The notes under the pieces were generated by a model. That model ran no database searches and was not told the origin of the DNA. It was given only the letters and a program-made list of their open reading frames with translations. The position numbers were made by a program, and so were the translations under genes. 47,379 nucleotides of DNA from Candidatus Fonsibacter lacus (GTDB lineage Bacteria; Actinomycetota; Actinomycetes; Nanopelagicales; Nanopelagicaceae): the NCBI GenBank assembly GCA_009921625.1, contig RFXN01000002.1, positions 1-47,379 of the forward strand. The letters run 5' to 3'. Shown here one piece after another: positions 1-47,379 of this stretch. The first letter of the stretch is position 1. Every line of letters starts with the position of its first letter.

Positions 1-282
1 ATTAACCCACTGCGCGCGATTCCACGTTTGCCCCGGAAGTTGTGTACTAGTAAAGGAGAGATGTTGATCTAGCCAGAGATCAGCAACGCGAAGCGCATCG
101 ATAGATTGGTTAAGTAACTCTTGGGGCAGGGCCGTATCATTTTGAACGGCGGCTAAGTCGCGCACAGTTTCGGGAGAGAGTGATGAGCCAACGCCACCTG
201 AACTAAATGCGCGCCCGAGTCGAGAGAGCATCTCGCCAAGCTGACTGAAGTCAAAACCACCAATTCCCTGCGGTTCACTCAT
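1..282 (-). CDS. DUF2342 / zinc-dependent metalloprotease-like hydrolase, N-terminal part (cut by window edge)
   Basis: Open frame of 94 codons running off the left edge; it is absent from the ORF track because its end lies outside. It starts MSEPQGIGGFDFSQLGEMLS, with a strong GGAGG ribosome site 9 nt before the ATG (282..280). The next residues (SLSPETVRDLA, LLNQSIDALRVADLWLDQH) are typical of the actinobacterial DUF2342 family, often annotated as F420-biosynthesis-associated protein or zinc-dependent metalloprotease. The HExxH-like part would lie beyond the window, so catalytic residues cannot be seen. In mycobacteria the homologue (Rv3195) sits next to the PDZ/Lon-like protein and the UPF0182 protein, exactly as here, which supports the call. 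It is divergent from the small membrane protein at 574. True biochemical function is not established. Confidence 0.8.
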   Translation of the reverse strand, partial: MSEPQGIGGFDFSQLGEMLSRLGRAFSSGGVGSSLSPETVRDLAAVQNDTALPQELLNQSIDALRVADLWLDQHLSFTSTQLPGQTWNRAQWVN

Positions 283-573
283 CCGTGCGCACCTCCAAAG
301 ATTGCTTTTACACTCAAAAATCTAACAAACCTCGTAAAACAACTCTTAACCAGTGAGAACGGAATTTCAAGGTTTCTTATTCCCGCTAATCCCGCTTGCT
401 CGAGGAACCCTGAGCGCTCTGAGCGCTCTGTTCTTGCATGGGTGCATTTTCACGCCCTTTCGCTCCCTCTCCGAAACTTATCGCGCGAAGGAGATACTGA
501 GAGTTCGCTCCATAGCTTCACTGTAACGCCGATGGATTGAGCGCAGGCCCACAGTTCTAGATACCCTTGGAAT
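283..573. other. Divergent intergenic region with a short direct repeat
   Basis: About 290 bp between the divergent DUF2342 and small membrane protein genes. It holds a 9-bp direct repeat (CTGAGCGCT, 2.3 copies, 410-430) and the -10 element listed at 562. I see no convincing ORF or RNA gene here. Confidence 0.5.
562..567 (+). promoter_or_regulatory. -10 element TACCCT for a leaderless start at 574
   Basis: TACCCT fits the actinobacterial TANNNT -10 pattern and is followed by exactly 6 nt before the ATG at 574. No Shine-Dalgarno sequence is present. Transcription is inferred to begin at or next to the start codon. Confidence 0.5.
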
Positions 574-768
574 ATGTCGGCTCTAGTGTGGTGGTTAATT
601 CCGTTATTTGCCTGCCTAGGAGCGCTTATCTACGTATGGTGGTCGATCTCTACCAAAAAACGCCAGAACACATATAAGAGTATCGCTGAGTACGAAAATT
701 TTCGATCAGCTTTTAAGAGCAAACCAAAAGATAGAAACTCTGAAGAGTTAAAAAGTACAGATACATAA
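574..768 (+). CDS. Small single-pass membrane protein of unknown function
   Basis: 64 residues. One hydrophobic helix spans about residues 4-26 (LVWWLIPLFACLGALIYVWW) and is followed by a basic, charged cytoplasmic tail, so it is likely N-out/C-in. Its stop overlaps the next gene's start (TAATG), suggesting translational coupling to the PDZ/Lon-like protease. A short membrane protein at this place before the PDZ gene recurs in Actinobacteria, which argues it is real. No enzymatic motif is visible. An accessory role to the downstream membrane protease is a guess from context only. Confidence 0.7.
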   Translation: MSALVWWLIPLFACLGALIYVWWSISTKKRQNTYKSIAEYENFRSAFKSKPKDRNSEELKSTDT

Positions 769-1796
769 TGCTTCGTAGAGTCTCTCGCCCTCACATTTTT
801 CTTGTTACGCTATTAATTTTAGTAGGAATGATTGCTCCACTTCCATTTGTTGTTGTAGAGCCTGGAACTCCAAATAACACATTTGGAAAAGAGAATGGTA
901 AACAGGTTGTAGAAATAGTTGGAAGAAAAAGTTATGCCACTTCAGGAAAATTAAATGTCACCAGCATTTGGGTGACAAATCCAGAATCTCACATTCAAAG
1001 TTTTGAACTATTCCGTGCCTGGGTAGATGGCGAGCGTTCTGTGCAACCTCGAGAAGTTTTTTACCCAAAAGGAGAAGATCCTAAGAAAGTTACAGCTGAG
1101 AGCATTGCCGACATGAAGAATTCACAGCTTTCTTCAAAGATAGCTGCGCTCAACTACTTAAAAATTCCATACTCCGAAAAATTGATTATAAAGGGGTACT
1201 CAGATGATTCTCCGAATAAGAGCATCATCAAGCTGCAAGATGAAATTACCTCTTTCAATGGCGTTCGCGTTACATCTGGCTCACAGTTACGAAAGCTAAT
1301 TCACGATGCAAAGAAAGGCAGAGCAGAAATCGGTGTTACCCGGAATGGAACAGAATTAACACTGCCGATAAATCTTACGAATATCAAATCAAATGGCTCA
1401 AAACAAAATGTTATTGGAATTCAAATTTCTGAAGATTATAAATTTCCATTCATGGTAAAGATTAATCTTAAAAATGTCGGTGGTCCGAGCGCAGGTTTGA
1501 TTTTTACTTTGGCGATTGTTGATAAATTGACCGAGGAAGATTTAGTTCGAGGTAGAAATATTGCAGGCACTGGAACTATTTCCCCGTCAGGAAAAGTCGG
1601 CCCGATAGGGGGTATTGAGGAGAAGTTAATTGGCGCCAAACGTGAGGGTGCAACGCTTTTTCTCGCTCCATCGCTAAATTGTCCTGACATAAAGCACGTG
1701 CCGAAAGGTTTACAGGTTGTACCAGTCGATAATCTTACGGAGGCTATTGCTGCGCTGCGCGCCACAGATCCGCAGACTCTGCCAATCTGTGGGTAA
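768..1796 (+). CDS. PDZ and Lon-type (S16) membrane-anchored serine protease, YlbL family
   Basis: 342 residues. One N-terminal membrane anchor lies at about residues 10-30. A PDZ-like segment sits near residues 160-205 (FNGVRVTSGSQLRKLI). The C-terminal S16 domain carries the Ser-Lys dyad: GGPSAG with Ser241, and GGIEEKLIGAK with Lys286, in the Lon context. There is no ATPase domain, so this is the ATP-independent, membrane-anchored YlbL/Rv3194c type, acting outside the membrane. It overlaps the preceding small gene by one base and is followed after 180 bp by UPF0182, a conserved actinobacterial neighbourhood. The natural substrate is unknown. Confidence 0.88.
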   Translation: MLRRVSRPHIFLVTLLILVGMIAPLPFVVVEPGTPNNTFGKENGKQVVEIVGRKSYATSGKLNVTSIWVTNPESHIQSFELFRAWVDGERSVQPREVFYPKGEDPKKVTAESIADMKNSQLSSKIAALNYLKIPYSEKLIIKGYSDDSPNKSIIKLQDEITSFNGVRVTSGSQLRKLIHDAKKGRAEIGVTRNGTELTLPINLTNIKSNGSKQNVIGIQISEDYKFPFMVKINLKNVGGPSAGLIFTLAIVDKLTEEDLVRGRNIAGTGTISPSGKVGPIGGIEEKLIGAKREGATLFLAPSLNCPDIKHVPKGLQVVPVDNLTEAIAALRATDPQTLPICG

Positions 1797-1965
1797 TTCT
1801 GATAAAACAGTAAAACAGCGAAAGAAGAGGATTCGCGCATCTGATATCGAGGTCAGAGAAGCCCAAGAGTAATTCAGTCATTTTTTCCTGTCAGGCTTTG
1901 CCAAATTTTAAGGAGTGAAGAAGCGGTGATTTTGACTTAAATTAGCGCCGCCAATCGGAACTAGG

Positions 1966-1971
1966 TAATCT
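1966..1971 (+). promoter_or_regulatory. -10 element TAATCT for a leaderless start at 1978
   Basis: TAATCT, then 6 nt (CTAGCC), then the ATG at 1978. No ribosome-binding site is visible, which is consistent with a leaderless mRNA. Confidence 0.55.
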
Positions 1972-1977
1972 CTAGCC

Positions 1978-4833
1978 ATGAGTTTTTCCATGCCAATCCC
2001 GAATCGCCCTCGAAGTGGTCGCCGTAGCTCACTCCCATTGACTATCACTATCTTGGTAGTTCTTGGTGTCAGCGCCGTGAGCCTTAGCGGTTTTTATGCT
2101 GATTTCCTGTGGTTCCGCTCCGTTGACTTTCTTGAGGTGTGGCAGACAACGCTCTTAACGCGGGCAACGTTATTTGTGATCACAGGTGGCTTGACTTCGC
2201 TTTTAGTTTTAGCAAATGTGCTCTTCGCATATCGCGCACGCCCAGTTTTTGCGCCACTTTCTATTGAAACCGATAATTTAGATAGATATCGCTCCCAAAT
2301 TGAACCAATTAAGAGGGTTGCAATGATTGGCGGTTCATTGGCAATTTTTTATTTTGCAGGGTCTGCGGGATCCCAACTATGGAAGCCCTGGCTGGTATGG
2401 CGTAATGCAACACCATTTGGTGAGAGGGATCCGCAATTTAATTTAGATATCTCATTTTTTGCTTTTAAACTTCCTTTTTATCAAGCGTTAATAGGTTGGT
2501 TTATCTCCACAATTATTATTGGCTTGATTGCAGCGACAGTCGTTCACTATCTTTATGGTGGAATCCGACCTCAGGGTCCAGGAGAGCGCACTACCGTTGC
2601 CGCTCGAGTTCAACTCTCGGTCTTGCTTGGCTTTATCGTGCTAGCAAAAGCCGTCGCATATTGGTTTGATAGATTTGCTCTTGCCCTCAAAGATGATCGC
2701 ATCATCACCGGCCTGACATATACCGATGTCAATGCGGTTCTTCCAGCAAAAGCGATTCTGGCGGGGATTGCCGTCATCTGTGCACTACTCTTCTTTGCAA
2801 ATATCATCCGCAAGTCATGGCAACTTCCTGGCGCTGGCATAGCTCTATTGGCTATTAGCTCGGTTGTAATTTCTGGGCTTTATCCAGCTGCTGTTCAACA
2901 ATTTCAAGTAAAGCCAAGCGAATCAACCAAGGAAGCGCCCTACATCGAACGGAATATCAAGGCGACTCGTGCTGCATATGGAATCGATGCGACAGAAATC
3001 GTCGAATACTCCGCAACCGTGAATACCGCCCCTGGTCAGTTGGCAAAAGATGTCGAAACAATTAACAACATCCGTTTGATGGATCCAAACGTTATCTCCC
3101 CAACATTCCGACAACTTCAGCAAATCAAGCCGTACTACACCTTCCCAGAGTCGCTAGATGTTGATCGCTACGTCGTTAATGGGAAAGTTCGTGATGCTGT
3201 TGTCGCTGTTCGAGAGTTGAATATTGAAGGAAATCCAAACCGAAACTGGATTAACGATCATCTTGTTTATACCCATGGTTTTGGTTTTGTCGGTGCGTAT
3301 GGAAATACCCGAGATGCCGATGGCAAGCCAAACTTCTTCCTAGGAGATATTCCACCAACGAAGACGCTAGGTGATTTCCAGCCACGTATTTACTTTGGTG
3401 AAAATGTTCCTGATTACTCAATCATTGGTGGAAAGAACTCAGATTCTCCAGTGGAATTCGATTACCCGGATGATGCATCGCCAAATGGTTCTAAGACTTA
3501 TACCTACACCGGAAAGGGTGGTGTACCGATTGGAAATCTATTCGCTCGAACTGTCTTTGCTATCAAGTACCAAGAGCAGCGTATTCTTCTCTCGAGCTTA
3601 ATTAATTCAAACTCGAAGATTCTCTTTGAACGAAACCCAAGGGATCGAGTGGCGAAAGTTGCTCCATGGCTCACCCTCGATGGAGATCCCTATCCATCTG
3701 TGATTAATGGTCGCCTGATGTGGATCGTGGATGGCTATACAACCAGCGCTGGATACCCCTACTCTCGAAAAGTCAATCTCTCTGCATCCACTGCTGATGC
3801 ATTGACGACCAATTCAAATGCGATTACCGCGCAACGTAATTCTTCAATCAACTACATCAGGAACTCGGTAAAGGCGACTGTTGACGCATATGACGGAACA
3901 GTCACCTTGTACAAGTGGGATGAAAAAGACCCAGTGCTACAAACATGGTCTAAAGCATTCCCTGGAACTGTAAAAGAGAAGAAGGATATCTCGAAAGAAC
4001 TCATGTCCCATCTTCGTTATCCAGAGGATATTTTCCGTGTTCAACGTGACATTTTGAGTTCTTACCATGTACAAAACGCGACAGCGTTTTACGGTGGCCA
4101 AGATTTTTGGCGTGTACCACGAGATCCTTCGACATTTGGTGGAAATGCAAGTGCGCAGCCACCCTATTACTTAACTCTAAAGATGCCTGGTGAGGCAAAA
4201 GAGGCATTCTCATTAACAACACCATTTGTACCACGTGGAGGCCGTGAAAACTTAGCTGCATTTGTCGCAGTGACTGCAGACCCGGGACCTAACTATGGAA
4301 AGATTAAAGTACTCCAGCTCCAACGAAGCACCAATATCGCAGGTCCATCACAAGTGTCATCTAACTTTGAAGCAAAACCTGAAGTCGCAACCTCTCTTTC
4401 GCTTTTGCGACAAGGTGGATCAGATGTGGAGCTTGGTAACTTGCTCACGCTTCCTGTGGGCGGCGGACTGCTTTACGTGCAACCTGTCTATGTTCGAGCG
4501 ACCTCTAATAGCGCTGCCTATCCGCTACTTCAGAAAGTTCTTGTCTCCTTCGGCGATCAGATTGGCTACTCAGATACGTTAAAGGGAGCCCTTGATCAAG
4601 TCTTCGGAGGTAACTCTGGGCAACAATCTTCTGGTGTGGTCGCCGGTGATGGCACAAGCGCTGGTGGATCTAACAGCCAGACCCTTGCCGATGCGCTACA
4701 GCGGGCTAAACAGGCGATTGCAGATGGACAGGCAGCCCTTGCTAAGGGTGACTTCACTGCATACGGAAAGGCGCAAGAAGCGCTCAAGGCGGCAATTAAT
4801 GACGCTATTCGAGCGCAAAACCAGAGCAAATAG
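1978..4833 (+). CDS. UPF0182 family large integral membrane protein
   Basis: 951 residues, close to the family's usual 950-1000. The first ~310 residues hold about seven hydrophobic helices. Conserved stretches include LWRNATPFGERDPQFNLD, LYGGIRPQGPG and AVAYWFDRFALAL, followed by the signature VQQFQVKPSE and EAPYIERNI. The remaining ~600 residues are soluble and probably extracytoplasmic. The C-terminus is a Ser/Gly-rich linker plus an Ala-rich helix (ADALQRAKQAIADGQAAL). Rv3193c is the mycobacterial counterpart. The family is nearly universal in Actinobacteria, but its function is unknown. The start follows a -10 box by 6 nt. Confidence 0.92.
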   Translation: MSFSMPIPNRPRSGRRSSLPLTITILVVLGVSAVSLSGFYADFLWFRSVDFLEVWQTTLLTRATLFVITGGLTSLLVLANVLFAYRARPVFAPLSIETDNLDRYRSQIEPIKRVAMIGGSLAIFYFAGSAGSQLWKPWLVWRNATPFGERDPQFNLDISFFAFKLPFYQALIGWFISTIIIGLIAATVVHYLYGGIRPQGPGERTTVAARVQLSVLLGFIVLAKAVAYWFDRFALALKDDRIITGLTYTDVNAVLPAKAILAGIAVICALLFFANIIRKSWQLPGAGIALLAISSVVISGLYPAAVQQFQVKPSESTKEAPYIERNIKATRAAYGIDATEIVEYSATVNTAPGQLAKDVETINNIRLMDPNVISPTFRQLQQIKPYYTFPESLDVDRYVVNGKVRDAVVAVRELNIEGNPNRNWINDHLVYTHGFGFVGAYGNTRDADGKPNFFLGDIPPTKTLGDFQPRIYFGENVPDYSIIGGKNSDSPVEFDYPDDASPNGSKTYTYTGKGGVPIGNLFARTVFAIKYQEQRILLSSLINSNSKILFERNPRDRVAKVAPWLTLDGDPYPSVINGRLMWIVDGYTTSAGYPYSRKVNLSASTADALTTNSNAITAQRNSSINYIRNSVKATVDAYDGTVTLYKWDEKDPVLQTWSKAFPGTVKEKKDISKELMSHLRYPEDIFRVQRDILSSYHVQNATAFYGGQDFWRVPRDPSTFGGNASAQPPYYLTLKMPGEAKEAFSLTTPFVPRGGRENLAAFVAVTADPGPNYGKIKVLQLQRSTNIAGPSQVSSNFEAKPEVATSLSLLRQGGSDVELGNLLTLPVGGGLLYVQPVYVRATSNSAAYPLLQKVLVSFGDQIGYSDTLKGALDQVFGGNSGQQSSGVVAGDGTSAGGSNSQTLADALQRAKQAIADGQAALAKGDFTAYGKAQEALKAAINDAIRAQNQSK

Positions 4834-4855
4834 CTACTTCAGATAAGTGCTATAA

Positions 4856-4879
4856 CGGTGCGCAAAATTATGTGCACCG
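4856..4879 (+). terminator. Hairpin after UPF0182, possible terminator without U-tract
   Basis: Perfect inverted repeat CGGTGC / GCACCG with a 12-nt loop, 23 nt past the UPF0182 stop and before the tRNA. No T-run follows, so intrinsic termination is doubtful. It could instead be a processing structure for the downstream tRNA precursor. Confidence 0.3.
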
Positions 4880-4914
4880 TGCGTGCACCTAGCGCACATA
4901 TTGAGTACTACCGA

Positions 4915-7100
<2,186 letters not shown>

Positions 7101-7106
7101 ATTGCT

Positions 7107-7112
7107 ACATTA
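7107..7112 (-). promoter_or_regulatory. -10 element TAATGT for leaderless copA
   Basis: On the minus strand TAATGT is followed by AGCAAT and then the ATG of the copper ATPase. There is no ribosome-binding site. Confidence 0.5.
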
Positions 7113-7156
7113 GTACTAGTTGGATGGCGAAAGGAACTTTAAAAAGTATGACGCGT

Positions 7157-7176
7157 CGCCAATAAAAGAATTGGCG
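7157..7176 (-). terminator. Hairpin downstream of hisN
   Basis: Perfect 7-bp stem CGCCAAT / ATTGGCG with a 6-nt loop, 11 nt after the hisN stop. On the minus strand a T5 run occurs only about 10 nt further on, so it is a weak terminator candidate. Confidence 0.35.
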
Positions 7177-7187
7177 GTTAATTTCCC

Positions 7188-8009
7188 CTACTTAGCTGGG
7201 AAATGTGCGAGGACAGCATCGTGAAGTAGTCCATTGGTACTTACGCCATTACCTCCATTTGGACCATCTGCGCCGCGAAAATCGGAGAAGCGACCACCCG
7301 CTTCGCTCACAATTATCGCTAGGGGAGCCATATCCCAGAGAGCGAGACGTGGCTCAAGCGCACAGTCAACTGCACCTTCTGCTACAAGTAAGTGTGACCA
7401 AAAATCTCCATAACCGCGCGTTCGCCAAACTTTCTCGGCAAGTGCAAGTAGCCCTTGGTGTAAGTCACCCCATCCATCATTGCGATTTCCAGTGTTTGGT
7501 GAGGCGAATGTTGAAATAGATAGCGATGCGTCGCTTAGCTGCGTTACCGATGAGACGCCTAGCTTTCGAGCGTTTTCATCATTTACTGCAAGATATGCGC
7601 CGCCACCTTTACTTGCATACCAACGCCGAAAAAGAGCTGGCGCACTGACAACACCCACGAGAACCTCGTCGCCTTCCATTAGCGCTATGAGAGTTGCCCA
7701 GACTGGTACGCCACGAACGAAGTTCTTTGTGCCATCAATCGGATCTATAACCCAGTAACGCCCTGATTTATTACCGCTGCCAAACTCTTCTCCAACAATT
7801 TCATCGTTTGGTCGGTGCTTGGCAAGAATCTCTCGTATCTCTCGTTCAATGGCTTTATCAGCATCGCTAACAGGGGTGAGGTCTGGTTTAGTTTCAACAT
7901 AAAGATCAATAGCGAGAAAACGCTCACGAGAGATTGCATCAGCGCGATTGGCAAGTTCGAGAGCCAATTTAAGATCAGTAGCGAGGTCAGCTCCAGTTGA
8001 GTTAGACAT
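7188..8009 (-). CDS. hisN: Inositol-monophosphatase family phosphatase, likely histidinol-phosphatase
   Basis: 273 residues. Metal-binding signatures of the IMPase superfamily are complete: VGEEFG (~72-77), WVIDPIDGTKNF (~86-97), and WDMAPLAIIVSEAGGRF near the C-terminus. Actinobacterial HisN, the Mg2+-dependent histidinol-phosphate phosphatase of histidine biosynthesis, belongs to this family and is commonly found beside rsgA and aroA, as here. A general inositol-1-phosphatase or sugar phosphatase role cannot be excluded from sequence alone. It is transcribed in the same direction as rsgA but separated by 162 bp of AT-rich sequence, so it may have its own promoter. A GAGG ribosome site is about 9 nt before the ATG. 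Confidence 0.8.
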   Translation of the reverse strand: MSNSTGADLATDLKLALELANRADAISRERFLAIDLYVETKPDLTPVSDADKAIEREIREILAKHRPNDEIVGEEFGSGNKSGRYWVIDPIDGTKNFVRGVPVWATLIALMEGDEVLVGVVSAPALFRRWYASKGGGAYLAVNDENARKLGVSSVTQLSDASLSISTFASPNTGNRNDGWGDLHQGLLALAEKVWRTRGYGDFWSHLLVAEGAVDCALEPRLALWDMAPLAIIVSEAGGRFSDFRGADGPNGGNGVSTNGLLHDAVLAHFPAK

Positions 8010-8171
8010 TTAATTACCTCGCTTTTCGCTCCATTTTTTTAACTTAATTCGAACTCTTTAATTATGGCATTTCTTCCTCTTAAACTATTAAATTTTAGTA
8101 TTTTTAAATGCGTGAATATGTTTAGAACGCTAAGGAGAAGATTACTTGACTATCGAATATCGATGCGCTCT

Positions 8172-9146
8172 TTAATCAGCTAACGAGGCAAGTATCTGCT
8201 GGAGAGTTGTGAGGCGAGAGCGCCGTCCAACCTCTTCACTAGCCCATTCAAGGAGGGCGCACCCTTCTTCATCGTGAGAGCAATTCTTCCGACAACTTTT
8301 CGCTATTTCAGCGCAATCGGGAAAGGCGGCAATGACATCACCCTTAGTGACATGTGAGAGGCCAAAAGAGCGGACTCCTGGGGTATCGATAACCCAACCA
8401 CCGCCGTCAATCTCAAGCGCAAGAGCGCTGGAAGAGGTGTGGCGACCTTTCCCAGTTGTGGCATTTACCGAGCCGGTCTCTCGTTCGCTGTAGGGAGAGA
8501 GGGCATTGATTAGGGTTGATTTACCCACTCCAGAGTGGCCAATTAAAACTGTGACTTTTCCTCTAATGAAATCGAGAAACTCACGCGGTGCCTTATCTTT
8601 TCGAAGGGCAAATGCAGGAATATTAATCGCGCTATAAGCATCGAGAAACTCTGTTCCAGATGCAAGATCACTTTTAGTCATTACCAGTATGGGCGTGATT
8701 CCTTCTGAGAAAGCAGCAACAAGCGCTCGATTTACAAAACCATGTTTTGGTTCTGGATTAGTGGTGGCGGAAACGATTGCAAGAAAATCGACATTTGCTA
8801 CAAGTACTCTCTCTGACCCATCCTCAGCGGAACGGCGCAATGAATTTTTACGTTGCTCTATCCGCACAATACGAGCAAAATCTTCTCGCGCTTGATTTGG
8901 CTCTGGGATTCCGACAACCGCGACAATGTCTCCAACTACAACAGATCGCCTTCCAAGTTCACGCGATGCTATCGCATAAAATTCATGGTTGTTCTCGGTT
9001 ACGCAGGTAACTCTCCCTCGATCAATTGTTATCACCCGCGCGATCGATGCATCAGAATATTCTGGTCGATCTTTACTTCGTGGTTTAGTCGAACGTGCAG
9101 GACGTGAGCGAACATCATCTTCATCGAGATGTTTTCTATTTCGCAT
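8172..9146 (-). CDS. rsgA: Ribosome small-subunit-dependent GTPase A
   Basis: 324 residues. The N-terminal OB-fold carries GRVTCVTENNHEFYAI and VVVGDIVAVVG. A circularly permuted GTPase domain follows: G4 MTKSD, G1 GHSGVGKST, and G3 DTPGVRSFG. A C-terminal zinc site is visible in CAEIAKSCRKNCSHDEEGC. RsgA acts in late 30S ribosome maturation. The gene starts 5 bp after the aroA stop on the same strand, forming an aroA-rsgA operon. This order is conserved in Actinobacteria (Rv3227/Rv3228 region). Length is normal. Confidence 0.94.
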   Translation of the reverse strand: MRNRKHLDEDDVRSRPARSTKPRSKDRPEYSDASIARVITIDRGRVTCVTENNHEFYAIASRELGRRSVVVGDIVAVVGIPEPNQAREDFARIVRIEQRKNSLRRSAEDGSERVLVANVDFLAIVSATTNPEPKHGFVNRALVAAFSEGITPILVMTKSDLASGTEFLDAYSAINIPAFALRKDKAPREFLDFIRGKVTVLIGHSGVGKSTLINALSPYSERETGSVNATTGKGRHTSSSALALEIDGGGWVIDTPGVRSFGLSHVTKGDVIAAFPDCAEIAKSCRKNCSHDEEGCALLEWASEEVGRRSRLTTLQQILASLAD

Positions 9147-9151
9147 AGGAA

Positions 9152-10612
9152 TTAAGGTGTGACCTGAACTTGAGAGAGCATATTTGACCAGAGTTCAGGG
9201 AAGTCAGGGAAAGTTTTCGAAGTTGTTTCGACATTTTCGACCGCAATGTTGGGAATTCTCAAACCAATCATCGCACCAGCAGTTGCGATTCGATGATCTT
9301 CATAGGTGTGAAAGGTACCGCCATGTAATGGAGCTGGAATAATTTCTAACGAATCTTTATGTGAGATTACATTTCCACCCAAGCTATTAAATTCTCTGGC
9401 AAGCGCTTCTAAGCGATCAGTTTCATGTAACCGTAGATGTCCGATTCCCCGTAAATGGGAAGGGGAGCTCGCAAGAAGCGCAACAGCTGCGATAGATGGA
9501 GCTAATTCACCAACATCGTGGAGATCAATATCAATACCGTGAATAGCTCCAGTGCCGGTGATTGTTAAGTCATCAGAAAGTGCGCCACTTTTGCCATTTT
9601 GATTTCCGCCATTTTTTCCACTCTTGTTACCTGTGTTACTAGAACTAGAGCCATTTGTTTTTCCATTTTTATTTTTGGAATCTACAAGAGCGCCGCGAGT
9701 GATTTCGCCACCCATGGCTTGAAAAATCTCACGTAGTTGATCGCCAGGTTGCGTTGTAGATTTTGGCCAATCTTTAATGGTTACTGATCCACCGGCTATC
9801 AGTGCAGCTCCCATAAAAGGCGCTGCATTAGAGAGATCTGGTTCAATCAAAGTACGTAGGCCAAAAATTGGCCCAGGATGTACACGCCAAATTTTCTCAC
9901 CTAAATGCTCAACTTTTACGCCGCGCTCTTTGAGCATTGCAATTGTCATTTCAATATGTGGCATTGATGGAAGTTGCGCACCGCTATGGGTAACGGTTAG
10001 CCCCTCTTTCATTCGTGGCGCGACCAGGAGGAGACTTGAGAGAAATTGACTTGATTGACTGGCATCTATCGTGATTGCTCCCCCTCTAATCTCTCCGGTT
10101 CCATGAATGGTCAGCGGGAGTGAATAGCGACCGCCATGATCAATTTTTATTCCTAATTCTTCAAGCGCGACAATCACTGGTTTAAGCGGTCGCTCATGTG
10201 AACGTGGGTCGCCATCAAAAGAAATCTCTCCATGAGCAAGAGCGGCAACGGGAGGGAGAAAACGCATCACTGTTCCGGCGTTCCCAACATCAATTGCAGT
10301 TGGGCCGTTCATCGAACGTGGCGAGATAGAGATTGATTCTGGTTGTTGGTCGACGCCCACGCCGAGTGAACGAAGTGCGTTAATCATTAGCGTGCTATCT
10401 CGGGAGTAAAGGGGTTTATGGAGAGTAGAAGGCGCGTCGGCGAGCGCTCCGAGAACTAGCGCGCGATTGGTAACTGATTTCGATCCCGGCAACGTGATAG
10501 TTGCAGCTAGAGGCGTGGGCGCCCCAGGGGCTGACCAAAGTGAGCCAATTTCCGCCTTCGGTGTAGCGGGGATGTGCGCACCTGATGCGCGGGTAGCTCT
10601 CTCTGATGGCAT
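9152..10612 (-). CDS. aroA: 3-phosphoshikimate 1-carboxyvinyltransferase (EPSP synthase) with low-complexity insert
   Basis: 486 residues, longer than the usual ~430-450. Signatures: LPGSKSVTNRALVL near the N-terminus (PEP/S3P site), GNAGTVMRFLPPVAAL, SQSSQFLSSLLL, LHDVGELAPSIAA, HETDRLEALA and YEDHRIATAGAMIG. It catalyses the sixth step of the shikimate pathway. An insert of about 45 residues rich in Asn, Gly, Ser and Lys (KNKNGKTNGSSSSNTGNKSG) lies between GGEITRGALVD and DDLTITGTGAIHG, at a surface strand-loop position; such inserts are unusual for AroA. The minus-strand -10 TACCCT is 7 nt before the start. It is the first gene of an operon with rsgA and is divergent from the SRAP gene with only 31 bp between. 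Confidence 0.93.
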   Translation of the reverse strand: MPSERATRASGAHIPATPKAEIGSLWSAPGAPTPLAATITLPGSKSVTNRALVLGALADAPSTLHKPLYSRDSTLMINALRSLGVGVDQQPESISISPRSMNGPTAIDVGNAGTVMRFLPPVAALAHGEISFDGDPRSHERPLKPVIVALEELGIKIDHGGRYSLPLTIHGTGEIRGGAITIDASQSSQFLSSLLLVAPRMKEGLTVTHSGAQLPSMPHIEMTIAMLKERGVKVEHLGEKIWRVHPGPIFGLRTLIEPDLSNAAPFMGAALIAGGSVTIKDWPKSTTQPGDQLREIFQAMGGEITRGALVDSKNKNGKTNGSSSSNTGNKSGKNGGNQNGKSGALSDDLTITGTGAIHGIDIDLHDVGELAPSIAAVALLASSPSHLRGIGHLRLHETDRLEALAREFNSLGGNVISHKDSLEIIPAPLHGGTFHTYEDHRIATAGAMIGLRIPNIAVENVETTSKTFPDFPELWSNMLSQVQVTP

Positions 10613-10619
10613 ATGGATA

Positions 10620-10625
10620 AGGGTA
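10620..10625 (-). promoter_or_regulatory. -10 element TACCCT for aroA
   Basis: Minus-strand TACCCT is followed by 7 nt and the aroA ATG. It lies back to back with the SRAP -10, the two boxes being 6 bp apart. Confidence 0.5.
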
Positions 10626-10631
10626 CCGCCT

Positions 10632-10637
10632 TAGGCT
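10632..10637 (+). promoter_or_regulatory. -10 element TAGGCT for a leaderless SRAP gene
   Basis: TAGGCT, then 6 nt (AGGGAT), then the ATG at 10644. The -35 region of this promoter must lie inside the aroA coding start. Confidence 0.5.
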
Positions 10638-10643
10638 AGGGAT

Positions 10644-11321
10644 ATGTGCGGGCGCTTTGCTACCTCGAAAAGTCTTGATCAGCTGGAAGAAGAGTTTTCG
10701 TTAGTTGGCGTTCCATCTCGAGAGTTGCCACCAAATTGGAACACCGCACCTACTCAAGAAATTTATGTGATGACCGATGGACCTACGCTCGAAATTATGC
10801 GTTGGGGATTAATTCCTTCGTGGGCAAAACCAGATTTCGTCAGCGCGAATACGATTAATGCGCGAAGTGAGAGCGTCCATGAGAAGCCTTCATTTAGGCA
10901 AGCATTTAAGAGTCGACGATGTTTTATTCCTGCAGATGGGTATTATGAGTGGGCTACTGAGTTGGGAAGATTCCCGAGTAAGCAACCTTTCTATATTCAC
11001 CGCGCTGATGCGCGACCGCTCGCTATGGCCGGAATATATGAAAATGGAACAGTTGCGATTATTACTAAGGAAGCAACGGGAACGCTGGCAGATATTCATC
11101 ATCGGATGCCGCTCTTCTTACCAAAATCAATATGGCAGAGATGGTTAGATCCGAAATTAACGGCTGAGAGTGAGTTAAGAGAAATTCTCAGCGAGGGGTT
11201 AACCCCCGAGAGCGCGGGGTTAGTAGCAGATCCTGTCTCCACGAGAGTAAACAAGATTGTGAATAACGGCGCTGAACTCGTTCTCCGGATCGAATTGGGG
11301 GAGCAAGAGACGCTCTTGTAG
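10644..11321 (+). CDS. SRAP (SOS-response-associated peptidase) / HMCES-YedK family protein
   Basis: 225 residues. It starts MCGRF: Cys2, once the Met is removed, is the nucleophile that forms a thiazolidine crosslink with abasic sites in single-stranded DNA. Other family residues are visible: PPNWNTAPTQ, MRWGLIPSWAK, NTINARSE, CFIPADGYYEW and IHHRMPLFL with the catalytic His. It protects abasic sites during replication. The segment between AGIYE and AIITKEA is very short here (NGTV); most relatives carry 10-20 more residues, which could be natural or a small deletion. In mycobacteria the homologue (Rv3226c) also lies next to aroA and near sigH. Confidence 0.9.
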   Translation: MCGRFATSKSLDQLEEEFSLVGVPSRELPPNWNTAPTQEIYVMTDGPTLEIMRWGLIPSWAKPDFVSANTINARSESVHEKPSFRQAFKSRRCFIPADGYYEWATELGRFPSKQPFYIHRADARPLAMAGIYENGTVAIITKEATGTLADIHHRMPLFLPKSIWQRWLDPKLTAESELREILSEGLTPESAGLVADPVSTRVNKIVNNGAELVLRIELGEQETLL

Positions 11322-11325
11322 CTAG

Positions 11326-11378
11326 CCAGTCCAACAACCAGTCCAACAACCAGTCCAACAACCAGTCCAACAACCAGT
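11326..11378. repeat. 12-bp tandem repeat (CCAGTCCAACAA), 4.4 copies
   Basis: Four perfect copies plus CCAGT, beginning 4 bp after the SRAP stop and ending 3 bp before the -35 element of the sigR promoter. The array is identical from copy to copy, suggesting recent expansion. Confidence 0.95.
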
Positions 11379-11381
11379 GAG

Positions 11382-11407
11382 GGAATAAGCAGGACCTCTC
11401 AGGGGTT
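11382..11407 (+). promoter_or_regulatory. SigR/SigH-type autoregulatory promoter
   Basis: GGAAT (11382-11386), 18-bp spacer, GTT (11405-11407). This matches the published SigR consensus GGAAT-N18-GTT of Streptomyces and resembles the mycobacterial SigH consensus. It lies directly before the sigR gene, whose ATG at 11417 is 9 nt downstream, so the transcript would be leaderless or nearly so. Confidence 0.7.
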
Positions 11408-11416
11408 ACTCAAAGT

Positions 11417-12118
11417 ATGGCGGTACAGTGTTCAACTATGACGCCCCCTACCGATTCACAAGCTGGTGCGGGCAAGCAGATTGCTCAGCGCACGCGCGCA
11501 GGAGCAAACACTCCTGCCGTTAGGGGCAGCGCGCAGAGCGTTTTAGCGCGAGCCGAGCTCAATGCACGATTTGAGCGAGAGGCGCTTCCATTTCTTGACG
11601 CTATGTATAGCGCCGCGCTGCGAATGACGAAGAACCCAGAGAGCGCAGAAGATTTAGTCCAAGAAACTTTTGCTAAAGCATTTACCTCTTTTCATCAATT
11701 TAGCGAAGGTACAAATTTAAGAGCCTGGCTTTATCGAATTCTCACTACAACATTTATCAATATTTATCGTAAAGAGCAACGCCAACCACTCATTTCTGAT
11801 GGTGAAATCGAAGAGTGGCAGATCGCCGAAGCAGCCACACATACAAGTGACCAAGGTAAGTCAGCAGAAGTTGAAGCGCTAGAGCAACTTCCCGATAGTG
11901 ACATAAAAATTGCGTTACAAGAATTGCCAGAAGAGTTTCGGCTTGCTGTCTATTTTGCAGATGTTGAAGGTTTTTCATATAAAGAAGTTGCAGAGATTCT
12001 TAATATTCCACCTGGAACTGTGATGTCACGCCTCCATCGTGGCCGTAAGTTACTGAGGGAATCATTGGCCGAATATGCACGCGAACGGGGATTTATAAAA
12101 GAAGGTGATCGCAAGTGA
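11417..12118 (+). CDS. sigR: ECF sigma factor of the SigR/SigH (ECF12) thiol-oxidative stress type
   Basis: 233 residues. Region 2 (about residues 55-125) holds [19 protein letters not shown] and [19 protein letters not shown]. Region 4 (about 165-220) holds [26 protein letters not shown] and [20 protein letters not shown]. The pairing with a zinc anti-sigma gene that overlaps its stop by 4 bp, and the synteny with SRAP and the small biotin carrier (as Rv3223c-Rv3221c), identify the SigR/SigH class. It directs RNA polymerase to thiol-homeostasis genes after disulfide stress. The start at 11417 is preferred over the ATG at 11438 because it falls at the expected transcription start of the SigR-type promoter. 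Confidence 0.9.
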
Positions 12119-12480
12119 GCGCAAACAGTCATCATCAATTACCATGCACTGAATTTCTCCAAGCGATAGTCCTCTACATCGATCAAGAAATCGAAGATAG
12201 CGCGAGTGTCGAAGCGCTTGAACTTCATTTTCAGCAGTGTCCACCGTGTGCAGAACAGACTGCACTAGAGGCGCAACTCAACCAACAACTCAAAGCTTTA
12301 CTTAATCGGACATGTCGCGAGGTGGCCTCTGAGCAGTTGCGAAGAAATGTCCAAGAAATGTTTAGTCAACCCCAGTTTGAATGGCATCAATCGATTACCT
12401 ACACCGAAATCACAACAGATTCTTTCATCCAAACGCGGGTCGAGATTCACGAGCGGTATGAAAGTGACGAAGAGCGCTAG
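12115..12480 (+). CDS. rsrA: Zinc-binding redox-sensitive anti-sigma factor, RsrA/RshA type
   Basis: 121 residues with a GTG start (GTGA overlap with the sigR stop), giving translational coupling. The ZAS motif HxxxCxxC is clear: His38, Cys42 and Cys45 (HFQQCPPC), with the additional N-terminal Cys11 (PCTEFLQAI). In RsrA, oxidation links Cys11 with one of the zinc cysteines, expels Zn2+ and releases SigR. No membrane segment, so a soluble cytoplasmic sensor. The C-terminal 45 residues are acidic and variable, as in relatives. Confidence 0.9.
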
Positions 12481-12511
12481 GCTTTTGTTAATAGCAGCGA
12501 AGAAATCGCTT

Positions 12512-12547
12512 TTCACTGGGAAATTCACTGGGAAATTCACTGGGAAA
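12512..12547. repeat. 12-bp tandem repeat (TTCACTGGGAAA), 3 copies
   Basis: Three perfect copies between rsrA and the biotin carrier gene, starting 31 bp after the rsrA stop. The unit length equals that of the array upstream of sigR, but the sequence is unrelated. Confidence 0.95.
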
Positions 12548-12610
12548 TACGACTAGGCATATCTTCAGCAATACCGTCGAGTAGCGCGCACTTGGGCTAA
12601 GTTGTGGAAC

Positions 12611-12856
12611 GTGAAAGAGGTTATTCGCGCCGAAATGGTGGCCAATGTTTTGGAGGTCACCGTATCCCTTGGAGAGTCGGTCTCTATTGGCGAAACCTTG
12701 CTCCTTCTTGAATCAATGAAAATGGAGATTCCCGTGCTCTCCGAATTTGAGGGTCTCGTTGTTGATGTAGGGGTGGCAGCTGGCGATGTGATCCAGGAGG
12801 GCGATCCGCTGATTACAATCGAAACACCTGGGAAGTTGGAGCGAAAAATAGAATGA
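12611..12856 (+). CDS. Small single-domain biotin/lipoyl carrier protein (TB7.3-like BCCP)
   Basis: 81 residues from the GTG at 12611. The ORF track begins at TTG 12602, but the downstream GTG gives MKEVIRAEMVANVLEV, which lines up with the mycobacterial TB7.3 start. One biotinyl domain: hydrophobic strands flank LLLLESMKMEIPV, the MKM motif, with Lys37 as the biotin (or lipoyl) attachment site. Its mycobacterial homologue (Rv3221c) also follows the sigH operon. No carboxylase subunits lie in this window, so the partner must be encoded elsewhere. The stop overlaps the next start by 4 bp (ATGA). Confidence 0.85.
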   Translation: MKEVIRAEMVANVLEVTVSLGESVSIGETLLLLESMKMEIPVLSEFEGLVVDVGVAAGDVIQEGDPLITIETPGKLERKIE

Positions 12857-13260
12857 GCGCTGAGCGATTTCTTGGCGCGGTTGGCCTCTCACGGATGACT
12901 GTGCGACATGGCGACACCGCAATTGCCTTGGGTAGTGGTGATGTCCCGGTCTTAGGCACTCCAGCAGTTATCGCTCTAGCAGAGAACGCCACGATAGCCG
13001 CGCTCGCCGAATTTCTAGAGCAGAGCGAGACAACAGTTGGTGTGCGCATTGAACTCGACCACAGCGCGACTGCGAGCATTGGCGATGAAGTGGTTGCAAC
13101 GTCTAAAGTTTCTTCGCTCTCTGGGGAAAAGATTATTTTTGAGGTTGAGTGTCATAGTGGAAATCGATTGATTGCAAAGGGAGTAATTACCCGCGTGCTG
13201 ATAGATAGAGTCTCTTTTATCGCTAAAGCGGCAGCAGAAGCGTTAACGCGAGGACATTGA
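12853..13260 (+). CDS. FlK-like hot-dog thioesterase
   Basis: 135 residues, hot-dog fold. The triad described for the fluoroacetyl-CoA thioesterase FlK is matched in order and spacing: Thr36 (LGTPAV), Glu44 (LAENAT), His70 (LDHSAT). Family motifs ETTVGVRIELDH and EVECHSGNRLIAKGV are present. It probably hydrolyses a small acyl-CoA; substrate unknown, and fluoroacetate is unlikely given how widespread the family is. The 4-bp overlap with the biotin carrier gene implies coupled translation and perhaps a shared acyl-CoA/carboxylase context. Confidence 0.75.
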   Translation: MSAERFLGAVGLSRMTVRHGDTAIALGSGDVPVLGTPAVIALAENATIAALAEFLEQSETTVGVRIELDHSATASIGDEVVATSKVSSLSGEKIIFEVECHSGNRLIAKGVITRVLIDRVSFIAKAAAEALTRGH

Positions 13261-13379
13261 TCTCTCAATTATCCCCGCGTTATCTGTTCATCTCAGGTGA
13301 AAATAATTTCCTGAATTGATATTGCTAGTTCTCGCGTACTCGTGCTCACTCGTGCTCAGTTTTTCACTCTTATTCACTT

Positions 13380-13775
13380 TTATTTTTTTGTCGCCCAGAA
13401 AATATCGGAAATCTCATCGATTTTTGCCAACAACTTCTCGGCAACGGTAACATCATTGCTTCCCTTGGTGCCTGCCGCTCCAGCAAGTTTGGTCGCCTCA
13501 TTAAAAAGTGAGTGGAGGTTTGGGTAAGCCTCGAAATGATTAGGCTTGAAGTAATCAGTCCACAAGACCCAGAGATGCTCTTTCACTTGGTGTGAACGCT
13601 CTTCTTTAATGGCAACTGCGCGAGCTTTAAAATCTGGATCGCTACTCGCGTTGTATTTCTCCATTGCCGCTTTAACCGATTGCGCTTCGATTTTGGCTTG
13701 GGCTGGGTCGTAAACGCCACAAGGCAAATCGCAATGGGCATACACAGTCATTGATGGTGTGAAGATATTTTTCAT
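13380..13775 (-). CDS. sodN: Nickel-containing superoxide dismutase (precursor)
   Basis: 131 residues. A 13-residue leader (MKNIFTPSMTVYA) precedes the nickel hook HCDLPCGVY (HCxxPCxxY; His14, Cys15 and Cys19 in the precursor). After cleavage His becomes residue 1, as required for Ni ligation, leaving 118 residues, the usual mature size. The rest is the four-helix bundle typical of NiSOD. It removes superoxide in the cytoplasm. A strong AAGGAG ribosome site precedes the start. It is divergent from its maturation protease, the standard sodN/sodX arrangement in Actinobacteria and marine bacteria. Confidence 0.95.
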   Translation of the reverse strand: MKNIFTPSMTVYAHCDLPCGVYDPAQAKIEAQSVKAAMEKYNASSDPDFKARAVAIKEERSHQVKEHLWVLWTDYFKPNHFEAYPNLHSLFNEATKLAGAAGTKGSNDVTVAEKLLAKIDEISDIFWATKK

Positions 13776-13921
13776 AAGAACTCCTTAAAAAGTTTTTTCT
13801 CTCGTTTTTGAGCTAGCCAACTTGATGGTTCTTCAAACTTTTCCTTACCTCAGCCTACCTCTGCGGGGATTTGAGCGAAATTCGAAACTTCACGGTGGGT
13901 TTACTCTGGTAATTAGGTCGG

Positions 13922-13927
13922 TACGCT
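13922..13927 (+). promoter_or_regulatory. -10 element TACGCT for the leaderless maturation protease gene
   Basis: TACGCT, 6 nt (CAGGCC), then the ATG at 13934. No ribosome site. Confidence 0.5.
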
Positions 13928-13933
13928 CAGGCC

Positions 13934-14356
13934 ATGAGGCGGCTAATTTCTCTCTTGTCGCTTAGAACCGTCCTCGTCGAAGGTCAGTCGATGGCGCCTA
14001 CCTACAACGATGGTGACTGGCTTCTCGTCTCCATGAAGGGGTTTAAGCGAAATGGCGCTGGAATCTCTGGCGGGCGTTGGGGTTCAACCGGTGTTGGCGT
14101 AACTGTCGGCACCGTTTTGCTCGTAGAACGCGAGGAACGACCAGGCGTTATTTTCATCAAACGCTTGATTGATATCCGCATGGATTCTCCAAACCGTCAC
14201 CATTTAACTAACTGGCCAACTTTCTGGGTAGAGGGCGATAACAAATCACTCTCACAAGATTCCCGTACCTGGGGCGCGATATCTGGTGACGAAATAATCG
14301 GCAAAGTTCTCTTTCGAGTTAAAAAAAATAGGCGCGGCAACAACGAAAAAAAATAA
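13934..14356 (+). CDS. sodX: Nickel-type superoxide dismutase maturation protease (S26 signal-peptidase family)
   Basis: 140 residues. It carries the S26 Ser-Lys dyad: EGQSMAPTYNDGD with Ser19, and GVIFIKRLI with Lys76, plus the conserved WVEGDNKSLSQDSRTWGAI box. It is predicted to trim the SodN leader so that His1 is exposed for nickel binding. There is no clear membrane anchor, unlike true signal peptidases. The gene ends in a lysine-rich tail followed directly by the 8-bp repeat array, and its last 38 bp overlap the convergent kgd reading frame. Confidence 0.88.
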   Translation: MRRLISLLSLRTVLVEGQSMAPTYNDGDWLLVSMKGFKRNGAGISGGRWGSTGVGVTVGTVLLVEREERPGVIFIKRLIDIRMDSPNRHHLTNWPTFWVEGDNKSLSQDSRTWGAISGDEIIGKVLFRVKKNRRGNNEKK

Positions 14357-17300
14357 AAAACAAGAAAACAAGAAAACAAGAAAACAAGAAAACAAGAAAA
14401 CAAGAAAACAAGAAAACAAGAAAACAAGAAAACAGAGTTAGGTAAGGTACAGAAGCCATCGAATTGAGCGCAAAGAATGGCCATGGACCTTGGTTTGCTG
14501 GCTCATCCTGAACCCAAAGAATGTTTGCGTTGGGGTGCCTTGCTGCTTCAGATTTAATCGCTGCTGCAGGAAATGGAAACAACTGCTCAACTCGAACGAT
14601 TGCAGTTGTTAACTCATTAAGTTTTGCACGTTCCGCAACAAGGTCGTGATAAATCTTGCCAGAGCAGAAAATTAATCGAGTTGCGTTATTGACCATGGAA
14701 TCTGGAATTACTGTTTGGAAATGGCCCGTGGTGAAATCTTCCAATTTCGAAGCCGCAGCTTTTAAACGGAGCATCGATTTTGGTTCAAAGACGATAAGTG
14801 GGCGACGAGCAGGATTTGCCATATGCCAGCGGAGTAGATGGAAATACGAAGCGGGGCTGGATGGCTGTGCAACGGTCATATTGTTCTCGGCGCAGAGCTG
14901 GAGGAATCTTTCGATGCGAGCAGATGAGTGATCTGGTCCTTGGCCTTCATAGCCATGAGGCAAGAGCATGACAACGGAGGATCGCTCGCCCCACTTTTGC
15001 AGGGCGGAAGAGACAAACTCATCGATGATGGTCTGTGCACCGTTGGCGAAATCACCAAACTGTGCTTCCCAGAGCACAAGTGCATCATCTCGTTCCACCG
15101 AGTAACCATATTCGAAGCCAAGAGCTGCATATTCAGAGAGAAGAGAGTTAACAACGAAAAACTGATTCTCACTAGAAATCAGGCCACGAAGTGGAATCCA
15201 CTCACTGCCATTGCTTCCATCAACAATAACTGCATGGCGTTGGCTAAATGTGCCACGAGCGACATCCTGTCCTGCAAGACGAATATGTTTGCCATCGAGC
15301 AACAGCGATCCGAAAGCGAGCGCCTCACCCATAGCCCAATCGATGGTGCCCTCATTGAGCATCTCGACGCGACGTGAAAGTTGTGGCAACAACTTTGGAT
15401 GAACGGTGAAGCCTTCTGGAATCGCAACTTGAGTTGCGGCAATTTGTCGCGCAACATCCGCGCTAATTGCAGTGGCAGCCTCTTCCGGTGCTAGTGCTTT
15501 CTTAGAATCAAGAGTTGGCGCACTCGCTTCTTTGTTGTGAACCGCAGTGAAGATTGCCTCAAGTTGAGTTTGGAAATCTCGAGTAACCTCCTCAGCCTCT
15601 GCCATGGTGATATCGCCGCGACCGACGAGCGCTTCAATATAAAGAGTGCGCGTTGTTCGCTTGGCATCAATTAATTTGTACATCAAAGGTTGAGTTAAGC
15701 TCGGCTCATCGCCTTCATTGTGGCCACGTCGGCGGTAGCAAATCATGTCGATAACGACATCTTTGTTAAATGCTTGGCGGTACTCATAAGCAAGACGCGC
15801 AACGCGAACGCATGCCTCAGGATCATCGCCATTTACGTGGAAAATCGGCGCTTGTACCATGCGCGCAACATCAGTGGCATACGTTGATGAACGTCCTGCA
15901 CTGGGTGAAGTAGTAAAGCCAACTTGGTTATTGATAACAATATGGATAGTTCCACCGGTGCGATAGCCAGGAAGTTGGGAGAGGTTGAGAGTTTCAGCAA
16001 CGACACCTTGACCTGCAAATGCAGCATCGCCATGGAGCAAGATTGGCAAAACAGAGAATACATCGCGAATATTTATCTTGTCTTGCTTTGCTCGAACAAT
16101 TCCTTCGAGAACGGGATTAACTGCCTCTAAATGTGAAGGATTTGCCGCGAGATATACCTTGGTCTGTGCACCAGAATCAGCGGTGAAGATTGATTGGGTA
16201 CCAAGGTGGTACTTCACATCTCCAGATCCCTGAACTGAATTATCTTGGTAATGACCCTCGAACTCTTGGAAGATTTGGCCATGAGGTTTCCCAGCAACAT
16301 TTGCTAGAACATTGAGTCGACCACGATGTGGCATACCGATACATACTTCATCAAGCTTCTCTTCTGCGGCAGCAATAAGAATTGCATCGAGGATTGGAAT
16401 AACGGACTCACCACCTTCAAGAGAGAATCGCTTCTGCCCAACGAATTTTGTTTGGAGGAAAGTTTCGAAAGCTTCTGCGCTATTGAGTTTGCGCAAAATT
16501 CGAAGCTGTTCGTTCCGATCCATCTTCTCTACTGGAACTTCTAGGCGAACTTGCATCCATTTACGTTCTGCAGGATTACTTAAATGCATGTACTCGATAC
16601 CGATTGTTCGGCAGTATGCGTTACGAAGGATTCCAAGGATGTCCCTGAGTTTCATAAATTGCTTGCCACCAAAACCACCGGTGGCAACCTCGCGGTCAAG
16701 ATCCCAGAGCGTCAAACCATGGGTGACAGTGTCGAGGTCAGGGTGGATTCGAAGCTTAAACTCAAGTGGATCGACATCGGCCATGAGATGGCCACGGCTA
16801 CGGAAGGCATGAATTAACTCTTGGACGCGAGCAGTTTTATGGATGTCATCATCTTTGCTTCGCTCTAAATCGGTATTCCATCTAATAGGTACATAAGGAA
16901 TGCGAAGGGCGGTGAAAATCTCGTCGTAGAAGCCCTCCGCGCCAAGTAGAAGCTCGTGGATTCGGCGCAAGTAATCGCCCGACTGGGCTCCTTGAATAAT
17001 TCGGTGGTCGTAGGTGCTGGTGAGTGTGACAACTTTGCTCACTGCCATTCGGGCGAGTGTTTCCTCATTGGTGCCCTGGAATTCAGCAGGGTATTCCATC
17101 GAGCCAACGCCAAGAATTAATCCTTGGCCTTCCATGAGTCGAGGAACTGAGTGAACGGTGCCCAGAGTTCCTGGGTTAGTTAGTGAAACTGTTGTGCCAG
17201 CGAAATCTTCAACGGTGAGTCCGCCGGTGCGCGCCTTCTTAATAAGCGACTCATATGTTTCAAGGAATTGTGCGAAGTCCATTGATTCGCAACCCTTTAT

Positions 17301-18206
17301 TGATGGTACTAAGAGTTGGCGCGTGCCATCTGATTTTGCAAGGTCAATAGCAATGCCGATGTTGATGTGATCTGGTCTACCAATAGCGGGCTTACCGTCA
17401 ATAGTTGTGTAATACGCATTCATCTCTGGCATCGCGCGTAGCGCTTTAACCATTGCATAACCAATTAAATGCGTGAACGAAACTTTTCCACCACGTGCGC
17501 GTTGCATATGGTTGTTAATAACAATGCGGTTATCAATTAATAATTTCGCTGGAATGGAGCGAACGCTAGTTGCCGTAGGAACATGTAGCGAAGCTTCCAT
17601 ATTGGTGACAACACGAGCTGCAGTTCCTCGTAGCGGATCGACTTGTCCCGCAGAGGGTGAGGTAACAACTGGTGCGCTCTTTTGTAATGGTTGCGCAGGG
17701 AGCGGATCACTTGTTCGAGGCGCTTGTGAAATGACAGATTGCGGCTGTGCTCCCGGTGTTGCAGTAGTTGGCGTCGTCACTGACGGAAGATGAGTTGATG
17801 CCGACGCGCTTGGAGAGCTTGCTGCAGTTGGCGAAGAAGTGGAGATTGGGGCGGGAGCAGGTGCAGCAGGTGCAGCAGGTGTAGCAGGTGCAGCAGAAGA
17901 TGATTGAGCGGCGCCACTTGTTGAAGCGGTTGAAGTAGCTGCTGCACTTTTTGGCGCTGGTGGTCGTCCACCTGCTGCGGGAAGAGTGAGTCCTGGTGGT
18001 GTGGCAAAGTGTTGTTGGGTTTGTGAACTTGTAACGCTGGGCGCTGCTACACCGTTACTTTGACCCGCTGGCGTATTGCCACCATGTGCGAAGAGCGCTT
18101 TCCATTGAGCATCCACTGAATCGGGGTTAGCGAGATATTTTTCATACATCTCTTCAACGAGCCACTCATTGGCGCCAAAATCCCCAGCGAAGTCTGTAGT
18201 CGACAC
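14319..18206 (-). CDS. kgd: Multifunctional 2-oxoglutarate decarboxylase/dehydrogenase E1-E2 fusion with repeat-encoded hydrophobic C-terminus
   Basis: 1295 residues, GTG start with GGGAGAG upstream. Order: N-terminal SucA segment (DFGANEWLVEEMYEKYL, residues ~10-26), Ala/Pro/Ser-rich linker (~45-185), E2-type acyltransferase domain (~190-430; STYDHRIIQGAQSG near 397), then the ThDP E1 domain with GDAAFAGQGVVAETLNLSQL and VINNQVGF (~725-775), RRRGHNEGDEPS and ANQGPWPFFALN. It runs the 2-oxoglutarate to succinyl-CoA (or semialdehyde) step of the TCA cycle in the cytoplasm. Relatives continue after WPF with ~40-45 residues that include a conserved SRPASASPATGS-type segment. Here that part is absent, replaced by SMASVPYLT and three copies of FSCFLVFL from the 8-bp array, then FFIFFRCC. 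Real decay, a variable tail or an assembly join are all possible. Confidence 0.9.
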   Translation of the reverse strand: MSTTDFAGDFGANEWLVEEMYEKYLANPDSVDAQWKALFAHGGNTPAGQSNGVAAPSVTSSQTQQHFATPPGLTLPAAGGRPPAPKSAAATSTASTSGAAQSSSAAPATPAAPAAPAPAPISTSSPTAASSPSASASTHLPSVTTPTTATPGAQPQSVISQAPRTSDPLPAQPLQKSAPVVTSPSAGQVDPLRGTAARVVTNMEASLHVPTATSVRSIPAKLLIDNRIVINNHMQRARGGKVSFTHLIGYAMVKALRAMPEMNAYYTTIDGKPAIGRPDHINIGIAIDLAKSDGTRQLLVPSIKGCESMDFAQFLETYESLIKKARTGGLTVEDFAGTTVSLTNPGTLGTVHSVPRLMEGQGLILGVGSMEYPAEFQGTNEETLARMAVSKVVTLTSTYDHRIIQGAQSGDYLRRIHELLLGAEGFYDEIFTALRIPYVPIRWNTDLERSKDDDIHKTARVQELIHAFRSRGHLMADVDPLEFKLRIHPDLDTVTHGLTLWDLDREVATGGFGGKQFMKLRDILGILRNAYCRTIGIEYMHLSNPAERKWMQVRLEVPVEKMDRNEQLRILRKLNSAEAFETFLQTKFVGQKRFSLEGGESVIPILDAILIAAAEEKLDEVCIGMPHRGRLNVLANVAGKPHGQIFQEFEGHYQDNSVQGSGDVKYHLGTQSIFTADSGAQTKVYLAANPSHLEAVNPVLEGIVRAKQDKINIRDVFSVLPILLHGDAAFAGQGVVAETLNLSQLPGYRTGGTIHIVINNQVGFTTSPSAGRSSTYATDVARMVQAPIFHVNGDDPEACVRVARLAYEYRQAFNKDVVIDMICYRRRGHNEGDEPSLTQPLMYKLIDAKRTTRTLYIEALVGRGDITMAEAEEVTRDFQTQLEAIFTAVHNKEASAPTLDSKKALAPEEAATAISADVARQIAATQVAIPEGFTVHPKLLPQLSRRVEMLNEGTIDWAMGEALAFGSLLLDGKHIRLAGQDVARGTFSQRHAVIVDGSNGSEWIPLRGLISSENQFFVVNSLLSEYAALGFEYGYSVERDDALVLWEAQFGDFANGAQTIIDEFVSSALQKWGERSSVVMLLPHGYEGQGPDHSSARIERFLQLCAENNMTVAQPSSPASYFHLLRWHMANPARRPLIVFEPKSMLRLKAAASKLEDFTTGHFQTVIPDSMVNNATRLIFCSGKIYHDLVAERAKLNELTTAIVRVEQLFPFPAAAIKSEAARHPNANILWVQDEPANQGPWPFFALNSMASVPYLTLFSCFLVFLFSCFLVFLFSCFLVFLFFIFFRCCRAYFF
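14361..14432. repeat. 8-bp tandem repeat (CAAGAAAA), 9 perfect copies
   Basis: 72 bp of uninterrupted CAAGAAAA between the convergent sodX-like and kgd genes. It is not a multiple of three per unit, but three units (24 bp) encode one 8-residue period. It contributes 24 residues to the kgd frame on the minus strand. Gain or loss of single units would change that frame. Confidence 0.97.
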
Positions 18207-18496
18207 TGACTCTCCCAGTACTTGTTTAAGGCAAGGGTATCGAGCCTTGGGGTGAGGGAGTACGGGAGCGCGGGAGCGCGACAGAGCGGGCGAACTCTAG
18301 GGCCTTGGCTGCGGTGCAGGGCGAGATGGGCCATGACATGGAGTCCGTAATGTGGGGCGATGTGTTCTCGAATATCAAGAATCATTCACGTTGCCGACCG
18401 AGCGCGGGCGCTGGAGAGTATGGCCATGAAAAACAGTCACGCCTTCCATCAGCTACGCCTATTTATGGCGTTAATAGCGCTCATGCGGGTTGAGCA
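18207..18496. other. Intergenic region between kgd and SDR gene
   Basis: About 290 bp separating divergent genes. It holds an 8-bp direct repeat (CGGGAGCG, two copies, 18263-18278) and presumably the kgd and SDR promoters, though no box is convincing. The ORF at 18305-18493 has no recognisable protein features and ends against the SDR start. Confidence 0.4.
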
Positions 18497-19186
18497 ATGA
18501 CCAGAGCACTTGTTACAGGTGGATCACGAGGAATTGGTTTTGAAATTGCTCGCGCTCTGCGCGACCAGGGATTAGATGTCACCATCCTTGGTCAAGATCG
18601 TGACCGAGTGGGTAAAGCTGCCGAAGAGTTGGGCGTTGCAAGCATCTCGTGTGATGTCAGAGATTATGAAGAATTGAAAAAATTTAAAGATTCAGTTAAG
18701 CCTTTTGAAATTCTCGTGCTTTCGCATGGCGTGATGTCAGAAAAGATGTCGAAAACTATCCGTGCGTCTAAAGAGGATTGGGATCGCACATTAGGAATTA
18801 ATCTTACGGGAGTTTTTAACATTATTAATATTTTTGCCGAACACTTAGTTGAAAATCGAAACGGGCGCGTGATTGTGTTGAGCGCATGCCTTGGACGAAT
18901 GTCAGGTCCAGGTAGCGCGGGTGGACTTGCGCCCTATCGAATTAGCAAAGCTGGAGTCAATTCATTTGTGCGAAACTTCGCGCACGAAACAGGATTAGGC
19001 TCGCGCGGAATTCTTGTCGATGCAGTATGTCCAAATCATTCACGAACAGATATGGGTGGCCCTGAAGCTCCACGCTCTGCTGCTGAGGGAGCCGAGACTG
19101 CGATCTGGTTGGCAACAAGAACTTTTACACCAGGCGTAGACCAAACAGGTTTACTTTGGGAGGATAGAGAAGTTGTGCCGTGGTGA
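18497..19186 (+). CDS. Short-chain dehydrogenase/reductase
   Basis: 229 residues, Rossmann fold. The N-terminal cofactor loop is TGGSRGIGFEIARAL (~7-21). SCDVRDYEE, LSHGV (NAG-like) and NLTGVFNI follow. The catalytic Ser is in VLSACLGRM and the Tyr-Lys pair in PYRISKAG. ICPN-like VCPNHSRTDM follows. Classical SDR reducing a carbonyl or oxidising an alcohol with NAD(P)H; substrate unknown. It lies beside kgd, as SDR genes do in mycobacteria, but need not be functionally linked. The first ATG at 18497 has only a weak purine-rich site upstream. Confidence 0.87.
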   Translation: MTRALVTGGSRGIGFEIARALRDQGLDVTILGQDRDRVGKAAEELGVASISCDVRDYEELKKFKDSVKPFEILVLSHGVMSEKMSKTIRASKEDWDRTLGINLTGVFNIINIFAEHLVENRNGRVIVLSACLGRMSGPGSAGGLAPYRISKAGVNSFVRNFAHETGLGSRGILVDAVCPNHSRTDMGGPEAPRSAAEGAETAIWLATRTFTPGVDQTGLLWEDREVVPW

Positions 19187-19244
19187 AAACCTTTTAATTT
19201 AGGGGACTTGAGCGAACTACATCAAAGACACTGGAGGTGAAGAA

Positions 19245-19634
19245 ATGGCGAAATTGAAAGATGTGACGTATCTACGCCGCCTCACATCAACAATAGTTGC
19301 GGGTGAAGCGCTACTGCTCTTCTTTCTGGCTCTCTTTTTAATTGTTGAATCTTTTATCTCTCAAGCTAAGAATTTTGATGCGCTAATCGCTGAAATTTTC
19401 TTTGCGGTCCTTGGCGGGCTGGGCTTATTGTTTGCCGCTCGAGGTATCCGTCGAGGGAAAAGATATGGAAACTCCCCGTCACTGTTAGCTAATTTACTTG
19501 CGCTCGCCGTTGCGTATTACATATTTGAAGGGGGATGGCCAGGAATTGCCATCATATTGGGTTTTTTTGCTTTGCTAGCTATCGCTGGAATCCTCAAAAT
19601 CACAGCGCAATCAGTAACGCCAACTGAAAATTAG
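19245..19634 (+). CDS. Small polytopic membrane protein of unknown function
   Basis: 129 residues with about four hydrophobic helices (LLLFFLALFLIVESF, IFFAVLGGLGLLFAARG, LLANLLALAVAYYIF, GIAIILGFFALLAIAGI). A strong GGAGGTGAAGAA ribosome site precedes the ATG. It resembles the small integral membrane proteins common in Actinobacteria; no catalytic motif. It ends 11 bp before the degenerate GGDEF gene, so probably co-transcribed. Confidence 0.75.
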   Translation: MAKLKDVTYLRRLTSTIVAGEALLLFFLALFLIVESFISQAKNFDALIAEIFFAVLGGLGLLFAARGIRRGKRYGNSPSLLANLLALAVAYYIFEGGWPGIAIILGFFALLAIAGILKITAQSVTPTEN

Positions 19635-19645
19635 AGACCATTAGC

Positions 19646-20167
19646 GTGAAAAAATCAGTAGCTGATCTAGTTACTCATGATGGTCTGCATGACTCATTAA
19701 CTGGACTGGCTTCATTTCCTGCTTTTATGGAGAGCGCAACTCGTGAAATTTCCCTTGCCATTCGAGAGCAGATTCCATTTAACCTCTTTCTCATCTCGCT
19801 TTCAAAGTTTCGCAATGAGGATGGAGAACTAATAGAGATAAAATATGGGAAAGAATTAAGTTATGTTAATGAAGAATATTTATACCGTCTGGCTGCTCAA
19901 CTCATCCATGTAGCAGGAATTTTACAGAGTGAACTCCGAGAAAGTGATCTGCTATCGCGCTACGCGTTGACAGAATTTCTGTTGATGAATAAAGGGGAAT
20001 ATGAAGCTATCGAAAAGAAACTTGAAAATTTGGGAGAGCGAGGCATTTTAGCTATTGCTGGCACGAAAATAAATTTTGCTAATATTGGCCAAAAAGATCG
20101 AGATTCACGCAGAATTTTGCTCAAATCAATATCGTTTCTTCAAAAGAAAATGATTGAGCAAAATTAG
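19646..20167 (+). CDS. Degenerate GGDEF-domain protein
   Basis: 173 residues, GTG start. The fold pattern of a diguanylate cyclase is visible: HDSLTGLASFPAFMESATR replaces the usual HDxLTGLxNRxxF, NLFLISLSKF replaces the substrate-Asp strand, and ESDLLSRYALTEFLLM stands where relatives have ESDxxxRxGGDEFxxL. Both the GGDEF loop (here ALTEF) and the metal-binding Asp region are changed, so cyclase activity is very unlikely. It may be a remnant or a non-catalytic binding/regulatory module. It lies just upstream of the Tad pilus genes, where a regulatory role would make sense, but that is inference from position. Confidence 0.6.
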   Translation: MKKSVADLVTHDGLHDSLTGLASFPAFMESATREISLAIREQIPFNLFLISLSKFRNEDGELIEIKYGKELSYVNEEYLYRLAAQLIHVAGILQSELRESDLLSRYALTEFLLMNKGEYEAIEKKLENLGERGILAIAGTKINFANIGQKDRDSRRILLKSISFLQKKMIEQN

Positions 20168-20350
20168 TTAAAATTGATGATTGAGATTTTGATAGCTAGA
20201 GTTTTTGTAACTATACACATAGCGCTCGAATTAGTACGCCCACAGGCAAAAGAGCTAAACGCCGCATGCTTCTTCAATCCACATGGCCGGATAATCCACA
20301 GTTAAATTGGCGACAGGATTTAAAGTAATTTGTTGGTAGATATTTGCTGA

Positions 20351-21526
20351 GTGGTCAATGCCGAAGTTGAGAATGTTCCAGATGAGAGAAATTTATCAGA
20401 TAGGTTTAAAAGCAAAGCTATTAAATCAAATGAGATCCTCTTGCAGAATTCAAGCTCTTCAACTTTTGTAAATTTTGGAAAGCTGCAGCCATACCTTGAT
20501 GATAAAAGTGTTGAGGAAATCTGGATAAATTCGCCTAATCGGATTTTTATTGCTAGAAATGGTAAATCAGAACTTGCACCAATAATTATCTCATTACAAG
20601 AGATCAGGGATATTGCCGAGCGAATGCTTGCGTGGAGCGGGCGCAGGGTTGACCTTTCGCAGCCCTTTGTGGATGCCCGCTTGCCTGATGGATCACGATT
20701 ACACGTGGCTATCCCTGATATTACTTCGGAATATTGGGCCATCAATATTCGCAAAAAAGTGATTTCCGCTTACTCAGTTCATGATCTGATTTCGAAGGAA
20801 ACTGTAAATAATGAGATCGCGCAGGCGCTTATTCTTCTAGTGCAAAGTGGCTCGAATATCTTGGTGAGTGGCGCCACACATGCAGGTAAAACTACTGTAC
20901 TCAATTCTTTGCTAGGCGCTCTGCCTGCTGGGAGTCGACTAATCACACTCGAAGAAGTTTTTGAGCTCACCCCTCGAGTGCCAGACCATGTCGCCATGCA
21001 AACAAGACAGGCAAGTTTGGAAGGCGCTGGTGAGGTTACCTTGCGCACCCTTGTTCGAGAATCCTTGAGAATGCGTCCATCGCATTTGGTAATTGGTGAA
21101 GTAAGAGGCGCTGAAGCCCTTGATCTTTTACTCGCATTAAATTCAGGAGTTCCGGGAATGGCAAGTATCCATGCCAACTCATGTCAGGATGCGCTGCGAA
21201 AAATGAGTGCTTTACCCCTCCTAGCTGGAACTAACTTTCCTCGCGAATTTGCAATTGAGGCAGTACGAGAAAATATAGATGTAATAATTCATTGCAAGCA
21301 AAACCGAGATGGAAAGAGAAAGATCGTAGATATTGCTCTTGTAAATAAAAATTTGTCAAGTAGTCAACTTGCTTGCGAATCACTTTTTTACTGGGATGGC
21401 TCTGAATATCAAATTGGACAGGTTGATTTCGATTGTCATCGAAAGCTAAGACGTCTCAAACTCGATTTACTGGAGTACCGAGAAAAAACAGGAATATCAG
21501 GCCTCGGTCGGAAGAAAATTCAATAA
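20351..21526 (+). CDS. tadA: Tad/Flp pilus assembly ATPase, TadA/CpaF family
   Basis: 391 residues, GTG start. Type II/IV secretion ATPase. The N-terminal domain holds the conserved SVEEIWINSPNRIFI. Walker A is SGATHAGKTT near residues 172-181, with ATHA in place of the usual GTGS/GAGS. LITLEEVFEL is the Asp-box analogue, and Walker B is LVIGEVRGAEALDLL. GMASIHANS is the His box. It powers assembly of a Flp-type pilus at the inner membrane. The next gene begins one base after its stop. A start further upstream is not supported; 183 bp of non-coding sequence precede it. Confidence 0.9.
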   Translation: MVNAEVENVPDERNLSDRFKSKAIKSNEILLQNSSSSTFVNFGKLQPYLDDKSVEEIWINSPNRIFIARNGKSELAPIIISLQEIRDIAERMLAWSGRRVDLSQPFVDARLPDGSRLHVAIPDITSEYWAINIRKKVISAYSVHDLISKETVNNEIAQALILLVQSGSNILVSGATHAGKTTVLNSLLGALPAGSRLITLEEVFELTPRVPDHVAMQTRQASLEGAGEVTLRTLVRESLRMRPSHLVIGEVRGAEALDLLLALNSGVPGMASIHANSCQDALRKMSALPLLAGTNFPREFAIEAVRENIDVIIHCKQNRDGKRKIVDIALVNKNLSSSQLACESLFYWDGSEYQIGQVDFDCHRKLRRLKLDLLEYREKTGISGLGRKKIQ

Positions 21527-21527
21527 G

Positions 21528-22364
21528 ATGAGAATCCAAGAAGTAGAACTTTTTATAGTATTTCTTACGGGAAGCGCCTTGTTGATTTCCCGGCAAGACT
21601 TTTTAAGCTATTTAGTAAAATCTCAGTCATCGAAATACATTTTGATGTCATTATTGAAAACCACATCCATTTTTGTACTTACCTATTTTCTTATTCATTT
21701 CTTTACAAAAAGTTTCTCAATCTCCTTACCTATAGCCTTTCTGCTAAGTCATTTACCTCGCATTCAGAGAAGTAACGAGAGAAAACGGATAGAAGAGGCC
21801 CGAAGAAAAAGCTGGCCCTTGGTTATAGATCAGCTTGCTAGCGCTACTCAATCTGGTGTGCCGCTACATAAAGCTCTCGACGAGATGCGTAATAGAGGAC
21901 CGGCGCCACTAAAGGAGCAATTCTTGGCATTCTCCGCGAACTTTCAAGAAGAGGGGAGTTTTGAGAAAGCGCTAGAGAAATTTACAGAGAGCGCGCATAC
22001 ATCTCACACATTCGGCCATGATGAGATAGCGGTCAAAGTCAAGGCAACGCTTTTGATTGCTCGTGATTGTGGCGGCCTAGAGGTAGGTCCAATTCTGCGC
22101 AATTTAGGCGCTCTCCTTCGTCAACGAGAGAGAGCTTTGAGTGAGGTAGCGGTTAAACAAGAATGGATAAAAAATGGAGCTGCGCTCGCGGCAGGTACCC
22201 CCTGGGTGCTGCTAATACTTCTTTCGCTCAACCCACAAACAAGAGTGGCATACAACAGTAGTGGCGGATGGCTCGTACTCCTGATCGGTTTATCCCTCAC
22301 TCTCATTGCGTACTTTTGGATTTCAAGAATTTCGCTATCCGTCTCGCAAGTAAATAGAAGCTGA
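21528..22364 (+). CDS. tadB: Tad pilus inner-membrane platform protein, TadB-like (T2SSF domain)
   Basis: 278 residues. N-terminal hydrophobic segments precede the cytoplasmic type II secretion F-like domain (SWPLVIDQLASATQSGVPLHKALDEM; ALEKFTESAHTSHTFG; LLIARDCGGLEVGPILRNLG). Two C-terminal helices follow (GAALAAGTPWVLLILLSL and GWLVLLIGLSLTLIAYFWI). It forms the platform of the pilus machine with TadC and TadA. One-base gap to tadA and 19-bp gap to tadC. Confidence 0.82.
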   Translation: MRIQEVELFIVFLTGSALLISRQDFLSYLVKSQSSKYILMSLLKTTSIFVLTYFLIHFFTKSFSISLPIAFLLSHLPRIQRSNERKRIEEARRKSWPLVIDQLASATQSGVPLHKALDEMRNRGPAPLKEQFLAFSANFQEEGSFEKALEKFTESAHTSHTFGHDEIAVKVKATLLIARDCGGLEVGPILRNLGALLRQRERALSEVAVKQEWIKNGAALAAGTPWVLLILLSLNPQTRVAYNSSGGWLVLLIGLSLTLIAYFWISRISLSVSQVNRS

Positions 22365-22383
22365 AAATTAACGGTCTTAATCC

Positions 22384-23280
22384 ATGCCAAATACTTTGCC
22401 AGAGCTTTTCGCACTTCTATTATTAATTGGTGGTGTATTGATTTACCAAGCTACCCACATACCACGTCACTTCAAAAAAGGAAATGATTTACAAACAAAC
22501 TTTATTTCAAAAATAAATAATCATATTAGTGATATTGTAAAAATATCAGGAGTGACGACCAAAGAAATCATTCTTGTTATTCTGTTGAAAATATTATTGC
22601 TCATGCTTTCACTATATTTTCTAAGCTGCCTATTCGACTTATCTAAATTCCAAGAATTTTTCATTTTTTTAGCCGGTGTTGGATTTATCATAAGGCAGGA
22701 ATTAACCAGGAAAATCAAGGCAATCGTTCGATACCAACGGGATGTTGAATATGAATTTTCTAGTTTTGCTGAAACTCTTGCTCTGGCGGTAAATTCCGGC
22801 CTCTCTTTCACGGCTGCATTTGTCAAGTCAATACATGAATTTGTGGGTCCATTGAATGACAGAATAGAAATATCTAAAAAAACGGCATATATAAAAAGAA
22901 ATTTGCATCCACGCGCGAAACGAAGAAGAAATAAGAGTCCGCTTCAACTCGAATTAATAAACATTTTGAATGAAATCCAAGAGATGAGGACAATCCCGCA
23001 AATACTTGATAAGTTTTCCACACGAGTAAATTCACAGGTAATATCAGATTTTGCAGATGCAATTATTTTGTCACTCACACGAGGCACCCCGATTTCTCTA
23101 ATGATTTCAGAGCACGCGCGTAGCATTCGGGAAAAAGATCATCGAGAAATGTTAGAGCGTGCTGGAAAAGCTGAAATAAAGATGATGATGCCGATTGTAT
23201 TTCTGCTTCTTCCTATATCAGTACTTTTTGCACTCTGGCCAAGTTTTCAACAATTGCAACATATGGTCGCTCTCTCTTAG
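22384..23280 (+). CDS. tadC: Tad pilus inner-membrane platform protein, TadC-like (T2SSF domain)
   Basis: 298 residues. Membrane segments occur at the N-terminus (LPELFALLLLIGGVLIY), in the middle (KEIILVILLKILLLMLSLYFL; FFIFLAGVGFII) and at the C-terminus (MMMPIVFLLLPISVLFALW, the family's MxxPxxxxxLPxxxxxxxxP-type end). The T2SSF core is FSSFAETLALAVNSGLSFTAAFV. A lysine/arginine-rich loop (YIKRNLHPRAKRRRNK) interrupts it. Second platform subunit of the pilus. Confidence 0.82.
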   Translation: MPNTLPELFALLLLIGGVLIYQATHIPRHFKKGNDLQTNFISKINNHISDIVKISGVTTKEIILVILLKILLLMLSLYFLSCLFDLSKFQEFFIFLAGVGFIIRQELTRKIKAIVRYQRDVEYEFSSFAETLALAVNSGLSFTAAFVKSIHEFVGPLNDRIEISKKTAYIKRNLHPRAKRRRNKSPLQLELINILNEIQEMRTIPQILDKFSTRVNSQVISDFADAIILSLTRGTPISLMISEHARSIREKDHREMLERAGKAEIKMMMPIVFLLLPISVLFALWPSFQQLQHMVALS

Positions 23281-23353
23281 CAGCTGTTAGTAACTTTAAA
23301 TGAGGAATCTTTAACAAAGAAGAGTTTCCTATTCGACAGTAGAGGAGAGGAAA

Positions 23354-23623
23354 ATGGATCCATTCACTGATGTTGTACTTATTTATACCCTGAGATTTAT
23401 GAGAGGGATTGAACAGTTGCGAGGAAAGTGTTCCGCCCCCTTCGATAGATTGATCGGTAAAAATTTTCTGTTTCAATCCCGGGCAGAGAATGGAGATGTT
23501 CCTGGTTGGGTTCTCGTAGTTTTGATGACAGCGGGACTGGTCACTGGCATCTGGACTGTAGCAGCCCCGCGCCTCAATCTAATTCTGAAGAATTCACTCG
23601 ATTCAATAAATGCTATTCGCTAG
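23354..23623 (+). CDS. Flp-like pilin / small pilin-like protein (actinobacterial Tad locus)
   Basis: 89 residues. The C-terminal half is one hydrophobic helix after a Gly-Asp turn: ENGDVPGWVLVVLMTAGLVT followed by a short tail. This is the pattern of pilin-like proteins that sit at this position in actinobacterial tad loci. The canonical Flp motif (Gly/xxxxEY) is absent, so processing is uncertain. The leader of about 45 residues is unusually long, with its own hydrophobic start (FTDVVLIYTLRFM). GAGAGGAAA precedes the ATG. The next gene overlaps its end by 14 bp. Confidence 0.6.
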   Translation: MDPFTDVVLIYTLRFMRGIEQLRGKCSAPFDRLIGKNFLFQSRAENGDVPGWVLVVLMTAGLVTGIWTVAAPRLNLILKNSLDSINAIR

Positions 23624-24008
23624 GAAGCGAGAGATTTCCTCTGAAGATACAAGTTTTCCTGAGATGGGGTCGACTGAGGCGTTTTTGACATTGATCCCTA
23701 CGTGCTTACTGGTGGTTACTCTCTTTGCTCTTATTCAATTTGGCGCAACTACTAACTCCCTCGTAAGCGCATCAACCCTCGTAGGCAGGCAACTGGCAAG
23801 ATATCCGGAAGCCTACGATCTCGAAAAATTGGCTGAAGAGCAATTACAACGCAATGAGATATCAGTGAGTGATTTTCATGTGATGCGGATAGTTCTTGGA
23901 AAAAGCATTTTTGTGCAAACAATTTTGGTCGGAAAAAGAATTAACTTTGGACCCTTTTCCATGGTGCCCTCAGGACGAAGTTTAACTTTCGTAGATTCAT
24001 GGAGATGA
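23610..24008 (+). CDS. TadE-like minor pilin / pseudopilin
   Basis: 132 residues. A short basic/charged leader ending PEMGSTEAF is followed by one hydrophobic helix (LTLIPTCLLVVTLFALIQFG) and a soluble domain. The G-S-T-E motif just before the helix matches the type IV class-III style cleavage region (Gly then Glu at +5-like position) of TadE proteins. It overlaps the previous gene by 14 bp and the next by 10 bp, indicating tight translational coupling. Confidence 0.65.
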   Translation: MLFARKREISSEDTSFPEMGSTEAFLTLIPTCLLVVTLFALIQFGATTNSLVSASTLVGRQLARYPEAYDLEKLAEEQLQRNEISVSDFHVMRIVLGKSIFVQTILVGKRINFGPFSMVPSGRSLTFVDSWR

Positions 24009-24427
24009 TTGGGATCAGCACAATATTTATTCTAAACAGACTTGGAAAGCATTTTTCCCTAATTGAACGTAAGTTGATTTGGAAAAAAAATGAAGTTGGG
24101 AGCGCGGTATTTGAATTTATTTCGCTTTTGGTTCTCTTAATATTACCTGTAATGACATATTTCACACTCTCCACTGTGAAAAGCGAACAGACAATTCGCG
24201 AGAAAAGAATATTCCGCGAGATCTCAGCGATTGTGAGTAGCGGAACAAATTTTCAAGAGTCTTTAAATCTTGCCAAGAGATTTCTCACCCTTGAAATTCC
24301 AGAGTCTTCGTTCAATGTTTCATGTCTTTCAGGAGATTGTCCACATCGAGAGAGCGTGATGCGAATTAGATTAACCACCGCAACTAGCACTTATGTTGCC
24401 ACGATAAGAGGTGGTAAGTGGCATTAA
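23999..24427 (+). CDS. TadE-like minor pilin / pseudopilin
   Basis: 142 residues. A leader of about 35 residues ends KKNEVGSAVFEF, with Gly before SAVFE (Glu at +5), the typical TadE/TadG prepilin processing pattern. One hydrophobic helix (ISLLVLLILPVMTYFTL) follows. The soluble part has a cysteine pair (SCLSGDCPH). The start at 23999 is one choice; an ATG two codons on (24005) is equally possible. Confidence 0.65.
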   Translation: MEMIGISTIFILNRLGKHFSLIERKLIWKKNEVGSAVFEFISLLVLLILPVMTYFTLSTVKSEQTIREKRIFREISAIVSSGTNFQESLNLAKRFLTLEIPESSFNVSCLSGDCPHRESVMRIRLTTATSTYVATIRGGKWH

Positions 24428-24486
24428 TTTTACCTAAGTGCAACTCATTGAAATCTGTTCAATAATCTTTGTAAGGAAGTTGGTAA

Positions 24487-24978
24487 ATGGAACTCGTTCC
24501 ATACACTCGCACCACAACTAGATCTTTGGAGAAATCCTTCCAGGAAGCTGGGTCAACAATTCCCTTAATTCTAGGTATTTTTATAGTGGCTTTATCTACC
24601 CTAATAGTTACTTTAAATATTTATTATTTGCATACGGCAAAATTAGAATTGGAAGCGGTAGGAGAGGATTTCTTATCGGAGTTGTATCAGGAGATTGACT
24701 ACGATAAATATTTTTTTGGAGATGTCAAAGAATTTACGAGCCAATCACGAAATTGGGTCCCCTTCGACTGTTCAAACATAATTGAACAAGCGCGCATCAA
24801 TAGCAATTATTTGCCTGGAAAGATCTCCTTGAAAAGTATTACTTGTGACGGGGGAAGGGTCTCGCTCATATTTGTATGGCAAGTGAAATTGCCATATCAA
24901 CCAGGTTTTCTAGATGGTTTCGAGCCGAAAGTGATTGCATCTATTTCGGGAGGAGTGCAGCGGGTTCCTGGAGATTAA
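24487..24978 (+). CDS. TadG/TadE-like pilus-associated protein
   Basis: 163 residues. The leader ends SFQEAGSTIPLILGIFIVAL, i.e. a GST-IPL processing-like site followed by one helix to about residue 45, then an amphipathic helix (AKLELEAVGEDFLSELYQEI) and a soluble domain with two cysteines (FDCSNI, ITCDGG). Rv-type actinobacterial tad loci end with such a protein. A 9-bp direct repeat (TTAATTACG x2, 24975-24992) covers its stop codon. Confidence 0.65.
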   Translation: MELVPYTRTTTRSLEKSFQEAGSTIPLILGIFIVALSTLIVTLNIYYLHTAKLELEAVGEDFLSELYQEIDYDKYFFGDVKEFTSQSRNWVPFDCSNIIEQARINSNYLPGKISLKSITCDGGRVSLIFVWQVKLPYQPGFLDGFEPKVIASISGGVQRVPGD

Positions 24979-25049
24979 TTACGTTAATTACGGTCAGAAT
25001 CCCAAGATCACAGCAAAGTTAGCAATTTCATTTAGTTTGGTAATCCAAG

Positions 25050-25055
25050 TATCAT
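25050..25055 (+). promoter_or_regulatory. -10 element TATCAT for leaderless prfB
   Basis: TATCAT, 6 nt (TGAGTT), then the prfB ATG at 25062. No ribosome site. Confidence 0.55.
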
Positions 25056-25061
25056 TGAGTT

Positions 25062-26162
25062 ATGTCTGAGCGAGAACACGACCAAGAGATATCGCTCCTT
25101 GCGCAAAAGCTCAGCACGATAAAAAAAGTTCTCAATTTCAGCGCAATGTCGAGCGAGATTGTAAGACTTGAAGAGTTGGCTGCGAATCCAAATTTGTGGG
25201 ATGACCCAGAGAGCGCCGCGCAAGTTACAAGCAAACTCTCCCGTTTGCAGAGCGAGATAGAGCAGTTCTCGAAGTTAGAGAATCGTCTAAGTGATCTCCC
25301 AATACTTATTGATTTAGCAAAAGATGAATTTGATGCCGCCGCCTTGAATGAAGCCGACTTTGAACTCAATGCGCTAACGAAATCAATCGGCGAATTGGAA
25401 GTTCGGACTCTTCTCAATGGTGAATACGATGCGCGCGATGCTTTGGTAACAATTCGCTCTCAGGCAGGTGGCGTCGAAGCTGCTGACTGGGCGCAGATGC
25501 TCTTTCGGATGTACACCCGCTGGTGTGAACGCCATGGCCATAAATTCGATGTGCTTGATACCTCCTATGCAGAAGAGGCTGGAATCAAATCAGTCACTTT
25601 TCGAGTAAGCGCTCCTTATGCTTATGGAACGCTCTCTGTCGAGCAAGGAACCCATCGTTTAGTTCGTATCTCGCCCTTTGATAGCAATGCGCGTCGCCAT
25701 ACCTCTTTCGCTGGAGTGGAAGTTGTTCCAGTAGTTGATCAAAGTGATCACATTGACATAGACGAGAAGGAACTTCGAATTGATGTTTACCGTTCAAGCG
25801 GCCCAGGCGGACAAGGTGTAAATACGACGGACTCTGCTGTTCGTATTACGCACATTCCATCTGGAATAGTGGTGTCGTGCCAGAACGAGCGTTCTCAGAT
25901 TCAAAATAAAGCAACTGCGATGGCAGTACTTCAATCAAAATTGCTCGATAGAAGAAGACAAGAAGAACAAGCAAAAATCGATGCACTTAAAGGTGATAAC
26001 TCAGGTTCATGGGGTAATCAGATGCGCTCTTATGTTCTCCACCCATATCAATTAGTAAAAGACCTTCGGACTGATTACGAAGTAGGAAATACTGGTGCAG
26101 TGCTCGATGGCGATATAGATGATTTCATTGAAGCTGGAATTCGTTGGCGGCGCCAGAATTAA
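25062..26162 (+). CDS. prfB: Peptide chain release factor 2
   Basis: 366 residues. The stop-codon recognition motif SPF is present ([20 protein letters not shown]), along with the peptidyl-tRNA hydrolysis motif GGQ ([18 protein letters not shown]). It terminates translation at UGA and UAA. The frame is continuous, with no in-frame UGA and no programmed +1 frameshift, so autoregulation of the E. coli type is absent. The order prfB-ftsE-ftsX-smpB is conserved in Actinobacteria. Confidence 0.96.
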
Positions 26163-26405
26163 TAAATTTTGGCGTTCTTGAGAAATTCCTAAACGTTTTT
26201 GCGGATTGCAATTGGCAGAGTTAATTAAGTGCGGTACTGCATCTAAAAGTTTCGAAACACAGAACTTTTCCACGGATTGAACTCGAGATTCCGCGAAATT
26301 CGTCATTTTTCAGCGTACTCCCAGCGTTAAATACCGCCGATTCACAAATAACTCTCTAGAATCACTCCAGAAGCTAGCACGGCTGAAAATCAAGCGGCTA
26401 TCTGT

Positions 26406-27113
26406 ATGGAGCGGGGGTGCGAATTGATTAAGTTTGAGAATGTAAGCAAGACCTACCCAAATCAGGAGCGACCCGCCCTCGATGCGGTAAACCTTGAAGT
26501 GGCCAAGGGCGAATTTGTCTTCCTCGTTGGCCTTTCGGGATCTGGTAAATCCACTTTCCTACGTTTGGTCCTAAAAGAAGAAGACCCAACTTACGGAAAA
26601 ATCTATGTTGCGGGAAAAGACTTAAGCAAACTCTCTAGTTGGAAAGTTCCTGAACTTCGCCGCCAAGTAGGAACGGTCTTCCAGGATTTCCGACTTCTTC
26701 CAAATAAAACCGTTTTTGAGAATGTAGCTTTCACCCTTCACGTCCTTGGTTACTCCAAGAAAGAAATTAATCGCGAGGTCCCTGAAGTTTTAGAGCTTGT
26801 AGGTCTTGAGGGCTATGGCGATCGCAGGCCCTCTCAACTCTCTGGAGGAGAGCAGCAACGCGTGGCTATTGCGCGAGCTTTCGTTAGCCATCCAGCAATT
26901 CTTATCGCCGATGAGCCAACAGGAAATCTTGACCCAACGATGAGCGTGGGCATCATGAAACTCCTCGATCGAATCAATCGCACTGGAACCACTGTTGTCA
27001 TGGCAACCCATGACAGCGGAATTGTCGACCAGATGCGTAAACGCGTCATTGAAATTGAAAGCGGCCTAGTCGTTCGTGACCAAGTTCGTGGCGTTTACGG
27101 GTATAGCGGGTGA
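26406..27113 (+). CDS. ftsE: Cell division ATP-binding protein FtsE
   Basis: 235 residues as tracked. Walker [10 protein letters not shown] (~42-50), Q-loop [18 protein letters not shown], signature [14 protein letters not shown], Walker [14 protein letters not shown] and switch MATHDSG. ABC ATPase that with FtsX couples the divisome to peptidoglycan hydrolase activation. Relatives begin MIxxxxVxKxY, which fits a TTG start at 26424 ([11 protein letters not shown]) with GGAGCGGGGG upstream; the ATG at 26406 would add six residues. A TAGAAT -10-like box lies near 26357. Confidence 0.94.
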
Positions 27114-27212
27114 TGTATCGTCAAAGCTTGACGAGCAGAGTGCGAGTGAAGTTCGCTATTACAGGAAGCAAAAGAGATTAATCGGAGCGGTGTAGGGAAA
27201 GGGAGGCGATAG

Positions 27213-28115
27213 ATGCGCGCGGGTTTTGTTTTGTCCGAAGTTGGAATTGGTCTTCGTCGTAACCTCACTATGACTTTTGCCGTAATCGTTACCGTTGCCA
27301 CCTCACTCTCGCTCCTTGGTTTTGGCTTACTCTCCAATGCACAAGTCGGGGTAATGAAAGATTATTGGTACGACAAAATTGAAGTATCAATTTATCTCTG
27401 TGGAGATCTCTCTGAGGCTCCATCATGTTCAGCCGGAAAAATTACAATTCCACAACGAGATCAAATTGAACAAGACCTTAAGGCAATTCCCGTTGTACAA
27501 AATGTTTACTATGAATCACAAGCAGATGCCTTTACACGATTTCAAGAGCGATTTAAAGATTCGGCAATTGCACAGAACGTAACTCCAGATCAACTTCCAG
27601 AATCCTTTCGCGTGAAATTAAAAGATCCAACGCAATTTGCTGTCATTCAAAGCGCCTTCTCCGGTAGACCTGGCATTGATGTTGTGCAGGATCAACGGGC
27701 GATTCTGGAGAAATTCTTCCGATTATTAAATGTACTTCGAAATGGCGCGCTCTTCATTGGATTGATTTCGGTGCTCACTGCCGCGCTACTTATTTCTAAT
27801 ACCATTCGTATCGCTGCTTTCAATCGCCGCCGTGAAACTGGTGTGATGAAACTAGTTGGCGCATCAAGCTTCTCTATTCAACTTCCATTCCTATTGGAGA
27901 GTATTTTCGCTGCAGTATTTGGATGGATAGTCGCTTTGGGTTTGCTCTCCGGCTTCAAAGTTCTTATTGATCACCGTGTTGCGCCACTGCTCACCTTTAC
28001 GCGCTTCTTCGGTTGGAATGCGGTCTGGATAGCTTCACTTCAATTGCTTGGCGTCGGGCTTCTTGTGGCATCGCTTGCATCTCTTGTCACTTTGCGCCGC
28101 TTTGTAAAGGTTTAG
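27213..28115 (+). CDS. ftsX: Cell division protein FtsX
   Basis: 300 residues. One N-terminal helix (MTFAVIVTVATSLSLLGFGLL), an extracellular domain of about 130 residues with a cysteine pair (YLCGDLSEAPSCSAG), then three C-terminal helices (GALFIGLISVLTAALLIS, FLLESIFAAVFGWIVALGLLSGF, VWIASLQLLGVGLLVASLASL). The FtsX signature NTIRIAAFNRRRETGVMKLVGAS is present. Partner of FtsE. Ribosome site GGGAGG is 7 nt before the ATG; 99 bp separate it from ftsE. Confidence 0.93.
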   Translation: MRAGFVLSEVGIGLRRNLTMTFAVIVTVATSLSLLGFGLLSNAQVGVMKDYWYDKIEVSIYLCGDLSEAPSCSAGKITIPQRDQIEQDLKAIPVVQNVYYESQADAFTRFQERFKDSAIAQNVTPDQLPESFRVKLKDPTQFAVIQSAFSGRPGIDVVQDQRAILEKFFRLLNVLRNGALFIGLISVLTAALLISNTIRIAAFNRRRETGVMKLVGASSFSIQLPFLLESIFAAVFGWIVALGLLSGFKVLIDHRVAPLLTFTRFFGWNAVWIASLQLLGVGLLVASLASLVTLRRFVKV

Positions 28116-28266
28116 CAAGCACTTCAGGTTTAAATCGGTTCCATCTATTGGTCCCTCTTTTGCTAGATGACCAACCTACTTAATCGAACTGAAGACTCTG
28201 CTTCTAACCCCAAATAACCGCTGTTTTCCTCAAATATTGCCCCAAATCACCGTACTTTCTAAGCCG

Positions 28267-28272
28267 TAGAAT
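28267..28272 (+). promoter_or_regulatory. -10 element TAGAAT for the leaderless CtpA-like gene
   Basis: TAGAAT, 6 nt (TGCCCT), then the ATG at 28279. The best -10 match among the leaderless set. Confidence 0.6.
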
Positions 28273-28278
28273 TGCCCT

Positions 28279-29394
28279 ATGAAAAAGTCGCAAATCATGC
28301 AAGTGGTAGCGATCGTCGTAGGTTTGATGATCGCCTCCTTTGGCATGGGCTTTTTCTTGAACGGTGACCAGTCATCGGTGGACCAGGCGCTAAAACAAAT
28401 TTCTACCGAGCAAAAAATCTCTGCTTCTGAATTAGAACGAGCCGCAATTGAAGGAATGCTCCGTGCATCAGGTGATCGTTGGTCGAATTATCGAGATGCA
28501 TCGCAGGCTTCCGCGGAAAGTGATGAATTAGATGGCCGATATAGTGGCATTGGAATTTGGCTACGGCCAGGTAATGGCGGCGGGACAGAGATTGCTGGAA
28601 TCAAGTCAGATTCGATCGCTGAACGAGCAGGGTTAAAAATTGGCGATGTTATTGCGCTCATCGATGGCGCCGATTTTTCCTCAGCAAATCTTCCAGCAAC
28701 GATAGAGGCGCTCCGGGGAGAGCCAGGGTCGATTCTAAAATTGAAAGTTCTTCGCAACGGATTAGAAAATGATTTTGAGCTGGTCCGAGAGAGTTTTAAC
28801 ACATCCGATGTGACTATTAAGCAGCTTGCATCTAATGTAGCACTAATTCGGATTGAAGCATTTAGTGAGAAAGTTGTTTCAGAGGTTGTCAATGGTCTCG
28901 CCGAGGTGAAATTTGAAAAAGGAATTGTTATTGATTTACGAAATAATCCCGGTGGTGTACTAAATGTAGCAACAGATTTTACCCAACTCTTTATTCGATC
29001 GGGATTAGTAGTCTCTTATGATCGAGGAAGTGGTAAGCGGATTGCCATCGAAGCTGAAAATAAGAACCCAATATCGGTGCCATTAACAATTGTGGTTAAC
29101 GAAAACACTGCAAGTTCAGCCGAAGTTGTTGCGGGAGCGCTACAGGACCGTAATCGCGCGGTGGTTATTGGAACGCAGACTTTTGGTAAGGGTTCTGTGC
29201 AAGAGAGCGTCACTTTGAATAATGGTGCGAGCCTCGAAACTACAGTTGGAAAATTCCGTACCCCTTCTGGCCGTTTCATCGATAAAAAAGGGATTACCCC
29301 CGATGTAATCGCATCAGAGCGGGAATCGATGAGGCGAAGTATTGAAATTCTTCAGGCTCTTAACGCCATCAACGACCCAGTAAAGGGGAGTTGA
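28279..29394 (+). CDS. C-terminal processing protease, S41 family (CtpA-like)
   Basis: 371 residues. N-terminal signal anchor (VVAIVVGLMIASFGMGFFL). PDZ domain around residues 90-165 (IAERAGLKIGDVIALIDGADF). The S41 catalytic core carries Ser in NENTASSAEVVAGALQD and Lys in GTQTFGKGSVQ. VIDLRNNPGG precedes them. Extracytoplasmic processing or degradation of proteins is expected. It directly precedes smpB in Actinobacteria of this type and shares the transcript. Confidence 0.9.
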   Translation: MKKSQIMQVVAIVVGLMIASFGMGFFLNGDQSSVDQALKQISTEQKISASELERAAIEGMLRASGDRWSNYRDASQASAESDELDGRYSGIGIWLRPGNGGGTEIAGIKSDSIAERAGLKIGDVIALIDGADFSSANLPATIEALRGEPGSILKLKVLRNGLENDFELVRESFNTSDVTIKQLASNVALIRIEAFSEKVVSEVVNGLAEVKFEKGIVIDLRNNPGGVLNVATDFTQLFIRSGLVVSYDRGSGKRIAIEAENKNPISVPLTIVVNENTASSAEVVAGALQDRNRAVVIGTQTFGKGSVQESVTLNNGASLETTVGKFRTPSGRFIDKKGITPDVIASERESMRRSIEILQALNAINDPVKGS

Positions 29395-29396
29395 TT

Positions 29397-29867
29397 ATGA
29401 AGGAGAGCGGTAAAAAGATAATCGCGCAAAATAAGAAAGCGCGCCATGATTACTCTATTGAAGATGTCTTTGAATGTGGCATCGCTCTCTCGGGCACGGA
29501 AGTGAAATCACTTCGCGCTGGTCGAGCCTCTCTCGTTGATGGTTTTGCCATGTTTGACGAAGGGGAGCTCTGGCTTCAGGGCGTTCATATTCCGGAGTAC
29601 TTCGAAGGCACATGGAATAACCATCCACCGCGCCGCAATCGAAAACTCCTTATGCATAAGCGTGAACTTACGCGTCTGCTTGGACGCGTTAAAGAAGGTG
29701 GTGTGACGCTGATACCGCTCTCTCTTTACTTCACCAATGGAAAAGTGAAAGTCGAGTTGGCACTTGCTCGTGGAAAGAAGGCGCATGACAAACGTGAGTC
29801 GCTCAAGGAACGCGAGGCGGGCAGAGATATCGCCCGCGCGCTCTCTGCTAAAAATCGCGGAGAGTAA
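29397..29867 (+). CDS. smpB: SsrA-binding protein SmpB
   Basis: 156 residues from the ATG at 29397, chosen over the TTG 29391 of the track because AGGGGAG sits 7 nt upstream. Motifs: IIAQNKKARHDYSIEDVFECGIALSGTEVKSLRAG, NHPPRRNRKLLMHKREL and the basic C-terminal tail. It binds tmRNA and delivers it to stalled ribosomes. The tmRNA gene is 300 bp downstream. The last codons form the first copy of a tandem repeat that continues past the stop. Confidence 0.95.
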   Translation: MKESGKKIIAQNKKARHDYSIEDVFECGIALSGTEVKSLRAGRASLVDGFAMFDEGELWLQGVHIPEYFEGTWNNHPPRRNRKLLMHKRELTRLLGRVKEGGVTLIPLSLYFTNGKVKVELALARGKKAHDKRESLKEREAGRDIARALSAKNRGE

Positions 29868-29987
29868 CGACTGATTTGCTAAGGGGGGGGCTACCTGCGC
29901 TCTCTGATAAAAATCCTGGAGAGTAACAACTGATTTGCTAAGGGGGGCTACCTGCGCTCTCTGATAAAAATCGTGGAGAGTATTTTT
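29838..29987 (+). repeat. Tandem repeat of the smpB 3' end, about 58 bp, 2.5 copies
   Basis: Copy 1 (29838-29896) covers the last smpB codons, the stop and downstream sequence. Copy 2 (29897-29953) and the partial copy 3 (29954 on) repeat GCGCTCTCTGATAAAAATC and the flanking TGATTTGCTAAGGGGGG. Copies differ by single substitutions and the G-run length (8 versus 6). Confidence 0.9.
29956..29987 (+). terminator. Candidate intrinsic terminator formed by the third repeat copy
   Basis: CTCTCT / GGAGAG stem (one G-T pair) with an AT-rich loop, followed by TATTTTT. Only this copy has the T-run. The first copy, inside the smpB end, makes a stronger 8-bp stem (CTCTCTGC / GCGGAGAG) but lacks the T-run. 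Confidence 0.55.
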
Positions 29988-30058
29988 CGATGAAGCGCTC
30001 GGTTCTTTCGGCGTTTTTTGTCAGAAAATGCAGCGAATGACCCTTTACATAAAGGAAT

Positions 30059-30086
30059 TTTTGATCTGCTTTATCCGTTGTAGACT
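30059..30086 (+). promoter_or_regulatory. Candidate ssrA promoter
   Basis: TTTTGA (30059-30064), 16-bp spacer, TAGACT (30081-30086). This would start transcription about 75 nt before the mature tmRNA 5' end and include both hairpins in the precursor. Confidence 0.4.
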
Positions 30087-30102
30087 ATGACGATAACTAC
30101 AT

Positions 30103-30125
30103 AGTGGAAAAGCTTCTTTTCCACT
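30103..30125 (+). other. Perfect inverted repeat 1 upstream of ssrA
   Basis: AGTGGAAAAG-CTT-CTTTTCCACT, 10-bp perfect stem, 3-nt loop. Either a hairpin in the tmRNA precursor leader or a DNA operator. Confidence 0.8.
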
Positions 30126-30133
30126 GAGTGACA

Positions 30134-30159
30134 GATTTGGTGAGTGATTTCACCAAATC
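30134..30159 (+). other. Perfect inverted repeat 2 upstream of ssrA
   Basis: GATTTGGTGA-GTGATT-TCACCAAATC, 10-bp perfect stem, 6-nt loop, ending 8 nt before the mature tmRNA 5' end. The position suits a role in precursor processing. Confidence 0.8.
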
Positions 30160-30167
30160 ATCAACTT

Positions 30168-30535
30168 GGGGGTGAACGGTCTCGACTTCGTTGGTTGAGC
30201 TAGGGGAAGCGGGCAGAGGAAGCCGGAATGATCTCTTTAACCACATCCGCGCAAACAATCAAGCGCCAGTAAAACTGCCGCTGATTACGCCCTCGCTGCA
30301 TAAGCGAGCCTCGTAATCCGTTAGCCCAGGTTTGCTCTCGCCCTGGAATCTAGCGTCGCTAGAGAGCTGACTTTCTCTGAGTGTTATGGATCAGAGACGG
30401 GAACACTCTCTATAACTGAGTCTGTCGATTACTTGTGTGTATGAGAATCGGGACTGAGAAAGCGTTAAACACACTACGCCCGTAGAAGCCCTACTTCAGT
30501 TGCGAAGGACCCGGGTTCGATTCCCGGCACCTCCA
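30168..30535 (+). ncRNA. ssrA: Transfer-messenger RNA (tmRNA)
   Basis: 368 nt, one-piece tmRNA. The 5' acceptor GGGGGTG pairs with 3' CACCTCC plus A, with the conserved G3-U70 alanine identity pair. The D-like region is AACGGTCTCGACTTCG. T-arm is CCGGG-TTCGATT-CCCGG. The resume codon is GCC at 30265, preceded by CAAACAATCAAGC, closely resembling the mycobacterial context. The encoded tag is ASKTAADYALAA followed by TAA (30301), same length and ending as the mycobacterial and corynebacterial tags. CCA is not encoded. It rescues stalled ribosomes with SmpB. Confidence 0.95.
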
Positions 30536-30584
30536 CGTCCCCTATGAAATCCGTGCCCACCAATGAGAGCTACTTGTGTGCGAG

Positions 30585-30618
30585 CCAGGAAATGTCGCTC
30601 CACCACATTCTTCCTGGG
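30585..30618 (+). other. Hairpin downstream of ssrA
   Basis: CCAGGAA ... TTCCTGG (7 bp), extended inward by ATGT / ACAT with a small bulge. No T-run. Possibly a 3' boundary structure for the tmRNA transcript. Confidence 0.35.
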
Positions 30619-30667
30619 CGAATCTAGAAATGGCTCGTCGACTCTGGAATTGCCAGGTATCCCGTCT

Positions 30668-30673
30668 TACAGT
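30668..30673 (+). promoter_or_regulatory. -10 element TACAGT for the leaderless secreted-protein gene
   Basis: TACAGT, 6 nt (TAATCC), then the ATG at 30680. Confidence 0.5.
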
Positions 30674-30679
30674 TAATCC

Positions 30680-32536
30680 ATGAGAATGGCAGCGCGCCTC
30701 CGTGGAATCGGTCGGATGGTTGCGACATTTCTCTTAGTTATCGCACTCCCTATTTCAGCTATTTCAGTTAGCACTTCTGCGACTGCTGCGTCCTCTGATG
30801 ACCCAAAAACTTTTTTGCTGCCAGCGACTAATGGATTGAATGGCTCAACTGGGATAAGCGTTATCTTTGATGATTCACAGGCAGCATTGAGTTACGCCTC
30901 AGGTCTTGGGGATACAAATGTCAATTCCAATCCTGATGGTACCCAAGCGATAGGCGCAAAGCTCTATTGCAAGAATCTTCAGGATTCTGCTTGTGCGAAA
31001 ACAACTAATTTCAGCGTCTTTGCTATCTTGCAGCCTTGCAAATCTGAAAATGATCTCTATTGCATAAGCGATGTTTATGCCAATACTCCGGCCGGGAAAG
31101 TATCTGGAAAGTTTCAAGAAAATCTTCCCGCAGCAGGACCAACGGATTTTGTGGGCGATAGCTCTCTGGGATTACCAACAGGCGGACCACCCTCTATCTG
31201 GCAAATTCCTGGAGTGAAGAATTCTTCTGGCGCAGATACGTACACTCTATTTGTATCGACTCGGGGTAAGGGCGCACGTTCATCTACTGCTTCACAGCCC
31301 ACCTTTCAATTTAATGAATACACCGTTGCTATGTATGCGACTTCGATGAAGAGCGGCACTTATCAATTGGTCACAGCAGAAGGAAGTGGGTTAGATGCCA
31401 TTGTTGGTGGGGGATGCGCGACAAATAGCGAGAGTAAATGCGCTCTTCGTGAATCCTTCCCCATGGATGGCACTTCTTTTGGGGTTACTATCCGTTTTCC
31501 TAAAGCGCCCTCCAACTGGTTCTATGGTCGATTAAGTAAGCCAATTTTCGCACTGAACAAATCAACTTCGGGAAACTCTGTCCTACTTGATGTTTCGGGA
31601 GAGCCAGTGGCAGTTCCGGTGCTGTATGGAAAGAGTCCATGGAGCGCGCTCTCTGCAAATCTTCAAAAGTACTATATAGGTGGATTCCCAAGCGTGGGCA
31701 AGATCTATGGAGTGTCAGACCCTAATCAATGGGATGCAACCCACCTTGCAAGTAGTAGAGATTTTGAGGTCTTGAAAGAGTGGATACCGATTGTGAAAGA
31801 TACCGCGGTAGCGCTCACAACTCAGTGGTATTTCAAAGCATCGAATGAGGGTTCCGACCCCCGCTTTAATTCCACTGGTGATCAAGTGGATGGAATTGTC
31901 ACCAGTAATGCAACTGCATATGTACCGGGGCCACCAACGTTTAATCAGCAAACGCAATCTCTCGAATATCAAGTAGGTGCACCGCACTTAACTCCTTCTG
32001 GGGCAACATTTCGCGGCTCTTACGATTTAACAATTCGCGCTGATGCTGCCCGTGCGATTTATGGCTTTGCTAAGAATGTACCGGTCAAAGCAACCGTTTC
32101 TATTGTGAGCGAGAATGGTCAAGAAATCGCCGCCCAAGAGCAAGTGGGGGAGAAAGATGGTTGGTTCTTCCTCCGCGCTGAGAATTTCACCTTCTCTTCG
32201 CCTAAGTTACGCGTGAAACTTACTCAAAGTGGTGGGACAAATAACGGCAACAATTCTGGTGGGAATAATAGCGGTAGTAGTAATGGCAATAATCAGGGTA
32301 ATTATTCCGACACCGTTAAATGTGATGGTACTGGAAAGTGTTGCGATGCCAGCGGTAAGTGCACTACCGGAAATCCGGTAGGGAATAACAATTCAGGAAG
32401 TTCCAAGAGCGCTGCAGCTCCTAAAACATATATTCTCAAATGTAGCGCTAAGGGCGGTAAGACGTGGGTTGCTCGTGGAACAAATCCACAATGTCCCAAA
32501 GGATACAAGCAGGTTTCAAAGACTTTGGCTAAATAA
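30680..32536 (+). CDS. Large secreted protein of unknown function
   Basis: 618 residues. A signal peptide at residues 1-37 has a basic start (MRMAARLRG), a hydrophobic core (MVATFLLVIALPISAI) and an ATAA cleavage site. About 480 residues of beta-rich, Ser/Thr/Gly-rich ectodomain follow, with paired cysteines (YCKNLQDSAC; PCKSENDLYC; GCATNSESKC). Then comes an Asn/Gly/Ser linker (about 520-545), a small Cys cluster (KCDGTGKCCDASGKC), a second linker and a C-terminal module KCSAKGGKTW...NPQCPKGYKQV. No enzyme family is recognised. It is likely surface-exposed or released; an adhesin or cell-envelope role is possible but not shown. Confidence 0.75.
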   Translation: MRMAARLRGIGRMVATFLLVIALPISAISVSTSATAASSDDPKTFLLPATNGLNGSTGISVIFDDSQAALSYASGLGDTNVNSNPDGTQAIGAKLYCKNLQDSACAKTTNFSVFAILQPCKSENDLYCISDVYANTPAGKVSGKFQENLPAAGPTDFVGDSSLGLPTGGPPSIWQIPGVKNSSGADTYTLFVSTRGKGARSSTASQPTFQFNEYTVAMYATSMKSGTYQLVTAEGSGLDAIVGGGCATNSESKCALRESFPMDGTSFGVTIRFPKAPSNWFYGRLSKPIFALNKSTSGNSVLLDVSGEPVAVPVLYGKSPWSALSANLQKYYIGGFPSVGKIYGVSDPNQWDATHLASSRDFEVLKEWIPIVKDTAVALTTQWYFKASNEGSDPRFNSTGDQVDGIVTSNATAYVPGPPTFNQQTQSLEYQVGAPHLTPSGATFRGSYDLTIRADAARAIYGFAKNVPVKATVSIVSENGQEIAAQEQVGEKDGWFFLRAENFTFSSPKLRVKLTQSGGTNNGNNSGGNNSGSSNGNNQGNYSDTVKCDGTGKCCDASGKCTTGNPVGNNNSGSSKSAAAPKTYILKCSAKGGKTWVARGTNPQCPKGYKQVSKTLAK

Positions 32537-32584
32537 AATTTGGCTAACTAAAAGCAGATATATAACATACGTGTGTAAAACTTG

Positions 32585-34063
32585 TTATGCGACCTCATGA
32601 ATCGGGCGAGCAGGAAGAAAATATTCTCGCCCAAAAGGTGATGTCCAGGTGCATGAACCATCGGCGTTGCTACTGATTTTCCAACCACCATGTGTTTTAA
32701 GCCTGTGATGCCTTCTGCAAAGTGCGCCAAGATTTTCTGGGTTTGTCTCGCCACCTTTATCCCATGGAATCGCATGGTCTATATCGCTTAACTCTGCAGA
32801 TCGGCGACAACCTGGAAAACGACAGGTTTTATCCCGGGCATTTATAAAATCAACGAGTGCATCGGGAGGTTGATATCTCTCTCGGCCACATTCGAGCAAC
32901 TCTCCACTTATCGGATCTGTAACAAATCGTCGCCATTGATTGGAAGTTGCAAGCTCGCGAGCGAGTGAGGCAGGAATTGCACCGTACCCACTCAACTCTG
33001 CGGGATTATCTGCAAGGCCAAGAAGGGTTGGTAGATCGACGATGACATTTATAGTCATCGCTGACTTTTTCGGGAGAGTTTTTTCTGATGAGGTAGAGGC
33101 ATCTGATTGAGGAGTATTGGTTTGAGCGCCGTTTCCTGAGGTAGAACTGCTCGTAGTTGAACTACCTGAGATAGAACTGCTCGTAGTTGAACTACCTGAG
33201 ATAGAGCTGTTAGTAATTGAGCTACCCATACTCGAACTACCTAGGCGAGCAGCGTGATTAATTCCAATATCCGCTCGCGTTAGTAATTCGACGAATGTAT
33301 CGGCTCGTCGTTGATCTGCGCTCTTCGACAAATCTTTAACTTCAGAGATTCTTTTCTCGAGGGAGCGCATGATTAAACGCGCATCAGGCGCAGTGAGCAG
33401 CGCTGAAATAGTCGACATACCATCGCGCTCTGGATAGCAAATAACCTTGCGCTCTTCTCGGGCGCTCTTAAACCTCTCTTCAAGTTCCTGTGGTGATGCT
33501 TGGGCAACAGCCTTGCGAATAGCAACGGCAATCTGATTGGGTGTTGAGAATTCAGCGCTGGCAAGCGCCTTTGCTTCAATCTTCGCAATCACAGCTTTAT
33601 CAGCGCCACCGTAAATAAGTGGAGCGCTCTCGCGAGCGATTACATTGGCATGTGCAGTAGAGATCACACCTTCAGCGAGAGCGCGAGTTGTATCAGGAAG
33701 ATGATGAACCAAAAGATTTGCAGTATCGATTCGATGTTGTGCAGTGTTTGGGCTGATGCGCAGTGCAGCGGCTATCTCTTCACGCTCTTGATCGTTAAGT
33801 TCGGAGGTAATTGCACTTCCGTTTGCGCCATAACCTTCAAAAGCTCCACCTGATAGCGCCCCTGGCTGATCTAGCGAGATGAGGTAGGTGACCTCGTTGA
33901 TGTGCGAGGTGAGCCAGGAGAGGTGCCTTTCAAGGGCGGTAAGGAGTTCAACTCGACCGTCAGGGGTCAGTTCGTAGCGAGCGAGCGAGGTTAACTCGAG
34001 CAAATTCTGCGCGCTCGGACGAGCAATCTTGATTTCGCTGACGCGCTGATCGAGAGAATTCAT
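32585..34063 (-). CDS. DUF222 and HNH endonuclease-domain protein (13E12-like family)
   Basis: 492 residues from the ATG at 34063 (the track uses a TTG ten codons upstream). The N-terminal two thirds is the DUF222 helical domain (LIYGGADKAVIAKIEAKALA). The C-terminal HNH nuclease carries CRFPGCRRSAELSDIDHAIPW and LCRRHHRLKTHGGW, with zinc cysteines. The two parts are joined by a Ser/Thr/Gly linker made of a 30-bp repeat. The family is abundant in Actinobacteria, often in several copies and sometimes mobile or defence-related; function is not established. Confidence 0.88.
   Translation of the reverse strand: MNSLDQRVSEIKIARPSAQNLLELTSLARYELTPDGRVELLTALERHLSWLTSHINEVTYLISLDQPGALSGGAFEGYGANGSAITSELNDQEREEIAAALRISPNTAQHRIDTANLLVHHLPDTTRALAEGVISTAHANVIARESAPLIYGGADKAVIAKIEAKALASAEFSTPNQIAVAIRKAVAQASPQELEERFKSAREERKVICYPERDGMSTISALLTAPDARLIMRSLEKRISEVKDLSKSADQRRADTFVELLTRADIGINHAARLGSSSMGSSITNSSISGSSTTSSSISGSSTTSSSTSGNGAQTNTPQSDASTSSEKTLPKKSAMTINVIVDLPTLLGLADNPAELSGYGAIPASLARELATSNQWRRFVTDPISGELLECGRERYQPPDALVDFINARDKTCRFPGCRRSAELSDIDHAIPWDKGGETNPENLGALCRRHHRLKTHGGWKISSNADGSCTWTSPFGREYFLPARPIHEVA
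33134..33210. repeat. 30-bp coding tandem repeat in the DUF222/HNH gene
   Basis: About 2.5 copies of TAGAACTGCTCGTAGTTGAA followed by CTACCTGAGA, encoding the decapeptide SSSISGSSTT on the minus strand. It forms a flexible linker between the two domains. Unit length is a multiple of three. Confidence 0.85.
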
Positions 34064-34177
34064 GTGGGGAATAGTTCTCGATTGGTCTGACAAAGAGAGA
34101 AGGAACTGACATCGCTTGTTGATAACGAGTAAAAATTTGGGAATGCACCAGCTCAGATGTTGGTTATATAGTTCTCA

Positions 34178-34197
34178 AAGGTTGAACTTTCAACCTT
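34178..34197 (+). promoter_or_regulatory. Palindromic operator candidate upstream of pirin
   Basis: AAGGTTGAA-CT-TTCAACCTT, perfect 9-bp arms, 17 nt before the pirin ATG and just after a TTATAT -10-like box (34164-34169). Typical of a dimeric winged-helix repressor site (MarR/HxlR style). Confidence 0.55.
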
Positions 34198-34214
34198 ATG
34201 AAGGAGATGTAGCG

Positions 34215-35246
34215 ATGCCCGCGGTAACAGTCCCCGATATCACTGTCCTTCCTCGAATCGATGCCCCTATCAATCAGAGCAGCTCTAGTAGCGCGAGCGC
34301 AGCTCGCCCTCGGACCGTGAAGCAGATAACGACCGCCCCACAAGGCTTTGAGGGCGAAGGCTTCCCAGTTCGCCGCGCCTTTGCCGGCATCGATCTCACC
34401 GAACTCGACCCATTCATTCACCTCGATCAAATGGGTGAAGTGGAATATGCACCGGGTGAACCAAAGGGAACTCCATGGCACCCGCATCGTGGTTTTGAAA
34501 CCGTCACTTACATCATCGATGGAATTTTTGATCACATGGATAGCAATGGCGGCGGCGGCACCATCACCAATGGCGATACCCAATGGATGACAGCGGGCGC
34601 TGGAATCCTCCATATCGAAACTCCACCCGAGCATTTAGTTGTCAGCGGTGGTCTCTTCCACGGATTCCAACTATGGGTCAATCTTCCAAAAGCGCAGAAG
34701 TGGGCGCCACCTGCATATCAAGATGTCCGTGCCAACGATGTTGCGCTCCTTGCCTCACACGATGGCGGCGCACTCCTTCGCGTTATCGCTGGCGAAGTAG
34801 CGGGGCATAACGGTCCAGGGCGCACTCGCACTCCTATTACTTTGATTCACGCAACGCTCTCACCCGGTGCGCAACTTCGCTTACCGTGGCGCCAAGACTT
34901 TAATGCGCTTGCTTACACTCTCAATGGCTTCGGCTCGATGGGATTAGAACGTCGCCCAGTGAAGTCAGGGCAAATGACAGTCTTCGGCCCCGGTGACTCG
35001 ATCATCATCTCAGCAGATGACAAACAAGAGTCTCGATTGCCGCAGATGGATGTATTTATTCTCGGTGGCGAACCCATCAAAGAACCTGTTGCTTGGATGG
35101 GTCCATTTGTTATGAACACTAAGAGCGAAGTGCTCCAAGCTTTCGAAGATTTTCAGAGCGGAAAGTTGGGGCGCATCCCTTCCATTAAGCGACCAAGTGA
35201 TATCCATAAGATTCACGGCACGCCAGACGAGATTCAAGAGTCTTAA
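34215..35246 (+). CDS. Pirin family cupin protein
   Basis: 343 residues from the ATG at 34215, which has AAGGAG upstream; the longer ORF start at 34116 would run through the operator and is rejected. Pirin N-terminal cupin with the metal ligands in WHPHRGFETVTYIIDG and HIETPPE, and MTAGAGILH. The C-terminal pirin domain carries PYxLPWRQDFNALAYTLNG-type sequence. Bacterial pirins act as quercetin dioxygenase-like enzymes or redox-linked regulators of central metabolism; which applies here is unknown. The operator suggests induction by stress or an aromatic/quinone compound. Confidence 0.9.
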   Translation: MPAVTVPDITVLPRIDAPINQSSSSSASAARPRTVKQITTAPQGFEGEGFPVRRAFAGIDLTELDPFIHLDQMGEVEYAPGEPKGTPWHPHRGFETVTYIIDGIFDHMDSNGGGGTITNGDTQWMTAGAGILHIETPPEHLVVSGGLFHGFQLWVNLPKAQKWAPPAYQDVRANDVALLASHDGGALLRVIAGEVAGHNGPGRTRTPITLIHATLSPGAQLRLPWRQDFNALAYTLNGFGSMGLERRPVKSGQMTVFGPGDSIIISADDKQESRLPQMDVFILGGEPIKEPVAWMGPFVMNTKSEVLQAFEDFQSGKLGRIPSIKRPSDIHKIHGTPDEIQES

Positions 35247-35275
35247 TAAATTACTATTACTGAAAATCTCTATAA

Positions 35276-36676
35276 TTAAAGGGCTTTTAACGCGCTGACA
35301 ACTTTAGTGAGCGAAGCCTTTGCATCACCGAAGAGCAACGTGGTCTTTGGATCGTATAAGAGTTCATTTTCGATACCAGCAAAACCAGGGCGCATCGAAC
35401 GCTTTAAGAAGATGATATTTCCCGACTGTTGTACATCAAGAATTGGCATGCCATAAATCGGACATCCTGGAGTCGTCTTCGCTGCAGGATTCACCACATC
35501 ATTTGCGCCAATAACAATCGAAACATCAGTTTGCGGGAAGGTTGGATTGATCTCATCCATCTCCACTAATTGTTCATAAGGAACATTCGCCTCAGCAAGA
35601 AGCACGTTCATATGTCCTGGCATACGACCAGCGACCGGGTGGATGCCGTAGGCAACATCAATCCCTTTTGCAGTTAATAAATCAGCAAGTTCGCGAACTG
35701 TATGTTGCGCCTGAGCAACTGCTAGACCAAATCCAGGGACGATAACTACGCGTCGCGCATAATTAAGTAAAATCGCAACATCTTCGGCAGATCCAGATTT
35801 CACTGGTCGAGAATCTGCTTCGCCCGCGGCGCTCGCCGTTGCGGTAAAGGCGCCAAAGAGAGTGCCAAAGAGTGAGCGACCCATCGCTTCAGCCATCAAT
35901 CGAGTGAGAATCGTTCCGGAGGCGCCAACAAGCGTTCCAGCGACAATCAAGAGCGTCGCTTCAAGTACATATCCGCTCGCGGCAACAGTGAGACCAGTAA
36001 ATGCATTGAGAAGTGAGATGACAATCGGAACATCCGCGCCACCAACTGGGAGGACAAAGAGCACACCAAAGAGCGCTGAGAGCGCCATGAGAACGAGCAC
36101 TGACGTGGTATCAGCTGCTGAATACACCCAGACGCTGCAGGCAATAATCGCCGCTAAATTTCCAGCAATAATGAAACGGCCACCAGGGAAGATAACTGGG
36201 CGAGTGGTCATCAACTCTTGCAACTTCAAGAAGGTAATAATCGAGCCGGTAAATGAGGTAGTACCGACAACCACAGTAAAGATTGTCGCAATAAGAACTG
36301 CGGCAGTGATTGGCGCACCATTCCCTGCAGCCTCTTCACCTAGCTTTAAATATTCGACGATTGCTACTAGGGCAGCAGCGCCACCACCGACGCCATTAAA
36401 GAGCGCAACAAGTTGCGGCATCTGAGTGAGCTGCACTTTCCGTGCGGCTGGAACACCAATGACCAGACCAACGAGAATCGCAAGAAGAATTAACGGCAGA
36501 TTCTTCACTGGCAGTTGATCTCCGTAAAAGAAGACCACCAACGTTGCGATAGTAGCACCCGCAGCGCCGATGAGATTACCGCGACGAGCCGTCTTCGGAT
36601 GCGAAAGACCTTTAAGTGCGAGAATAAAACAGATTGCAGCAACTAAGCCAATGAGGTCATAGAGATTTCGACTCAT
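35276..36676 (-). CDS. pntB: NAD(P) transhydrogenase beta subunit
   Basis: 466 residues. The N-terminal half has about eight membrane helices. The C-terminal NADP(H)-binding domain III holds VIVPGFGLAVAQAQH, YGIHPVAGRMPGHMNVLLAEA and GANDVVNPAAK. With PntA1 and PntA2 it couples proton movement to hydride transfer between NADH and NADP+. It directly follows pntA2, with start and stop adjoining, in a three-gene operon pntA1-pntA2-pntB. Confidence 0.96.
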   Translation of the reverse strand: MSRNLYDLIGLVAAICFILALKGLSHPKTARRGNLIGAAGATIATLVVFFYGDQLPVKNLPLILLAILVGLVIGVPAARKVQLTQMPQLVALFNGVGGGAAALVAIVEYLKLGEEAAGNGAPITAAVLIATIFTVVVGTTSFTGSIITFLKLQELMTTRPVIFPGGRFIIAGNLAAIIACSVWVYSAADTTSVLVLMALSALFGVLFVLPVGGADVPIVISLLNAFTGLTVAASGYVLEATLLIVAGTLVGASGTILTRLMAEAMGRSLFGTLFGAFTATASAAGEADSRPVKSGSAEDVAILLNYARRVVIVPGFGLAVAQAQHTVRELADLLTAKGIDVAYGIHPVAGRMPGHMNVLLAEANVPYEQLVEMDEINPTFPQTDVSIVIGANDVVNPAAKTTPGCPIYGMPILDVQQSGNIIFLKRSMRPGFAGIENELLYDPKTTLLFGDAKASLTKVVSALKAL

Positions 36677-36988
36677 CTATTTCACCTCATCACTTTTCGG
36701 CGCCAGTGATTTCTTTGGTTTAAACATCTCAAGCATTCGATCGGTAACAACAAAGCCACCAACCATGTTGATAGTCGCTAACACAATCGCAACTAACGAA
36801 AGGCTTAATTGGAGAGCGTTATCGCTATGCGATGCCACGATTATCGCGCCGACAAGAATCACGCCGTGAATAGCGTTGGCGCCACTCATTAATGGAGTAT
36901 GGAGCGTAGATGAAACCTTGGAGACCACTTCAAAGCCAACAAATACTGCAAGAACAAAGATTGAAATAAGCGCTAATCCGCTACTCAT
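36677..36988 (-). CDS. pntA2: NAD(P) transhydrogenase alpha subunit, membrane part
   Basis: 103 residues with three membrane helices and the signature VVSKVSSTLHTPLMSGANAIHGVILVG. In many bacteria the alpha chain is split, as here, into a soluble NAD-binding chain and this membrane chain. It overlaps the end of pntA1 by 4 bp (ATGA) and abuts pntB. Confidence 0.94.
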   Translation of the reverse strand: MSSGLALISIFVLAVFVGFEVVSKVSSTLHTPLMSGANAIHGVILVGAIIVASHSDNALQLSLSLVAIVLATINMVGGFVVTDRMLEMFKPKKSLAPKSDEVK

Positions 36989-38163
36989 CGGGAACCTCCA
37001 CTTGATCCAGCGCCAGAATTAGCGAGTGCCGCTTTTGCGCCCTCATGGCGCACTTCCCCTTGATGCGTCACTGCGCTTGCCGCAATAATTTCATCATCAA
37101 AATCAAGATGTAATGAGCTCTTATTCGCGCCACTAGCATCGCTCTCACTCTTGACCATTAACATCAGCAAATTCATACAATTTTTTGCAAAGAGCTGTGA
37201 GGCGTGGAAGGGAAGTTGGCTTGGCACATCTTTCCCACCCCAAATCCGAACACCGTTTTTCTCTACAATCTCACCAGGTTTTGAGCCAGCAACATTGCCA
37301 CCGCTCTCCGCAGCGAGATCAACAATCACCGAGCCCACCTTCATCGCCGCAACCATCTCTTCAGTAACTAATTGAGGAGCAGGGCGACCAGGTACCGCAG
37401 CGGTGGTAATAACGACATCCGCACTTGCCAGATATGGAGTGAGTAGTTCGCGTTGTTTCGCCGCGCGCTCTTCAGACATCTCGCGGGCATAACCACCAGC
37501 GCCTTCAAGCGCTTCTAATTTCAAATCAATAAATGTTGCACCCATTGAGCGCACTTCATCAGCCGATGCTGGGCGAACATCATAAGCAGAGACAACCGCA
37601 CCCAAACGCCTTGATGTTGCAATCGCTTGCAATCCAGCAACACCAGCGCCAAGAACGACAACATTGGCAGGCGTAACAGTTCCGGCAGCGGTCATCAATA
37701 GTGGAAAGAATCGTGGTGATAGATCTGCAGCAACAAGCGCTGCTCGGTAACCAGCGCAGAGCGCTTGAGAGGTAAGCGCATCCATAGATTGCGCACGAGA
37801 AATCCGGGGCACTAGTTCTAGTGAGAATGCAGTGGCGCCCGCCTTCACCGCTGCCGAAATGGAATCAAGAGATTGGTTGGGCGAAAGGAAGGAGATTGTT
37901 ATTGCTCCCTTTTTTACCGAGGCAAATTGCTCAGGCGACAGTGGGTTGACCGAGAGAATGACATCGGCCTTACTCATTTCGGATGCGCTAACTATTTCTG
38001 CGCCTGCAGCAGAGAGCGCGCCATCATCTGCAAGTGCGTGAGCTCCTGCGCCCTTCTCTACGGAAACTGTAAAACCAGCGCGAATATATTTCGACACTAC
38101 ATCAGGAACTACTGCCACTCTGCGCTCTCCTGCTCTGCCTTCGCGCGCCACAAAGATATGCAT
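36985..38163 (-). CDS. pntA1: NAD(P) transhydrogenase alpha subunit, NAD-binding part
   Basis: 392 residues from the ATG at 38163 (GGAAGGTG ribosome site); the track's upstream start at 38286 overlaps the argF end and adds a sequence unlike the family. MHIFVAREGRAGERRVAVVP is the family start. NAD site: VVVLGAGVAGLQAIATSRRLGAVV; VITTAAVPGRPAPQLVT and VIVDLAAESGGNV. Similar to alanine dehydrogenase. First gene of the pnt operon and likely its promoter-proximal start. Confidence 0.94.
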   Translation of the reverse strand: MHIFVAREGRAGERRVAVVPDVVSKYIRAGFTVSVEKGAGAHALADDGALSAAGAEIVSASEMSKADVILSVNPLSPEQFASVKKGAITISFLSPNQSLDSISAAVKAGATAFSLELVPRISRAQSMDALTSQALCAGYRAALVAADLSPRFFPLLMTAAGTVTPANVVVLGAGVAGLQAIATSRRLGAVVSAYDVRPASADEVRSMGATFIDLKLEALEGAGGYAREMSEERAAKQRELLTPYLASADVVITTAAVPGRPAPQLVTEEMVAAMKVGSVIVDLAAESGGNVAGSKPGEIVEKNGVRIWGGKDVPSQLPFHASQLFAKNCMNLLMLMVKSESDASGANKSSLHLDFDDEIIAASAVTHQGEVRHEGAKAALANSGAGSSGGSR

Positions 38164-38204
38164 AATCACCTTCCTGAACTGGTGTCGGGGAGAGTAAGAC
38201 TTGG

Positions 38205-39164
38205 TTATTTCCCTTGTAAATCTTTGTTGATTAAATGGTAGAGCACAGCCTGGATAGTTGTCCTTCGATGATAGGCCTGGCGCCAAACTACCGACTTCGG
38301 CCCATCGATTACCTCAGCTGCGACCTCTTCTCCACGGTGTGCTGGTAGGCAATGCATAAATATGGAGTCTGGAGCGGTGAGGTTTAGGATTTTTTCCGTC
38401 ACAGCAAAGCTAGCGAGATCACGTAATTTCTCCGCGCGCACGCTCTCAGGATCGCCCATAGACATCCAGACATCGGTGTAAAGAACGCTCGCGCCACGTG
38501 CAGCGCTCTCTGGATCATGGGAAATTTCAATGGTGCCACCGTGAGCAGCGGCAAGTGCTTTTGCACGTTCAACAACGCTATTTTCAGGCGCCCATTTTCC
38601 AGGAGGAGTGGCAATCGTTACATGAGCGCCTAGCGTTGCACCCATTAACATCCAGGCGTTTGCCATGTTATTTCCATCGCCAAGGTAAGTGAATTTTCTA
38701 CCAGATATTTTCTTTCCAAAGATCTCGCGAATAGTCACCCAATCAGCAAGAAGTTGTGTTGGGTGATCAACATCTGTGAGCGCGTTAACAACTGGAATGC
38801 TTGCCCACTTTGCAAACTCTGTTACATCACTCTGCGCATAGGTGCGGATGATAAATGCCTTGGCAAATGCGCTGACAATTCGGGCGGTATCGGCGATGGT
38901 CTCACCTCGACCAATTTGGAGTTCATCACCGCGGACGAATATCGGCGTGCCCCCTAAGTGAGCAACTGCCGTCTCTGACGCTAAACGCGTACGGGTTGAT
39001 GCCTTATTCATATAGATCACGACGCTCTCACCAGCGAGAAAGCTAGATTCTGAGAGGGGCTTTACGGTAAAGCGCGCTGAAGTCTCTAATAGAAGTTCGA
39101 GGTCATCTCGAGAGAGCGCATCCGAGCTGACCAGGTCTTTCAGGGGTCCGCCGTTGCCTGTCAT
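38205..39164 (-). CDS. argF: Ornithine carbamoyltransferase
   Basis: 319 residues from the ATG at 39164. Carbamoyl-phosphate site STRTR (56-60), IIRTYAQ, NALTDVDHPTQLLAD, ornithine/SMG-loop region DVWMSMGDPE, and HCLPAHRGEEV near the C-terminus. Makes citrulline from ornithine in arginine synthesis. The tracked upstream extension (39230) is Arg-rich and not family-like. A TACCCT -10 sits 7 nt before the ATG. No other arg genes lie in this window; it is followed by the pnt operon on the same strand. Confidence 0.93.
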   Translation of the reverse strand: MTGNGGPLKDLVSSDALSRDDLELLLETSARFTVKPLSESSFLAGESVVIYMNKASTRTRLASETAVAHLGGTPIFVRGDELQIGRGETIADTARIVSAFAKAFIIRTYAQSDVTEFAKWASIPVVNALTDVDHPTQLLADWVTIREIFGKKISGRKFTYLGDGNNMANAWMLMGATLGAHVTIATPPGKWAPENSVVERAKALAAAHGGTIEISHDPESAARGASVLYTDVWMSMGDPESVRAEKLRDLASFAVTEKILNLTAPDSIFMHCLPAHRGEEVAAEVIDGPKSVVWRQAYHRRTTIQAVLYHLINKDLQGK

Positions 39165-39171
39165 AAGGAGA

Positions 39172-39177
39172 AGGGTA
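39172..39177 (-). promoter_or_regulatory. -10 element TACCCT for leaderless argF
   Basis: Minus-strand TACCCT, 7 nt (TCTCCTT), then the ATG at 39164. No purine-rich ribosome site. Confidence 0.5.
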
Positions 39178-39251
39178 CGCCTGCACGCTCTAGGCTTGCG
39201 CCATCGGGCACGGCGGCAGGGTGATTGCAACAGGAAATAGCGGAAAATCCA

Positions 39252-39290
39252 GAGAAGCGAGAGAAGCGAGAGAAGCGAGAGAAGCGAGAG
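39252..39290. repeat. 9-bp tandem repeat (GAGAAGCGA), 4.3 copies
   Basis: Perfect array in the divergent argF/DUF3039 spacer. The last GAG runs into GAGGAGTAAATC, so the repeat edge contributes the ribosome site of the DUF3039 gene. Confidence 0.95.
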
Positions 39291-39299
39291 GAGTAAATC

Positions 39300-39545
39300 G
39301 TGGGAATTCGGGAGCGCTTCGGTTCACTTATCGATAGCGCGCCAAAAACCAAGCACACGGGAAATGATGACGGCGATCATGAGCGATTCTCTCACTATGC
39401 GGATAAAGCGAAGATAGTTGAATCCGCCGTAACGGGAAAAGCTATCCGCGCACTCTGCGGAAAGAAATGGATACCAACGCGTGATCCGCAAAATTTTCCA
39501 GTGTGTCCAACATGCAAAGAGATTTACAGTCGTTTAAAGCAGTAA
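39300..39545 (+). CDS. DUF3039 family protein
   Basis: 81 residues, GTG start with AGGAG upstream. C-terminal zinc-ribbon-like cysteines: ALCGKKW and FPVCPTCKEIY. The motif GKAIRALCGKKWIP is characteristic of DUF3039, a small actinobacterial family usually encoded near nicotinate phosphoribosyltransferase, clpS and DUF2017. Function unknown. Confidence 0.9.
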   Translation: MGIRERFGSLIDSAPKTKHTGNDDGDHERFSHYADKAKIVESAVTGKAIRALCGKKWIPTRDPQNFPVCPTCKEIYSRLKQ

Positions 39546-39555
39546 TACTCATATC

Positions 39556-41406
39556 ATGTCTAAGGTGAGACTGGTGAAGGTAAAACTCGTAGCACTGATC
39601 TCTTCAATTCTCTATTCCATCTTTCTGATCAGCGCGAATCCTGCAGCAGCGATAGATCCCACGCCTGCGCCAACGATGTCTCCAACTCCAGTGACTACCT
39701 CTAGTTCCGTAGCTCCAATCGCACCAGTAATCCCACTAGGTAATAAGCCTGCCCGAAAAATATTTTCCGGTTGGATTCCCTATTACAGCGTTCGCGCTGG
39801 CGTTGCACGTGCTACAGCGTACAAAGAGATGATTAACGAAGTCTCGCCATTTTGGTATTCCTTGACTAGTTCAAAAACAATTAAGAATCAATTCACTAGT
39901 GCCAATCCTTCACTAAAGATGGCTGAGCAGGTTGAGGTACTTCGATCGCAGAGAATGAAAATACTTCCGGCGCTAACAGATAGCACGGAGAAGTTGGTAC
40001 TATCTGGATACCTTGCCAAAGAGAGCAGCCGTAAAGAAGTTGTTTCGACAATCACTAATTTAGTTCTAACCAATAACTTTGATGGTATTGATCTTGACCT
40101 TGAGGGATTTGCATTCGTCGATGGAACATCGTCGTGGAGTAAAACAATTCCGTTATGGACGACTTTTATTACTGATCTGTCCGCAAGTCTTCATGCAAAT
40201 AATAAATTATTGTCAGTAACCACACCGGTGCTTTTTGATCCTGCAAGTGGCAGGAAAGGCTCCTATTATGTCTATAACTGGGAGGGGATTGCTCCTTACA
40301 TAGATCGCCTCCGAATCATGACCTACGACTACTCTGTTGGTAAGCCCGGGCCAATTGGCCCCCTGGAGTGGAGCGAGGCGGCTCTTAAATATGCAATCTC
40401 TGTGATGCCCGCGTCAAAAGTTTGGGTCGGTATTCCTGGATATGGCAGAGATTGGATTACAAAAGTTGCCGGCACCTGCCCAAAGAATGTCGCAACATTA
40501 ATTAAGGCTGGCGCGAAAGCTGCCGTCTTTGATGCTGCGAAGGGAAATGATTTAGCCCTCTCTTATGGTACAACTCCGATTTACGACGAAGTGCGTGGCG
40601 AAGTTACCTTCACTTATCAAAAGACTTATAACGGTGTGAATGGATCTGGTGAGCCGGTCTCATGTACCGCAACTCGCGTTGCGTGGTATCAAGATAGAAG
40701 AGCGTACCTAGCGCGAGCAGAATTTATTTCAGAATATCGAATTGGCGGCATTGTTCAATGGACCCTAAGTCAAGCCAGTGATGATGCGATTAATGGAATT
40801 TTAGATTTTGCACGGACCATCGGACCTGATGTAGTGATTGGCACAATTAAAGATCCCGAATTAATTACCAATTACGGAGCTACTCAGCGGCTCACCGCGC
40901 TCTTTTCCTTAAAGGATAAGAGTCCAATTGAAAATCTCGATGTGATCTTCCAATTTAGAAGGCAAGAGGGCGATCCTTGGAGCGAGTTAACAACTGTTAA
41001 AACTTCAAAAGATGGGGCCGCCGATGTTGATTTAGTCGTTGGCGGATCTCTAGCTTTTCGCGCAATCACACTGGAGAGTTGGGAGCGAATGGCAAGTGAA
41101 ACTGAAGTTGGCACGATAAAAGTAACCAGGACTCTCTCAGTGCAAGCGCCAACTAGTATCCAGCGAGGTAAACCACTCGAAATCTTGGCGCAAGTAGTCC
41201 CCCGCGAGGGAGAAGTTACCCTCCTGGTGAAATCGGGCAATAGCTGGCGAGAGCTCGATTCAGGGAATGTTTCCGACCTCAATGGTGGCCACCTCTTTAT
41301 CTTGTACCCCAAAGAGCGTGGGTTTATGACCTTCAGAGTTACCGTTTCGGCGAGCGAAAAATACAATAGCTCTAAAGGAGAACCATTTACGGTTCTTGTT
41401 AGATAA
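39556..41406 (+). CDS. Secreted GH18-family glycosidase (YaaH/chitinase-like)
   Basis: 616 residues. Signal peptide at 1-33 ([21 protein letters not shown]), then a Pro/Thr/Ser linker. GH18 barrel from about residue 70: FSGWIPYYS; the catalytic motif DGIDLDLEG (Asp176-Glu183, DxxDxDxE) is intact, as are MTYDYS and [11 protein letters not shown]. The C-terminal 180 residues look like two Ig-like beta domains ([26 protein letters not shown]). It likely hydrolyses cell-wall glycan or chitin-like polymers. It sits where many Actinobacteria have pncB between DUF3039 and clpS. Confidence 0.88.
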
Positions 41407-41420
41407 GGCGTGGGGGTGCG

Positions 41421-41762
41421 ATGAAATTTACGCACAGAAATACTTACTCTCGCCAGGCGACTGTGAGTACAGCAGATACCGAAGTTACTCCTTCAGATTC
41501 TGTAGAGGATTTCCTTCGCACGCTTAGCGACAAAGTTTGGATAACAATTGTTTGGGACGATCCCATTAATTTAATGTCATATGTGACCCATGTGTTCATG
41601 GTTGTTTTTGGATACTCACGAGCTAAATCGCATGAACTCATGCTTAAAGTTCATAATGAAGGTAAAGCGGTGGTTAGTTCTGGAACTCGTGAAGAGATGG
41701 AACATGATGTGGCGATGCTCCACGAGTACGGCCTCTGGGCCACCTTGCAGAAAAGCGAATAG
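41421..41762 (+). CDS. clpS: ATP-dependent Clp protease adaptor ClpS
   Basis: 113 residues. Core [47 protein letters not shown] is the ClpS fold with N-degron pocket residues; WATLQ at the C-terminus. It hands N-end-rule substrates to ClpCP/ClpAP. GGGGGTGCG precedes the ATG. Followed 15 bp later by DUF2017. Confidence 0.93.
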
Positions 41763-41777
41763 GCTGATGGGACGAGG

Positions 41778-42365
41778 ATGAGTGGATTTTCTCGAAAACG
41801 AAATGGTGAAATCCTTGCTACCTTCTCACATTACGAAGGCGCGATTCTTAAAAGCCTTACCGAGCAAATTCTCGAACTTCTTGGCGAAGGCGATGCTCCC
41901 GCCGACCCACTTCTTGCAGTCGTAGGAATTTCAAGTAATGACTCATTGCCGGAGGATCCCGTGCTAGCTCGCCTTTTACCAGATGCCTATAAAGATGAAA
42001 GAGATGCCGCAGAGTTTCGCCGCTATACCGAACATAGCGCTCGCGAGAAAAAGCGCGCCCACGCACATGCTATACGCAATATTTTGATGGACAACATGGG
42101 TGATCATTCGTTGGATTTAACAAAACCAGGGCTAAATAAAAGGGAAGAGCTCCACTTCATTCTTCCTGAAGATAAAGCACAAATGTGGCTTATGGGGTTA
42201 AATGATATGCGCCTTGCTTTAGGTACTCGCTTAAATGTTACGCCAGATGCGCAAGAGAGATTTGCAGCGATGAGCGATGAGAGCCCGGATAAGGGAATTT
42301 ATAATTTATTTGCTTGGCTTGGTTGGTTACAAGAAATCTTACTTGATTTACTCTTACCAAATTAA
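41778..42365 (+). CDS. DUF2017 family protein
   Basis: 195 residues, alpha-helical. Start MSGFSRKRNGEILATFSHYEGAIL and the segment FRRYTEHSAREKKRAHAHAI match DUF2017, an actinobacterial family that almost always follows clpS. Function unknown; the link with clpS suggests a proteolysis-related role. Converges with the amidotransferase gene across 22 bp. Confidence 0.88.
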   Translation: MSGFSRKRNGEILATFSHYEGAILKSLTEQILELLGEGDAPADPLLAVVGISSNDSLPEDPVLARLLPDAYKDERDAAEFRRYTEHSAREKKRAHAHAIRNILMDNMGDHSLDLTKPGLNKREELHFILPEDKAQMWLMGLNDMRLALGTRLNVTPDAQERFAAMSDESPDKGIYNLFAWLGWLQEILLDLLLPN

Positions 42366-42387
42366 TGCGTAATAAAAGATTGAATTG

Positions 42388-43128
42388 TTAGAGAAAGAAT
42401 TTGCTTAAGGTTAGATCATCTCGGTTGATAACCAGTAGTGAATTATTTTCGAGAGGAGTCCAACCAATTTGCGGCCACCCGCTTGATGCAATTCTAAATA
42501 TTCCATCAGATATTTGATATTGAAGTTGATAGTAATCGGAGGGTTGCCCCGCAGGAATCTTCGAGCTATTAAATCGAGAAATAACAATTAATTCATCGGG
42601 AGTAAGTAACATTGCATTCATACTCGAATACGTGCAATTAGAGTCAATAATTTTGCTTACAGATTTCATTCCATCGAGCAAACCATGGTGATCGATTTCA
42701 GTGAGAAGGAGAAAAAAATACCGTTCACTGTCGGTATCACCAGCTCTAATCTCGTTTAGCTCTTGACGTATATATCGATCTAAATTCTCGCGAGGTCTGA
42801 TATCTCCGTTATGGATAAAAACATATTGACCATGAACGAATGGGTGGGTGTTTTCATCGCAATTCGCTAAGCCTGAAGTTGCCCATCTCAGATGAAGCAG
42901 GCCACCATTGCCGTGCATCTGTCCCAGGTGTTCTTGGAATTTCGGACTGCCTTGGGCCATTTCTGGGGCTCGCGCGAGGAGTACTTGAGGCTGGTGGGCG
43001 CCAGTCATGGCGATACCCCAACCATCCTTATGGAAGCTCGAGAGCGCCACAAAATCGGAGAAATTCTCGCCAACAGCCTCTGGGAAAGCCAAAGTATTGG
43101 AGGACACGAACGCCATTAACCGACACAT
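42388..43128 (-). CDS. Class II glutamine amidotransferase (YafJ/EgtC-like)
   Basis: 246 residues. Cys2 becomes the N-terminal nucleophile (MCRLMAF). HKDGWGIAMTG, LLHLRWATSGLANCDENTHPF and FIHNGDI are the Ntn-hydrolase glutamine site. Standalone domain, so it probably hydrolyses a gamma-glutamyl amide. It lies divergent from the amine permease cluster, where a gamma-glutamyl hydrolase would fit, although the classical PuuD enzyme is class I. EgtC, the gamma-glutamyl hydrolase of ergothioneine synthesis, is an alternative but no egt genes are near. Confidence 0.85.
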   Translation of the reverse strand: MCRLMAFVSSNTLAFPEAVGENFSDFVALSSFHKDGWGIAMTGAHQPQVLLARAPEMAQGSPKFQEHLGQMHGNGGLLHLRWATSGLANCDENTHPFVHGQYVFIHNGDIRPRENLDRYIRQELNEIRAGDTDSERYFFLLLTEIDHHGLLDGMKSVSKIIDSNCTYSSMNAMLLTPDELIVISRFNSSKIPAGQPSDYYQLQYQISDGIFRIASSGWPQIGWTPLENNSLLVINRDDLTLSKFFL

Positions 43129-43140
43129 TTCGAGGAAATA

Positions 43141-43156
43141 CCTCTTCCCTAAGAGG
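43141..43156. promoter_or_regulatory. Palindrome in the divergent amidotransferase/permease spacer
   Basis: CCTCTT-CCCT-AAGAGG in the 100-bp region between the two divergent genes. Could be an operator; short, so only suggestive. Confidence 0.3.
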
Positions 43157-43228
43157 ACACTTTGGATTAGTAATAGTACCCGGCATTCTCTCCAAAACTC
43201 TGCCGGTCAACTACATAGGGGGTAGTTA

Positions 43229-44770
43229 GTGAACATACAGCACCACGCTGACGATGAGCGCCGATTAGCAGCTCTAGGTTACAAGCAAGAACTCAGCAGA
43301 ACTTGGAGCGGATTTTCCAATTTCGCAATCTCCTTTTCAATCATTTCCATACTCGCCGGATGTTTTACAACATTTGCTCAGGCATGGAATAACGGGGGAC
43401 CAGTAGCCATTTCAATTGGATGGCCGCTGATTGCGGCATTCATTCTGATAATTGGGTTTTGCATGTCAGAACTTGCATCCGCCTATCCAACGTCGGGAGG
43501 AATTTACTGGTGGGCTTCTAAACTTGGCGGTGCAAAAGCGGGTTTTTATACCGGCTGGTTAAACTTAATTGGGTTGGTTTCTGTTACTGCATCCGTTGGG
43601 TACGGTGCCGCAAGTTTCTTAAATATTATTTTGGGATCTTTCTTTCCCGATTACAGCACCAGTTTTATGGGCGGCGATTACATCAAGCAACAGTTTGTGC
43701 TGTTTTTAATCATCATAGCTATAGTCACGCTGATTAATATTTTCTCAAGCCAACTCCTTGCAGTTGTGAACAATATTTCTGTTTGGTGGCATGTCATTGG
43801 CGCGGTTGTCGTGGTTGGAATTCTCGTCTTTGTGCCTGACAATCATCAAACAACGAAGTGGGTGTTCACCACGCAAATCAATCAATCTGGATTTAACAAT
43901 TACTGGTTCTATGTTTTGCCACTGGGTTTCTTGCTCACTCAGTACACCATTACGGGCTTTGATGCTTCCGCTCACCTCTCGGAAGAGACAAAAGGCGCCC
44001 ACATGTCTGCCGCTCGAGGAATTTGGCAATCCATTTTCTATTCCGCAATTGGCGGCTACATACTCTTGCTCGCCTTTTTATTTGCTGCAACTAAAGTGGA
44101 TGACATAAGTTCATTCGATCCAAAAGTTAACCCATTTGGTGGCGGATCAATAATTATGTTGCTTTACTCTGCTCTCGGTGGCGGTGCGGCATTTAAGTTG
44201 GTCATGGTTATCACTACCGCAGGGCAACTATTCTGCGTGACTGCCTGCCTTACATCATGCTCACGCATGGTCTTTGCCTTTTCTCGTGATGGTGCAGTCC
44301 CTGGACATAAGTCCTGGCGCAAGGTCACAAACAATGGCACACCAAAGAACGCAGTACTAATTTCTTCAGCACTAGGAATTATCCTCACTCTTCCTGCACT
44401 CTGGAAAAGTCCAACGGGTGCGCCAACTGCATTCTATGCAATCGTCTCTGTATGTGTGATTAGTCTTTATTTAGCATTTCTTATTCCAATCTACCTTCGC
44501 TTGAAAGCTGGAGATAGTTTTAAAACGGGAGAGTGGACGTTGGGAAAGAAATATAAGTGGATGTGCACTGTTGCAGTCGCAGAGATTGCAATCATTTCAA
44601 TCTACTTTATCCTTCCATTTGCACCTGCTGGCACGCCAGGAAATAAAGACTTCACGTGGACTGCTGTTAATTACGCGCCACTTGTGACAGGCGGCGCCTT
44701 GGTACTCCTTTGGATTTGGTGGCACCTTTCAGTAAAGAAATGGTTTACTGGTCCAAAGTCAAATCTCTAA
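43229..44770 (+). CDS. APC-superfamily amino acid/polyamine permease
   Basis: 513 residues, GTG start with GGGGG upstream, about 12 helices. Signatures: FAISFSIISILAGCFTTF, SELASAYPTSGGIYWWASKLGG, YTITGFDASAHLSEET (family motif) and CSRMVFAFSRDGAVPG. Closest in look to the GABA/polyamine/choline permease group (BAT1/GabP-like). Upstream of the GS-like and aldehyde dehydrogenase genes, so import of an amine such as putrescine is the likely role. A strong intrinsic terminator follows, partly separating it from the next gene. Confidence 0.9.
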   Translation: MNIQHHADDERRLAALGYKQELSRTWSGFSNFAISFSIISILAGCFTTFAQAWNNGGPVAISIGWPLIAAFILIIGFCMSELASAYPTSGGIYWWASKLGGAKAGFYTGWLNLIGLVSVTASVGYGAASFLNIILGSFFPDYSTSFMGGDYIKQQFVLFLIIIAIVTLINIFSSQLLAVVNNISVWWHVIGAVVVVGILVFVPDNHQTTKWVFTTQINQSGFNNYWFYVLPLGFLLTQYTITGFDASAHLSEETKGAHMSAARGIWQSIFYSAIGGYILLLAFLFAATKVDDISSFDPKVNPFGGGSIIMLLYSALGGGAAFKLVMVITTAGQLFCVTACLTSCSRMVFAFSRDGAVPGHKSWRKVTNNGTPKNAVLISSALGIILTLPALWKSPTGAPTAFYAIVSVCVISLYLAFLIPIYLRLKAGDSFKTGEWTLGKKYKWMCTVAVAEIAIISIYFILPFAPAGTPGNKDFTWTAVNYAPLVTGGALVLLWIWWHLSVKKWFTGPKSNL

Positions 44771-44811
44771 CGCACACTAAGTTACAGATCCAAAGAAGTA
44801 AATTAGTAGTG

Positions 44812-44851
44812 AGGAACCCCATCAATTAGCTGATGGGGTTCCTTTTATTTT
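44812..44851 (+). terminator. Strong rho-independent terminator after the permease
   Basis: Perfect 12-bp stem GGAACCCCATCA / TGATGGGGTTCC with loop ATTAGC, followed by TTTTATTTT. The tracked ATG at 44833 of the GS-like gene lies inside this stem, which argues for the later start at 44875. Confidence 0.92.
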
Positions 44852-44874
44852 CTGGTCGTGGAATACTTCGGAAT

Positions 44875-46189
44875 ATGACGTCTTTATCTGTTGAAGAACT
44901 TCGAGCTGCCGTGGCCTCTGGCACCATTGATACCGTAGTTGTGGCAATGACCGATATGCAGGGAAGACTTGTCGGAAAACGTATTCATGGCTCTTACTTC
45001 ATTGACGAAGTGCTTCATCATGGGACTGAAGGCTGCAATTATCTTTTAGCTGTTGATGTTGATATGAATACTGTCTCTGGTTATGAAATGTCCTCATGGG
45101 AAGCTGGATACGCTGATTTTGCGCTACACCCTGATCTTTCTACATTACGTCGCATACCTTGGCAAGAGGGAGCTGCATTAGTGCTTTGCGATGTGCTCTG
45201 GCTGGACGGGCAAGATGTCGTGGCATCTCCGCGCCAAATTTTGCGTAAACAGATCACCGCTCTTCATCAGAGCGGCATGAAGGCCTTGGTCGGGACTGAA
45301 CTCGAGTTTATTCTTTTTAATAATTCATATGAAGATGCTTGGCAGAGAGGGTATCGAGAATTAACGCCATCCAATTTATATAACGTGGATTATTCAATCT
45401 TAGGCGGATCTCGGGTTGAGCCAATTCTTCGAGCCATCAGACTCGGTATGGCAGGCGCTGGAATGACTGTGGAATCCGCAAAGGGTGAATGTAATTTTGG
45501 TCAGCATGAAATTGCTTTCAAGTACGCCGAAGCCTTAACTTCTTGTGATAACCACTCGATTTACAAAAATGGTGCGAAAGAAATTGCATCTCAGTTCGGA
45601 CAACTCTCATATGCATGTTTCTTTTCGTGGACTTGCTGACCAGCTTGTAATGTGCGATGAGAAGGATGAGGTCCATGGCTTAAGTGATTTGGGGCGATCT
45701 TTTATAGCGGGCCAACTAGCTCATGCCAGAGAGTTAACTCTTATGTTTGCGCCGAATATCAACTCGTATAAACGATTTATTGAGGGATCTTTTGCACCTA
45801 CTGCAATTAGGTGGGGGCGGGATAACCGAACCTGCGCTTTTCGTTTAGTAGGACGGGGGCCAAGTCTTCGCCTCGAGAATCGCATACCTGGCGGTGACGT
45901 AAATCCTTACCTGGCTATCGCAGGAATTATCGCTGCTGGGCTCGACGGAATAAATAAAAAATTAACTCTAGAAAGCGCATTTGAAGGCAATGCATATGTT
46001 TCTGATTCTCTTCGGGTGCCAAGCACCATGCAAGAATCCCTCGCTTTATGGAGTGAGTCAGAATGGATTCGAGAGGTTTTCGGGGCGAAAGTGCAAGATC
46101 ATTATTCGAACATGGCTAAAGTTGAGCTCGCCGCGTTTAATCGCTCCGTCACAGACTGGGAGCGATACCGAAACTTTGAAAGGTTCTAA
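44875..46189 (+). pseudogene. Glutamine-synthetase-family gene (gamma-glutamyl-amine ligase type), frameshifted with a missing segment
   Basis: Two overlapping frames form one gene. Frame 1 (44875-45639) gives the N-terminal half (MTDMQGRLVGKRI, GTELEFILF, CNFGQHEI, CDNHSIYKNGAKEIASQFG). Frame 2 resumes with NSHMHVSFRGL and runs to 46189 (APNINSYKRFIEGSFAPTAI, RWGRDNRTCAFR, ENRIPGGDVNPYLAIAG). Relatives have about 14 residues (FTFMAKxDEREG-like) between SQFG and NSxHxH; here they are absent and the frame shifts by one. Intact it would resemble GlnA3/PuuA-type ligases that attach glutamate to polyamines. As written only a truncated protein is made. The ALDH gene overlaps the stop by one base (TAATG). 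Confidence 0.85.
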
Positions 46190-47379
46190 TGGAGAAATTT
46201 CAAGTTATTAATCCAGCTGATGAAACAGTTGTAACGTCAATAGAACTAACCTCTCTAGAAGAAACTGACCGAGCAATTAATCGCGCTCATGCTGCATTTC
46301 CAAAATGGCGAGCTATTCCACCAGGAGAGCGCGCCGAATTGCTCCGAAATTTTGCACGAAATGTTGAAGCGCACAAATTAGAGTTAGCAGATTTGGAAAT
46401 TAAAAATTCTGGTCACACTCGTGGTAATGCTTTGTGGGAAGTTGGAAATGTTGTCAATACCCTCAATTATTACTCAGCAGCACCTGAACGATTGTTCGGC
46501 AAACAAATTCCGGTACCAAATGGTGTGGATATAACTTTTAAAGAACCTATAGGCGTGGTTGGAGTTATCGTCCCATGGAATTTTCCGATGCCAATCGCAG
46601 GCTGGGGTTTTGCCCCTGCGCTTGCTGCCGGAAACACTGTGGTCCTCAAACCTGCCGAATACACGCCACTAACTGCGATCAAACTTGTGGAGATAGCTCA
46701 AAAATCAGGAATCCCAGCAGATGTATTTCAAGTGCTACCCGGCAAAGGAAGCGTTGTGGGAAATCGATTTGTCACTCATCCGTTGGTACGCAAAATCGTT
46801 TTCACTGGATCAACTGCAGTAGGGCAACAGATAATGTCTGGCTGTGCAGACCAAATTAAACGGGTCACTCTTGAGTTGGGTGGTAAAAACGCAAATATTA
46901 TTTTTGCAGATGCCGATATCGAGCGGGCTGCGTCTGCGGCACCGTATGCAGTTTTTGATAATGCCGGTCAGGATTGTTGCGCGCGCACCCGCATCTTGGT
47001 ACAAAAATCTGTATTCGATAACTTTATGGCGCATTTTGAAAGAGCAGTTAAGGCAGTTCGTGTTGAAGATCCAAATTTGGAGACTGCCGAAATGGGGCCC
47101 CTTATCTCAAAGAAACAATTAGAGACGGTGCAAAGTTATCTCGACGAGCCTGTTGCATTTACAGGCACTTCTCCGCAGGGAAAAGGGTTCTGGATGGCGC
47201 CAACAGTTCTATTACCGAAAAATACCCAAGCCAGATCATGGCAAGAGGAAGTTTTCGGTCCAGTAGTTTCGGTACTTCCTTTTGACAATGAAGCTGACGC
47301 AATTGAAAAAGCAAATGATACTGAGTATGGATTATCTGGTTCGATCTGGTCCAATGATATTGGCCGTGCGCTTCGCGTC
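46189..47379 (+). CDS. Aldehyde dehydrogenase, NAD(P)-dependent (cut by window edge)
   Basis: 397 codons visible, open to the right edge and therefore missing from the ORF track. Motifs: VGVIVPWNFPMPIAGW (NAD site), FTGSTAVGQQIM, catalytic base Glu229 in LELGGKN, catalytic Cys263 in NAGQDCCARTR, and EEVFGPVVSV. About 80-100 residues are expected beyond the window. Likely oxidises gamma-glutamyl-aminobutyraldehyde or another amine-derived aldehyde, given the permease and GS-like neighbours. Its start overlaps the GS-like stop (TAATG), so translation would be coupled to the broken gene. Confidence 0.93.
   Translation, partial: MEKFQVINPADETVVTSIELTSLEETDRAINRAHAAFPKWRAIPPGERAELLRNFARNVEAHKLELADLEIKNSGHTRGNALWEVGNVVNTLNYYSAAPERLFGKQIPVPNGVDITFKEPIGVVGVIVPWNFPMPIAGWGFAPALAAGNTVVLKPAEYTPLTAIKLVEIAQKSGIPADVFQVLPGKGSVVGNRFVTHPLVRKIVFTGSTAVGQQIMSGCADQIKRVTLELGGKNANIIFADADIERAASAAPYAVFDNAGQDCCARTRILVQKSVFDNFMAHFERAVKAVRVEDPNLETAEMGPLISKKQLETVQSYLDEPVAFTGTSPQGKGFWMAPTVLLPKNTQARSWQEEVFGPVVSVLPFDNEADAIEKANDTEYGLSGSIWSNDIGRALRV

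Follow-up and report, generated by a model that had tools for sequence, protein, structure and literature searches.

The closest described counterparts of the enzyme considered here are the actinobacterial OdhA/KGD two-in-one 2-oxoglutarate dehydrogenases (PDB 8p5t and 2xt6; PMC10415282). The kgd product encoded in the window (the whole stretch of 47,379 nucleotides of Candidatus Fonsibacter lacus DNA that was analysed) shares their domain order, in which a single chain carries an E2o acyltransferase domain and, after it, E1o domains, and their sequence as far as FALNSM, but it lacks the last 42 residues and, in the assembly, the complete OxoGdeHyase_C domain with its S-P-A-T-G-type segment and final helix. 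In place of these residues the frame runs through an 8-bp tandem array. The contingency loci of host-adapted bacteria likewise consist of a short repeat, with a unit that is not a multiple of three, lying inside an open frame. Unlike those loci, the kgd frame is open only because its stop codon is missing, and no frame restores a functional product. Intergenic arrays in Bacillus (PMC8161180) are similar in that related species carry unrelated array sequences, but their unit size is constant at 20-21 or 52 nt, whereas unit size varies among the arrays described below. Assembly errors near tandem repeats (PMC6868369) offer a further likeness, a local fault beside a short array in a draft, although the faults reported here are clean and lie mostly in non-repetitive coding DNA. 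We found no paper in the open literature that links Nanopelagicales with tandem repeats. Taken together, the sequence comparisons presented here make it very probable that the kgd tail is an artefact of a deletion in the assembly or consensus and that the array is an ordinary intergenic repeat.

The kgd frame and its missing 3' end

The kgd open reading frame encodes 1295 amino acids, and its stop codon falls inside the convergent sodX gene (Table 1). The protein scored 1926 bits against NCBIfam PRK12270 (cut-off, 878), matching profile positions 11-1202 of 1241, and contains the Pfam domains 2-oxoacid_dh, E1_dh, Transket_pyr and OxoGdeHyase_C in that order, the match to the last of these stopping at position 103 of 151. 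Kgd is normal up to ...EPANQGPWPFFALNSM, the homologous part closing with ...FALNSM, and continues as ASVPYLTL(FSCFLVFL)x3FFIFFRCCRAYFF*; the translation as a whole ends in ...ANQGPWPFFALNSMASVPYLTL(FSCFLVFL)x3FFIFFRCCRAYFF*. Homology to the closed sister genome in tblastn stops at 14457, and what has been lost from there comprises the 42 last codons and the stop codon, at least about 129 bp. The incompleteness of the OxoGdeHyase_C domain is probably attributable to an assembly deletion. A search of the whole assembly with the 42 C-terminal residues gave no match anywhere, while the same query matched all four sister species and one related genus, and the idea that the C-terminus is encoded elsewhere in the assembly was rejected. 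The 22 bp that separate the kgd junction from the array are probably a remnant of the DNA between kgd and sodX; as a templated copy of nearby sequence they scored no better than shuffled controls, and that origin was also rejected. Strong purifying selection acts on the remainder of kgd (dN/dS about 0.016), which shows no decay; 16 of its residues are unique to the window genome, versus 6-10 unique residues in the sisters. No KorA-type bypass scoring above the family cut-off was found in the window genome (hereafter G000).

The normal form of the C-terminus is well defined. The four sisters, which are the other species of the genus (G001-G004, of which G003 is closed, at 1.55 Mb), all end Kgd in ...SRLASAAPATGNHHLHEEEQKALIFEAFQR*. 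Within the family, the C-terminal region was matched, at least partly, in 264 of 296 genomes. Only three of these matches were low scoring: the window genome itself and two genes cut off where a contig ends. Of the family genomes with a low score or no match, thirteen were checked, and the five with a match were all cut at contig ends; no truncated kgd was seen in any other family genome with a complete locus, the partial cases that could be located being contig ends. A wider genome collection gave a normal C-terminus in 74 of 74 complete loci. In an alignment of 31 sequences, the missing segment contains one near-invariant residue each of R, G, H and F and is present in all 30 relatives, proteobacteria included, the window sequence alone being without it. 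The C-terminal region of an intact sister matches solved structures (PDB 8p5t and 2xt6) to their ends. AlphaFold modeled the segment in an intact relative with a confident strand and helix, and the tail that replaces it in the window protein with a pLDDT of about 48-62.

Much of what the initial annotation had described at this locus was borne out: nine perfect 8-bp units, read by kgd as three copies of FSCFLVFL before a stop inside sodX; an array open in every frame; and the loss of the usual C-terminus, put there at some 40 residues. It had also proposed comparing sister C-termini, and all four proved normal. Its statement that gain or loss of a single unit changes both the frame and the tail holds for the residues downstream of the array, for which there are three alternatives, but not for the array itself: because 8 and 3 share no factor, all three frames yield the same octapeptide.

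In a separate part of the gene, in-frame tandem arrays occur in the linker near the Kgd N-terminus, and their unit and copy number differ among the five species of the genus.

Table 1. Coordinates of features in the window and, where a contig is named, elsewhere
Feature	Position	Strand	Evidence or remark
sodX-like signal peptidase S26 (Ni-SOD maturation protease type), convergent with kgd	13934-14356	+	Pfam Peptidase_S26; NCBIfam; sodN synteny in sisters
kgd open reading frame as assembled	14319-18206	-	
Final part of the probably fortuitous kgd read-through frame, antisense to the sodX end	14319-14356	-	
8-bp tandem array, TTTTCTTG-type on the kgd strand	14357-14434	.	TRF; position compared with sister gaps
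Stretch between kgd junction and array	14435-14456	-	Homologous to no sister; occurs once in the assembly
kgd/odhA-type 2-oxoglutarate dehydrogenase (E2o-E1o), part homologous to relatives	14457-18206	-	NCBIfam PRK12270; Pfam; tblastn
In-frame arrays in Kgd N-terminal linker	17856-17896		Also 5' kgd of L169, L170, L145 and L171
Array hotspot	11326-39290		Colinear with G003 C1:1551121 through contig start to 36290
ORF conserved in G003	29391-29864		
59-bp tandem repeat	29838-29982		2.5 copies
tmRNA gene	30168-30536		
Glutamine-synthetase-like gene, 44 bp missing, frame break	45603-45604 (gene 44875-46186)	+	Compared with G003
G001 array in kgd/sodX gap	L169: 10359-10450		16-bp unit
Deletion, dnaA	L267: near 2690		
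Deletion, pknB-type	L267: near 14054		
Deletion, eno	L137: near 17850		
Deletion, GABA transaminase	L257: near 725		
Deletion, rseP-like	L257: near 2425		
Deletion, ispG	L257: near 4125		
Deletion, pnp	L257: near 15094		
Deletion, pcrA-like	L128: near 848		
Further deletions	L259, L261		

Tandem arrays in the kgd/sodX gap

The array consists of 9.75 perfect copies of AAAACAAG (TRF score, 156) and contains the nine perfect CAAGAAAA units of the initial annotation. It occurs once in the assembly, and no array scoring 60 or more arose by chance in 1.5 Mb of first-order Markov random sequence. The TAA stop codon of sodX, whose product lies above the cut-off of NCBIfam sigpep_I_bact and below that of sod_Ni_protease, directly adjoins it. 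Scans for terminators and promoters gave no more hits than shuffled sequences and none inside the array, and a role for the array as a terminator or promoter was rejected.

Two sisters, G002 and G004, have no array, and their kgd and sodX genes touch or overlap at the ends. In the other two an array lies between a normal kgd stop codon and sodX: 5.8 copies of a 16-bp unit in G001 and 4.9 copies of a 35-bp unit in G003. Unit size thus takes the values 8, 16 and 35 bp in the three species with an array, and the units are unrelated. As judged from these sequences, the kgd/sodX gap is a site where unrelated tandem arrays arise in the genus, normally noncoding. The array of the window is itself probably genuine, an ordinary species-specific intergenic repeat; it would be intergenic in nature and is read through because the kgd stop is missing. 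According to the initial annotation, sister genomes with the array outside kgd after a normal C-terminus would speak against its reading. G001 and G003 come close to this, with arrays in that position but of different units.

The 16-bp unit of the G001 array resembles the last bases of kgd itself, including the stop codon, and the array looks as if it had come from tandem duplication of the kgd end.

Deletions across the draft genome and the probable origin of the tail

G000 is an 85%-complete draft of 1.35 Mb in 266 contigs. About 359 kb of it was set against the ORFs of the closed sister G003: clean net deletions of 17-199 bp that break the frame were found in 11 of 202 conserved genes, and no gene had a frame-breaking insertion. 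The same test detected no frame-breaking deletion in 149 control genes (Fisher P = 0.002), which came from parts of two closed genomes belonging to other genera and from three short sister loci, none of them a comparable draft. One of the 11 deletions lies in the window, in a glutamine-synthetase-like gene that is intact (452 aa) in G003; the other ten, spanning the same range of sizes, all lie in conserved genes outside it. Among the genes broken are those for DnaA, enolase, IspG, Pnp, a pcrA-like helicase, a pknB-type kinase and an rseP-like protease. The enolase break alone proves less, because there is a second, distant enolase paralogue. The broken dnaA gene is the sole copy in the assembly, and the deletion takes out a conserved segment near the C-terminus; each of the four sisters has an intact gene of 479 aa. 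Judged by what is known of essential genes in bacteria, a cell could not live with the whole set broken. The deletions are therefore to be read as faults of the assembly and not of the organism.

In size class and kind the loss in kgd matches this series, of which it is most simply a further case; we infer that it belongs there and that kgd ends normally in the real cell. Because the window and G003 are colinear, the loss is local, and a long-range chimera was rejected. The junctions of the deletions are clean and lie mostly in non-repetitive coding DNA, and the array is therefore probably a neighbor of the kgd deletion, not its cause. The initial annotation had offered a repeat-mediated deletion or an assembly join as its fallback; the assembly form of this suggestion is supported by the series of clean deletions in conserved and essential genes, and the repeat was probably a bystander. 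On the reading that we favor, the final 42 codons of kgd and its stop codon would have been lost in the assembly or consensus through a deletion of at least about 129 bp, and the frame, left without a stop, would run by default through the 8-bp intergenic array and terminate in DNA antisense to sodX. In the living organism the array would lie, noncoding, between the normal kgd stop and the sodX stop, and the tail would have no function. The true end of Kgd is predicted to be ...ASAAPATGNHHLHEEEQKALIFEAFQR, followed by the stop codon and then the array. Some considerations weigh against an assembly origin. The kgd junction lies outside the repeat, and a plain de Bruijn graph join would need a shared k-mer. 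The 22 bp next to the junction match no sister, and the control genes came from sequence other than a comparable draft. Nor do all actinobacteria strictly require kgd: odhA deletion strains of Corynebacterium glutamicum are viable, with severe growth defects (PMC10581250).

That viability also bears on the possibility that a recent deletion in the strain or population really removed the 3' end of kgd next to a repeat hotspot, leaving a truncated and probably inactive enzyme. The status of the kgd/sodX gap as a tandem-repeat hotspot in this genus, and the likeness of the G001 unit to the last bases of kgd, would suit such an event. However, the same assembly has deletions of this kind in dnaA, ispG and pnp, where they are implausible as real events; what remains of kgd is free of decay, and the loss was seen in no other genome of the family whose locus is complete. 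We regard a real deletion as unlikely. The initial annotation proposed a variable tail, as in a contingency locus. In such a locus, slippage of the 8-bp unit would switch Kgd among three hydrophobic tails and so alter its localization or activity, relocating the enzyme or switching it off in part of the population. A tail of this sort, if real, would be a striking example of a central TCA-cycle enzyme altered by a hypermutable repeat. The array is perfect and its unit length is not a multiple of three, each of the three tails is strongly hydrophobic (maximum 19-residue Kyte-Doolittle mean, 2.6-3.0), and purifying selection acts on most of the frame. Nevertheless, the conserved C-terminus is absent at every unit count, and none of the three frames gives a complete functional product, leaving no "on" state; nor is the repeat conserved in place within the gene, the sisters having either no array or an unrelated one outside kgd, and array and tail are absent from all relatives. 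The low-confidence model of the tail, where a relative has a confident strand and helix, and the many unrelated deletion faults of the same assembly argue in the same direction, and the proposal of a contingency locus, which these comparisons do not support, is very improbable. The chance that Kgd genuinely ends in this way and works, the tail being tolerated in place of a dispensable C-terminus, is close to negligible. In C. glutamicum a C-terminal fusion of mVenus to OdhA allows growth comparable to that of the wild type (PMC10581250), but the fusion adds to an intact C-terminus, whereas the segment lost here carries the near-invariant R, G, H and F and is kept by every aligned relative.

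The short losses inside many conserved genes have a practical consequence for users of the G000 draft: truncated, fused or frame-shifted genes taken from it should be distrusted until the reads have been checked. In a separate observation, the lengths of 15 of 39 sampled G000 contigs are exact multiples of 30 (about 1.3 expected; P about 1e-12), which suggests an unusual trimming or chunking step in the making of the assembly.

Clustering of arrays along the chromosome

Tandem arrays are unevenly distributed in this genome, at 14.8 per 100 kb in the window versus 3.2 in the rest of G000 examined. In G003, 7 of 10 intergenic arrays fall within 37 kb that are colinear, or nearly so, with the window. 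The two species thus share a colinear hotspot of about 40 kb (Table 1), in which their arrays have unrelated units. A replication origin or terminus was rejected as the cause of the clustering, the GC-skew extremes of G003 lying at 283 kb and 1061 kb and its kgd at about 15 kb. The clustering has no bearing on the kgd tail. The window further contains a 59-bp tandem repeat, which begins where an ORF conserved in G003 ends and is situated about 190 bp upstream of the tmRNA gene.
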